From Myxococcales bacterium (GTDB taxonomy: Bacteria; Myxococcota; B64-G9): DNA of 47,217 nucleotides. The translations under genes and the position numbers were made by a program. The stretch is taken from positions 1 through 47,217 of the forward strand of contig JAAZNF010000069.1 of the NCBI GenBank assembly GCA_012798435.1. The letters are read 5' to 3'. This document shows, piece after piece, positions 1 to 47,217 of the stretch. Position 1 is the stretch's first letter, and every line of letters starts with the position of its first letter. A model generated the notes under the pieces. That model was not told the DNA's origin. It was given only the letters and a program-made list of their open reading frames with translations, and made no database searches.

Positions 1-401
1 AGCATCGCCGCGAAGAGCAGGTTCGACTGGAGCAGCGAAAGACCCACCAGCCGTGGTCGGGCCTGCTGGATCTTCTCGGCGGCGAGGTCCGCGAACCCCT
101 CCAGCCGGGCCAGGGTGAGCCGGTCCGGCCGGCCTTTGAGCAGGCGCTCGAGGTAGGCCGGGTCGTCGCCCCACACCCCTTTCGCGTACAGGGATTCGAG
201 CGAGGTCTGGTCATACGTCCAGTGATAGAGGTCCCGGTCGAGCTGGTAGTAGAGCCGCGAGAGGTTGACGGAGCCGGTGCCCAGGCCCTCTCTCCTCAGC
301 GCCGCCACCAGGTAGGCCACGCCCAGGCTGTCGAAGCGGTGCGGGTGACCGATGCATGGCGGCAAGACGAGCAATAGGTCCTGACTATCCCCGTGAATCA
401 T
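1..401 (-). CDS. Cobalamin-binding-type radical SAM protein, N-terminal part (cut by window edge)
   Basis: The leftward frame opens at an ATG at 401 and is still open at base 1, so about 133 N-terminal residues are seen. It begins MIHGDSQDLLLVLPPCIGHP and continues with FDSLGVAYLVAALRREG and RPRLVGLSLLQSN. This is the Rossmann-like N-terminus typical of B12-binding radical SAM proteins: a first strand ending in PP, then a helix that 'walks' a list of structures. The radical SAM CxxxCxxC motif would lie outside the window, so its presence is inferred. It lies 105 bp after the second nitrogenase-like gene, on the same strand, and probably belongs to the same cluster. No strong Shine-Dalgarno sequence precedes the ATG. 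Confidence 0.75.
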   Translation of the reverse strand, partial: MIHGDSQDLLLVLPPCIGHPHRFDSLGVAYLVAALRREGLGTGSVNLSRLYYQLDRDLYHWTYDQTSLESLYAKGVWGDDPAYLERLLKGRPDRLTLARLEGFADLAAEKIQQARPRLVGLSLLQSNLLFAAM

Positions 402-450
402 CAGGCTAGGCTTATCGGCAGGTACTTCACCCGTCAATTCTTTTTACTCG

Positions 451-471
451 AAAACCTCCCGGCTCCGCCGG
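451..471 (-). terminator. Weak intrinsic-terminator-like hairpin after the nitrogenase-like genes
   Basis: Read leftward, CCGGC-GGA-GCCGG (459-471) is followed by GAGGTTTT (to 451). The stem is only 5 bp and the T-run only four bases, so this is a weak candidate. It lies 36 bp past the stop of the 440-aa gene. A TTGACG (432-437) follows it, but the best -10 (TAAGCC, 409-414) is poor and would give an almost leaderless transcript. Whether the next gene is separately transcribed is therefore undecided. Confidence 0.25.
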
Positions 472-506
472 TCGACGCCTCCTACCTGAGTTTCAACAGC
501 GCCCCG

Positions 507-1829
507 CTACCCGGCGGCGACCTCCAGCAGGCGTTTGGCCAGCGCCCGCAATCCGGAGAATCCAAGTACGGGCGCGGGTTCGCTCGGGTGCCAGCGGTTG
601 GAAGGAAAGCCGAGCTCCATCCACGCGGCGCCCTCGCGGATGCGCGGTGGCAACCACAGGTCCGGCCCCACGATGAAATCGACTCCGCCACGCCGGCCGA
701 ACACCATCTCGAAGGCCCGCTCCAGCTCCGTGTAACCGGGGTTTTCAAGGATGACCGGGGGCGAATCGACGCCACTGGTGCGAAGCTCTGCCTGCAGCGC
801 CTTCCTCCCGCCCAGGGTCTCGTCGAGCAACACCGCCAGCGGGACTCGTACGCCCAGTTCGGGGAGCAGGCAGCACAGCCCCGCCGCCAGCGGCGTGTCG
901 GCCAACACCAGTGCGCGCTTGCCTGCAAGCTCCCGGCGAGCCCGACGCAGAACCGGCTGGAGCCGCGCGCGTTCTTCTCGCACGAAGCGCCGCGCCCGAT
1001 CTTCGCCGGCTCCGGCGGCCTGCGCCGCGGTCAGCACGAACGATTCGGTGTGCGCCGTCCCCACCGGGAGCGCCGTCGGCAGGACCGGCCGTCTGCCCCA
1101 ATGCCCGTGCGCGACCGCTCGCGCCGGCGCTGGTGACCCCGCGGCCAGTGGCTCATCCAGCAGATAGGGAAGCCGCAAGATGGCCGCCGAACCGGCGAGT
1201 TCCAGAAGCTTTGCGAGAGGCGCGCCCGAGAAGAACACCGGGCCCGGCTCCGCCCCGGCGCCCTTCAGCAAGCGGCGCAACTCGTCGAGGTCCGCCTGCT
1301 GATCCGATTCGTAGCGGTGGAACCAGTGGCCCACGATGCCGACGCTGCGTCCTCTCGCCGGCGAGCGCTTCCAGTCCACCAGATCGAGCACCGCCCGCTG
1401 CGCCGCGCCGTAGCCCGCGTACATGTCTCTGTCCCAGCCGGCGCTCGGGAGCAACACCACCGGGCATCCGGCGCGCCGTCGGATACGCGCGAGGGCGGGC
1501 CGAAGGTCCGCGCTGAGGAGCTCCGCCGCCGCCGAGGTGGCGACGAAGATGATCCCCACCTGGCCTCTCCGGCTCACCGTCTCCAGGGTGATGTTCTCGA
1601 GCCGGTCGAGCGGCCCGCCGATGGCCTCGCGCTCGCCGATGTCGGCCCACACCATCTTGCTGCCCGCCTCGCGAAATCTGTCGTGCTGGGCGATCTGGCG
1701 CTGGGCCTTGGGTTTGCAGCCGACGCCGGTGAACAGGATGTCTAATGCGTCGGGGATGGCGTGCGCGGCCAAAAACGAGCCGAACAGCGCGCGTTGGTTC
1801 ATCAACGGTATTTCGAACTTTGAACTCAT
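507..1829 (-). CDS. Nitrogenase component 1-like protein, single conserved Cys (NifK/BchB-like partner)
   Basis: 440 aa. The start ATG overlaps the stop of the preceding gene as ATGA (1826-1829), so translation is coupled. The fold is that of nitrogenase/oxidoreductase component 1. After an N-terminal helix comes LFTGVGCKPKAQRQ, where C38 sits in the place of the HGxxGC P-cluster cysteine. Then follow repeated Rossmann-like blocks (GQVGIIFVATS, GRSVGIVGHWFH, GKRALVLADTPLAAGLCCLL) and a C-terminal segment with GFPSNRW and APVLGFSGL, as in NifD/K and BchN/B. The other two cluster cysteines of NifK are not seen; the strand that normally ends in TC reads VATSAAAE. The reaction is unknown. It most likely forms a heterodimer with its neighbour, in the manner of dark protochlorophyllide reductase NB. 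Family assignment is by pattern and not by a search. Confidence 0.7.
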   Translation of the reverse strand: MSSKFEIPLMNQRALFGSFLAAHAIPDALDILFTGVGCKPKAQRQIAQHDRFREAGSKMVWADIGEREAIGGPLDRLENITLETVSRRGQVGIIFVATSAAAELLSADLRPALARIRRRAGCPVVLLPSAGWDRDMYAGYGAAQRAVLDLVDWKRSPARGRSVGIVGHWFHRYESDQQADLDELRRLLKGAGAEPGPVFFSGAPLAKLLELAGSAAILRLPYLLDEPLAAGSPAPARAVAHGHWGRRPVLPTALPVGTAHTESFVLTAAQAAGAGEDRARRFVREERARLQPVLRRARRELAGKRALVLADTPLAAGLCCLLPELGVRVPLAVLLDETLGGRKALQAELRTSGVDSPPVILENPGYTELERAFEMVFGRRGGVDFIVGPDLWLPPRIREGAAWMELGFPSNRWHPSEPAPVLGFSGLRALAKRLLEVAAG

Positions 1830-3139
1830 GCTTTCTTTCTGGTGAAGGCAACGGCCGAGTTCGAGATCGCGCGCTCGATCTCGCGGCAGCTCGGCGCGAC
1901 GCCGCCCAGGCCGAGATGCAGCGCCGCCCGGGTGATCATGGGCGTGTGCGCCGCGCCCGCCTCGTCTCGAAGCGACTCGTCGCAGAACACGGCGTCGAAC
2001 CTGCCCTTTTTCAGGGCCACCGCGAGCGACAACCGGTCCGGCAGGCAGGCAAAGGGCCTCGAGATCCCGTATCGCTGAAGGAGACGCCGGATCTGCTCTT
2101 GCCGCTCGCTCTCCACGGCACCCTGGAAGAACAGGGTGATCTCGAAGCCGAGTTCCAGAAACAACGGCAGCGCCACCAACCCCCCGTAGGCCGAGGTGAA
2201 CGCCTCGAAATCCTTGCGCGAGCCGACATGGTACGCGAGCCGCCGGGCGTTCCCGCGCCAAAACCGCCGCACCGCGCGATGCGCCTCTTCCCGCAGGCGG
2301 TTGGCGATCTTTGTCTGACGCGACCGGCCGCGGGGCCACGCGAGCCAGCGCGGTCGGTCGCGCGATGGAGTCTCTTTCGCTCGCGGCGTCAGAGCGAGGC
2401 TCGATCCCAGCGCCCGGTAGAACTCCAGGCTGCGCGAGAGGCCCAGGGGCAGCGGCGCCTCCATCAGCGCAAGGCCCCGCTCCGCCCAGGCGGTGCCGGT
2501 GCGTGCGAAAAGCTCCCGGTCCGGGACGACCAGCAGCGGCCCTGCACGCAAGCATTCCCAGCGCGCGAAGTCCGAGGTGGGATCGAGCCGGCAAAGCTCG
2601 ACCCCCGCGCTCGCCAGCAGCCTCTGGCACTCGCCCCCGTCGTCCGGATAGCCCAGCAGCGCCACGCGGCGCGCCCGGCTCTTTGGCTTCCGGTTCGGCA
2701 GGTTCTCCCGCACGAGAAGCTCGCAAAAGCGGTCGATGAGCTCCGCCTGCCCCACCTTGCCGAAGGCCGCGCCCGAGAGCACGACGAGTTTTCCGCAGCC
2801 GGCGTGTCGGCGCGCGGCGGCATCGAGATCCTCGCCCATCATGCTGGCCACGCACCCCCCGAGGACGAACACCGTGCCTTGCTTTCCGCAGCGGCGTCGG
2901 GCCTCGGATACCGCGCGCCAAAGCTTCTCCCCCCCGCGCCCGGCCACGGCTTCGCGCTCGGTGAGGTTGGTGCACAAAAAGCGCCGGGGATCCACCACCC
3001 GCGAATCCCGGAACACCAGATTGGCGCAGTCCGGCTCGCTGTGCAGCACCACCGCAAAATCCCCGGCCGCGAACGACAGGAGCTGCGTCATCCCCTCGAT
3101 GAGGCAGCCCGGCTGAGAAAGATCGGTTCGCTCGCTCAT
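1826..3139 (-). CDS. Nitrogenase component 1-like protein with three cluster-type cysteines (NifD/BchN-like)
   Basis: 437 aa. ATG at 3139 follows GAGGCGGGG, 7 bp after the upstream gene. The N-terminus gives C12 (SQPGCLIEGM), C38 (VVLHSEPDCANL) and C96 (FVLGGCVASMMGEDL). The first two are 26 residues apart, as are the P-cluster ligands Cys62 and Cys88 of NifD. FLCTNLTEREAVAGRGGEKL matches the 'tdL.E.d.vfGGe.kL' block before the third cysteine, and MMGEDLDAAAR matches the GDDl block after it. A second half (ARRLAYHVGSRKDFEAF, LPLFLELGFEITLFFQG) keeps the repeated Rossmann architecture. A four-Cys [4Fe-4S] site made of three ligands here and C38 of the partner is inferred. No FeMo-cofactor Cys/His pair is recognised, so nitrogen fixation is not implied. 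Substrate unknown. Confidence 0.75.
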   Translation of the reverse strand: MSERTDLSQPGCLIEGMTQLLSFAAGDFAVVLHSEPDCANLVFRDSRVVDPRRFLCTNLTEREAVAGRGGEKLWRAVSEARRRCGKQGTVFVLGGCVASMMGEDLDAAARRHAGCGKLVVLSGAAFGKVGQAELIDRFCELLVRENLPNRKPKSRARRVALLGYPDDGGECQRLLASAGVELCRLDPTSDFARWECLRAGPLLVVPDRELFARTGTAWAERGLALMEAPLPLGLSRSLEFYRALGSSLALTPRAKETPSRDRPRWLAWPRGRSRQTKIANRLREEAHRAVRRFWRGNARRLAYHVGSRKDFEAFTSAYGGLVALPLFLELGFEITLFFQGAVESERQEQIRRLLQRYGISRPFACLPDRLSLAVALKKGRFDAVFCDESLRDEAGAAHTPMITRAALHLGLGGVAPSCREIERAISNSAVAFTRKKA

Positions 3140-3146
3140 CCCCGCC

Positions 3147-5441
3147 TCACAGCGGCCTGGGCCGCAACCCGGCCTGGAGCTGGTGGCGCCATAGACCCGG
3201 ACACAGGACGCGCGCGGCGCAGGTTTCGCACGCGGGGAGTGCCCGGGCAAGGCTCTCCAGCATCCGGCCAAAGTTCCGCTGGCTCCCGTGCGCAAACAAC
3301 ATCTCCAGATACCGCTTGCCTCCCCCCATCGGCACCCGGCGCGCAAGGCTTCCCAACAGGCATGGTGCCAGGTTGTGGAGCTGGATACGGGATGCGTCCA
3401 CCCCCAAGAGCAGGCGAGAGACCGCCTGTCGCACCGCGGCCGGCCGTGGAAAAACAAATCCCTCGCGCGCCGCCTCTCCGATCGGCAAGGGATACTGCAG
3501 ATTCACCGAGCGGCAGCCGAGCCGCAGCAAAGACCCGACCGTGGCGGGCAGCACGGAGAGGTTCTCCGGCAGCAGGACCACGTTACCCAGCAGCTCGACC
3601 CCGCTATTCGACAGCGCGCGGATCCCCCGCACGGCCTGCGCGAAGCTCCCTTCGACCCGGGTGAGCCGGTCGTGGCCTCCCGCCTCCGGCGCGAGCAACG
3701 TGACCACCGCGGCGTCGAGGCCCGACCGCCGCAGGCGCGCGGCGTAGGCCGGATAGGCGGCCCGGCGAGCGTTCGTCACCAGAGTCACACGCTTGAAACC
3801 AACCTGGCGAGCATATTCAATGAGCTGGGGGAGGTGCGGGTAGAGCGTGGGCTCGCCGCCGTCGATGTCGAGCTGGCGTATGCCCTCTCGCGCCGCGCGC
3901 TCGAGCTCGCGTCGCAGCCGATAGAGCGGCGCATCCCGGCGCGACAGGGTGCTGGTGCAGCAGAAGACGCAGCGCACGTTGCAGCGGTAGCTCGGGGCGA
4001 GCAGCAGCTTTGGCTCGCGCGATTCGTGGATGCGGCGCTCGAAATTCTCCCGGAACCGCAGCAGGTCGTCGGGCGAAAATTCGCGGGTGCGGACGAGGCT
4101 GCGTCGGGTGAACAGATCCCCGATCTCCATGTTCGCGGTGTCGCGCAGAAGATGCTTGCCCGCTTTGGCCGCCCGGTACAGCGGCGTGCCCGGCACGGGC
4201 GTGGCGAACTGGAGGCGGGGCTCGGCGCGGTAGCGCTCGGCCAGCTCGGCGAGCGCGAGCAGCGTCCGGTTGATCTGGGCGCGCCTCTCGCCGGGAAAGC
4301 CGATGATGCCGTGGACGCGGACACGCAGGCCCGCTTCGGCGAACCAGGCGGCGGCGTGCTGGACGTGCGAGAGCGAGAGCGTCTTTCGCACCAGACGCGA
4401 GCGCACCTCGTCGTCACCGGACTCGAGCGAGAGCGAGGGCGCCTGCATTCCTGCCGCGGCCAGGTCGCGGACGTCTTGCCGCCGCAAGCGATCGGCGCGA
4501 AAGCCGTTCGGCGCCTCCCAGGGGATGCGGCGGCGGCGCAGGCCGCGCGTGATGGCAGAAAAACGGCGCGGGTCGGCGTTCATGCAGTCGTCGAAAAAGA
4601 CGAGCCGCTCAGGCCGGTACTTTCGCCAGGAGTCCTCTGCTCTTTGCAACGTCGCCCGGGCCGAGGCGGCCCGGTAGCCGGGGAAGCCCTTGGCGCAGAA
4701 GGAGCAGGCGAAGGGGCAGCCGCGGCTGGAGAGCAGCGGCAAGAAGCGCCCGCCGCCCGGGAACTCGTGGATCAGATCGAGCTCGCCGGCGCGCATCTGG
4801 AAGGCGAAGAAACGCTCCATGTCGACGAGATGGAACGCCGGTGCGAGCGCGTCCAGATCCGTACAGAGCGGGCCGGGGAAGACCCCGCGCATGATGGCTC
4901 TTCCCTCGCGGTGGACGCAGCGGGGAAGATCCGAAAACGCCCGCCGTCCCGCAAGCGCCGCGAGCAGCGCAGGCAACGCCGACTCCCCTTCCCCGGTGCA
5001 CACCGCGAAGAGCTCCTTTGCGGCGCCGAGCGCCTTTAGCGGGTCGTACGGAAGATAGTCCAGCCCGCCGGCGTAGCAATCGGCGAGAACGAGCGGCAGG
5101 CGCGGGAAGCGGCGACGAAGCGCCCGAAAAAGGGCGGGCAGCTCGGTCCGCTCGATCCGGCCCGGATGGGCGAACATGGAGGCGGTGACGATGGCCACGT
5201 CGGGGACACCCTCGGCCTCGTCCACCAGGCGGCCGGCGGAGACGCCGAGCCGGACGCCGGCGTTCCCGACCCGGATTGGCGCTTCCCCCGGTCCCGCCAG
5301 GAAGGCGTCGAGCACGCGCACGTGCGCTCCGAGCCGTTCCAGGTGCCCGGCGGCGTAGAGCAAGCCCAGCGCGGCGAACGAGGGGTAGTTCACGAAGGCG
5401 CGCGGGAGGATGAGCGGCGGCTGGATCAGCAGGACCTCCAT
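3147..5441 (-). CDS. B12-binding protein with two radical SAM domains
   Basis: 764 aa. The start at 5441 (MEVLLIQPPLILPRAF) puts the cobalamin-binding fold right at the N-terminus; the frame is open further upstream, but that part has no recognisable domain. Residues 1-200 look like a B12-binding domain without an obvious DxHxxG. The first radical SAM module carries C242-x3-C246-x2-C249 (RGCPFACSFC) and the second C487-x3-C491-x2-C494 (YRCNVRCVFC), followed by DIDGGEPTLYPHL, the 'GGEP' SAM-binding strand. The tail C738-x2-C741-x5-C747-x-G-x-W could bind an auxiliary FeS cluster. Anaerobic radical chemistry such as methylation, rearrangement or cyclisation is expected from the family; the substrate is unknown. 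The next gene starts 7 bp downstream. Confidence 0.85.
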   Translation of the reverse strand: MEVLLIQPPLILPRAFVNYPSFAALGLLYAAGHLERLGAHVRVLDAFLAGPGEAPIRVGNAGVRLGVSAGRLVDEAEGVPDVAIVTASMFAHPGRIERTELPALFRALRRRFPRLPLVLADCYAGGLDYLPYDPLKALGAAKELFAVCTGEGESALPALLAALAGRRAFSDLPRCVHREGRAIMRGVFPGPLCTDLDALAPAFHLVDMERFFAFQMRAGELDLIHEFPGGGRFLPLLSSRGCPFACSFCAKGFPGYRAASARATLQRAEDSWRKYRPERLVFFDDCMNADPRRFSAITRGLRRRRIPWEAPNGFRADRLRRQDVRDLAAAGMQAPSLSLESGDDEVRSRLVRKTLSLSHVQHAAAWFAEAGLRVRVHGIIGFPGERRAQINRTLLALAELAERYRAEPRLQFATPVPGTPLYRAAKAGKHLLRDTANMEIGDLFTRRSLVRTREFSPDDLLRFRENFERRIHESREPKLLLAPSYRCNVRCVFCCTSTLSRRDAPLYRLRRELERAAREGIRQLDIDGGEPTLYPHLPQLIEYARQVGFKRVTLVTNARRAAYPAYAARLRRSGLDAAVVTLLAPEAGGHDRLTRVEGSFAQAVRGIRALSNSGVELLGNVVLLPENLSVLPATVGSLLRLGCRSVNLQYPLPIGEAAREGFVFPRPAAVRQAVSRLLLGVDASRIQLHNLAPCLLGSLARRVPMGGGKRYLEMLFAHGSQRNFGRMLESLARALPACETCAARVLCPGLWRHQLQAGLRPRPL

Positions 5442-5553
5442 CCCACCCAGTCTGGTGCACGACCTCGACCCCGCTTCCTCGCCGCGCGCACGCCGGGCCG
5501 CGGGAGCCCGCGCGCTCGCGCGCCCCAAGGGGCCCTTTCCCATCGCATGAGAG

Positions 5554-6933
5554 TCAGCCGGCATGGCGCGCGACCTCCCGCAAGCGCTCGACGGCCTCGG
5601 CGATGGCACGGGACGAAAACGCCCGGGTCCGGTAGTGGGGAATCCCGGTACCGAAGTCGGCCCGGCGATAATCCCGGAACCGGCGCAGCGCCGGCCGCAC
5701 CCCGAATTCATTCGGGACCTCGAACATCGGCGAGCCGGGGTCGAGATCCATGGGACACACGGTGACACCCACCCCGGGCACTTCGCGGAGGCGCCGGATG
5801 AGCGTCTCCGTCTCGGCGATGTCGCATGCGCGCTCGAACGGCAACCCCGCCGAAAAGAAGACGTGCGCGCCGAGCCCACGGCTGCGTACCCGTCGCACCC
5901 GCTCGAGGAGGGCGTCGTTGGAAAAAGCGAACGACCGGTTGCGGCGCCGGATCCGTTCACTGCCGCACTCCGCCGAGATCACCAGGACCGAATCGGGGGT
6001 GAACGTCTTCTGAACCGCCTCCACGAAGGATTCGCTGGGGAGCGAAAAACAGTCGAACACCAGCCGATAACCGAGCCGCTTCTTTCGAACGCGCGCGAAC
6101 AGCTCGCGGTAGTACTCCCGGCGGGGCGACGGATCGAACGACACCCGCCAGGTCCGGGCCCCGAAGGCGTACGCCCTGGAAAGATCTCGTAACACCTTGG
6201 AGAGACTATAGAAATAAAATCCACGGCGGCCATCGAGCATCTCGCGGGTCCAGAAGGACGCGCCGCAAAAAGAACAACGGCCGGGGCACCCTCTTCCCGG
6301 GTTGTAGAAGAACGCCCGTGTGTAGCGGTGTGCCTCGCCCTGGGCGCTCGAGGTGTCGAAATCCGCATAGATGCACCGATGGAGGTACTCCCGGTGCGCC
6401 GGAAACAGCTCGAAACAGGCGTGGTCGAGGCCGTCCGCGAACCTTTCATCGACCGAGAATGCCCGCGGGTTCTCGACGACTCGGCCGCGGCGGCGCCAGG
6501 ACAGGTTGGGGATCTTGGACCAGTCGCGTTCGCCGCGTTCGATGGCGGCAAGAAGCAGCGCTGCCGGAACCTCGCCATCGCCCCGAACTACCCCATCGAT
6601 CTCCAAGACGTCCCTGAGAATCTCCCGGAAAAAGTACGATGCCGTGAATCCACCAATAATAACGGGTAGATGCGGGTATTTTTTCTTAATCTGCTTTACA
6701 AATTTTTTTACCGGGAGGGCCTGGCGAGTCCAGTGAAGATCCAGTAGCACCGCCTCGAAGTCGCCCGCGCACGACAGAATGCTTTCGCTCTCCTCGAGCC
6801 CCGCATGCCGTATCTCCACAGAATGCTTCGAACGTTGCAAGAACCCCGCTATGGAGAACAGGCCCATCGGCATGGCCATGATCTCGTTTCTGTCTTCGGT
6901 CCGGCTCGGAAGATGCGCGATGAGGCACCGCAT
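5554..6933 (-). CDS. B12-binding radical SAM protein
   Basis: 459 aa, first gene of the leftward cluster. Residues 1-190 are the cobalamin-binding-type domain (MRCLIAHLPSRTEDRNEIMA, then FEAVLLDLHWTR, LPVIIGGFTASYF and VVRGDGEVPAALLL). The radical SAM core follows, with C216-x3-C220-x2-C223 (GRGCPGRCSFCGAS), VLVISAECGSERIRRRNRSF and VCPMDLDPGSPMFE, as in magnesium-protoporphyrin cyclase (BchE)-like and related enzymes. The substrate cannot be told. The ATG at 6933 has only a weak ribosome site. Codons around 6650-6720 are unusually AT-rich (a lysine-rich KKFVKQIKKKYPH stretch) compared with the rest of the window, which may mark transfer. The gene diverges from the 7034 operon. Confidence 0.85.
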   Translation of the reverse strand: MRCLIAHLPSRTEDRNEIMAMPMGLFSIAGFLQRSKHSVEIRHAGLEESESILSCAGDFEAVLLDLHWTRQALPVKKFVKQIKKKYPHLPVIIGGFTASYFFREILRDVLEIDGVVRGDGEVPAALLLAAIERGERDWSKIPNLSWRRRGRVVENPRAFSVDERFADGLDHACFELFPAHREYLHRCIYADFDTSSAQGEAHRYTRAFFYNPGRGCPGRCSFCGASFWTREMLDGRRGFYFYSLSKVLRDLSRAYAFGARTWRVSFDPSPRREYYRELFARVRKKRLGYRLVFDCFSLPSESFVEAVQKTFTPDSVLVISAECGSERIRRRNRSFAFSNDALLERVRRVRSRGLGAHVFFSAGLPFERACDIAETETLIRRLREVPGVGVTVCPMDLDPGSPMFEVPNEFGVRPALRRFRDYRRADFGTGIPHYRTRAFSSRAIAEAVERLREVARHAG

Positions 6934-6984
6934 GCGGCCAACAAGCTACCACAACTGCCCGCCGGCCTGTAGCTCAATTGCCGT

Positions 6985-7014
6985 TTGACAGCCAAGCCGG
7001 ACAGCTTTTATATG
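6985..7014 (+). promoter_or_regulatory. Sigma-70-type promoter of the rightward glycan/radical SAM operon
   Basis: A perfect TTGACA (6985-6990) is followed after 17-18 bases by TTATAT/TATATG (7008-7014). Transcription would start near 7020, about 14 bases before the TTG start at 7034, leaving room for the GAGGA site at 7022-7026. The site lies in the 100-bp divergent gap. No comparably good promoter was found for the leftward gene starting at 6933. Confidence 0.55.
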
Positions 7015-7033
7015 GTGCCCCGAGGAATCCCGA

Positions 7034-8857
7034 TTGACGGCCCAACCGATTTCACTTGCGGGTGTAAGCAGTGGTGTCTGCCTCGTGGCGGTCTGGGGGC
7101 AAATTCTGTGCACGGCATTCATCGCCGCGCGCTTTTTTGCGCGTCGAGCCGATCTGCGCTGGGTCGCGCTGCGGCTCTTTGGGCTCTCTTTCTTGCTGGC
7201 GTTCGCCGTACGCACGGTCGTGCCGTTCGGTCCGATCATCAATAGCGGTCGCGATCTCGCCTACCTCGATGAGATCCTGCTCGCGCCCTCCGCCGCCCAC
7301 ACCCATCTTCCGTCCGCCCTGTATTATGGGCTCCGCCTGTTCTCCGATCCTGTCCAGGCTCTCGAGTGGGCGCAGATCGTCATCGGGTCGGCCTGCGCGG
7401 GCCTGGTGGCGCTGCTCACCTTCTGTCTCTACCGCCGGGAGGCCGCCGCGATGATCGCCGGCTTTCTGGGCGCGGTTTTCGTCGCCGCGGCGCGAGTGGA
7501 CGCCAGCCCGGACGCCGTGACGTCGCTACGCTTCGTGACCCTGCTCACGGCGATCGCCGTCCTCCTGTACCACCGGGTGCCCTCCTGGACGAGGCTCGCC
7601 TGCGTTGGCCTGGGAGCGATCGCCATGAGCTACGGGCGCCTGGAGAGCCCGTTGTTCGCGGCCCTCCTCCTCATCTGGCTCGCCGCCGACGAACCTCTCC
7701 GCGATGGCGTCGCGCGCCCCGGGACTCGATGGGGAGGGTGGGCGACGGGAGGGTCCCTGCTCGTCGTCGCGGCCACCGGCATGCTCCTCAGCCGTTGGCT
7801 GCTCGTCCCCGTCCTGGCGCTGGCCATCGCATGGCTCGTCCGGCGCCGCGGAGGCTGGCCCGCTTCGGGGCGGGTGCTGCTGCTCGTCGCCACGGTTGCC
7901 CTCGCTCTGCTTCCCCGCTTCTTTGAAGTAGCGAGCCTGGAGCGGGAGACCTACTCCCGGTTCCCCAAGGCGCTCATGTTCCTGGTCGGCCGGACCAACC
8001 TGCTCTTCCACCCGGCGCTGTGCACGCCGCTTGTGGCGATCCTGGTGGCGCTGGGTCTCGGCGCCTTCCGCCGAACGGCGCCGGCTGCATCGGGATACCT
8101 TTTTTCAGTCGCGCTTCCGGCCTATGCCTTCGGCTTGCTCTTCATGGGCAACGCCTCGGCCATCATGCGGCTCCAGGGGAACGGGCTTTTTCTTCTGTTC
8201 CCCCTCGCGGGAATCGGCGCTGGCCGGCTCGTCGAATGGTTGAGCGGACACTGGGGAACTTACCGGCGTTGGGCGCTGACTCTGGCAGCCGTGACACTCA
8301 TCAGCGCCTTGCTCCCGGGCGGAAGAACGCTGACGGAGGCCACCAGCCTCGACCAGGAATATGCCTTCTTGCGCCGACTGAACGAATGGGTGCCTCCGGG
8401 CAGCGATGTCTTTCTCCCCGTGTCAAGGGAGGATTGCAGTCTCGTCTCGATCCCACAGGCGCTGGCGCGGCGGGCCGGAATCACCCCACGGACCATAGAC
8501 TTCCCCGGCCTGTCGCTGCCCGTGGGAGCGCTGGTCTTTTTGGGAGCCGGGTGCCAAAGATTCCGAAACGGCGAACCGCTGCCCGGGGTCGGGCTCCGCG
8601 CCGGGGAGGTGGCGTTCCGGGGCGAGGTGGACCCTCGTCCCATCCGCTTCATCCTGCTGGCGCTGGATCGAGAGGGGTACGTCCAGGCGACCTTCGACGC
8701 CCTGGCCGTGGACGAGCGGCCGCAGTGCCGGGCCTTACGCCTGCGACACGGTCTTACGCCCTATCGGGTCGAACGCCTCCGGCGCTCCTCTCTGGAGGGC
8801 CACCTGATGCCGCGCGAGGTCGAGTTCGGGCTGTATCGCGTGACGGCGGAGCGCTGA
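7034..8857 (+). CDS. Polytopic membrane protein, possible GT-C type glycosyltransferase
   Basis: 607 aa from a TTG start at 7034, chosen because GAGGA lies 7 bases upstream and the next in-frame starts would cut the first membrane helix. Residues 1-435 hold many hydrophobic helices (about 10-11), among them VCLVAVWGQILCTAFIAARF and GLSFLLAFAVRTVV. An acidic loop after the second helix (NSGRDLAYLDEI) is where GT-C enzymes keep catalytic acids. Residues 436-607 are soluble and probably periplasmic. The layout of membrane half then soluble tail, and the GT2 gene 1 bp downstream, suggest transfer of sugars from a lipid carrier. No family signature was recognised, so a hypothetical membrane protein is an equally fair call. 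Confidence 0.6.
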   Translation: MTAQPISLAGVSSGVCLVAVWGQILCTAFIAARFFARRADLRWVALRLFGLSFLLAFAVRTVVPFGPIINSGRDLAYLDEILLAPSAAHTHLPSALYYGLRLFSDPVQALEWAQIVIGSACAGLVALLTFCLYRREAAAMIAGFLGAVFVAAARVDASPDAVTSLRFVTLLTAIAVLLYHRVPSWTRLACVGLGAIAMSYGRLESPLFAALLLIWLAADEPLRDGVARPGTRWGGWATGGSLLVVAATGMLLSRWLLVPVLALAIAWLVRRRGGWPASGRVLLLVATVALALLPRFFEVASLERETYSRFPKALMFLVGRTNLLFHPALCTPLVAILVALGLGAFRRTAPAASGYLFSVALPAYAFGLLFMGNASAIMRLQGNGLFLLFPLAGIGAGRLVEWLSGHWGTYRRWALTLAAVTLISALLPGGRTLTEATSLDQEYAFLRRLNEWVPPGSDVFLPVSREDCSLVSIPQALARRAGITPRTIDFPGLSLPVGALVFLGAGCQRFRNGEPLPGVGLRAGEVAFRGEVDPRPIRFILLALDREGYVQATFDALAVDERPQCRALRLRHGLTPYRVERLRRSSLEGHLMPREVEFGLYRVTAER

Positions 8858-8858
8858 C

Positions 8859-9614
8859 ATGACCCGGGGATGCGAACACGCGGTCCTGCCGCTCTCGGTG
8901 GTGGTTCCGGCATACGACGAGGCCGCCGGGCTCGAGTCCGCGGTCGAGGCGTTGGTTGCCTGGCGGGGGGACCGCAGCGCGGAGATCATCCTGGTGGACG
9001 ACGGCAGCACGGACGAGACACCGCGAATCATGGAGCGCTTGCGCCAGCGAATGCCCCTCGTCCGGACCATCGGTTGGAGGCGCAACCGGGGACGGGGCGC
9101 CGCGCTTCGAGAGGGAATACTCGCCGCCCGGGGACGCGTCGTGCTCACCACCGAGGCCGACCAGAGTTGGAGCACCGCCACGCTGGAGTCGTTGTGCAGC
9201 GCCGTCGAGGACGAGCGGGCCGACCTGGCCCTCGCCTCCCCGCACCTTCCGCCCGGCGGCTTCGAGAACGTCCCCCTGTCGCGGCGCCTGCTCAGCCGCG
9301 CGGCGAACACCCTGGCCGGGCGGGTGCTGGGGCATTCCATCACCATGGCCACCGGCATGACCCGGGCTTACCGGCGCGGCGTCCTTCGCGAAATCGCCTC
9401 CCCGCGCGACGACAAGGCCTTTCACCTGGACACGCTCTGCCGCGCGATCCGCGCCGGGCTGCGGGTGGTCGAAATTCCGGCGGTCGTCCGCTGGCCCGAT
9501 GGGCCCAACGGTCGGCGCGGTCCGCGGCGACCCCTGCGAAGCCTGGAGCTTGCCCACCAAGCGGTGGCCCACCTGGTCGTGCTGGGAGAGCACCTGTGGC
9601 GAACCATGGCCTAG
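8859..9614 (+). CDS. Family 2 glycosyltransferase (dolichyl-phosphate mannose synthase-like)
   Basis: 251 aa, one base after the previous stop. LSVVVPAYDEAAGLESAVEA opens the GT-A nucleotide-sugar fold, EIILVDDGSTDET is the classic GT2 motif, and RNRGRGAALREGILAARG and VLTTEADQSW give the second acidic region in place of a strict DxD. There is no membrane segment, so it is a soluble or peripheral enzyme using NDP-sugar, probably to charge a polyprenyl phosphate that the upstream membrane protein could use. The length fits short DPM-synthase-like members. Its last 19 bases overlap the deacetylase gene. Confidence 0.88.
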   Translation: MTRGCEHAVLPLSVVVPAYDEAAGLESAVEALVAWRGDRSAEIILVDDGSTDETPRIMERLRQRMPLVRTIGWRRNRGRGAALREGILAARGRVVLTTEADQSWSTATLESLCSAVEDERADLALASPHLPPGGFENVPLSRRLLSRAANTLAGRVLGHSITMATGMTRAYRRGVLREIASPRDDKAFHLDTLCRAIRAGLRVVEIPAVVRWPDGPNGRRGPRRPLRSLELAHQAVAHLVVLGEHLWRTMA

Positions 9615-10597
9615 CACGATTCACCTCTCTCACGGTGGATCTGGATCCGCTCCGAAGCTACCTCGAAAACCGCCGTCTGACACCGGCGCCTGAGACGGAC
9701 CTCGAGGCGGTGATGCGCGACGGGCTGCCACGGATTCTGGATCTACTCTCCCGCCTGGGGATCCCGGCCACGTTCTTTGTTGTCGGCCAGGACGCCAGAG
9801 ACGGAGAGAACGCCCGCTGGCTGAGGGCCGCCGTGGCCCAGGGCCACGAAGTCGCGTGTCACAGCGATCGCCACCTGCCCGACTTCGATCGCCTCCCCCG
9901 CCGCGAGCTCGCGCTCGACATCGGCCGTTCTCGGGAAGCATTGGAGAGCGCCACCGGCCGCCCGGTCACCGGCTTTCGCGCCCCCGCCTGGAACATCCCG
10001 CGAGAGTTGTTCGAGATCCTGGTGGCCCAGGGATTCGAGTACGATTCCTCCCTCGTCTCGCGCCCGGCCGGCCCGTGGCGCGTCGCCGCGTTGCGCCTGC
10101 TCAAGACGTTCTCACCATCCACCGCTCCCCACCGCATCATGCAGGGCCAGCCAGCGGCGACCGTCCCGCATCGTCCCTATCCGATGGACCCCGCACGGCC
10201 GTGGCTGCCATGCCCGGGATCCTCGCTGTGGGAGATCCCGCACGGTTGCTCGGCGGGACCGCTCCCCGTTCCGCTGAACGGTACGGTCCTGGGGTGGCTT
10301 CCCGACCCGATCACCGCCGGGATGTGCCGCCTCGGCGCGCGCCGGCCGGAGCCGCTGATCTTCGTGTGTCACGGGATCGACCTGGTGGATTTTCACCGCC
10401 ACGTCCGGGATCCCCGCTTGCGCGGAAAGCCTGGCCTCACCGCGCCCATCGCCGCCAAGGAGCGGCGGCTCTCGAACCTGCTACGCGCGCTGGGCGCGAA
10501 ACGCACCTGGGTGACGCTTCGGGATCTGCGACGGGCCTGCGCGGACGCCGTCACCGCGCACGGCCAAGGGTTTGCACCGGATCGCACCAACGGCTAG
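9596..10597 (+). CDS. Polysaccharide deacetylase (NodB homology domain)
   Basis: 333 aa from GTG at 9596, placed by GGGAGAG five bases upstream; it overlaps the GT2 gene by 19 bp. Family 4 carbohydrate esterase motifs are in order: SLTVDLDP (two Asp), ATFFVVGQDA, the metal-binding HSDRH, GFRAPAWNIPRE, and EPLIFVCHGIDLVDFH near the end. The enzyme should remove N- or O-acetyl groups from a glycan with a divalent metal. The motif spacing resembles the DUF3473-type deacetylases of exopolysaccharide clusters. There is no signal peptide, so it acts in the cytoplasm or at the inner leaflet. The operon context suggests that an acetylated glycolipid intermediate is processed here. Confidence 0.88.
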   Translation: MANHGLARFTSLTVDLDPLRSYLENRRLTPAPETDLEAVMRDGLPRILDLLSRLGIPATFFVVGQDARDGENARWLRAAVAQGHEVACHSDRHLPDFDRLPRRELALDIGRSREALESATGRPVTGFRAPAWNIPRELFEILVAQGFEYDSSLVSRPAGPWRVAALRLLKTFSPSTAPHRIMQGQPAATVPHRPYPMDPARPWLPCPGSSLWEIPHGCSAGPLPVPLNGTVLGWLPDPITAGMCRLGARRPEPLIFVCHGIDLVDFHRHVRDPRLRGKPGLTAPIAAKERRLSNLLRALGAKRTWVTLRDLRRACADAVTAHGQGFAPDRTNG

Positions 10598-10606
10598 AGT
10601 CGGGTC

Positions 10607-12544
10607 ATGAACCCGACCGGCGACAGGCGCCACCTCGAGATCAACATCGGCAAGCTGTGCAACAACGCCTGCCGCTTCTGTTCGAACGGCGCGGTCCCGC
10701 CCGAGGAACGTCCCTGGGTGCCGGTCGAGACGGTTCTTTCGGAGATGGAGCGTGGCGCGCGCCAGGGGTTTGGCTCGGTGGGATTCCTTGGGGGCGAGAT
10801 CACGGTGTACCCCGATGCGCTCGAGCTTGTGCGCCGGGCCCGCGCGCTGGGCTTTTCCCGCATCGCCATCTGCACCAACGGCCGGCGGCTGGCGAACCCG
10901 CGACTGGTCGACGAATACCTTCGAGCCGGCGTGACCCGGGTGGCGCTCTCCATCCACAGCCACCTCGCCGCGTTCGAGGACGAGCTGTGCGGCCGCCCGG
11001 GCGCCTTCGCCCAGAAGATCCGCGCCATCCGCAACCTGGCCCGCCGAGCGAGGCGCCTGTCTGACGGCTTCTCGCTCAACTGCTGCATCCACGGCCACAA
11101 CGTCGACCACCTGAGCGAAATGGTGCGCTTCTTCCACCGCCTCGGCGTGCGCGACATCCGGCTCAACTCGCTGCGCCCCGAGAACCAGGCGGCGGCCGAC
11201 CGCACCCTGGTGCCCCCCTTCTCCCGTGTGGTCGAACGGGCGCTTTCGCTCATCGAGGAGAACGAGTCCCGCCTCCGGATCAGCCTCACCTTCGGCGACA
11301 TCCCGCTGTGCCTGTGGCCGGCGGACTTTCTGGCCGACAGCGCCCGCGCCGGAAAATACCTCGGCGAGCTTCGCGACTACGACGCCTGGGTCACGGTGTA
11401 CCGCAAGAGCGGCAGCGGCGGCGAACCGGACCGCTTCCGCTGGAAGGACCGGCGACTCGAGGCGCTCAAGCGCTACGTTCCGGCGTGCCGGAAATGCAAC
11501 GCGCGCGGTGTGTGCGAGGGCCCGTGGATCCGCTACTGCCAGCTCTACGGCGATGCCGAGTTTCACCCCGTCCAGCGCCCAGGGTCCGAGGCATCTCGGT
11601 CCCAGGTGGGCCAGCCCGCGACGACCCGCCGGCGGCACCGCCTGCACGTCATGGTTTCGCGCTTCTGCAACAACCGCTGCCGCTTTTGCCTGGAGGACCG
11701 CGAAGATCGCGCCCGGCACGACTTCTCGGATCAGGACCGCGCGCTCGATCTGTACCCCCATCGCGACGAGGTGATCTTCACCTGCGGCGAGCCGACGCTG
11801 CAGCCGAAGCTGGCACAATGGATCCGCAAGGCGCGCGAGCTCGGCTACCGCTCCATCGAGCTGGTCACCAACGGCCGGCGCCTGTGCTACCCCGAGCTGG
11901 CCCGCGCCCTGGTCGAGGCTGGCCTCACCGCGGTGACGGTGTCGCTGCACAGCCACCTGCCGCGCATCCATGACCGGATGACCTCGAGCCGGGGGAGCCA
12001 GCGGCAGAGCGCCGCCGCCGTCCACAACCTCCTCGCGCTGCGCCAGGAGCTCGGCCGGCCGCGGGTCACCGTGAGCACCGTGCTCACCCGCGACAACCTC
12101 CAGAGCATCGCCCGCACCGTGCGCTGGGTGGCGACGCTCCGACCGGACTGCATGGTTATCAACTTCGTCGAACCGGAGAACGAGGCGAAGCGCAACTTCG
12201 ACGAGGTGGTGCCGCGCATGCGCGAGGCGGCGGTCGCGCTGGCCGCCGTCACGCCTCCGCCGGACATGGAGCTCAAGATCGAGGGCCTGCCCCTGTGCCT
12301 CTTGCCGCGAGCGGCCCCGCCAGCCGGAGAGCGCGAGGTCATCTACGTCTTCCGAGACGGCCGCATCCGCCGGCTCTCCCCCACCCGGCGCCAGAAGAAA
12401 GGCCCGCCCTGCCGGGCTTGCGCCGAGCGCCGCCGCTGCGACGGGGTGTGGATCGAATACGCCCGGCGCTACGGCTGGGAGGAGTTTTCCCCTTTGGGGA
12501 GCCCAGCGGCCGAGTTTTGCATCTTTCCTGACAATCCGATATAG
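10607..12544 (+). CDS. Tandem radical SAM protein with two SPASM-like tails
   Basis: 645 aa, two homologous halves. Half 1 has C18-x3-C22-x2-C25 (LCNNACRFC), FLGGEITVYP as the SAM-binding strand, AICTNGRRL, VALSIHSHL, and a tail C294-x2-C297-x5-C303-EGPW. Half 2 repeats this with C354-x3-C358-x2-C361 (FCNNRCRFC), IFTCGEPTLQP, ELVTNGRRL, VTVSLHSHL and C602-x2-C605-x5-C611-DGVW. Each tail is followed by Y-x3-YG-x2-EF-x-P. The gene is therefore an internal duplication with both active sites apparently intact. The tails resemble SPASM/twitch auxiliary-cluster ligands, and the same motif ends the 764-aa protein of the facing operon. Such proteins modify peptides or small molecules; the substrate is unknown. 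It starts 9 bp after the deacetylase. Confidence 0.85.
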   Translation: MNPTGDRRHLEINIGKLCNNACRFCSNGAVPPEERPWVPVETVLSEMERGARQGFGSVGFLGGEITVYPDALELVRRARALGFSRIAICTNGRRLANPRLVDEYLRAGVTRVALSIHSHLAAFEDELCGRPGAFAQKIRAIRNLARRARRLSDGFSLNCCIHGHNVDHLSEMVRFFHRLGVRDIRLNSLRPENQAAADRTLVPPFSRVVERALSLIEENESRLRISLTFGDIPLCLWPADFLADSARAGKYLGELRDYDAWVTVYRKSGSGGEPDRFRWKDRRLEALKRYVPACRKCNARGVCEGPWIRYCQLYGDAEFHPVQRPGSEASRSQVGQPATTRRRHRLHVMVSRFCNNRCRFCLEDREDRARHDFSDQDRALDLYPHRDEVIFTCGEPTLQPKLAQWIRKARELGYRSIELVTNGRRLCYPELARALVEAGLTAVTVSLHSHLPRIHDRMTSSRGSQRQSAAAVHNLLALRQELGRPRVTVSTVLTRDNLQSIARTVRWVATLRPDCMVINFVEPENEAKRNFDEVVPRMREAAVALAAVTPPPDMELKIEGLPLCLLPRAAPPAGEREVIYVFRDGRIRRLSPTRRQKKGPPCRACAERRRCDGVWIEYARRYGWEEFSPLGSPAAEFCIFPDNPI

Positions 12545-12576
12545 CTTCCACCGAACCGCAGCCGTGGGAGGATGAC

Positions 12577-13086
12577 GTGGAGCTCTTCGAAGCCCTCTTC
12601 GACCGGCGCAGCATCCGTCGCTTCGCGCCGGGCGAGGTGTCCGACGAGGCCGTGGAGAAGATGCTGCGCGCGGCCATGTACGCGCCCTCGGCCGGCAACC
12701 AGCGGCCGTGGCACTTCGTGGTCCTGCGCGAGCGGCGGCTGCTGAACGCGGTGCCCGGCTTCCACCCCCATGCCAGGATGCTCTCCGAGGCCGCCCTGGC
12801 CGTCCTGGTGTGCGCCGATCTCGCCCTCGAGACCCACCGCGGCTACTGGATGGTGGATTGCGCCGCCGCCACTCAGAACCTCTTGCTGGCCGCGCACGGC
12901 CTGTCGCTCGGCGCGGTGTGGCTGGGGATCTTTCCGCGACCGGAGCGGATGAAAGGCATGCGGGAGCTGCTGCGGCTTCCGGAAAATATCCAGCCGTTTG
13001 CCTTGGTGGCCGTCGGAAGAGCGGCCGAGCACCCGCCGCGGCCCGAGCGCTTCCTGACCGAGCGCATCCACCGGGACGGTTGGTGA
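12577..13086 (+). CDS. Nitroreductase family protein (FMN-dependent)
   Basis: 169 aa from GTG at 12577, preceded by GGGAGGATGAC. RRSIRRFAPGEVSDE and MYAPSAGNQRPWHFVVL are the FMN-phosphate-binding signatures of the NADH oxidase/nitroreductase family; SLGAVWLGIFPR is the conserved GLGS/GTCW-like block; and the end (LVAVGRAAEHPPRP, RIHRDGW) is typical of the short subfamily. It should be a homodimeric flavoenzyme reducing or oxidising an unknown small molecule. Some relatives are dehydrogenases in cofactor or peptide-modification pathways. It lies 32 bp after the tandem radical SAM gene and may be the last step of that operon. Confidence 0.9.
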   Translation: MELFEALFDRRSIRRFAPGEVSDEAVEKMLRAAMYAPSAGNQRPWHFVVLRERRLLNAVPGFHPHARMLSEAALAVLVCADLALETHRGYWMVDCAAATQNLLLAAHGLSLGAVWLGIFPRPERMKGMRELLRLPENIQPFALVAVGRAAEHPPRPERFLTERIHRDGW

Positions 13087-13099
13087 ATCGAGAGGTACC

Positions 13100-14035
13100 A
13101 TGAGCCGACATCGCCATGTTTTGATCTCAATGCTGTTTTTCGGGTGGGTCACCGGCTCGCCCGCTCGCGCGCAAGAAGTCCCGAGGCCGGTGGTGGCGGT
13201 CTTCACCATCGAAAACCAGCTCTCGCCGCTGTCGGCCCAGGACATCGACTCCTTGACCGAGTTTCTTTCCGCCAAGCTGGGCGAAGGCGGTCGCTTTCAG
13301 ATCGTTCCGCGCGACCAGATCCGGGAACGGCTTCGGGATCAGCAAAGGGACTCCTACAAGCAGTGCTACGACCAGGGCTGCCAGATCGAGATCGGCCGCG
13401 AGCTGGCGGCGGAGAAGGTCGTCTCCTCCAGCGTGCGCAAGGTCGGCAGCCACTGCCTGGTGACCGCGGCGATCTACGATCTGCGGCGGGCCGCCTCCGA
13501 GCGCACCGCCAGCCTGCGGCGCGCCTGCAACGTGGACGATCTCATCGGCGCGGTGGAGGAGATCGCCCGCTCCCTTTGCGGCGCCTCGTCCGAGCCCACA
13601 CCGGCCGCGGCGTCCGTGCCCTCCCCGGTGGTGATCCAGCGCGTGGAGGTCCCCGTCCCCGCGCCTCGCGAGAAGAGCGTCGGCCTCGCCATCCTGTTCG
13701 CGGCCATCCCCGGCGGCGGCATGTACTACCTCGAGAAGTGGGGCTGGGGGATCTTCTATACCACCACCGTCATCGGCGGCATGATCATGTTCGTGGCCGG
13801 TTTCGGCGCCGATAGCTCCGGCCTGACGATCGCGGGTGGGCTCACCTATGCCGGAACGTATGTCGCCAGCTTGATCCACTCCGGCGTGGCCGCCGCCAAC
13901 TGGAGGGATCCCGACTACCGGCCGCCGAAATCCGCCTCGACCGCCCCCGGCGCTCCGGGAGCGACGACATTAGCCCCGTCGCCGTGGCAGCTCGGCCGCG
14001 CCGTCGTCTTTCCGTTGTGGACCGGAAGGTTCTAG
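13100..14035 (+). CDS. Exported CsgG/LpoB-like protein with C-terminal membrane segments
   Basis: 311 aa. A signal peptide (MSRHRHVLISMLFFGWVTG, cleaved after ARA-Q) is followed by VVAVFTIENQLSPLSAQDID, LTEFLSAKLGEGGRFQIVPR and CYDQGCQIEIGRELAAEKVV. This is the pattern of the CsgG/LpoB/TolB-N-like domain frequent in Myxococcota, where a Cys-containing loop and a 'which level of protein' strand follow each other. Residues about 193-255 have two hydrophobic helices around GLAILFAAIPGGGMYYLEKW, like TM2-type tails. The role is unknown, probably in the envelope. AGAGGT precedes the ATG, and the gene lies 13 bp after the nitroreductase, so it may be read with it, though the function does not obviously fit. 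Confidence 0.65.
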   Translation: MSRHRHVLISMLFFGWVTGSPARAQEVPRPVVAVFTIENQLSPLSAQDIDSLTEFLSAKLGEGGRFQIVPRDQIRERLRDQQRDSYKQCYDQGCQIEIGRELAAEKVVSSSVRKVGSHCLVTAAIYDLRRAASERTASLRRACNVDDLIGAVEEIARSLCGASSEPTPAAASVPSPVVIQRVEVPVPAPREKSVGLAILFAAIPGGGMYYLEKWGWGIFYTTTVIGGMIMFVAGFGADSSGLTIAGGLTYAGTYVASLIHSGVAAANWRDPDYRPPKSASTAPGAPGATTLAPSPWQLGRAVVFPLWTGRF

Positions 14036-14053
14036 CCCAGACGGAGAAAACGC

Positions 14054-14947
14054 ATGGACCACTCGTCTGACTCGAAGCGCGCCCCCGAGCTCGTGTTCGC
14101 CGAGCCGACGCCGCTCGGCCTCCTGGGCCTCGCGCTCGGATGCGCCGCGCTCACCCCGATCGCCTTCGGCGCGTCGCTCACCCCGGAGGGACTGCGCACC
14201 GCGGCCGCCTTCTGCCTTCTCTTCGGCGCCGGCTGCCAGTTTCTGGCCGGGATCATGAACTTCGCCAACAAGAACCTCTTCGGCGGAACGCTCTTTCTGG
14301 CCTTCTCCTTCAACTGGATGCTCAACTACATGGTGCTCTCGGGCCTCGCCGAAGGCCGCGCCCCCGATCACGGCGTGTTGCTGGCCGCCGACGCCTGCGC
14401 GTTGGTGATCTTTGTCGTTTTCACCTACGGGTTCGGGTTCTTCTCGAAGCTCTTGTTCCTCTTCCTGCTGGACATCGATCTCCTGTACCTGGGCAAGGTC
14501 ATCAACGGCGCCACCGGCACGGCGGCGCTCAACCTCCCCATCGCCGTCTTCACGGTCGCGCTCGGGGTGCTTTCGCTCTACATCGCCTTCGCCATGCTCA
14601 TCAACCCGGTGGCCAACCGGCGCGTCTTCCCCGTCCCCGGGCCCGCCTACCGGCCGGCGCCGGCAACCGGCTTCGACGCCAGCGTACGGCGCACCGTGTT
14701 GGAGATCCTGTACCGGCACTTTCGCGAGCATGCCTTCCAGGAGATGCCACGCGATGACTTCTTGCGCGAGTCCCGCGCGCGGCTGGGTGAGATCAACGTA
14801 CAACCCGACGTCTTCTACCTGGCGGAGCGTCGCCTGGTGTCCATCACGCCCGCCGAGAGCCCGGCCTGGCTGAAGAGCCTGCGGCTGACCGCCGAGGGCG
14901 TGGACCTCTACGAGCGCACGGCCCTGGGCAAGTCCGGCTCCCTCTGA
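14054..14947 (+). CDS. GPR1/FUN34/YaaH family transporter with cytoplasmic C-terminal extension
   Basis: 297 aa. EPTPLGLLGLALGCAALTP matches the NPAPLGL signature of the acetate/succinate channel-like SatP (YaaH) family, and NFANKNLFGGTLFLAFSFNW is the second conserved block. Six hydrophobic helices fill residues 18-200. Residues about 205-297 are an added soluble part (SVRRTVLEILYRHFREHAF, ending ERTALGKSGSL) with a winged-helix-like pattern that SatP lacks. The family moves short carboxylic acids such as acetate; the substrate here is inferred. GGAG precedes the ATG, 18 bp after the previous gene. It converges with the symporter gene; the 110-bp gap holds only a weak imperfect hairpin (GGCAAAAGG/CCTTGCC). 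Confidence 0.75.
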   Translation: MDHSSDSKRAPELVFAEPTPLGLLGLALGCAALTPIAFGASLTPEGLRTAAAFCLLFGAGCQFLAGIMNFANKNLFGGTLFLAFSFNWMLNYMVLSGLAEGRAPDHGVLLAADACALVIFVVFTYGFGFFSKLLFLFLLDIDLLYLGKVINGATGTAALNLPIAVFTVALGVLSLYIAFAMLINPVANRRVFPVPGPAYRPAPATGFDASVRRTVLEILYRHFREHAFQEMPRDDFLRESRARLGEINVQPDVFYLAERRLVSITPAESPAWLKSLRLTAEGVDLYERTALGKSGSL

Positions 14948-15057
14948 AGCCCCAAGCAGCCGCGCCGACCGGAGAAAACCTGCCAACAAGGCAAAAGGCC
15001 CCTTGCCACGTTCTCTGCTTTGACGGTCGAGGTCTGGCGAAGGCTATCTGTGGCATG

Positions 15058-16740
15058 TCAGGCTTCCGCCCGGGCCGCTCGCCGGCGCCAGGCGAGCCGC
15101 ACCAGCCACAGCACCGCCGCCGAGATGATGAGCAGCAGCACGCGCGCGCCCCACAGGTAGGGCCGCCGCGCCGGCTCCTCTCCCTCCATCAGTAGCCGCC
15201 CCGCCGCGTCCTGCACGATCCAGGCGCCCAGGATGGCGATGAGGTACAGCGGCGTCACGTACTGCATGATGAAGCGGAAGATCCCGGGCACATGCAACTC
15301 GGCGCCCCGGTGCATCTCTTCGAATCCCCGGCGAGCGCCGAAGACCCAGGAGAAGACCACGATCTCGATGACCGCGAACAGTGCCAGGCCCAGGGTCCCC
15401 GCCCAGAAGTCCAGCTCGTCGAGAAAGCCGTGCCGAAAGAACGCCACCACCGGCGCCACGCACAAGAGCAGCGCCAGAAACACCGAGTTCACCGCGCGCG
15501 GTCGGCTCCAGCCGAGCTCGTCCTGCAAGAAAGCGATCACCGGCTGCAGCATGGCCACCGACGAGGTCACCCCGGCGAAGAAGAGCAGCAAGAACCACAT
15601 GGCGCCGAAGAGCTGGCCCAGCGGGAGCTTCTGGAAGATCACCGGCATGGAGACGAACCCGAGATCGAAGGCCCCCTGCCGCGCGATCTCCTGGGTCTGG
15701 GCGAGGCCGAAGAAGGCCACCGCCGCCGGGATGGCGATGGTGGCGCCCAGGATGACCTCGGCGAACTCGTTGGCGAGCGAGGTGGTGAGCCCGTTCAGGG
15801 TCACGTCCTGGTCCTCGGCCAGGTACGAGGCGTAGGTGTTGATCATGCCCTGCCCCAGCGAGAGCGTGAAGAAGATTTGCCCGGCGGCGACGAGCCACAC
15901 CTGGGCGCTGGAGAGGCGCGAAAAATCCGGGTTCCACATGAAACCGAGGCCGGCCAATACGGAATTGTCGGGCTGGGCGGGGTCGGGCGCGCCCAGGGTG
16001 AGCACCCGCACCACCAGCACCAGCGCGAAGACGAACAGGAGTGGCATGGCCCAGCGCGCCAGCACCTCGATGCCCCCGGCGATGCCGCGGCGCAGGAACA
16101 AGTAGTTGATGGACAGCGCCGCGGCCAAAAACAGGACCGCCGGCAAGACGGAGGCGAAGTGGGCGTTCGCCTCCACGCCCTGGTAGCCGCGCAGGAAAGC
16201 CCCCATGGCCTCGCGGGTCTCCTGCCCGAAGTACGTCCCGGCGCCCGAGAAGCAGGCGTAGCCGAGCGTCCAGCTCTCGATGAAGCAATAGAACACCGCC
16301 ACCGAGAAGGGCAGGATGATGCCCAGGGCGCCCAGGTACTTCGACACCGGGTGCTTCCACATCAGCGAGAACATCCCCGGTGTGGAGCCGTGACCGTGGC
16401 GACCGCCGTGACGCCCCATGGTCCATTCGACCCACATCAGGGGGATCCCCAGCAGCAACAAGGCGCAGAAATACGGGATGAGGAACGCCCCGCCGCCGTT
16501 GGCCGCGGCCTTGGCCGGAAAGCGCAGGAAGTTGCCCAGGCCGATGGCGTTGCCGGCCATGGCCAGGATGAGGCCGGCGCGAGTGGCCCAGCGCGCCCGC
16601 CCCCCGGCGGCCGGAAGCGGCATCCCGCCGGCCCGCGGCGTGCGCAGGATGCGCAGCAGACAGAAGATCATGAGTCCGCCGACCAGTCCCCAGGCGCCGA
16701 CGAGCGACCCCCATCCCCAAGCGGTGAGCCCGTGTTCCAT
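15058..16740 (-). CDS. Sodium-dependent neurotransmitter:sodium symporter family (LeuT-like) transporter
   Basis: 560 aa from ATG 16740, set by AAGGGG six bases upstream; a start 11 codons earlier would translate that site. AGNAIGLGNFLRFPAKAAAN followed by GIPLMWVEWTMGRHGGRHG is the NSS signature with the unwound TM1 that binds Na+ and substrate, very close to LeuT-type bacterial members. FLLLFFAGVTSSVAMLQP is the TM8 Na2 site. About 12 helices, plus an extra N-terminal helix (residues 1-30), are seen. It should be an inner-membrane Na+-coupled importer of amino acids or amines. Its own promoter lies in the 83-bp divergent gap. Confidence 0.92.
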   Translation of the reverse strand: MEHGLTAWGWGSLVGAWGLVGGLMIFCLLRILRTPRAGGMPLPAAGGRARWATRAGLILAMAGNAIGLGNFLRFPAKAAANGGGAFLIPYFCALLLLGIPLMWVEWTMGRHGGRHGHGSTPGMFSLMWKHPVSKYLGALGIILPFSVAVFYCFIESWTLGYACFSGAGTYFGQETREAMGAFLRGYQGVEANAHFASVLPAVLFLAAALSINYLFLRRGIAGGIEVLARWAMPLLFVFALVLVVRVLTLGAPDPAQPDNSVLAGLGFMWNPDFSRLSSAQVWLVAAGQIFFTLSLGQGMINTYASYLAEDQDVTLNGLTTSLANEFAEVILGATIAIPAAVAFFGLAQTQEIARQGAFDLGFVSMPVIFQKLPLGQLFGAMWFLLLFFAGVTSSVAMLQPVIAFLQDELGWSRPRAVNSVFLALLLCVAPVVAFFRHGFLDELDFWAGTLGLALFAVIEIVVFSWVFGARRGFEEMHRGAELHVPGIFRFIMQYVTPLYLIAILGAWIVQDAAGRLLMEGEEPARRPYLWGARVLLLIISAAVLWLVRLAWRRRAARAEA

Positions 16741-16763
16741 GCCGCGCCCCTTTCCGCCGGCGT

Positions 16764-16797
16764 ATGGTAGCAACGATAGCGGTCGGGTTCAACCGAC
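16764..16797 (-). promoter_or_regulatory. Symporter promoter with an inverted repeat around the -35
   Basis: Read leftward, TTGAAC (16787-16792), a 17-bp spacer and TACCAT (16764-16769) match a sigma-70 promoter at 4/6 and 4/6, with a start near 16757, about 17 bases before the ATG. The -35 is framed by GTCGG (16782-16786) and CCGAC (16793-16797), an inverted repeat with a 6-base gap that could be an operator. The regulator is unknown. Confidence 0.4.
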
Positions 16798-16823
16798 GGG
16801 CTCGACCACACGAGGACATTTGA

Positions 16824-18917
16824 ATGCGCCCCGAGGCCGCGCTAGGCTTGGGCTGCTTGGGAAGCCCCCTCGACAGCGCCTCATTGCGCGTCCGCTACCT
16901 CGATGCCGCGCGCGCTCTCGGCTCGGCGGGGCTTGCCTTGCTCGCGCTCTTTTCCCTGGAGCCGGGGAGCGTGTTCGGCGGAGCGGGCGGATTGCGCTGG
17001 CCGGGGTGGGTGGCCGCGGCGGTGGAGCTCGGGGCGCTGTGCACCATCGGCTTTTTCTGGCTGCGACGCGCCGGCTCCGTGCGCGGGATGCTCACCGGCC
17101 TGTTCGGCTTCAACCTGTGCCTGTTCTTGCCCGCGTTGTCCGACGATCCGCTGCTCGCCGGCGCCGCCATGGTCTGGAACCTCTTGCTGCTCATCCGCCA
17201 CCTGCTGCGGGAGAGCGCCGATCCGCCGGAATCCGAGGCCGGCAGCGAAGCCGACGCGCACATCGAGCGCGTGGCGCCGGCGCTGATCCATCTGGCGCTG
17301 GCTTGCCTCGCCGCGGCGCTGGTAGGGCTGGGCTTTCGGCCCCACAGCGGGCTCGGCGGCATGCTGGTCCTCTTGGGCTTGAACCTGGCGGCCCTGCCCT
17401 TCTCGCTGCTGCGCCAGTGGCGCTCGTTCCGCGCCGGGCACGCCTCGGCCTTGCTCGGCCCCTCGCTGGTGGTACTCGCCGCGACGCTCTCGTTCTTCCA
17501 GGCGCCGGCGCTGGCGCTGCTGTGCCTCTCCCTCTCTCAGCTGGTGACCCTGGGCCTGCTGCTCATCGAGCAGCCGGTGGCCCGCGGCATCTTCGAAAGC
17601 TTCCTCAAGAGGCCGGTCCTGCTGGCGGCCCTGTCGTTCGCTTTCCTCATCCTGCTGGGCGCGCTGCTGCTCTCCTTCCCGGTGAGCGCCCGCGGCGACC
17701 GGCCGCTTTTGGCCATCGACGCCCTGTTCACCGCCACCTCGGCGGTGTGCGTGACCGGCCTCTCCACCATCGACGTGGCCACGGCGCTGTCTCCGTTCGG
17801 CCAGGGCGTTCTGCTGTTTCTGATCCAGGTCGGCGGCCTGGGCATCCTGGTGTTCTCGACGTTCGCCACCCTGCTGCTGGGCGGGCACCCGGGCCTGCGG
17901 GTGGGGCAAGCGCTATCGCAGAGCCTGGAGCTGCGCGGCGCCAAGGACGCCTACCGGCTGGCCGGCTTCATCGGCATCTTCACCTTCGGCATCGAGGCCC
18001 TGGGCGCCTTGGCGCTGGGCCTGGTGTTCGCGCGCCACGGCGCCGACGCCGCCGACGCCGCCTGGCATGGCGTCTTTCACTCCGTCTCCGCCTTCTGCAA
18101 CGCCGGCTTCGCGCTGTTCTCCGACAACCTGGTGATGCTGCAGCGCGATCCCTGGGGCCTGCTGGTGATCTCTCTTCTGGTGGTGCTGGGCGGGATCGGG
18201 TTTCTGGTGCTGGCGGCGCTGGCCTCCAGCCTGCGCCGCGGCGCGGCGCGTCACCTGTCGCTCCACGTCAAGGTGGTGCTGGTCTGGACCGGAGCGCTCG
18301 TCGCCGGCGGCACGTTCGTGTTTTTGCTGCTGGAGTGGAACGGCGTCTTGCAGGGGCTCCCGCTGGGCGACAAGCTGAGCAACGCCTTGCTGCTCTCGGT
18401 GAGCCCGCGCACCGCCGGTTTCAACGCCCTCCCCATGGAAGGGCTGCGCTCGGCCAGCCTGCTCGTGATCATGCTGTTCATGTTCGTGGGCGCTTCCCCG
18501 GGCAGCGCCGCGGGCGGGATCAAGACCACCACCTTGGCGGTGCTGCTGGGCGCGGTGCGCGCCAGCATCCGGGGCGACGAGCGGGTGGTGCTGTTCGGCC
18601 GGCAAGTGCCGCAGGACGTGGTGTACCGGGCGGTGGCCATCAGCGTGCTCCACCTGGGGATCTCGCTGGTGGGCCTGTGGGGGCTCTTGTTGACCCAGCC
18701 GCACGCGCCGGCGGCGCTGGCCTTCGAGACGGTGTCGGCCACGGGAACGGTGGGCCTCACCCTGTCGGTGACCCCCACCTTGACGGCCTCTGGCAAGCTC
18801 CTGGTGGTCTTCTTGATGTTCGCGGGCCGGGTGGGACCCATGTCGCTGGCGCTGCTGCTGGGCCGGGCGCGGGAAGTCCGCACGTTGTATCCCGAGAGCC
18901 GCTTGATGGTGGGCTGA
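16824..18917 (+). CDS. ktrB: TrkH/KtrB-family potassium transporter subunit with N-terminal membrane extension
   Basis: 697 aa. Residues from about 262 (RPVLLAALSFAFLILLG) to the end make a full 435-residue KtrB. All four pore-loop glycines are present: TSAVCVTGLS, SAFCNAGFALF, SPRTAGFNALP and SATGTVGLTLS. GASPGSAAGGIKTTT is the family's hallmark block after the third filter. Residues 1-260 add several hydrophobic helices not found in ordinary KtrB and may form a separate sensor or scaffold domain. It is an inner-membrane K+ (or Na+-coupled K+) uptake channel. The KtrA gene follows 22 bp downstream. GAGGA lies before the ATG. Confidence 0.93.
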   Translation: MRPEAALGLGCLGSPLDSASLRVRYLDAARALGSAGLALLALFSLEPGSVFGGAGGLRWPGWVAAAVELGALCTIGFFWLRRAGSVRGMLTGLFGFNLCLFLPALSDDPLLAGAAMVWNLLLLIRHLLRESADPPESEAGSEADAHIERVAPALIHLALACLAAALVGLGFRPHSGLGGMLVLLGLNLAALPFSLLRQWRSFRAGHASALLGPSLVVLAATLSFFQAPALALLCLSLSQLVTLGLLLIEQPVARGIFESFLKRPVLLAALSFAFLILLGALLLSFPVSARGDRPLLAIDALFTATSAVCVTGLSTIDVATALSPFGQGVLLFLIQVGGLGILVFSTFATLLLGGHPGLRVGQALSQSLELRGAKDAYRLAGFIGIFTFGIEALGALALGLVFARHGADAADAAWHGVFHSVSAFCNAGFALFSDNLVMLQRDPWGLLVISLLVVLGGIGFLVLAALASSLRRGAARHLSLHVKVVLVWTGALVAGGTFVFLLLEWNGVLQGLPLGDKLSNALLLSVSPRTAGFNALPMEGLRSASLLVIMLFMFVGASPGSAAGGIKTTTLAVLLGAVRASIRGDERVVLFGRQVPQDVVYRAVAISVLHLGISLVGLWGLLLTQPHAPAALAFETVSATGTVGLTLSVTPTLTASGKLLVVFLMFAGRVGPMSLALLLGRAREVRTLYPESRLMVG

Positions 18918-18939
18918 ACGAATCCGCGGGAGGAACGAA

Positions 18940-19593
18940 ATGGCGCACGAATACGTGGTGATCGGCCTGGGGCACTTCGGGCGCGCGGTGGCTCGCCGGC
19001 TGGCCGCCCTGGGACAATCGGTGCTGGTCATCGATCGCGACCGCGACAGCGTCCAGGAGATCGCGGACCAGGTGGCCGCGGCCGTGACCGGGGATTCGAC
19101 CGACGAGGGCACTCTGCGCGAGCTGGGCGTGGACTCCATGGCCTGCGCGGTGGTGGCCATCGGCGCAGACGCGCTGGAGGCCAGCATCCTGACCGTGGCC
19201 CTGCTCCACCAGCTCGGCGTGCCGCGCATCATCGCCCGCTCGGTCAGCGACCTGCACGCCCGGGTGCTGCGCTCGGTCGGAGCCCACGAGGTGCTCAACC
19301 CCGAGGCCGAGATGGGCCAGCGCCTGGCCACGCACCTGGTGCAGCCCAGCATCCGCGACCAGCTCGAGCTGGGAGACGCCATCCTGGCCGAGATCGAGGT
19401 CCCGGCGCAGTTCTTGGGCAAGAACCTGCGCGATCTCGACATCCGCAAGCGGTTCGAGGTGTCGATCATGGCGGTCAAGCGCGGCAACCAGGTCCTGGCC
19501 AACCCGACCGCCCAGGAAATCTTTCAGCCCAACGACATCCTGGTGGTGCTCGGCACCCAGGCGGCAGTGCGGGCCCTTTCCCGGCGGGTGTGA
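18940..19593 (+). CDS. ktrA: KtrA/TrkA potassium channel regulator (RCK N and C domains)
   Basis: 217 aa, the usual KtrA length. The ATG follows GGAGG. The RCK-N Rossmann domain shows VIGLGHFGRAVARRL (GxGxxG) with SVLVIDRD at the end of strand 2, then AVTGDSTDEGTLRELGVD and the RIIARSVSDLHARVL strand. Residues about 135-217 are the RCK-C domain (AEIEVPAQFLGKNLRDLD, ending NDILVVLGTQAAVRAL). It binds NAD(H), ATP or c-di-nucleotides as an octameric ring and gates the KtrB subunit encoded just before it. Confidence 0.95.
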   Translation: MAHEYVVIGLGHFGRAVARRLAALGQSVLVIDRDRDSVQEIADQVAAAVTGDSTDEGTLRELGVDSMACAVVAIGADALEASILTVALLHQLGVPRIIARSVSDLHARVLRSVGAHEVLNPEAEMGQRLATHLVQPSIRDQLELGDAILAEIEVPAQFLGKNLRDLDIRKRFEVSIMAVKRGNQVLANPTAQEIFQPNDILVVLGTQAAVRALSRRV

Positions 19594-19595
19594 CC

Positions 19596-20705
19596 ATGGG
19601 TGTGCGCCTTCGCCTGATCGCCGGATGCGGGATCCTGCTCTTGCTCTCGGTGCTGGCCACGGCCGGTGGGGCGGGCGGTTTCTTCCTGCTGGCCCGCGAC
19701 CTGGCACAAGAGGCCCGTGCCCACCGAACGCTGGAGCAAACCTCGCGAGAGCTCTTGCGGGCTCTCGACGAGCACTTCCTGACCGAGGTCGCCTGGCTGG
19801 TGGATCCGGCGAGCCAGGCCAACTTGGTGCCGCTCCAGAGCGAGCTCGATCGAGCCTTTCACGAGTTCGCCACCCCGGCTTCCGCCCGGGGCGCCGGCCG
19901 CCTGTCCGCCATGCGGGAGGCGCTCGACGCCTACCGCCTGCGCAGCGAACAACTCCTGCACTCCCGCCTGGACCAGGTCGCCAGCTTCTTCTCCGAGCAC
20001 GTCCTGCCCGCCTACCGCAAGCTACGCGGGCCCCTGGTCGAGCTGGACAGCGAGGCGCGCAGCGACGGTTTGCGGGTGCCGCAAAACGCGGCCGACGAGG
20101 CCCGCACCATGGGGAGCTGGCTCATGGCGCTGGCCATCCTGGCGGTGCTGTCGGCGGTGCTCTTCCTGCGCTGGCTGCGCTCGAGCGTGCTGGCCCGGCT
20201 GGTGGCGCTGGAGCGCGGTGCGACGCGAGTGCTCCAGGGCGCATGCCAGCGGCTCGACGACCGCGAGTCGGACGAGCTGGGGCACATGGCGCGCGCTCTG
20301 AACACGCTTCAAGATCGCCTGGAGATCGACACTCACCGCGACGCGGGCCTGCTCACCCACATGCGCCAGGTCATGCTCTCGTTGGTGGAGACCCTCCCGC
20401 CGGGGAGTTCGGTGCACGGCCTCGACGGAACATGCCTGGCCAGCCGCAGCTTCGGCAACAACCCCGAGCGCGAGGCCGGCGTCACCGCCTGGCTCGTGCA
20501 GCACGGGAGAGAGCACCTGGAAGCGTACCGCTCCGGCCAGACGCCGCCGGTGGCCCGCTTCGATCTGCCGCGGGGCGATCACATGCGTGTCGAGCTCTTG
20601 CTCAGCGGCGATGGAAGGCCGGTGGCCTGGCTGGCCATCGTGGCCGGCGCCCCAGCCACCTTGCCGGACACCACGCCGGAGCCATCCTCGCTCGTCCCCC
20701 GCTGA
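19596..20705 (+). CDS. HAMP-domain membrane receptor-like protein without recognised output domain
   Basis: 369 aa from ATG 19596; a GTG at 19590 overlapping the ktrA stop is the alternative. TM1 (LIAGCGILLLLSVLATAGG), a helical periplasmic sensor of about 130 residues and TM2 (SWLMALAILAVLSAVLFL) are followed by a HAMP linker with the conserved E-x-ELG-like DELGHMARALNTLQDRL. Residues 270-369 form a small domain (VETLPPGSSVHGLDGTCLA, WLVQHGREHLEAY) with no kinase, methyl-accepting or cyclase motifs. It lies 2 bp after ktrA, so a link to potassium or turgor sensing is suggested by position only. Confidence 0.65.
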   Translation: MGVRLRLIAGCGILLLLSVLATAGGAGGFFLLARDLAQEARAHRTLEQTSRELLRALDEHFLTEVAWLVDPASQANLVPLQSELDRAFHEFATPASARGAGRLSAMREALDAYRLRSEQLLHSRLDQVASFFSEHVLPAYRKLRGPLVELDSEARSDGLRVPQNAADEARTMGSWLMALAILAVLSAVLFLRWLRSSVLARLVALERGATRVLQGACQRLDDRESDELGHMARALNTLQDRLEIDTHRDAGLLTHMRQVMLSLVETLPPGSSVHGLDGTCLASRSFGNNPEREAGVTAWLVQHGREHLEAYRSGQTPPVARFDLPRGDHMRVELLLSGDGRPVAWLAIVAGAPATLPDTTPEPSSLVPR

Positions 20706-20714
20706 GAGCTTCCT

Positions 20715-20954
20715 TCAATCCGGCTTCGCCGCGCGCTCGCCCAACGGGCGGTTGCAGCGCGGGCAGCGCCCGGCGTAACGGCTGACCTTTCCCTGCCAGC
20801 CGCAAGCGCCGCAACGCGCCGCCTGAACGTGCGGACTGTCCTTTTTGCGGCCCAGGCTGCGCACGAGGCCGAACAGGATGCCGCCGCCCACCACGACGGC
20901 CAGAACGATGAGTGCGTGCTTGACCGTCACCGAGCCGAACAAGATCGTATCCAT
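20715..20954 (-). CDS. Small membrane-anchored zinc-ribbon protein
   Basis: 79 aa, ATG at 20954 with GAGG six bases upstream. One N-terminal helix (KHALIVLAVVVGGGILFGLV) is followed by a CxxC-x-CxxC zinc ribbon (ARCGACGWQGKVSRYAGRCP then RCNRPLGE). It lies 7 bp after the CpXC protein and is probably its small partner in the membrane. The function is unknown; such ribbons often bind nucleic acid or protein. Confidence 0.7.
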   Translation of the reverse strand: MDTILFGSVTVKHALIVLAVVVGGGILFGLVRSLGRKKDSPHVQAARCGACGWQGKVSRYAGRCPRCNRPLGERAAKPD

Positions 20955-20961
20955 CGTCGCC

Positions 20962-22962
20962 TCAAGAGCATTTCTTGCCGCGTCCGCACCTCTCCCGCCC
21001 GGCCCACTCGCGCAGAGCCGGGCACTGGCAACGCTCCGCGGTCTGCAACAGGCGCTTGCGACCCTCGTCCCGCGCCAACGCACCCAACGCCGACAACGCC
21101 TCGGCGTCAACCTCGGGAAGGGCGGCCAGCAGATCGGCCGCCACCTTCCACACCGTCCGCCGCCCCGCTCCCACCTCTCTCAACAAGACCGCGGCCGCCG
21201 CCGGCCCCAGCAGCCTCGTCAGGCCACGCAACCCCGCCCGAGCCACCGCGGCAACCGCTTGAGCGCTCAAGCGCTCCAGCATCGGGCGGGCCGCCGGCCC
21301 GAGCCGCCCCAGCGCGTCCTCCAGAGCATCCGCCTCCGCCGGCCTCAATTTCAAAACGGCACGCTCGATCTCCTCCAGCTCCTTGCCGGAGCCGCTCTCG
21401 CACAGGGCGCGCAGTGCCTCCAGCCGGTGCTCGGGCTCGGCAAGCAACGCCGTCAGATCCTCGGCAGGAAGCTCGCGCAGGTCGTCCAACATCTCCACGC
21501 CCCCGACCAGCTCGAGCGGGATGAGGTTCTCCGACTCCTGTCGCTGTCGCTCGGTCTGCAGCAGCCGCTCGCGGAAACGCCCTTCGACAATGAAACCGGC
21601 CCGCTCCGCGTCATCCAGTAGGGCCCGCCAGTTCTCGAGTTGTGATTCGAGATCGAGGTCACACACGCGCTCGCCTGTGACCACCCGCTCGAAGTTCTCG
21701 AGCAATGTCCGGCGCAGGACCGTCTGGTCGGGCACCAGGCCGAGCTCCACCGAGAGGCGCTGCATCTTCTCGCTCATGGCCAGGCCAAAGAAGATGGCCC
21801 GGTCCAGCACCTCGCGCAGGATGGCCTGGAAGGTGGCCACCGGGAACGACTTGACGAAGATCAGGTACTCGTAGTTCTGGCGTTGCGACCAGTGCGTCAG
21901 GATCTGCAAGGACAGACGGGTCACCGACGGCGAGGGAAGCTCGCGGAAGGCCTCGGGCTGGAGCCCCACCGGCCGCTCACCGAGCCGCCGGTAGGCGCCC
22001 TCGTCCAGCTTGCTCACCGCCAAGAAGAAGTTGCGCCGTCGCGGCTCGATCCGCTCCAGCCAGCGCCGCGCCTCGCTCAGCACGTAGGCGACGTTGCGCT
22101 CCAGCGGCGGTGCCAGGACCAGCGTGCGCTGGCGCCGGTAGTGCTCGTCGAACAGGTGCAACCGCACCTCGAAGTGCCGCGCCAGGCTCTCCAGAAAGCC
22201 CACGTCCACGTGGTTGTCGAGGTTGAAAGGCCAGGTCAGCACCTGCCGCGCGCCGGAGGAGCCCTCGGCCACCAGCAGCAGCACGATCAGGGGAAAGTTT
22301 TCGGTACGGTGGAGCTGAAACAGGAGGTCGGCCCGCTCTCCCAGGTCGGCGGGGCGACGCATGCGCTGGAACAGGTGCAGCGCGCCCTGGTCCAGGAACA
22401 TGTAATGGCTCTGGCCGCTCTCTTTCCAGCGCGCCACCACGGCCGCGTCGCGCCGCGCCACCTCCTCGGCGTCCACCACCTCCTCGAAGTCCTTCTCGGA
22501 CAGCTCCGCGGCGCGCGGCACGCCTTCCGCCGGACGTATGGCGGCGGGCTCGGCACTCGCCGCATCCGGCGCTGCGAGCATCTCGGCGGGAAGAGAGCCC
22601 CAACCGAAGACGAAGCGGGCCTGGCGCGCATACTCGGTCGAGCCGACGGCCCCTTCCGAGAGCAGCCGCTGCAAAAAGGCGATGCGCAGCTCGATCTCCC
22701 TAGGCCGTAGCCGCTCGGGAAACACGCACCACAGGCGTCGCGCGGCAGGGTCATGGAGGTACAACGGATGTTCGATCTCCACCGCGGCGCCGCAGGCGGG
22801 ACAGGCGGCGCGGCGCAATCTCTCCCGCTCCTTCACGTCTTGAAGCAGCCGAAGGTCGCGGCCGAGGTCGATGGTCTCAATGACGGAGACTTCGAAGCGG
22901 CGCCCGCAGCGGCAAGTGGCGGCGGCTTGGACCTGGTGCGTCTCGAACAGCGACGAGCCCAC
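20962..22962 (-). CDS. CpXC-domain protein with long helical repeat region
   Basis: 666 aa from a GTG start. Residues 15-60 are a CpXC zinc-binding domain (TCRCGRRFEVSVIETID, then AACPACGAAVEIEHPLYLHD). The middle holds a second domain: HYMFLDQGALHLFQRMRRPA and ENFPLIVLLLVAEGS resemble the unfamiliar domains that follow CpXC in delta-type proteobacteria. Residues about 540-650 are short helical (HEAT-like) repeats rich in Leu/Ala/Arg, and the protein ends in a Cys cluster (CQCPALREWAGRERCGRG). No enzyme motif is seen. It begins 9 bp after mtnP, so it is translated from the same message; why is unclear. Confidence 0.65.
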   Translation of the reverse strand: MGSSLFETHQVQAAATCRCGRRFEVSVIETIDLGRDLRLLQDVKERERLRRAACPACGAAVEIEHPLYLHDPAARRLWCVFPERLRPREIELRIAFLQRLLSEGAVGSTEYARQARFVFGWGSLPAEMLAAPDAASAEPAAIRPAEGVPRAAELSEKDFEEVVDAEEVARRDAAVVARWKESGQSHYMFLDQGALHLFQRMRRPADLGERADLLFQLHRTENFPLIVLLLVAEGSSGARQVLTWPFNLDNHVDVGFLESLARHFEVRLHLFDEHYRRQRTLVLAPPLERNVAYVLSEARRWLERIEPRRRNFFLAVSKLDEGAYRRLGERPVGLQPEAFRELPSPSVTRLSLQILTHWSQRQNYEYLIFVKSFPVATFQAILREVLDRAIFFGLAMSEKMQRLSVELGLVPDQTVLRRTLLENFERVVTGERVCDLDLESQLENWRALLDDAERAGFIVEGRFRERLLQTERQRQESENLIPLELVGGVEMLDDLRELPAEDLTALLAEPEHRLEALRALCESGSGKELEEIERAVLKLRPAEADALEDALGRLGPAARPMLERLSAQAVAAVARAGLRGLTRLLGPAAAAVLLREVGAGRRTVWKVAADLLAALPEVDAEALSALGALARDEGRKRLLQTAERCQCPALREWAGRERCGRGKKCS

Positions 22963-22971
22963 GCGCCCCCC

Positions 22972-23835
22972 TTATGCGAGGAACCGCCCCGCCAGCAGGC
23001 GCAACCGCTCGCGGGTGGCCGGCGGCACCGCCTCGGGCCGGGTGACGATGGCGCCGTCCAGCGACGACTGGCAGGCGCAGCTGCGCTGCAGCGGAAAGGC
23101 CCGGGCCAGGCCACGGATGGCGGCGCGGGCGGTGTCCAGGTTCTTGCGGAACACCTCGAGCACCGCCCCGGCCGACACCGCCTCCTCCGACTGGTGCCAG
23201 CAGTCGTAATCGGTCGAGAGCGCCAGCGAGCAGTAGCACATCTCCGCCTCGCGGGCCAGCTTGGCCTCGGGCAGGTTGGTCATGCCGATCACGTCGAAGC
23301 CCATCTTGCGGTAGAACTGCGACTCGGCGCGCGTGGAGAAGATGGGCCCCTCCATGCACACGTAGGTCCCGCCGCGGTGGACCCGCGCGCCCATGTCGCG
23401 GAGCACCTTGTGCACCGCATCCAGCAGGCAGGGGCATACCGGGTCGCCGAACTGCACGTGCGCCACCACCCCCTCGCCGAAGAACGTCGCCTGGCGGTCC
23501 TTGGTGCGGTCGAAGAACTGGTCCGGCAGCACCATGTCGCCCGGGCGGATGTCCTCCTTGAGGCTGCCCACCGCCGAGACCGACAGCAGCGAGCGCACCC
23601 CGAGCTGGCGGAAGCCGTGGATGTTGGCGCGGTAGTTGATCTCCGACGGCAGCAGGGTGTGGCGCGGGCCGTGCCGGGGCAGGAACACCACCGGCGTCCC
23701 CTCCAGCACGCCCGAGAGGTACGGCCCCGACGGCTCGCCGAACGGGGTGTGGACGACCTCCTCGCGGCGCTCGCTCAGGCCCTCGATCTGGTACAGCCCG
23801 CTGCCGCCGATGATTCCCAGGATCTCCTTGCCCAT
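22972..23835 (-). CDS. mtnP: S-methyl-5'-thioadenosine phosphorylase
   Basis: 287 aa, full length for the family. EILGIIGGSGLYQIEGL is the N-terminal phosphate-binding Gly loop; VVFLPRHGPRHTLLPSEINY holds the conserved RHG-x-H-x-P; GTYVCMEGPIFSTRAES and DVIGMTNLPEAKLAREAEM carry the purine-binding residues that distinguish MTAP from nucleoside phosphorylases; CYCSLALSTDYDCW closes the site. The enzyme cleaves methylthioadenosine to adenine and methylthioribose-1-phosphate. MTA (or 5'-deoxyadenosine) is a by-product of polyamine and radical SAM chemistry, but a link to the island is only a thought. AAGGAG precedes the ATG. Confidence 0.93.
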   Translation of the reverse strand: MGKEILGIIGGSGLYQIEGLSERREEVVHTPFGEPSGPYLSGVLEGTPVVFLPRHGPRHTLLPSEINYRANIHGFRQLGVRSLLSVSAVGSLKEDIRPGDMVLPDQFFDRTKDRQATFFGEGVVAHVQFGDPVCPCLLDAVHKVLRDMGARVHRGGTYVCMEGPIFSTRAESQFYRKMGFDVIGMTNLPEAKLAREAEMCYCSLALSTDYDCWHQSEEAVSAGAVLEVFRKNLDTARAAIRGLARAFPLQRSCACQSSLDGAIVTRPEAVPPATRERLRLLAGRFLA

Positions 23836-23890
23836 CTGGATGCGCTCCTTCCCGCGGCTCGCCGCACGCGCGACACCGCACAGAGCGCGC

Positions 23891-23919
23891 AGGGTAGCTC
23901 ATCCGCCGGAACGGGTCAA
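23891..23919 (-). promoter_or_regulatory. Promoter of the mtnP operon
   Basis: Read leftward, TTGACC (23914-23919) is separated by exactly 17 bases from TACCCT (23891-23896). The -35 matches 5/6 and the -10 3/6. It lies in the 98-bp gap between the pseudokinase stop and the mtnP start. Confidence 0.45.
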
Positions 23920-23933
23920 CGAAAGACCTATTG

Positions 23934-25718
23934 TCAGCGCCTCAAAGTGACCTCGAGGTTTTGCACCTGGCCCGGGACGACGGTGACCTCGGCCACCTCG
24001 TCGCGGTAGCCATCGTGCCTCACCACCACCTGGTGCGGCTGGTCGGCGCACACCCCGCTCAGGATGGCCGGGGTCTTGCCCTTCTCCGCCCCGTCGAGCA
24101 GCACCAGAGCGCCCGACGGTTTCGACGACACGCGGATCCAACCCCGGCCCGAGGCGCAGCTATCGAGCGGCACCAGCTTGGCCGAAAGCGTCTGCCGCGG
24201 CCCGGCGGCGAGCACCACTCTCTGTTCGAAGATCCGGTAGCCAGGAAGCTCGATGCGCACGTTGACCGAGAGCCCCGGCGTGAGCCCCTCGAGCAGAACC
24301 GGGGTGACACCGCGCTTCGTGCCGTCAATCGAGACCGCGGCCTTCTCTGGCTCGGACACGACCTCGAGCGACACATGGGCTGGCGAAACCGCTTCCACGA
24401 CATTTGAAGCCATGCCGTCCGTTCCTCCGTCCGAGGCGACGATCGGCATCATCGCTTCTTGCCCCGCGACGGGCTCGGCGCCCTCGGGCGGGCCGCAAAA
24501 CAGCCGTCCGGTCAGATAAAAAAAAGCGATCGCCAGGGCCAGCCCCCCGACTCCGAACAGAACGATACGGCCGGGGGTCGTCCCCGGAGGGACCTCCAGC
24601 GCCCCCGGGGATCCGGGCGGCGGCTGCTCCGCAACTCGCGTGCGACGCGGCCGGCTCACCGGCGCACGGTTTGGCAACGCCGGTTGGCGGGCCGGCGTTG
24701 GGGGCACCGGGGGCCCCGGGGGCATAGCGGATGCCGGCCCGGAGAGCGCGGGCACCTGCTCCTCCGCCCCATCCTGCGCCGGCGCGTTCCAGAACGCCTC
24801 CGGGTTGATCATGTCGTCCGAAGTGGAGGCCGGGACTGCGCGAGGCGGCACCCGCGCCGTCTTCTCGGGGGAAGGGGCCGCGGCGGAAGCCGCAGGCTGG
24901 TCCGCTCCGATCGTCGAAGCCTCGGCGGGCGGGCGCACCTCGGCCGCTGGCGCCGCGCTCGCAAGCTTGGCCAGCTCGGCCCGCCAGGCTCGCGCCCGAT
25001 CGACGGCCACGGCGTGACGCAGGGCCTCGGCCACCTCGCCGGCATGGGTCGGCCGCTCCGAAAGCCTCGCCGACAGACAGCGGCGCATGAGCGCAACCAC
25101 GGGAGCGAGCGTCGGCTCGCCCTCCAGCGCCGCTCGTTCGTCGCCTAGCGTATAAAAGAATATCTTGGCGAGCGCCTGGACATCGTCCGTGCGGCCGGCC
25201 GCCTGGGAGGACAAAAATCGCGACAGCGAGAACCCGCTCACCCAGACCCGGCCGTCTGCGCCGAGCCAGACGAATTCCGGCGTCAGGGAACCGTGGGCCA
25301 CCCCTTCGCCGCGACCGTGCTCGTCTCGGCAGGCGTGGGCCGCCTCGAGCGCCGCGCACACCTGGAGGGCCACGGCGCCGGCAGCGCGCGCCCGCGCTTG
25401 CGCCGGCAGCCGCGTCCGGGAAACGACCTCCGCGAGCCGCGCGCCGGCCGGTTCCTCCTCGACGAAGAAAAAACCCCTGCCGTCGGCGCCGTAATCGCGC
25501 GGCAGCAGGATCTGGGGGTGGCGCAACCTGGAAAGCAGCCGGTGATCGGCGATGAAGGCCTCCAGCGTCTGCCGCACCACCCGCGCGGGATCGGGGCGGA
25601 CCATGACCAGCCGGCGCTTCTCCTCCGTCGCGCGCCTGTCGCGTACCGGGGTGCGCTCGACCCCGTTCTCACGCCGCGTCTCACCGGCGATGGAGTAGCG
25701 TTCAGCCGTCGTTTTCAC
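23934..25718 (-). CDS. Membrane pseudokinase with two PEGA domains
   Basis: 594 aa from a GTG start with GAGGGA upstream. Residues 5-250 have the shape of a Ser/Thr kinase domain but lack catalysis: the glycine loop is gone, VAIK is VMVR, HRDxxxxN is HGSLTPEF (142-149) and DFG is SGF (161-163). A Pro/Ala-rich linker leads to one helix at 384-405 (IVLFGVGGLALAIAFFYL). Outside are two PEGA domains, about 448-516 (VSIDGTKRGVTPVLLEGLTP) and 526-593 (VLLDGAEKGKTPAIL). It may be a scaffold or a nucleotide-independent sensor linking cytoplasm to envelope. Its start lies inside the end of the preceding gene (17-bp overlap), so the two are coupled. Confidence 0.8.
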   Translation of the reverse strand: MKTTAERYSIAGETRRENGVERTPVRDRRATEEKRRLVMVRPDPARVVRQTLEAFIADHRLLSRLRHPQILLPRDYGADGRGFFFVEEEPAGARLAEVVSRTRLPAQARARAAGAVALQVCAALEAAHACRDEHGRGEGVAHGSLTPEFVWLGADGRVWVSGFSLSRFLSSQAAGRTDDVQALAKIFFYTLGDERAALEGEPTLAPVVALMRRCLSARLSERPTHAGEVAEALRHAVAVDRARAWRAELAKLASAAPAAEVRPPAEASTIGADQPAASAAAPSPEKTARVPPRAVPASTSDDMINPEAFWNAPAQDGAEEQVPALSGPASAMPPGPPVPPTPARQPALPNRAPVSRPRRTRVAEQPPPGSPGALEVPPGTTPGRIVLFGVGGLALAIAFFYLTGRLFCGPPEGAEPVAGQEAMMPIVASDGGTDGMASNVVEAVSPAHVSLEVVSEPEKAAVSIDGTKRGVTPVLLEGLTPGLSVNVRIELPGYRIFEQRVVLAAGPRQTLSAKLVPLDSCASGRGWIRVSSKPSGALVLLDGAEKGKTPAILSGVCADQPHQVVVRHDGYRDEVAEVTVVPGQVQNLEVTLRR

Positions 25719-26439
25719 CTGGCCGTCCCTCGATCTCCGCGATCAACTTGCGCTCTTCTTCCAGCGCGCGCCGCCGCAGCTCCTCCACCTCGCGGTTGCG
25801 CGTCTTGACGTGGTAGGCGGCGAAACCCATGTCCACCGCCCAGGGGATGAGGATGAGCGACAGCGCCCATACGCTCTCCGCCCACAGGAAATAGGCGACA
25901 CAGGTCGCGGTGAAGAGCATGAGCGGCAGGGCCACCCGCGCGCGGCCGGCGTACACGTGGCCCAGACCCAGCCCGGGGATGGCCGCCAGCGCCCAGGCGG
26001 GCCACACCGGCCGCGGCCGGAGCGCGCTGCTGGGGACGAAAGGCTTTTCGCCGAACAGGCTCTGGTGCGAGCGGAAGAGGTTGCTGGGCTCCTCCTCCTC
26101 TTCCTCCTCGTTTTCATCGGCCGCGCGGGGCTCGGCCTGCTCCGCGGCGTGCCGCCGCCGCCGTTCGGCCGCCGCCTGTCGGGCCGCCTCCAGGGTCCCC
26201 TCGTCCAGGGCTCGATACTCCTCCGCGAAGAAGACCTTCGCCGCCTCCCTCAGCACCCGGATGGCCTCCTCGCGCCACTCCCGTGGGACCTCCAGGATCA
26301 GGTTGCCGTCCGTGTCCCAGCGGGTGCGATGGGGGATCTCCTTGTCGCGCAGCGCCGCGGGGAAGATCTCCGACTCCATCGGGTTCTCGCACAACCCGAC
26401 GGGGGAGAAGTCCAGCCCCTCGTCACCCGCCCGCGTCAT
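25702..26439 (-). CDS. DUF2007-like N-domain, acidic linker and membrane C-domain
   Basis: 245 aa; ATG at 26439 overlaps the upstream stop as ATGA. Residues 15-75 (CENPMESEIFPAALRDKEIP, GNLILEVPREWREEAIRVLR) look like the DUF2007 'signal transducing' fold. A charged linker with a run of seven Glu (near 26080-26115) follows. Residues about 140-210 have three hydrophobic helices around AIPGLGLGHVYAGRARVAL, as in TM2-like proteins, then a coiled tail. The function is unknown. It sits between the beta-barrel-like protein and the PEGA pseudokinase in one coupled operon. Confidence 0.6.
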   Translation of the reverse strand: MTRAGDEGLDFSPVGLCENPMESEIFPAALRDKEIPHRTRWDTDGNLILEVPREWREEAIRVLREAAKVFFAEEYRALDEGTLEAARQAAAERRRRHAAEQAEPRAADENEEEEEEEPSNLFRSHQSLFGEKPFVPSSALRPRPVWPAWALAAIPGLGLGHVYAGRARVALPLMLFTATCVAYFLWAESVWALSLILIPWAVDMGFAAYHVKTRNREVEELRRRALEEERKLIAEIEGRPGENDG

Positions 26440-26972
26440 CCCGGCACCCGGAACACCAGGGCAGCGCCGAAGACGTGGAAGATCCGATCGTGCAGATCGG
26501 ACACGCCGAAATGCACCCGGTAGCTGAAGTCGAGCCAGATGCCATCGAACGGCGTGGGCACCAGCGCACCCGCCCGGAGCCCCAGCGACATGGCCTGGCC
26601 GAAGTTGAACCCGGGGAACCAGTGCAGGTTGAACGAGGCGCCGGCGTACAGCGGCCCCAGCGTCCCCGCCCCTTCCACCCCGATGGCATAGCACACCCCG
26701 TCCGCAAGGAAGGTGCTGTTCACCCCCAGGCCAACGAAGCCGTGGCGGAACATGAAGCGGGCGTCGACGCCCACGTTGGCGCCGTCGATCTGCGAGCCGG
26801 TCGAGTAGCCGGCGCGCGGCCCGAGCACGAAGTCGCCTGACACCGGCACCGCCCACGGCCAGGCCTTGACTTCCTCCGCCGCGCCACCCTGGGGCGCCAC
26901 CGCCTCGTCCGCGGCGGCGGGGAACGAGGATAGGAGTGCAAGAACGCTGGCAAGAAGCAGAATCCTCGGCAA
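26436..26972 (-). CDS. Exported outer-membrane beta-barrel-like protein
   Basis: 178 aa from a TTG start (AAGGTG five bases upstream; no ATG is near). A signal peptide (ILLLASVLALLSSFPAAA-DEA) is followed by alternating strands rich in Gly, Phe and Tyr (GDFVLGPRAGYSTG, VGVDARFMFRHGFVGLGVN, LGPLYAGASFNLHWFPGFN, IFHVFGAALVFRVPG), as in small outer-membrane beta-barrels. The last residue is Gly and not Phe, so membrane insertion is not certain. It is first in a three-gene operon with the promoter at 27002-27031. Confidence 0.65.
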   Translation of the reverse strand: MPRILLLASVLALLSSFPAAADEAVAPQGGAAEEVKAWPWAVPVSGDFVLGPRAGYSTGSQIDGANVGVDARFMFRHGFVGLGVNSTFLADGVCYAIGVEGAGTLGPLYAGASFNLHWFPGFNFGQAMSLGLRAGALVPTPFDGIWLDFSYRVHFGVSDLHDRIFHVFGAALVFRVPG

Positions 26973-27001
26973 GCGACACCTTCCGGTTGGGGCCTGCGCC
27001 T

Positions 27002-27031
27002 TCTATAACGCGTCGGCCGAGGGCGGGTCAA
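27002..27031 (-). promoter_or_regulatory. Promoter of the beta-barrel/pseudokinase operon
   Basis: Read leftward, TTGACC (27026-27031), an 18-base spacer and TATAGA (27002-27007) match sigma-70 at 5/6 and 4/6. Transcription should start near 26995, about 22 bases before the TTG start, leaving room for the ribosome site. Confidence 0.5.
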
Positions 27032-27139
27032 CGGGGACGGGCGGCGGCATTTTCATCTGCAAGGCGAGTCTGGTAAACTCAGTCCTACCTCGTACTGGAT
27101 TAGCACACAACGCTCTTCTTTAGGGAAAGGAAAAGGACA

Positions 27140-29239
27140 ATGAACAAATCTTTTCTCTGGGCCTTGGTATGCGCCGGAATCTTGTGCCTTGACGGGTGCT
27201 CCTCCGAGAAGGAGGGTGGCGCCGTCACCATCATGGGACAGGTGCTCCACAGAGTATCGGAGGTCTCCGCCGTCCCCGCCGCCAACGCCGTCGTGACCGT
27301 GCGCGGTGATTTCAACTCGGACGGAACCATCGCCGCCAACGAGTCATCGACCACCACCGCCGACGATTCCGGCAAATACCTGCTCACGCTCCAATTGAAA
27401 AACCGCACGGAGATTGTCGTGAGCTTCCGATCTCAAGATGGCCTGCCCAACTTCCGGCGCGTGGCCGCCTCGCCTCCGGCAGTGCTCCGGCTCGACGCCG
27501 TGACGCACAGCGGCGAATCCCTGACGGCGAAAGCCTCCTGGCTCAAGCTGGAGAACAACAAGCTGCGCCTCGGCGGCCTGCCCGCGGGCACCACCGGCAC
27601 CGCCCGCGTCTTCAACCCGCTGCTCGAACCCGAGGCCTTTCCGGGCGAATTCGCCGATGACCAGGGCACCCGCATCGTGTCAGCCGTGTTCACCAAGGTG
27701 GAGCTGCAAACCGACGCGGGCGAATCCATCCACCAGCTCTCGTCTCCGGCGACGCTGGAGATGGAAGTCCCCCGGGACACCTGGGGGATCTTGCGCGACA
27801 TGCTGCCGGGCAACGATCGCATCGAGGTGCCCCGCTACTGGTTCGACGAAGAGGTGGGTCGCTGGAAGAACGAAGGCACGGGGTACCTCGTGACCGGAAC
27901 CGGCGGGATCATCCCCGAGACCGCCCTGGCCGCCCTCCACGACGGCTCGTTCTCGGACAACGTCATGGCTCGCTACGAGGTGACGCACCTCTCGACCATC
28001 AACGTCGACTTCCCGACGTGTGGCGGAACGAGTGGCCCACCCCCGCTATCAAAAACCCACTTGCCCATGGACGAACCTCAGCCGCCCCCCTCTGGGTGTT
28101 CCAACTCGAACTCGGTGAAATGCAAGCCCAAGGCCGAGAAGCCTGTCATGGAAAAAATAACAGACTGGATCAACTGCACCCTCAATCTCGGCGGTTGCAA
28201 GAAGCCGGACGCACCGGAGCCTTCCACCGAGTTCGGCCCCGGAAAACGAAAGACACTGCAGGATTACAACCCCAAGCCCAAGGAGATGCCGTTCACACCG
28301 CGCGACACCGGCGCGGCGGAGGAGTTCGTTCCTGCGACCGGCGCTACGGTCTTGGCGCGGTTCTACGACCAGGACGGGACGTTCCTCGGCTACGTCACGG
28401 CGGAGGTCGATCCCGACGGGTCCGTGGAAATCCCCATCGGCGTCAGCGAACCGGACGGGCAAGACCTCGACGGCAACGGGAAGGCGGGCGAGAAGGTGTT
28501 CGTGGTCGCCACCATCGACTGGTACGGATATCATTTCCACCTCATCGAGGGTGAGGTGCCGTCACAGGAAAACCTGGTCTACGACCTGGGAGACGTCGAC
28601 ATCGTGGAGGGCTACCTGGGCGGAACCCGCTGCGACATCAGCGGCACGGTCGAATACCTCGACGGCACGCCGGCCGAGGGCGCGATCGTGTTCCTGGAGT
28701 CGCAAACCAACCTCTCCGAGACCGAGCTCGTCGAAAAGTGCGGCAGCGAATACGAGAACTGCACCTGGGACGGCGTGACCGACGCGGACGGAAACTTCCA
28801 CCTGGCGGCCCCCTATTCCGACGCCCTCACCATCCAGGGGTTCGTGGAAAAACGTTCGGGGCCGACCTACACCAGCGTGTACGGGATGTGGAACGGCCGC
28901 GATTGCCCGACCGGCCCGCTGCGGATCCGCATGTCTTACGGAGAGGAGCAAACCACCGTGGTACCGTCGGCGGCCGGCGCGACCATCACCTGGGACCCAG
29001 CGCTGCCGCTCGAACTTCTGGCCGTCTATGGCACGGAAGGCGAGGAGAAGTGGATCTTGAGAGCCGCTTCCGCGTCCCTTCAGCCGCCGATCATTTATGG
29101 CACGGTCCCCGCCGGGGCGCGCCAAGAGATGGCCGCGCAAGGCAGCCTGGGCTCGGGGGATCTGATCTGGCTCGAGGGAAAAGACACCTCGGCCATGGGC
29201 TACCCGGTGGAGATCTCGGGAGAGGCCATCGTGCCGTAG
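27140..29239 (+). CDS. Large lipoprotein with carboxypeptidase-regulatory-like domains
   Basis: 699 aa. Signal peptide with lipobox LDGC (Cys at 20), then an acidic/Ser linker. Residues about 30-100 (GQVLHRVSEVSAVPAANAVV, SGKYLLTLQLKNRTEIVVSF) and about 492-590 (CDISGTVEYLDGTPAEGAIV, TDADGNFHLAAPYSDALTI) are transthyretin-like carboxypeptidase-regulatory domains. Between them is a Pro/Lys/Cys-containing linker (CGGTSGPPPLSK, CTLNLGGCKKPD). RGDFNSDG and DLDGNGKAGE are Ca2+-loop-like. The role is probably structural or adhesive at the outer membrane. GGAAAAGGAC precedes the ATG. The upstream 160 bp is AT-richer, but no clear promoter was found. Confidence 0.75.
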   Translation: MNKSFLWALVCAGILCLDGCSSEKEGGAVTIMGQVLHRVSEVSAVPAANAVVTVRGDFNSDGTIAANESSTTTADDSGKYLLTLQLKNRTEIVVSFRSQDGLPNFRRVAASPPAVLRLDAVTHSGESLTAKASWLKLENNKLRLGGLPAGTTGTARVFNPLLEPEAFPGEFADDQGTRIVSAVFTKVELQTDAGESIHQLSSPATLEMEVPRDTWGILRDMLPGNDRIEVPRYWFDEEVGRWKNEGTGYLVTGTGGIIPETALAALHDGSFSDNVMARYEVTHLSTINVDFPTCGGTSGPPPLSKTHLPMDEPQPPPSGCSNSNSVKCKPKAEKPVMEKITDWINCTLNLGGCKKPDAPEPSTEFGPGKRKTLQDYNPKPKEMPFTPRDTGAAEEFVPATGATVLARFYDQDGTFLGYVTAEVDPDGSVEIPIGVSEPDGQDLDGNGKAGEKVFVVATIDWYGYHFHLIEGEVPSQENLVYDLGDVDIVEGYLGGTRCDISGTVEYLDGTPAEGAIVFLESQTNLSETELVEKCGSEYENCTWDGVTDADGNFHLAAPYSDALTIQGFVEKRSGPTYTSVYGMWNGRDCPTGPLRIRMSYGEEQTTVVPSAAGATITWDPALPLELLAVYGTEGEEKWILRAASASLQPPIIYGTVPAGARQEMAAQGSLGSGDLIWLEGKDTSAMGYPVEISGEAIVP

Positions 29240-29384
29240 GAGTAGAGCCGTACCCCGCGTTCGACGTTCCCGCTCCGCCACGAGTCGTGACCACACCGAG
29301 AATTGGCAGGTGACATCACCCCCGGGCCTGTGGTAAGGCAAGGCGGGTCAGCGATAGGGCGTAGCGAGAGGAGGAAGTCCGTTC

Positions 29385-31253
29385 ATGCCCCCGCGCCGCT
29401 ACTACTTCAAGGCTGTGGACGACAGCGTGCTCGGCCCCATCAGCCTCAACGTGGTGGCCGAGATGGTCATGGCCCAGAAGGTCAAGGCCAACACTCCCGT
29501 CTCGCTCGACGGCAAGGACTTCCGGCCCATGAAGGCCTTCCCCGAGCTGGCCACCTTGCTCTCGGTCGACGCCACCGAGGAGCCCGAGGCCGTCTCGGCG
29601 GACATCCTGCAGGAGGAGCCCACCTACCAGGGCGACATCACCGAGGTGAGCATCCCGAAACTCCTGTATCACTTCTCGGCCTCGCGGGTGACCGGCCGGC
29701 TCCAGCTCACCAACCAGAACATCGAGAAGAATCTCTTTTTGATGAACGGCAAGGTGGTGGCGGCCGAGAGCAACCTGCCGCGCGATCAGCTTGGGCCCTT
29801 TTTGGTTCGCAAGGGCCGGTTCAGCGAGGAGCAGCTCGACGACATTCTGCAGAAGCTCGCCGGCCGCATGGAGCGCCTCTCCGACTACCTCATCCATAGC
29901 CGAATGATCTCGCCGCACGAACTGTTCGAGCACCTGCGCGAGCAGCTGCTCGAAAAGGTGTACGAGGTCTTCCACTGGCGGGTGGGGCGCTACGCCTTCT
30001 TCGAGGGACAGGAGTTCAAGGGCTCGCTCCTTCCCATCAACTTCAACCCCTGGGAAACCATCGCCGAGGGCGTGCGCCGTGGCTACGAGCTCGCCGAGCT
30101 GCGCGACCTGCTCATGCCCTACGGCAACTACCTCATCGTGCCGGGAGAGAACAGCTCCCTGCACCTCAACCAGCTCGGCCTGATGCCACGGGAACTGAAG
30201 GTCTTCAAGCTGGCCCAGGGCCAGCGCACCCTGCACGCCATCAACGAGGAGATGGGCATCGGAGAGGAGAACCTCTTTACCGTGCTCTCCATGGTGTACC
30301 TGGGCCTGGAGCTGGAACTGCTGGCGCTCGGGGAGCAGATCCACGAGAGCAGCGCGGCCGAGCTCGACGACGGAATCAATTGGGAGCAGGACGTCCCCAG
30401 AGAAGCGCCGGCCGCCGCTACCGGGAGCGATGCAGGCGCCGAGAGCACCGGGGCCGCCGTGACAGACGAAGGCGCGCAAGCAGCCGAGGCGGTGCCGCTG
30501 CCCGGGACGCCGGTCAAGGCCGCGCCGCGTGTGACCCGCGAGGAGCAGGAATTGCTGGAGACGCTCAACAAGCTCAAGGAGCAAGACCACTTCGAGCGGC
30601 TCGGGCTCCCGCGCAACGCGCTGGCCAAGGACGTGAGCAAGGCCTTCCTCCAGGCGGCGCGCCGCTTCCATCCCGACCAGCTCTCTCCAGAAACCTCGGC
30701 GCGCATCCGAGACCTCACCTCCGAGGTGTTCGCGCTGCTCAACGAGGCCCAGCAGACGCTGACGAACGACGCCCGCCGCGCCGAGTACCTGGCGGGGCTG
30801 GAGGCCGGCGCCAAGGACGGCCAGGTGGACGTGGGCAACATCGTCCAGGCCGAGATGCTGTTTCAAAAGGGGGAGGTGCTCGTCAACAACCGCAAGTTCG
30901 AGGAGGCGCAGAAGGTCTTCGACGAGGCCCTCAAGCTGAACCCGGACGAGGGGGAGTTCCTCATCTACCGCGGCTACGCGGCCTTCTTCGCCAAGCCCAA
31001 CGCGGATTCCTTCTACCGGCAGAACTGCCTGGACAACATCACCCGGGGCCTCAAGATGCGCGACAACAACGTGGCCAACGGATACCTGTTTTTGGGACGC
31101 ATCCAGAAGGCCATGGGCGACGAGGAGGCCGCGCGAAAGTCCTTCAAGAAGGCGCTCTCGCTCGAGCACAACCATCTCGAGGCCCAGCGCGAGCTTCGCC
31201 TGATGAGCATGCGCGATGAGAAGAAGGGTGGGCTGTTCGGCAAGAAGAAATAA
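29385..31253 (+). CDS. GYF_2-DUF4388-DnaJ-TPR protein
   Basis: 622 aa from an ATG with AGGAGG eleven bases upstream. Domain order: GYF_2 (1-60, YYFKAVDDSVLGPISLNVVA), DUF4388/PATAN (about 85-210, GRLQLTNQNIEKNLFLMNGK), a helical section, an acidic Ala-rich linker (about 330-385), a J-domain (about 400-460) with an intact HPD at about 428 (AARRFHPDQLSPE), and TPRs (about 485-610, AEMLFQKGEVLVNNRKFEEA). HPD means it can stimulate an Hsp70 partner. DUF4388 proteins are common in Myxococcota signalling and gliding clusters. The 145-bp gap before it holds no clear promoter. Confidence 0.85.
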   Translation: MPPRRYYFKAVDDSVLGPISLNVVAEMVMAQKVKANTPVSLDGKDFRPMKAFPELATLLSVDATEEPEAVSADILQEEPTYQGDITEVSIPKLLYHFSASRVTGRLQLTNQNIEKNLFLMNGKVVAAESNLPRDQLGPFLVRKGRFSEEQLDDILQKLAGRMERLSDYLIHSRMISPHELFEHLREQLLEKVYEVFHWRVGRYAFFEGQEFKGSLLPINFNPWETIAEGVRRGYELAELRDLLMPYGNYLIVPGENSSLHLNQLGLMPRELKVFKLAQGQRTLHAINEEMGIGEENLFTVLSMVYLGLELELLALGEQIHESSAAELDDGINWEQDVPREAPAAATGSDAGAESTGAAVTDEGAQAAEAVPLPGTPVKAAPRVTREEQELLETLNKLKEQDHFERLGLPRNALAKDVSKAFLQAARRFHPDQLSPETSARIRDLTSEVFALLNEAQQTLTNDARRAEYLAGLEAGAKDGQVDVGNIVQAEMLFQKGEVLVNNRKFEEAQKVFDEALKLNPDEGEFLIYRGYAAFFAKPNADSFYRQNCLDNITRGLKMRDNNVANGYLFLGRIQKAMGDEEAARKSFKKALSLEHNHLEAQRELRLMSMRDEKKGGLFGKKK

Positions 31254-31272
31254 CGCAGGAACGGAGGGAGCC

Positions 31273-32382
31273 ATGGACAAGTTCGAAAACAAGAAACTGA
31301 GCGAGCTTCTGGAGCTGGCCCGGGAGTGGGGCCTGAGCGGGTACTCCAAGCTCAAGAAGACCGAGCTGATCCGGCTGCTCACCCGCAAGGTTTCCCAGCT
31401 CGCCGTCAAGTCCCCCCGTAAGGCATCGCCCGCAGCTCCAGCCTCGAAGAAGGTCTCGCCGAAAACCAACCCGGCCCGGCCCACTTCCAGCAAAGTGGCC
31501 GAACGGAAGGCGGCCGCCCGCAAGACCGCGGCCGCCCACCACAAGGCGGCGGCGGTGGGCAAGCGTCTGCCGGAGGCCTACCAGGACGGGCGCATGACCT
31601 TGCTGACCCGCGATCCCTTCTGGCTTTACTGCTACTGGGATCTCACCGACGAGCAGCAGGAGAAGCTGTGGAGCGGCGACAATCCCTCGCTCCGGCTGGT
31701 GGAGGACACCGGCGCCGGCGCGCCGGCGCGAGAGGTAAAACGCATCCCGTTGGCACGCGGCGCCCGCAGCTGGTACATCCAGGTCGACGCCGCCGACCGG
31801 CCCTACCGCGCCGAGCTGGGCCACAGCGGCCCCGGCGGCGAGTTCCTGCCCCTCGCGGCCTCGAATCTCTCCAACCGGGCCCCGGCCACCGTGGCATCGT
31901 CCGGCGGCGTCGAGTTTGTCCTCCCCGGCAAGGCGCAGAAGACTGCCGCCGCGGCCGCCGCCGCCAGCTCGGTCGAAGCCACCCGCGAGCAGGCCGATCG
32001 CATGTTCGTCTTGTCCGCCGGGGCCCGGCGCGGGTTCGCCGGTTCGGGCGAGGCGCTCTCGGAGCTCGCCGAAAGGCTGCAGCGAGGCCTGGCCTCGGAG
32101 CAGCTCCACTCCGGCGCTCAGGCGCAGCCACCGGCCCAGGAGCAGGCCGACTACTGGCTGGTGGTGGACGCCGAGCTGATCGTGTACGGTGCCACAGTGC
32201 CCGGATCGCGGGTCACCATCCGCAACATGCCGGTGGAGGTGGACGGGAGCGGCCGGTTCTGGGCGCGCCTGGCCCTGCCCGACGGCACGCTGAACGTCCC
32301 GATCCACGGCCGCTCGCCGGACGGCCGCTTCGAGCGCCAGGCCCGCATCGAGGCGAGGCGCGCCACCGAGCCCCCCCGCTGA
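31273..32382 (+). CDS. DUF4912 protein with Rho-N-type N-terminus
   Basis: 369 aa; ATG follows GGAGGGAG. Residues 5-40 (KLSELLELAREWGLSGYSK, then TELIRLL) form a Rho_N/SAP-like helical hairpin. A Lys/Ala/Pro-rich linker follows, then DUF4912 (about 110-340: LLTRDPFWLYCYWDLTDEQQ, ADYWLVVDAELIVYGATVPG, DGSGRFWARLALPDG). DUF4912 genes are often neighbours of GH57 alpha-glucan enzymes, as here (11 bp before the branching enzyme), so a role in glycogen-like storage is likely. Whether it binds glucan or nucleic acid is not known. Confidence 0.8.
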   Translation: MDKFENKKLSELLELAREWGLSGYSKLKKTELIRLLTRKVSQLAVKSPRKASPAAPASKKVSPKTNPARPTSSKVAERKAAARKTAAAHHKAAAVGKRLPEAYQDGRMTLLTRDPFWLYCYWDLTDEQQEKLWSGDNPSLRLVEDTGAGAPAREVKRIPLARGARSWYIQVDAADRPYRAELGHSGPGGEFLPLAASNLSNRAPATVASSGGVEFVLPGKAQKTAAAAAAASSVEATREQADRMFVLSAGARRGFAGSGEALSELAERLQRGLASEQLHSGAQAQPPAQEQADYWLVVDAELIVYGATVPGSRVTIRNMPVEVDGSGRFWARLALPDGTLNVPIHGRSPDGRFERQARIEARRATEPPR

Positions 32383-32393
32383 CGGGCGCCGGC

Positions 32394-33974
32394 ATGTCCG
32401 CGCGCGGCTCCGTCTCCTTCGTGCTGCACGCCCACCTGCCGTTCGTGCGCCACCCGGAGCACGAGCGCTTCCTGGAAGAGGACTGGCTCTTCGAGGCCAT
32501 CACCGAGTGCTACCTGCCGCTCCTTATGACCTTCGAGGACCTGCTGCAGCGCGGCGTGCGCTTCCGGCTGAACCTGGTGCTCACCCCCACCCTGCTCAGC
32601 ATGCTCTCCGATCCGCTGCTGCAAGGCCGCTACCGGCGCCACCTGGAGGGGCTGATCGAGCTTGCCGATCGCGAGGTGCGAAGGACCCGCGGTGATCCGT
32701 GCCTGCAGCCCCTGGCGCGCATGTACCGTGACCGCTTCCGCGGCGCCTGGGATCGGTACCAGGCCTGCGGCGGCGATCTGATCGGCTCCTTCGCCGAGCT
32801 GGAACGGCAAGGGTGCCTCGAGATCCTCACCTCGGCGGCCACCCACGCTTTCCTGCCGCTGCTCTCCCCCTGGCCCGAGGCGGTGCGGGCGCAACTGCGT
32901 TGCGCGGTGCGCACCCATCGCCGCCTGCTGGGACGGTCCCCGCGCGCAATCTGGTTGCCGGAGTGCGGCATGTACCAGGACCTGGATCGCCTCCTCGGTG
33001 AGCAAGGGCTCACGACCACGGTCATCGACGCTCACGGTCTATTGCACGCCACGCCCCGTCCGCTGCTGGGTGTTTTCGCGCCCGCCATCACGCCGGCAGG
33101 GCTGGTCCTGTTCGCGCGCGACCTGGAGTCCTCGCGACAAGTATGGAGCGCCCGCGAGGGATACCCCGGGCATCCCGACTACCGCGATTTCTACCGCGAC
33201 ATCGGCTGGGATCTGCCCCTGAACATGGTGGGCCCGTGGATCCAACCCACCGGGGAACGCAAGGCGACCGGCATCAAGTACCACCGCATCACCGGCCCAA
33301 CCCCCCACAAGGAACTCTACCAGCCCGCCCTGGCCTCCCGGCGCGCGGCGCTGCACGCCGCCCACTTCGTGAGCGAGCGGCGCGAGCAGGTGAATACTCT
33401 GGCGCCCCACCTGGGCGGGCGGGATGCGCTCATCGTCGCCCCCTTCGACGCGGAGTTGTTCGGGCACTGGTGGCACGAGGGCCCGCTTTTCTTGGCCGAG
33501 GTCCTGCGCCTGCTGGACCTCGCGCCGGACCTCGAGAGCGCCAGCTTCGCCTCCTTCCTGCGCGCGTCGCCTCCCCTCCAGGTGGTCACCCCCTACCTGT
33601 CGAGTTGGGGACAGCACGGCTACTGCGGGGTGTGGCTCGACCCCTCCAACGAATGGATTTACAATCACCTCCACCACGCCACCGAGCGGATGATAAAGCT
33701 CGCCCGCGCCCATCCCGATGAAAAGGGGTGGACCCGCCGCGCCCTCGATCAGTGCGCCCGTGAGGTGCTGCTGGCGCAGAGCAGCGACTTCCCCTTCATG
33801 ATGAAGATGGGGACCACCGTGGACTACGCGGTGCGCCGCGTGCGCGAGCACCTGGAGGCGGCGCACGAGCTTGCGCAACAGATCGAGTCCGGCCGTATCC
33901 GCCGCCGCGCGCTGGCCTCGCTGGAGCGGCGGCACAACCTTTTCCCGGACATCGACTACCGCGACTTTGCGTGA
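32394..33974 (+). CDS. GH57 1,4-alpha-glucan branching enzyme
   Basis: 526 aa, the usual GH57 branching-enzyme length. VSFVLHAHLPFVRHPEHERF is the first family region; AIWLPECGM holds the probable nucleophile Glu190; IVAPFDAELFGHWWHEGP holds the probable acid/base Asp352; and LSSWGQHGYCGVWLDPSNEW is the substrate loop. The enzyme forms alpha-1,6 branches in glycogen-like glucan in the cytoplasm. It ends 1 bp before the stop of the convergent small membrane protein, so the two genes abut tail to tail without room for a terminator. Confidence 0.93.
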   Translation: MSARGSVSFVLHAHLPFVRHPEHERFLEEDWLFEAITECYLPLLMTFEDLLQRGVRFRLNLVLTPTLLSMLSDPLLQGRYRRHLEGLIELADREVRRTRGDPCLQPLARMYRDRFRGAWDRYQACGGDLIGSFAELERQGCLEILTSAATHAFLPLLSPWPEAVRAQLRCAVRTHRRLLGRSPRAIWLPECGMYQDLDRLLGEQGLTTTVIDAHGLLHATPRPLLGVFAPAITPAGLVLFARDLESSRQVWSAREGYPGHPDYRDFYRDIGWDLPLNMVGPWIQPTGERKATGIKYHRITGPTPHKELYQPALASRRAALHAAHFVSERREQVNTLAPHLGGRDALIVAPFDAELFGHWWHEGPLFLAEVLRLLDLAPDLESASFASFLRASPPLQVVTPYLSSWGQHGYCGVWLDPSNEWIYNHLHHATERMIKLARAHPDEKGWTRRALDQCAREVLLAQSSDFPFMMKMGTTVDYAVRRVREHLEAAHELAQQIESGRIRRRALASLERRHNLFPDIDYRDFA

Positions 33975-33975
33975 T

Positions 33976-34341
33976 TCAATGCAGGGTTTCGGGAGAATCG
34001 GGGAGCACCACCTGGTCGGACTTGGCCGGCGGGGCGGCCCGTAGCAGCTCCGCCTGCTCGGCCTGCCATTGCCGTGGCCGCTCGATGATGTCGCGGCGCA
34101 GCGCGGCGATGTCGTCCTCGTCGAGCAGACCTTTTCGCCGCAAAGCCTCGGTGAGCACCCGCACGTCCTCCACGGAGCGCTCGAGGTCCTTTTGCAATAG
34201 CTCCAGGCGATCGACCAGGTAGCGTCTGGCGGCGGCTCCGGCCCGTCGCTCCCCGAGCGCGATCAGCCACAGGCCCGCGCCAGAGAGCAACGCCAGCACC
34301 GACACCGACAACATCACCCAACCGGCGAGGTTCCACTCCAT
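33976..34341 (-). CDS. Small membrane-anchored coiled-coil protein
   Basis: 121 aa. One N-terminal helix (GWVMLSVSVLALLSGAGLWL) is followed by a charged coiled coil (DRLELLQKDLERSVEDVRVL then TEALRRKGLLDEDDIAALRR) and a disordered tail. It has no known domain. It lies downstream of the translation operon on the same strand, but a 199-bp gap with two inverted repeats makes separate transcription likely. It probably acts at the inner membrane; its partner is unknown. Confidence 0.6.
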   Translation of the reverse strand: MEWNLAGWVMLSVSVLALLSGAGLWLIALGERRAGAAARRYLVDRLELLQKDLERSVEDVRVLTEALRRKGLLDEDDIAALRRDIIERPRQWQAEQAELLRAAPPAKSDQVVLPDSPETLH

Positions 34342-34474
34342 GATCCACCTGCCTTTGGATTTTATCTCCGCGGGGCCCCAACCGCCAGCGTGAAAGAGCG
34401 GATCTGGGACCCCATCCCACCCGATCCGACGCCCAGGCCGTATAAAAGATTTCTGTCCCCTCCTCTTTTGGCAA

Positions 34475-34530
34475 GATCTCTTGAGAGATCGCCTGGTCTT
34501 GTCGCTTGTCCGGCCGCGGGCTCGCCCGCG
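34475..34530. other. Two inverted repeats after the translation operon
   Basis: In the 199-bp gap after the MerR stop, GCGGGC-TC-GCCCGC (34517-34530) is a perfect 6-bp stem, and GATCTCT-TG-AGAGATC (34475-34490) a 7-bp stem. Neither is followed by a T-run in the leftward direction, so a Rho-independent terminator is not convincing. The second could be an operator for the gene at 34341. Confidence 0.3.
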
Positions 34531-34540
34531 CTGGGGCGGG

Positions 34541-34945
34541 TTACTTGCGCGCGTCGAGGAGCTTGAGGATGTCCGATAGCTCCCGCTCCAGTTTCTTCAA
34601 GATGCCGGCGTCGATGGAAGCGGCGCTAACCTCGCCGGAGCGCTCGGCCAGCCCCAGCGAGAGCTGAGGCGAGGGGGTCTTTTCCTGGCCGCGGGTCAGC
34701 GCCTTCTTGGCGCCGGCGATGGTGTAGAGGTCTTCGTAGAGGAGTTTCTTGATGCGCAGCAAGACCTCCACGTCGCGCTTTCGGTAGAGCCGCTGCTGCG
34801 AGCGCGACTTGGAGGGGCGCAGGATGGGGAACTCGCTCTCCCAGTAGCGCAGCACGTACGGCTCGACGCCCACGATCTCGGCCACCTCGCCGATCTTGAA
34901 GTAGATCTTGTCGGGCAGCGGATTGGGACGCTCGTCCGCGCTCAT
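34541..34945 (-). CDS. MerR-family transcriptional regulator
   Basis: 134 aa from ATG 34945 ([20 protein letters not shown]). [20 protein letters not shown] is the MerR helix-turn-helix, [20 protein letters not shown] the wing with the usual Arg-rich strand, and a short coiled coil ([20 protein letters not shown]) ends the protein. There is no effector domain and no metal-binding Cys set, as in the small MerR found at the end of the thrS-infC-rpmI-rplT-pheST operons of relatives. It starts 13 bp after rplT. Confidence 0.9.
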
Positions 34946-34958
34946 GGGCACGCGCCGC

Positions 34959-35306
34959 CTAGCGGGTGGCCAGCTGCACCAGCCGGGCGAACCCGTCCGG
35001 ATCGTGTAACGCGATGTCGGCCAGCACCTTGCGATCCAGCTCGACCTTGGCCAGGCGCAGACCATGGATCAGACGGTTGTAGCTCGTGCCCAGGCGTTTG
35101 GCGGCCGCGCCGATACGGACGTTCCACAGGGAGCGGAAGTCGCGCTTCTTGAGGCGCCGCCCCTCGTAGGCGAAGGCCTGGGCCCGGCGCAGCTTGTTGG
35201 CCGCGACGCGGAACACGTTTTTCTGGGTGGCGTAGAAGCCCTTGACGCGCCGGAAGACTTTCTTGCGGCGCGCCTTGCGGGCCGGAGCGTTGGTGGCACG
35301 GGGCAT
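34959..35306 (-). CDS. rplT: 50S ribosomal protein L20
   Basis: 115 aa, full length. [39 protein letters not shown] and [19 protein letters not shown] are L20 hallmarks; ribosomal subunit assembly protein binding 23S rRNA. It follows rpmI by 15 bp. Proteobacterial L20 represses its own operon, but no leader pseudoknot was identified here. Confidence 0.97.
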
Positions 35307-35321
35307 GGGAACCTGCCTTTC

Positions 35322-35522
35322 TCAGAACGCGTACGGGATCAGCCGTTTGACCAGGCGCCGGTTGGCCGAGTCCACCACCAGGGGCTGGCGCTTGTGGCGC
35401 TTGGTTTTGCGATCCTTGCTGGTGAGAATGTGGCGCATCTTGGCGCGCTTGGCCAGCACCTTGCCGCGCTTGGTCACCTTGAAGCGCTTGGATGCGCCGC
35501 TGTTGCTCTTGAGCTTGGGCAT
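35322..35522 (-). CDS. rpmI: 50S ribosomal protein L35
   Basis: 66 aa. The ATG at 35522 follows a near-perfect AGGAGG five bases upstream; a GTG directly before it is ignored. MPKLKSNSGASKRFKVTKRG and KDRKTKRHKRQPLVVD are typical L35. A 106-bp spacer separates it from infC and could hold the L20-type leader structure, but none could be folded with confidence by eye. Confidence 0.97.
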   Translation of the reverse strand: MPKLKSNSGASKRFKVTKRGKVLAKRAKMRHILTSKDRKTKRHKRQPLVVDSANRRLVKRLIPYAF

Positions 35523-35628
35523 CACTTCCTCCTGTTTGACGACCGGTCAGGCTCCTTCGCACTTCTTTCAAGCCGACGCGGCAACACCATGTATCGCGAT
35601 CCGGGGCCTGTTTTCAACACCCGCTGCC

Positions 35629-36438
35629 CTAGATCGCATCTGCGTTTCCTTGTCCGGCGGCACCCTTCGGCGCCTCGCCGGCGGAACCGTTCTCGTCGCC
35701 TTCGCCTTCGTCTCCCTCGTCGTCTTCCTCGGGGTCGTCGAGATCGTCGTCGAGGTCCTCGTCCTCGGGTTCTTCCTCTTCTTCCGGCTCGGGCTGCCCG
35801 GCCTTGTTCTTGTCGCCGGCGGCCATGCGCGCCGCCCGCTCTTGGGCACGCTGTTTCTCGCGTTCCTCGTCCTTGGCCCGCTTGATCACCAAAGCCTTTG
35901 GCGATGGGGCCAGCACCATCTGCAACATGCGGCCTTCCATCAACGGGGGCGAGCCCACCGTGGCCAGATCGCCGGCGTCCTTGGTGATACGCTCGAGCAT
36001 CTCGAGCCCCAGGTCCTTGTGGGCCATCTCCCGGCCCCGGAAGCGCACGGTCACCTTGACCTTGTGCCCCTCCAGCAGGAAGCGGTTGATGTGCTTGAGC
36101 TTCACCTGGTAGTCATGAACTTCGGTCTTGGGACGGAGCTTCACTTCCTTCATGGTCTGGCCGGCCATGCGCTTCTTGGAGCCCTGCTGCTTCTTCTTCA
36201 GCTGGTACTTGTAGCGGCCGTAGTCCATGATGCGGCACACCGGCGGGCGCGAGGCGGCAGCCACCTCGACCAGGTCCAGGCCCTGCTCCTGGGCCACCCG
36301 GATGGCCTCGTCGGTGGACATGATGCCGAGCTGTTCGCCCTCGGCGCTGATGACCCGGACCTCCCGGGCTCGGATGCCTTCGTTGATCCGGGTCGTGTCC
36401 TGGTTCACCCGTCCCTTGGGTCTGCGATCGAAGTCGAT
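35629..36438 (-). CDS. infC: Translation initiation factor IF-3 with long acidic tail
   Basis: 269 aa from ATC 36438. TRINEGIRAREVRVISAEGE and LDLVEVAAASRPPVCRIMDY mark the N-domain, and KEVKLRPKTEVHDYQVKL and VTVRFRGREMAHKDLGLEML the C-domain; together they prevent premature 50S joining and check the start codon. The ATC was chosen because AGGAGGT lies seven bases upstream, two bases after the thrS stop; the alternative is GTG 36408 (VNQDTTRINEG). Residues about 213-269 are an extra, strongly acidic tail (PEPEEEEEPEDED onward, over 20 Asp/Glu) absent from the usual 180-residue IF-3. M. xanthus IF-3 (Dsg) also has an ATC start and an extra tail, but of different sequence. Confidence 0.93.
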   Translation of the reverse strand: MDFDRRPKGRVNQDTTRINEGIRAREVRVISAEGEQLGIMSTDEAIRVAQEQGLDLVEVAAASRPPVCRIMDYGRYKYQLKKKQQGSKKRMAGQTMKEVKLRPKTEVHDYQVKLKHINRFLLEGHKVKVTVRFRGREMAHKDLGLEMLERITKDAGDLATVGSPPLMEGRMLQMVLAPSPKALVIKRAKDEEREKQRAQERAARMAAGDKNKAGQPEPEEEEEPEDEDLDDDLDDPEEDDEGDEGEGDENGSAGEAPKGAAGQGNADAI

Positions 36439-36451
36439 GGCTACACCTCCT
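36436..36451 (-). promoter_or_regulatory. infC ribosome site and ATC start codon
   Basis: AGGAGGT (36445-36451) lies inside the last codons of thrS; the thrS stop TAG is 36441-36443 and ATC is 36436-36438. Rare AUU/AUC/AUA starts let IF-3 limit its own synthesis, as in E. coli (AUU) and M. xanthus dsg (AUC). That this ATC is used is inferred from spacing and precedent. Confidence 0.65.
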
Positions 36452-38390
36452 GGATGCGGGGCCGCTCTGGCCTGGCGGCCTCCTGTTGGAGCAAGCGCAC
36501 CGCCTCGGCAAGAGGCATCAGGCCGAGGTCCTTCCCGGCCCGGGTGCGCGGAGACACGCCCTGCTGATCCACTTCCCGCTGCCCGATCACCCACATGTGG
36601 GGGATCTTCTGCAACTGGGCTTCACGGATCTTGAAGGATAATTTCTCGTTGCGCTCGTCGAGCTCCGCCCGAAGATTCTCCTGCTGCAGCCGCCGCAGCA
36701 CCTCGCGGGCGAAGGGGAGCTGCGCGTCGGTCACCGGCAGCACCTGGACCTGCACCGGGGCGATCCAGGCCGGCAGCGCGCCGGCATAGTGCTCCAGGAG
36801 AACTCCGAAAAAGCGCTCCATGGAGCCCAACAGCGCCCGGTGGACCATGAAGGGCTGGGCGCGATGGTTGTCGCGATCCACGTACTCGATCTCGAAGCGC
36901 CGTGGGTTGTTGAAGTCGATCTGTACGGTGGTGCACTGCCAGCTACGCCCCAGCGAGTCGCGGATCTTGATGTCGATCTTGGGGCCGTAGAACACGCCCT
37001 CGCCCGGGTCGATCTGGTAGGCGAGCTTCTCCTCCTCCAGCGCGCCCTTCAGCGCGGCGGTGGCCTTCTCCCAGTCCTTGAGCTCGCCCACGAACTTCTC
37101 CGGGCGGGTGCTGACGTAGATGTCGAACTGGGAAAACCCGAACGAGCGCAGCAAGTAGAAGGTGTGCGCCAGGCAGCGGCGCACCTCGGCGTCGAGCTGA
37201 TCCTCGCGGCAGAAGATGTGGGCGTCGTCCTGGGTGAAGCCGCGCACCCGCAGCAGGCCGTGCAACACACCGGAGGCCTCGTAGCGGTACACCGTGCCCA
37301 GCTCGCAGAAGCGCAGCGGCAGTTCGCGATAGCTGCGCAGCTTGCTCTTGTAGATCTCGATGTGGAAGGGGCAGTTCATGGGCTTCAGAAAGAACGGGTT
37401 GCCCTCGATCTCCATCGGCGAGTACATGTTTTGCCGGTAGAAGTCGAGGTGCCCGCTCTTCTGCCACAGGTCCGCCCGCCCGATGTGCGGCGAGTACACC
37501 AGTTGATAGCCGTAGTCGAAGTGCGACTGCCGCCAGAACTCCTCGATCAGCGCGCGCACCCGCGCCCCGCGGGGGTGCCACAGCACCAGCCCCCCGCCCA
37601 CGTTGGGGCTGAAGGAGAACAGGTCGAGCTGCTTGCCCAGGGTCCGGTGATCGCGCTTCTTGGCCTCCTCCACCCGCTCCAGGTGCGCCTGTAGGGCCTT
37701 CTTGTCCTCGAAGGCGGTGCCGTAGATGCGCGCCAGCATGCGGTTGCGCGAGTCGCCGCGCCAGTAGGCGCCCGCCACCGATAGCAAGCGGAAGGCCTTG
37801 ATGGCGCCGGTGGAGGGCAGGTGCGGGCCGCGGCACAGGTCGACAAAATCACCGTGCTGGTACAGCGAGACCTTCTCGCCCTCGGGGATGGCGTCGAGGA
37901 GTTCCAGCTTGTAGCTCTCGCCGGCCTCGGCGAACAGGCGGCGGGCCTCCTCGCGGCTCACCTCGCGGCGGGTAAAGGGCAGGTCCTTGTCGATCTCCTG
38001 CTGCATTTGGCGGGAGATGTTCTCGAGGTCTTCCTCGGTGAAGCCGCGCTCGTTGTCGAAGTCGTAGTAGAAACCGTTCACCCCGTCGTCCACCGCCGGG
38101 CCGATGGTGACCTTGACCACGGGGAAGAGCTTCTTCACCGCCGCGGCCATGACGTGGGCCGCGGAGTGCCGGATGACCTCCCGGCCCTCGGGGGTATCCC
38201 CGGTCACGACCTCGACACCGGCGCCGTCGGACAGCGGTGTGGTGAGGTCGCACAGCTTGCCGTCGATCTTCGCGGCCACGGCTTTCTGGCCCAGCGAGCG
38301 CGAGAGCTTCCTGGCAAGATCCAGCGCGGTGCTTCCGCCCTCGAGCTGGAACATGCTCCCGTCTGGTAACCTTATTTGAATCTGGCTCAC
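36441..38390 (-). CDS. thrS: Threonyl-tRNA synthetase
   Basis: 649 aa, full length, from GTG 38390. The TGS domain opens the protein (IQIRLPDGSMFQLEGGSTAL); the editing domain shows HSAAHVMAAAVKKLF; class II motif 2 is GTVYRYEASGVLHGLLRVRG, followed by FTQDDAHIFC; motif 3 is MVHRALLGSMERFFGVLLEH; and the anticodon-binding domain ends the protein. Zn ligands are within MNCPFHIEI (Cys) and the two His of the core. It charges tRNA-Thr in the cytoplasm. It leads the order thrS-infC-rpmI-rplT and lies 48 bp after tRNA-Val. Confidence 0.97.
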   Translation of the reverse strand: MSQIQIRLPDGSMFQLEGGSTALDLARKLSRSLGQKAVAAKIDGKLCDLTTPLSDGAGVEVVTGDTPEGREVIRHSAAHVMAAAVKKLFPVVKVTIGPAVDDGVNGFYYDFDNERGFTEEDLENISRQMQQEIDKDLPFTRREVSREEARRLFAEAGESYKLELLDAIPEGEKVSLYQHGDFVDLCRGPHLPSTGAIKAFRLLSVAGAYWRGDSRNRMLARIYGTAFEDKKALQAHLERVEEAKKRDHRTLGKQLDLFSFSPNVGGGLVLWHPRGARVRALIEEFWRQSHFDYGYQLVYSPHIGRADLWQKSGHLDFYRQNMYSPMEIEGNPFFLKPMNCPFHIEIYKSKLRSYRELPLRFCELGTVYRYEASGVLHGLLRVRGFTQDDAHIFCREDQLDAEVRRCLAHTFYLLRSFGFSQFDIYVSTRPEKFVGELKDWEKATAALKGALEEEKLAYQIDPGEGVFYGPKIDIKIRDSLGRSWQCTTVQIDFNNPRRFEIEYVDRDNHRAQPFMVHRALLGSMERFFGVLLEHYAGALPAWIAPVQVQVLPVTDAQLPFAREVLRRLQQENLRAELDERNEKLSFKIREAQLQKIPHMWVIGQREVDQQGVSPRTRAGKDLGLMPLAEAVRLLQQEAARPERPRIQEV

Positions 38391-38404
38391 GGCATCATCC
38401 TACA

Positions 38405-38429
38405 TGCCGGGCCCCGCGCGGGGCCCCGG
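38405..38429. other. GC-rich hairpin between tRNA-Val and thrS
   Basis: An arm of GCCGGGCCCC pairs with GGGGCCCCGGC (one bulged base) around GCGC. No T-run follows, so it may be a processing or attenuating structure that separates the tRNA from the thrS message and not a strong terminator. Confidence 0.45.
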
Positions 38430-38438
38430 CCTTGTTGA

Positions 38439-38513
38439 TGGTAGGCGCGGACGGTTTCGAACCGTCGACCTCTACCGTGTCAGGGTAGCGCTCTCCCCCT
38501 GAGCTACGCGCCT
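38439..38513 (-). tRNA. tRNA-Val (anticodon GAC)
   Basis: Read leftward from 38513, the acceptor AGGCGCG pairs fully with CGCGCCT, TA and the D-arm GCTC...GAGC follow, the anticodon stem CTACC/GGTAG encloses CTGACAC (anticodon GAC), and the T-arm is GACGG-TTCGAAA-CCGTC. Discriminator A and an encoded CCA end it at 38439. All stems are perfect. Confidence 0.97.
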
Positions 38514-38525
38514 TCTTTTCAAAGC

Positions 38526-38552
38526 GCCGCCGGGCACTTCTTTCCCGGCGGC
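38526..38552. other. Nine-bp hairpin directly upstream of tRNA-Val
   Basis: GCCGCCGGG (38526-38534) and CCCGGCGGC (38544-38552) form a perfect stem with a 9-base loop. It lies 12 bases before the tRNA 5' end and inside the inferred leader, so it may guide RNase P-side processing. It could also be a terminator for anything arriving leftward from upstream, but it has no T-run. Confidence 0.4.
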
Positions 38553-38576
38553 TTCCCACGTCCCGCAGAGCGCCAT

Positions 38577-38605
38577 CCATTAACAGCGACGGGCCGCAAA
38601 GTCAA
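38577..38605 (-). promoter_or_regulatory. Promoter of the tRNA-Val/thrS transcript
   Basis: Read leftward, TTGACT (38600-38605), 17 bases, TAATGG (38577-38582). Transcription should start near 38570, giving a leader of about 57 bases with the 38526-38552 hairpin before the tRNA. The match is 5/6 in the -35 and fair in the -10. Confidence 0.5.
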
Positions 38606-38745
38606 GCAGAATCGCGGCCGAGACGCTGATTTTACACCGGCGCAGCACGGCCAAACGCCGGCCGGGTGGCTGGCCCGAGCAGCCATCATCCTCCAACCTC
38701 TCCCGGCCACCGGACCGCTTCTTTTGCAGGCGCTGTCAGGATACA

Positions 38746-40656
38746 ATGACGCGCATGAGAGAAATCGCGCGCAGCGGGCCGGCCACGCTGGTCCTGGCGG
38801 CCTGGGTAGTGCTGGGGTGCTCGTCGGGCACCATCGGCTCGCACGCCGACTCCGGCGCCGACGATGCCGGGTTCGAGGCGAGCCCGGGCGACGACGGCGG
38901 CGATCCGGACGGCGACGCGGCGCCGGACCTCGGCCCGGACGCGGACGGAGCCACCGGGGAGGACGGGGGCGACACCCAGGGGTGCCAGGTCGACCTCGAC
39001 CACGACGGTTCCTGCGCCAGCCTGGACTGCGACGACCAGAACCCCCTGGCGCACCCGGGCATGACCGAGATCTGCGGCGACGGCGCGGACAACGACTGCG
39101 ACGGCGACACCGACGAGGATTGCCAGACAGGCCGCGTGTACTACGTGGACCAGGACTCCCTGGGTGGCCCGTGCGACGACAATGGCCCGGGCACGATCGA
39201 TGCGCCGTGGTGCCACGTGGCCAAGGCCAATGCCACCCTCACCGCCGGGGACACCGCGTACATCCGCGCCGGGATCTACGAGGAGACCATCCAGCCGCAG
39301 AATTCCGGCAGCTCCGACAGCCGACGCGTCGTGTACCAGGCCTTCAACCGGGAGACCGTGACATTCACGCGGTCGGTCTACTGCGTCCGCCTCCAGTCCA
39401 GATCCTACGTGACCCTCCGGGACCTGAGATTCGTCGACTGCCAGCGCAACCTCTACCTGGACGCCTGCCACCACGTCGAGGTCATCGGCTGCTCCTTCGA
39501 CAACCCGTCGGGCCCTGTCACCTGGGCCGGATCGCGCATCTACAACGGCTCGAGCTTCAATCGAATCTCGGGCTGCACCTTCTCCCGCTACGGGAACGAG
39601 TCCGGCTCCGAAGGCGCCTGGGACGACAACGCCTGTGTCCTGGACATCGGCAACGACAACATCGTCGACCCGAGCGATCACAACTTGATCGAGGACAGCG
39701 CCTTCTTCCACGGGGGCCACCACATCCTGGGCGTCTACGGCAACTACAACGTGGTGCGCCGCAACACCTTCCACAACGAGGAGTGGTATCCGTGCCACCG
39801 CCCGGAGACCGGCAACCTGTGCGGCAACCGCAACATCATCCTGAACACCAGCTTCCCCGACGCCAACATCCGCAACGTGATCGAGGACAACATCATCGCC
39901 TTCTCGGGAGTGCCACCGGACAACATCAACTCCACCGGGCTGTCCCTGCGCACGCAGTACAACATCGTGCGCCGCAACGTCTTCTACCTGAACGACTCGG
40001 CGGGCCTGGGCCTTTCCGCGGATGGAGGCAACGGGAACAACCCCAGTCACAACCACGTCTACCACAACGTCTTCTTCAAGAACGGCTACCCCCTGGTGGA
40101 CGACTGGAACCCCAGCAAGTACGGCATGATCCTGGCTCGCTGGGTGGACGACGCGGAGCACAATTCCGTGGTCGGAGTGGCCATCAAGAACAACATCTTC
40201 TCCCAGAACCAGCTCGCCGGGATCTACTTCTACTACGTGGACCCGGCGCAGCAGTTCGTGAGCGGCAACCGCATCGAGCCCGAGGACCCGCTCTTTGCGG
40301 ACGTGTCTGGCAACCCCGGCCCTTTCGACTTCGGGGTATTCGACTTCCGCCTGGCGCCGGGGAGCCCCTGCATCGACGGCGGGGAGTTTTTGACAGTCAC
40401 CACCGGCGCCGGCCAGACCAGCGTCACGCTGGTGGTAGAAGACGCCGGCTACTTCAGCGACGGCAACGGGGTCGTGCCCGGGGATCTCATCCAGCTCGAG
40501 GGACAGAAAGCCGTGGCGCGCATCGCGAGCATCGATTACGACACCAACACCCTTACCCTCGAAACTCCGCTCACCTGGGAGCCGGGGACCGGCGTGGCCC
40601 AGCCGTACGCCGGGGCGAGACCCGATCCGGGCGCCTTCGAGCACCGGGACGACTGA
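38746..40656 (+). CDS. Lipoprotein with MopE-type motif and right-handed beta-helix
   Basis: 636 aa. AGGA precedes the ATG; a second Met follows three codons later. Signal peptide with lipobox VLGC. An Asp/Gly-rich linker (about 30-78) is followed by a MopE-type metal-binding repeat (LDHDGSCASLDCDDQNP, then GDGADNDCDGDTDEDC). Residues about 130-540 are a parallel beta-helix with the Asn-rich rungs typical of pectate-lyase-like folds (YNVVRRNTFHNEEW, NVIEDNIIAFSG, YNIVRRNVFYLNDS). It is an outer-surface protein, perhaps polysaccharide-binding; no catalytic triad was identified. Confidence 0.8.
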   Translation: MTRMREIARSGPATLVLAAWVVLGCSSGTIGSHADSGADDAGFEASPGDDGGDPDGDAAPDLGPDADGATGEDGGDTQGCQVDLDHDGSCASLDCDDQNPLAHPGMTEICGDGADNDCDGDTDEDCQTGRVYYVDQDSLGGPCDDNGPGTIDAPWCHVAKANATLTAGDTAYIRAGIYEETIQPQNSGSSDSRRVVYQAFNRETVTFTRSVYCVRLQSRSYVTLRDLRFVDCQRNLYLDACHHVEVIGCSFDNPSGPVTWAGSRIYNGSSFNRISGCTFSRYGNESGSEGAWDDNACVLDIGNDNIVDPSDHNLIEDSAFFHGGHHILGVYGNYNVVRRNTFHNEEWYPCHRPETGNLCGNRNIILNTSFPDANIRNVIEDNIIAFSGVPPDNINSTGLSLRTQYNIVRRNVFYLNDSAGLGLSADGGNGNNPSHNHVYHNVFFKNGYPLVDDWNPSKYGMILARWVDDAEHNSVVGVAIKNNIFSQNQLAGIYFYYVDPAQQFVSGNRIEPEDPLFADVSGNPGPFDFGVFDFRLAPGSPCIDGGEFLTVTTGAGQTSVTLVVEDAGYFSDGNGVVPGDLIQLEGQKAVARIASIDYDTNTLTLETPLTWEPGTGVAQPYAGARPDPGAFEHRDD

Positions 40657-40922
40657 GCCAGATCGGACGCATCCCCATTGCCCATTCCGGAACGAGCCCG
40701 GAGAAACCCGCTATCAAGGCAAAGCTCGAATGCTGGTGATTCTTGCCGCCAGCCTCGTCTCATGGCCTGTTCCTCTCTTGCCCTGGCCCTTCGCCGTTGC
40801 CTTGTTCCCTATTCCATTGGTGCTTTTTCTGGGATTTTCTCCTGGGGGTGCATGGGGCGAGGGACCCTCTCGTTGAACTCTCGATTCATGGCAAAAAAGG
40901 TAGAGCGGCAGGGAGGCCAGGT

Positions 40923-42941
40923 TCAGCGAAACGACGCCGGATCCAGCTGGTGGCGGCGCACCAGCTTGTAGAAATTGACCCGGTTGATGCCGGCGATGGA
41001 GGCGGCGCGGGAGATGTTGCCCCGTGCCTCGGAGAGCACCTCGGCCAGGTACTCCCGCTCGAAGCGGGCGAGTACCTCCTGGCGGCGGCTCTTGTAGTCC
41101 TTGCCGGCGCTGGCCGGAGCTTTCTTCTGCAGGGATTCGACCAGGCGGGCCGGCAGGTCCTCGACGCCGATGGTGTCGCGCCGGGCCATGATGACCGCCT
41201 GCTCGATGATGTTGCGAAGCTCCCTCACGTTGCCGGGGAAGTCGTGGCGCAGCAGAAGCTCCAACGCCTCGTCGCTCACCGCCTTGACCGGGCGGCCGTG
41301 TTCCTTGGCAAACTCGGCGATGAAGGCCTTGACCATGCTGGGCACCGACTTGCGGTACTGGCGCAGCGGCGGCAGCCAGATGGGCACCACGTGCAGCCGG
41401 TAGTACAGGTCCTCCCGGAACAAGCCCTTGTTCATCATCTCTTCGAGGTTGCGGCTGGTGGCGGCGATGACCCGCACGTCCACCGAGCGGGCCTGCTCGT
41501 TGGAGCCGATCTTCTGGATCTCTCCGCTCTGCAGCACCCGCAGCAGCTTCACCTGCAGCGGCAGCCCCAGGTCGCCGATCTCGTCGAGGAAGATGGAGCC
41601 GGAGTGAGCCTTCTCGAACTCCCCCACCCGGTCGTAGCTCGCCCCGGTGAAGGCCCCCTTGACGTGGCCGAAGAGCGTGGACTCCAGAAGCTCGTCCGGG
41701 ATGGCGGCGGTGTTCACCACCACCAGCGGCCGCTCCTTGCGCTTGCTGTTGAAGTGGATGGCGTGGGCCAGCAGCTCCTTGCCCGTGCCGCTCTCGCCGC
41801 GCAGGATGACGGTGGCGTTGGTGTTGGCGGCCCGCTCCACCCGCCGTTCGACCTCTTCCCACTCCGGGCTCAGGCCGCGGATGACCACCCCGCGCCGGCC
41901 GGGCAGGGCGCGGGTGGCCTCGAACAGCTGGGCCCGCCGCACCAGGATGGTGACGTTGCGCGACAGGTCCTCCAGGGCCGCCTGGTCCTCCTGGCTGTAG
42001 GCGTTCGCCTGGAGGCTTTCCACCACGATGACTCCGATGCAGCGGTCCTGGAAGGAGATGGGCACCGACAGGTGGCTGCGGATGCCGGAGAAGAGCGGGA
42101 TGTAGTTGGGATCGTTTTCGATGTTGTTGCTGAGGTAGGGCTTGTTGTTGTCCAGCACCCAGAACACGATGCCGCTGGGCCGGCCGCGCTGCCGGCGCCG
42201 GAACTTCTCGGGCAGATCGAAGGCCAGGTCCCCCATCACCGCCTGCGAGCTGGTCACCAGCTCGCCGGTCTTTTCGTCGGCCATCAGGATCACGCCGTTG
42301 GTGCTGCGGGTGCGCGCCAGGGCGAGCTGGAGGATCTTGCCCAGCAAGGTGTTGAGTTCGGCGACGTCCAGGTCCTCCTGGCTGAGCATGCCGCGCTTCA
42401 CGTCCCACAGGGCCGCTAGTTCCCGGCGGCGGGATTCCGCCAATGCGGCGCTGGCCAGCACCGGCCGGGTCTGCTCCAGAAGCTCCTCCAAGAAGGCCAC
42501 CTCGTCCGCTCCGAAGGCCCCCGCCGTCGCGGACTCCAACACCAGGGTGGCGGCGCCACGCTCCCCGAGCGAGAGCGGAGATGCGAGCTGGACGCGCGAG
42601 CCGCGGCAGAATGGGTCCTCCGGTCCATTTCGGCGCTCGGTCTTCCGTAGCTCGAGCAGCCGGGCCACCTCGGGCCGCGAAAGCGACAACAGGTCCTCCC
42701 GCTCCCGCAGGCGCCCCCCGGTGCGGGCCAGGATGTCCAGCGCCCCCTTCTCGGGATTGCCCTGGACCACCAACCCCTCCTGCGCACCCAGGGCCTCGCG
42801 CCCGCCGCGCAGCAGCACGTGCAGCACTCCGGCCACGTCCGCGCGCTTGGTGGCGTCCTTGAGGAGATCGAACAGAAGCATGGTGCGCGCGGCCGGATCC
42901 GCGGGCAGCCCCGCGGGCCGAGCAGTGGGCGTCCGGTTCAT
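40923..42941 (-). CDS. Sigma-54-dependent regulator with two GAF domains
   Basis: 672 aa; ATG 42941 overlaps the preceding stop (ATGA). Residues 20-170 and 185-345 are GAF-like sensors (the second with [20 protein letters not shown]). The AAA+ domain has Walker A GESGTGKE at about 382-389, GAFTGA at about 429, Walker B FLDEIGDL and [13 protein letters not shown]; the C-terminal Fis helix-turn-helix is [20 protein letters not shown]. Intact GAFTGA means it can open sigma-54 promoters. No receiver domain is present, so the GAF domains or partner proteins supply the signal. Its place as last gene of the surface-protein operon suggests it regulates that operon or responds to its products. Confidence 0.93.
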
Positions 42942-44452
42942 GGCTTGTCTCCTGCGGGCACGTCCGCCTCCGGCCCGAACAGCAGCGGCAGGCGCAGCAC
43001 CTCCGGGCCGCGGGGAGAGCGCGCGAAGGAGAGCGGCATGAGATGGCCCGCCGCGCAGTAGATCACCCAGGGGTCGCCCAGCGACTCGTCGTCCACCCCC
43101 GCCGCCCCTACCGTCCCGTCCTGGCGCAGCTTCAAGCGGAAGGTCAGGTTCGCCGAAGGGTTGGGCCGGGCGGAGCGTCGCGCCAGATCGCAGCGGCGCA
43201 CGGCGGGCAGGACGGCCTCGATGCGTTGCTGCGCCAACCCCAGGTACTCCTCGTACCCCTGGGGTTTTTCCTGCGACGGTCTTGCCAGCTCGTCGCTCTC
43301 GAAGCTCTCCTCGGGGAACTGCGTGCGCAGGCGGTCGTAGAAAACCTTCCGCGCCGCGTCCGCGCGCTCGTCGCCGGCCTCGCGCAGCAGCATCCAGGCC
43401 AGGTAACTTGACGCGGGGTCGGGGAGCGAGGGGGCGATCCGCTCCAGGAAGAACGCGTCGAGAGAGCGGTTCAGCGGGCCGAAGAACAGGCTCGCTTCGT
43501 ACTCGGAGAAGGCCAGGCTGATGTCGGGGCGGACCATACGCAGATCCGCCAGGGCCTGGTCGGCGCGCGATTTCTGGCCCAGGCGCTCCAGGGCCGCCGC
43601 CTTGAGCGCCAGCAGGTCCCAGCGCGGCGGGGACCAGGCCTGCGCCCGGCCGATGGCGTCCAGCGCAGCTTGCGGCTGCGCGAGGCGCAGGCTCACCACC
43701 GCGAGCATCAAGGCCGACTCGAGGTCCGAGGGATGGGCCGCAAGCTCGGCGCGCAGGATCTCGGCCAGGGCGGGCAGGAGATCCGGGATCTTCTCCTCCG
43801 CCCTGTCGGAGAGCACCCGCCGCACGATGTAGCCGTTCTCCTCGGCGCCCCGGCAAAAACTCTCGCGGGCGCCCGCGAGGTCACCGGCGCGCAGCCGCAC
43901 GTGCCCGGCCAGGTAGTCGCACACCCCGGCGCCGGGCATCCCCGGCCGCGCCGAGTCGATGAGCCGTAGCGCCTCGGCCTGCCGGCCGGCCTCGATGGCC
44001 AGCAGCGCTTCGCTGAGGGCCAGCATGGCCTTGGCCTTCTGTTCCGGCTGAATCTCGCGGATCAGATCGGGGTCCCGTCCGTAGCGGGCCACCACGTACG
44101 GCAGCATGCGATCGACGCGGTGGCGCGAAGAGCGCAGCAGCTCGATCGAGGCGGCGAATTCGACCCACGCGTCGAGCGGGCGCCCGGCGATCTCATAGAC
44201 CTGGCCCAGCCGATCGTGCGCTTCGAACTGATCGGCGTGTTCGCGCAAGCTGGCGATGAACTTCTGGCGGGCACCGTCGTGATCTCCGGCGTCCAGCAAT
44301 CGCTCGCCCTCCTGGCGCAAGCGCTCGGCGCGGATCTGCGGTTCGCTCCGCTTGTCCTCTTTCTGCGAGACCTGTCGCAGGCGGCGCGGTTGGCAGGCCA
44401 GGCCGGTGCATACGGCCAAGAACAGGGCCAGCGCTTTCAATGCATGCCTCAT
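42938..44452 (-). CDS. TPR lipoprotein with AgmX/TonB-C-like tail
   Basis: 504 aa from ATG 44452, which overlaps the upstream stop (ATGA). Signal peptide [20 protein letters not shown] with lipobox Cys at 20. Several tetratricopeptide-like repeats follow ([60 protein letters not shown]). Residues about 425-490 ([34 protein letters not shown]) resemble the AgmX/PglI C-terminal domain with its two cysteines. It is probably an outer-membrane-attached scaffold for the neighbouring surface protein. Confidence 0.75.
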
Positions 44453-46968
44453 GCGGATTTCCTCCGGCGTGCGAGCCAGGCTGGCACGATCCACCAGACG
44501 GCGCCCGCCGACCCTCCACCACACGCGCAACCGCCGGGGCCATGGTGATCGTCGCCGTCACCGGCGCGATATTCCCCCACCCGCGGCGGGAGCGCAACCG
44601 CTTCTGCGACCCGCTGAACCACCCCGTTCGAGAGCGTCCGCTCGGCGTCCGGAAAGGCGCCCGCGTGGCATCCCACCTCGGCGGGCGCGGCCGCGCACGG
44701 GGCCCATGCGCCGACGACCAGCCGGGGCATCTCCCGGCCGTCGTCGCAGTTGGCCAGCCACATCGACAGCTCGCTCATGCCGCCCGGAGGAAGCCCGTCG
44801 GGGGGCGTGCCCAGTTCGAGGATCGTCGCCGCTCCCTCCTGGCGTTCCGCGACGGCCCGGCCCCCCTCGAGCTGCGCCGAGCCCGCCACGTATCGCAGGC
44901 ATTGTCCGGTCCCGGCGTCCTCCAGGCTGAGGCGCACGTTGAAGATGGGCTTCGGCAGGTGGTTCTCGATACGGAGGGTCGCAACAAAGAAGCGGCTCTC
45001 CCCGGCCCGCTCCGCGTCCAGCGCAACGTTCAAGGCGAGCGGCGGGCTGGCGAAGCGGCAGTTCAGGGTCTCGTGAGCATCGAGGCCGTAGCGCGCCTCG
45101 GGGCGATCGGCGGCGCGGCACTCCTCGGAAAGATACTCGTCGCAGCGTCCCTCGATGACACACACCATGTCGGGGTCGCAGCGGCCGCGCGGGGTGCACT
45201 CGTCGCCGTCGTCGCAGTCCGCGCCGACCGGCGGCCGGTTCTGCGGATCGGCCCCGCAGACTCCGGCACCGCACAGCAAACAGGCCCCGCAGGGCGTATC
45301 GTCGGGCAGCACCGACCAGTCGTCGGTGCGCCGTGCGCTCTGGCAGGAGAGGCAGTCGTTCGCCGGCGGGCGGCTTCCTTCCGCCTGGCAACGCCCAGCG
45401 ATGAGGCAGAATTGCGGCAGAAGCTCGCTGATGCACCCGCCCTGCATAGCTTCGCAGCGGTCGGCGGTGCAGGAGAGACCGTCGTCGCACACGACCGTCT
45501 GGCCTCCGCAGGTCCCCCCGGCGCAGCGGTCGTTCTCGGTGCAGACGTTGCCATCATCGCACAGCGCCGTGTTGTTGGCGTGCGTGCACCCGCTCCCCGG
45601 GTCGCAGCCGTCGTCGGTGCACACGTTGCCGTCGTCGCACGAGCGCGCCGTGCCGCTCTGGCACGCGCCGTTTACGCACCGGTCGTTTTCCGTGCAGGCG
45701 TCGCCGTCGTCGCAAGCGGCGACGTTGTTCGCGTGCGTGCATCCGCTCCCCGGGTCGCAGCCGTCGTCGGTGCACACGTTGCCGTCGTCGCACGAGCGCG
45801 CCGTCCCCGGCTGGCAGCTTCCGGAGAGGTTGCAGGCGTCGCCTTCGGTGCAGGCGTCTCCGTCGTCGCAGGGGTGGCCGGTGGCCACGGCGCCGCAGGT
45901 GCCGCTGACGAGATCGCAACGGGAGTAGTCCAGGGCGCAGCTTATGAACTGCCCGCCGGTGCAATCCAGGTCGTTCTGACAGGCGGGGAAGATCAGCACC
46001 GTGCCGAAGTTGCCGACAGCCCAGGCCCGATCGGCGGACTCCGCCGCCACTCCGTAGAGATCATGGATGGTGTTGGAGACCTGCGGGACCCAGGTCGACG
46101 GATCGAGGTCGGCGCGGCTGCTGTGCACGACGGCGCCCCCCGTGCCGACCGCAAAGCCCTGGCGCGGATCGGTCCGGGCCAGCGCGATGCCGTACAACGC
46201 CGCGGTGGTACCGGAGGTCTGGGGATTCCAGCCGTTGCCCGTGTAGCGCAACAACCCGCCGTTCGCGCCCGCGGCCAGGAAAGTCGTCGGAGACAACAGC
46301 GCCATGGCGTACAACGCCCGGCCTGGCCCCGGGGTGATCCACGTCCAGGAGGAACCATCGTACTCCATGGCGTTCCCGCCCATGGGCTCGACGGAGTACC
46401 CCGAAGCAGCGGTGACCAGCACCAGATCATAGGCGTTCTCGTCGGCATAGATCGGCGTCCAGTTGATGCCGCCGTCGCTCGAGTGGAGCACCCGGTTGGA
46501 GGAGGTGGCGCTGGCCACGCCGACGTTCTGGTCGATGAAATACACCGAGCGGAGGTTGAGCCCGCCAGCGTACAAGGAGAGCGACCAGTTTCTTCCACCA
46601 TCGGTGGTGCGGACGATGACGCCGCTGTCGCCGACCGCCCAGCCGTGCAAACCGTCCGCGAGGAAGAACACCCTCCACAGGTCGACCCCAACCGCGGGGT
46701 TCGTCGCCGGCGTATTCCAGTCGGCCACCGTCCGGCCGCCGCTCTCGGTATAGAAGATGCTTCCGCCCGAGCCCACCGCCCAGCCGTGGTCCCGGTCGGT
46801 GAAAAACACACCGCGCAGGTCGGGGGCACCACCCAGGGTGATCGACTTCCAGCTCGTCGGTTGCGCTCGAGTTGGCGCCGGGAGAAGGCAACACGCCAGC
46901 AGCGCCCAGGCCAGCCGGACAGGGTCCAGGCTCGACCGCGTTCTCGGAGGGTACAAGACCGCGCTCAT
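44449..46968 (-). CDS. Cys-rich surface protein with Ycf48-like propeller and MYXO-CTERM-like tail
   Basis: 839 aa; ATG 46968 overlaps the upstream stop. After a signal peptide (WALLACCLLPAPTRA-QP), residues 36-330 contain Ycf48/BNR-type propeller blades (GVFFTDRDHGWAVGSGGSIF, DSGVIVRTTDGGRNW). Residues 330-600 are Cys-rich repeats of the CDDGxxCTxxDxC type seen in myxobacterial surface proteins, with a 51-residue tandem duplication. A beta-sandwich-like region (about 640-790) follows. The end has a GGCACGG motif, a hydrophobic segment AVWWIVPAWLA and ARRRKSA: the plan of the MYXO-CTERM sorting signal, though the helix is short. Cell-surface attachment is inferred from that. Confidence 0.8.
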   Translation of the reverse strand: MSAVLYPPRTRSSLDPVRLAWALLACCLLPAPTRAQPTSWKSITLGGAPDLRGVFFTDRDHGWAVGSGGSIFYTESGGRTVADWNTPATNPAVGVDLWRVFFLADGLHGWAVGDSGVIVRTTDGGRNWSLSLYAGGLNLRSVYFIDQNVGVASATSSNRVLHSSDGGINWTPIYADENAYDLVLVTAASGYSVEPMGGNAMEYDGSSWTWITPGPGRALYAMALLSPTTFLAAGANGGLLRYTGNGWNPQTSGTTAALYGIALARTDPRQGFAVGTGGAVVHSSRADLDPSTWVPQVSNTIHDLYGVAAESADRAWAVGNFGTVLIFPACQNDLDCTGGQFISCALDYSRCDLVSGTCGAVATGHPCDDGDACTEGDACNLSGSCQPGTARSCDDGNVCTDDGCDPGSGCTHANNVAACDDGDACTENDRCVNGACQSGTARSCDDGNVCTDDGCDPGSGCTHANNTALCDDGNVCTENDRCAGGTCGGQTVVCDDGLSCTADRCEAMQGGCISELLPQFCLIAGRCQAEGSRPPANDCLSCQSARRTDDWSVLPDDTPCGACLLCGAGVCGADPQNRPPVGADCDDGDECTPRGRCDPDMVCVIEGRCDEYLSEECRAADRPEARYGLDAHETLNCRFASPPLALNVALDAERAGESRFFVATLRIENHLPKPIFNVRLSLEDAGTGQCLRYVAGSAQLEGGRAVAERQEGAATILELGTPPDGLPPGGMSELSMWLANCDDGREMPRLVVGAWAPCAAAPAEVGCHAGAFPDAERTLSNGVVQRVAEAVALPPRVGEYRAGDGDDHHGPGGCACGGGSAGAVWWIVPAWLARRRKSA
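45571..45804. repeat. Direct repeat of 81 bp, period 153 bp, in the Cys-rich domain
   Basis: 45571-45651 and 45724-45804 differ at only two of 81 bases. They encode the same block (CDDGNVCTDDGCDPGSGCTH) of the 51-residue unit. Such high DNA identity next to less similar flanks points to recent duplication or conversion. Confidence 0.85.
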
Positions 46969-47217
46969 AGCATCCCCTCCAAGCGGATGAACAGGCCCTC
47001 CCTGCCGGCCCTGAGGTCTGAGAGGGGATCTGGCAGGTCGGAGAAGCTGTACCCCACCCCCAAGCGTAGCAGGTCGCCGTCTTCCCCGGAGAGGACGTAG
47101 AAGGCCTCCGCGGCTCCGCCCAAGGATAGCCCCCGGTCCGGCTGCGGACCTTCATACAAATCGGTACTCGTTCCGTATCGGGCGCGGACCTCGCCCGCGA
47201 ACCCGAGGCCGCGCCAG
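46965..47217 (-). CDS. C-terminal end of an outer-membrane beta-barrel-like protein (cut by window edge)
   Basis: About 83 residues are seen, open to the window end. The frame reads through the last base with no start required before it. WRGLGFAGEVRARYGTSTDL, FYVLSGEDGDLLRLGVGYSF and REGLFIRLEGML alternate like strands of an outer-membrane beta-barrel, but the protein does not end in Phe. Its stop overlaps the ATG of the Cys-rich surface protein (ATGA at 46965-46968), making it the first visible member of the coupled operon. Confidence 0.55.
   Translation of the reverse strand, partial: WRGLGFAGEVRARYGTSTDLYEGPQPDRGLSLGGAAEAFYVLSGEDGDLLRLGVGYSFSDLPDPLSDLRAGREGLFIRLEGML

Follow-up and report, generated by a model that had tools for sequence, protein, structure and literature searches.

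The stretch of DNA analysed here (in the following, the window) comprises 47,217 nucleotides of a contig of a Myxococcales bacterium (JAAZNF010000069.1, assembly GCA_012798435.1) and carries, close to its start, two adjacent nitrogenase-like genes situated among radical SAM genes. The following features were considered:

3..437, reverse strand, N-terminal part of a B12-binding radical SAM protein (assigned by homology), the gene being cut by the contig end
507..1829, reverse strand, K-like (beta) subunit of 440 aa, PF00148
1826..3139, reverse strand, D-like (alpha) subunit of 437 aa, PF00148
3147..5441, reverse strand, radical SAM protein with two radical SAM domains, the second HxsC4/HxsC-like (profile match)
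5554..6933, reverse strand, B12-binding radical SAM protein, TIGR04190-like (under the cut-off)
7034..10597, forward strand, genes for a membrane protein, a GT2 glycosyltransferase, and a polysaccharide deacetylase, with homologs within the Hxs locus of genome G005 (L038, L070)
10607..12544, forward strand, double radical SAM protein with HxsC4 as strongest match (279.6 bits over several stretches, cut-off 500)

A nitroreductase-family flavoprotein is encoded at 12577-13086, after the double HxsC4-like gene. An earlier, sequence-only reading had described the companions of the pair as B12-binding radical SAM proteins, and radical SAM genes are indeed located at 6933-5554, 5441-3147, and 437-<3, of which the first and the last encode B12-binding proteins. 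The full-length homolog of the truncated gene, likewise a B12-binding radical SAM gene, is found in the cluster of genome G165 (L037:17876-19345).

The D and K genes overlap by 4 bases (ATGA), in line with the two adjacent, translationally coupled proteins of 437 and 440 aa that had been read from the sequence. Both proteins match the PF00148 (Oxidored_nitro) profile far above its cut-off (1.3e-18 for D and 8.7e-38 for K). AlphaFold2 models were obtained with a pLDDT of 81.7 for D and 83.6 for K, and all top structure matches listed are nitrogenase-family chains, namely DPOR, NifEN, NifK, and Mar in case of D (best E 4e-15) and VnfK, AnfK, NifK, NifN, and Mar in case of K (best E 3e-20). By sequence, the closest solved structures are distant, with NifE as the best match of D. 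The pair is real, and the fold of nitrogenase component 1 is confirmed both by HMM and by structure comparison, the two approaches that the sequence-only reading had proposed for this assignment.

None of the NCBIfam equivalogs, NifE/N included, is reached by the pair. The equivalog and subfamily cut-offs of NifDK/VnfDK/AnfDK are missed with 12-22 bits versus 427-854, and the equivalog cut-offs of BchN/B/Y/Z with 21-33 bits versus 324-529 and of CfbD with 23.5 bits versus 268.4; furthermore, a K subunit is present here, whereas CfbCD consists of a D without a K. Based on cut-offs, ligands, and tree (see below), an identity as NifDK, DPOR/COR, or CfbD was rejected. In a K tree of 40 rows, from which IsrK and CfbD sequences are absent, a single clade comprises the 12 K proteins of the window type (98/99), with the K2 proteins of a second pair (see below) as sister clade (100/97). 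Jointly, the two clades are separated from NifK, NifN, BchB, BchZ, MarK, and others with a support of 100/98. The grouping of window-type K with NifN is rejected by the AU test (p 5.3e-8). Membership in the Mar family was rejected as well, since MarK groups with other references outside the clade of the window K. The phylogeny that had been suggested thus places K in a clade of its own, and the assignment of the pair to the nitrogenase superfamily, outside all characterised clades accessible to testing, is supported. The tree of the H proteins contains long branches (BchX, L121_Hb), so that its deep order is unreliable.

In the superfamily, an H protein delivers electrons in an ATP-dependent manner to an Fe-S cluster at the subunit interface. 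Cys12, Cys38, and Cys96 of D are invariant in 11 of 11 D homologs and Cys38 of K in all 12 K homologs of the alignments, and their counterparts in the alignment are the ligands of the interface cluster in NifD/NifE/BchN and in NifK/NifN, respectively. Three invariant cysteines in D and one in K predict an interface [4Fe-4S] cluster of the NifEN type. The Cys/H-x4-C spacing which had been put forward does not represent the relevant motif; the conserved ligand set consists of these cysteines. Cys56 of D was dropped as a candidate ligand, since it is the invariant Cys12 that occupies the column of NifD Cys62. At the columns of the FeMo-co ligand pair (NifD Cys275 and His442), no Cys or His is conserved in the window D or in D2, and the ligand pair is seen in neither D/K nor D2-K2. 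His414 of K is invariant in the 12 homologs and lies five residues past a GFP motif, the same spacing as that of NifD His442 after GLP; being located in the other subunit and lacking an accompanying Cys, it was given no weight.

Four PF00148 proteins are encoded in the genome of the window, namely the pair described here and a second pair, D2-K2, on contig C102. The only strong NifH-like gene (H) of this genome is located with D2-K2 on the same contig, and the window pair has none of its own. A single NifH-like gene each was counted in G000, G005, G165, G202, and G195, the first four of which carry both pairs. H, D2, K2, D, and K, arranged in this sequence, form a contiguous series in G165 and in locus L095, and D/K and D2-K2 are neighbouring in G005. 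From these gene counts we infer that one H probably serves both D/K and D2-K2.

Contig C102 also harbours the context in which the pair can be placed. An HxsA4 precursor gene (L013:17903-18283; NF038313 with 93.5 bits, cut-off 55) is located directly after K2, an HxsB gene (477.5 bits, cut-off 370) lies 1.1 kb from H, and HxsB is preceded by an HxsD-like gene with a near-threshold score (48.6 bits, cut-off 50). The window pair itself is located on contig C121, and thus the HxsA4/HxsB/HxsD peptide system is invisible from the window. Of the His-Xaa-Ser RiPP system (HxsA, HxsB TIGR03978, HxsC, HxsD TIGR03976; Haft and Basu), the genome of the window shares HxsA4, HxsB, and HxsC4-like genes, beside the near-threshold HxsD candidate. 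In other genomes, these components occur together. The G165 cluster contains H, D2, K2, D, and K along with HxsD, HxsB, and HxsA4, and L113 shows the collinear order HxsD-HxsB-HxsA4-H-D2-K2. A stretch of approximately 45 kb in G005 comprises HxsD, HxsB, HxsA4, HxsC-like genes, both pairs, and H, with a distance between pair and Hxs genes of up to 26 kb, and the same stretch carries homologs of the radical SAM, GT2, deacetylase, and membrane genes of the window. Due to this combination of homologs of its genes with Hxs genes and both pairs, the window most likely belongs to the same kind of locus. Homologs of the radical SAM gene at 3147..5441 adjoin HxsB in G202 (L100) and G052 (L077) and are also found in the Hxs loci of G005 and G008. 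At locus L077 (G052:C9), HxsA4/B/D genes are accompanied by homologs of radical SAM genes of the window, in a genome that lacks a PF00148 match.

All of the 10 precursors tested pass the HxsA4 cut-off, and nearly all of them end in Trp or Tyr. In the phylum of the window, the precursors (e.g., L013:17903-18283) often contain a Tat-like TRRDxL motif with a hydrophobic stretch, which is replaced by KKD or similar residues in the Elusimicrobiota. Judged from these motifs, export of the precursor after maturation is possible.

The nitrogenase-like family travels with the HxsA4/B/D peptide-maturation system in two phyla. Among 195 sampled genomes of the window's phylum, of which 13 contain the nitrogenase-like family and 182 do not, HxsB occurs in 12/13 carriers versus 29/182 others (p 2e-8) and HxsA4 in 11/13 versus 10/182 (p 9e-11); in the Elusimicrobiota, used as an independent phylum, HxsB occurs in 16/17 carriers versus 15/182 others (p 3e-14), where all of these p values ignore shared ancestry, five families in two phyla are involved, and physical linkage constitutes separate evidence. 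Such linkage was observed in 10 of 16 Elusimicrobiota carriers, with nitrogenase-like genes and HxsB on one contig 2-18 kb apart, and distances across genomes often amount to 1-26 kb. Except for one carrier per phylum, G001 (70% complete) and G275, all carriers possess HxsB. By contrast, HxsB was found in 0/9 of those Elusimicrobiota genomes whose nitrogenase scores are ordinary; ordinary and divergent PF00148 proteins were separated at a bit score of about 165, which was set after viewing the list. When public genomes were scanned with only window-type K as query (the 15-sequence K2 alignment was too diverse), the matches comprised 11 loci in 10 genomes, three of which (G165, G005, and G003) were already contained in the earlier sets, and HxsB is present in 10/10. 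Three of the window-type loci from the scan (L088, L089, and L092) belong to Elusimicrobia MAGs. A search of a plasmid collection gave no match.

In the reverse direction, HxsA4 and HxsB occur without nitrogenase-like genes in 13 to 15 Elusimicrobiota genomes and also in G052. Due to this one-way dependence, the nitrogenase-like genes have the appearance of an added tailoring module; the peptide core needs no nitrogenase-like genes, and the link could thus be to an accessory product.

Since the ligands indicate a [4Fe-4S] cluster and no FeMo-co, an organic molecule is the likely occupant of the pocket, and because of the neighbouring genes, HxsA4 in its modified form, or a molecule which undergoes maturation on this peptide, is the first choice. 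We give an even chance to the reading that the pair represents the D and K subunits of an ATP-driven reductase of the nitrogenase superfamily, which belongs to an extended HxsA4-type RiPP locus and acts on a presumed substrate, either the HxsA4 peptide itself or a product assembled on it. The NifH-like H from the D2-K2 locus on contig C102 would dock on both pairs, and low-potential electrons would flow from it via an interfacial [4Fe-4S] cluster of D/K to an organic molecule bound in the alpha/beta pocket, similar to DPOR, COR, and CfbCD. The substrate would be, with less certainty, the HxsA4 peptide with its His-Xaa-Ser repeats and aromatic terminal residue after modification by radical SAM enzymes, or a small molecule for which this peptide serves as maturation platform, and D/K and D2/K2 may, again less certainly, carry out two successive reductions. 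Somewhat short of even is our confidence in the more specific claim that H and two sister D/K pairs reduce radical-SAM-modified HxsA4, or else a cofactor constructed on this peptide, which would be the first use of the superfamily on a peptide. A counterpoint to a peptide as substrate is given by the window's own genome, where the pair and HxsA4/B/D are located on separate contigs, and the presence of genes for B12-binding radical SAM proteins would be compatible with a tetrapyrrole or lipid pathway as well.

It is conceivable, but rather unlikely, that D/K serves as a NifEN-like scaffold or maturase for a catalytic D2-K2, to which it would deliver a cluster or cofactor that it has assembled or kept, with the B12/radical SAM proteins carrying out NifB-like chemistry. 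Two sister pairs with one H resemble the layout of NifHDK plus NifEN, and D/K shares with NifEN the fold, the all-Cys 3+1 ligand set, and the position of a second pair beside one H; in addition, among solved structures the sequence of D matches NifE best. However, the FeMo-co ligand pair is missing from both pairs, so that a cofactor for transfer is not apparent, several Hxs genomes carry D2-K2 without the second pair, and the window K, for which a clade with NifN is rejected (AU p 5e-8), belongs to a separate clade, with the NifE/N cut-off unreached and a NifDK client absent. With the same limited probability, a tetrapyrrole is made or reduced, with D/K as a ring reductase of the DPOR/COR/CfbD kind and BchE-like B12 radical SAM proteins acting on the ring. 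DPOR and COR (BchLNB, BchXYZ) as well as CfbCD, superfamily members without FeMo-co that reduce tetrapyrroles, have in common with the pair the fold, the lack of the FeMo-co pair, an expected [4Fe-4S] cluster, and an ATP-driven H donor; the fold of D matches DPOR, and the 5554-6933 protein weakly matches BchE (50.7 bits versus a cut-off of 481). On the other hand, the equivalog cut-offs of BchN/B/Y/Z and CfbD are not reached, and the DPOR interface ligands are 3 Cys and 1 Asp, compared to 3 Cys and 1 Cys in the window pair. No tetrapyrrole biosynthesis gene, nor any pigment or F430 gene, was recognised in the clusters read, which is a weak argument as labels were given by similarity to cluster genes and by eye; HxsA4 and HxsB/D recur instead.

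Clusters are long and mixed and Hxs systems often occur without nitrogenase-like genes, as would be expected if both sets of genes belonged to separate pathways and merely shared islands or lifestyles of anaerobes rich in radical SAM genes. We regard this as quite improbable, since the nitrogenase-like family depends almost absolutely on the Hxs genes in both phyla (12/13, 16/17, 10/10), HxsB occurs in none of the genomes with ordinary nitrogenase scores, and genes are collinear and interleaved, e.g., in L113. A divergent N2-reducing nitrogenase, for which superfamily membership is the only argument, has a practically negligible probability, considering that the FeMo-co ligands are absent, the NifD/K cut-offs are missed by hundreds of bits, and these four are the genome's only PF00148 proteins.

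For the Group IV systems MarHDK/IsrHDK, the linkage of a nitrogenase-like set to a radical SAM gene has been described (PMC11423573), a feature shared with the window pair. Mar differs in its use of nitrogenase metalloclusters (PMC12552129), the ligand pair of which is missing in the window pair.

Nitrogenase paralogs in groundwater Elusimicrobia were reportedly described by Meheust et al. 2020 (ISME J 14:2907), who are said to have found a suite of radical SAM genes beside the paralogs in loci of Elusimicrobia, Gracilibacteria, and Myxococcales and to have proposed tetrapyrrole reduction. These Elusimicrobia paralogs come from the same phylum as L088, L089, and L092. The view of the pair as a nitrogenase-like reductase with radical SAM companions and a layout of its own is partly supported, namely with regard to the position outside the characterised clades tested and to the neighbours, but such loci are not unheard of. 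New are the peptide link, i.e., the HxsA4/B/D system, and the H-less second pair. We know of no nitrogenase-like member of the His-Xaa-Ser system, and the literature searched contained no paper linking nitrogenase-like genes with it. To our knowledge, all nitrogenase-like enzymes of known function act on a small gas, a tetrapyrrole, or a small sulfur compound. The data suggest chemistry of the nitrogenase type as a means of modifying a ribosomally synthesised peptide or a product assembled on it. If true, a peptide-linked branch would widen the chemistry of the superfamily and provide a concrete reductive step for the long-orphan His-Xaa-Ser system, and the observation of a nitrogenase paralog plus radical SAM genes would become a pathway that is open to testing and whose precursor gene is named.

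Several variants of the nitrogenase-like genes were observed. D2 proteins possess a long N-terminal extension without a Pfam match, which comprises approximately 280 aa in the genome of the window (L013:14391-15230). An orphan K paralog of G005 (L040:9140-10396, G005:C28) has neither D nor Hxs neighbours and has lost the cluster Cys (VGADG replaces VGC). In L081 (G102:C76) of the window's phylum, a fused CfbC-like H and D gene is followed by K, and no equivalog cut-off is reached. Elusimicrobiota genes fusing a NifH-like protein to D2 are found at L088:1518-3938, L108:3722, L110:5217, and L121:4019. An extreme expansion is given by L121-L123 (G317:C16, ~44-104 kb), where at least 9 PF00148 matches occur in approximately 57 kb, including several H-D2-K2 sets and fused H-D2 genes.
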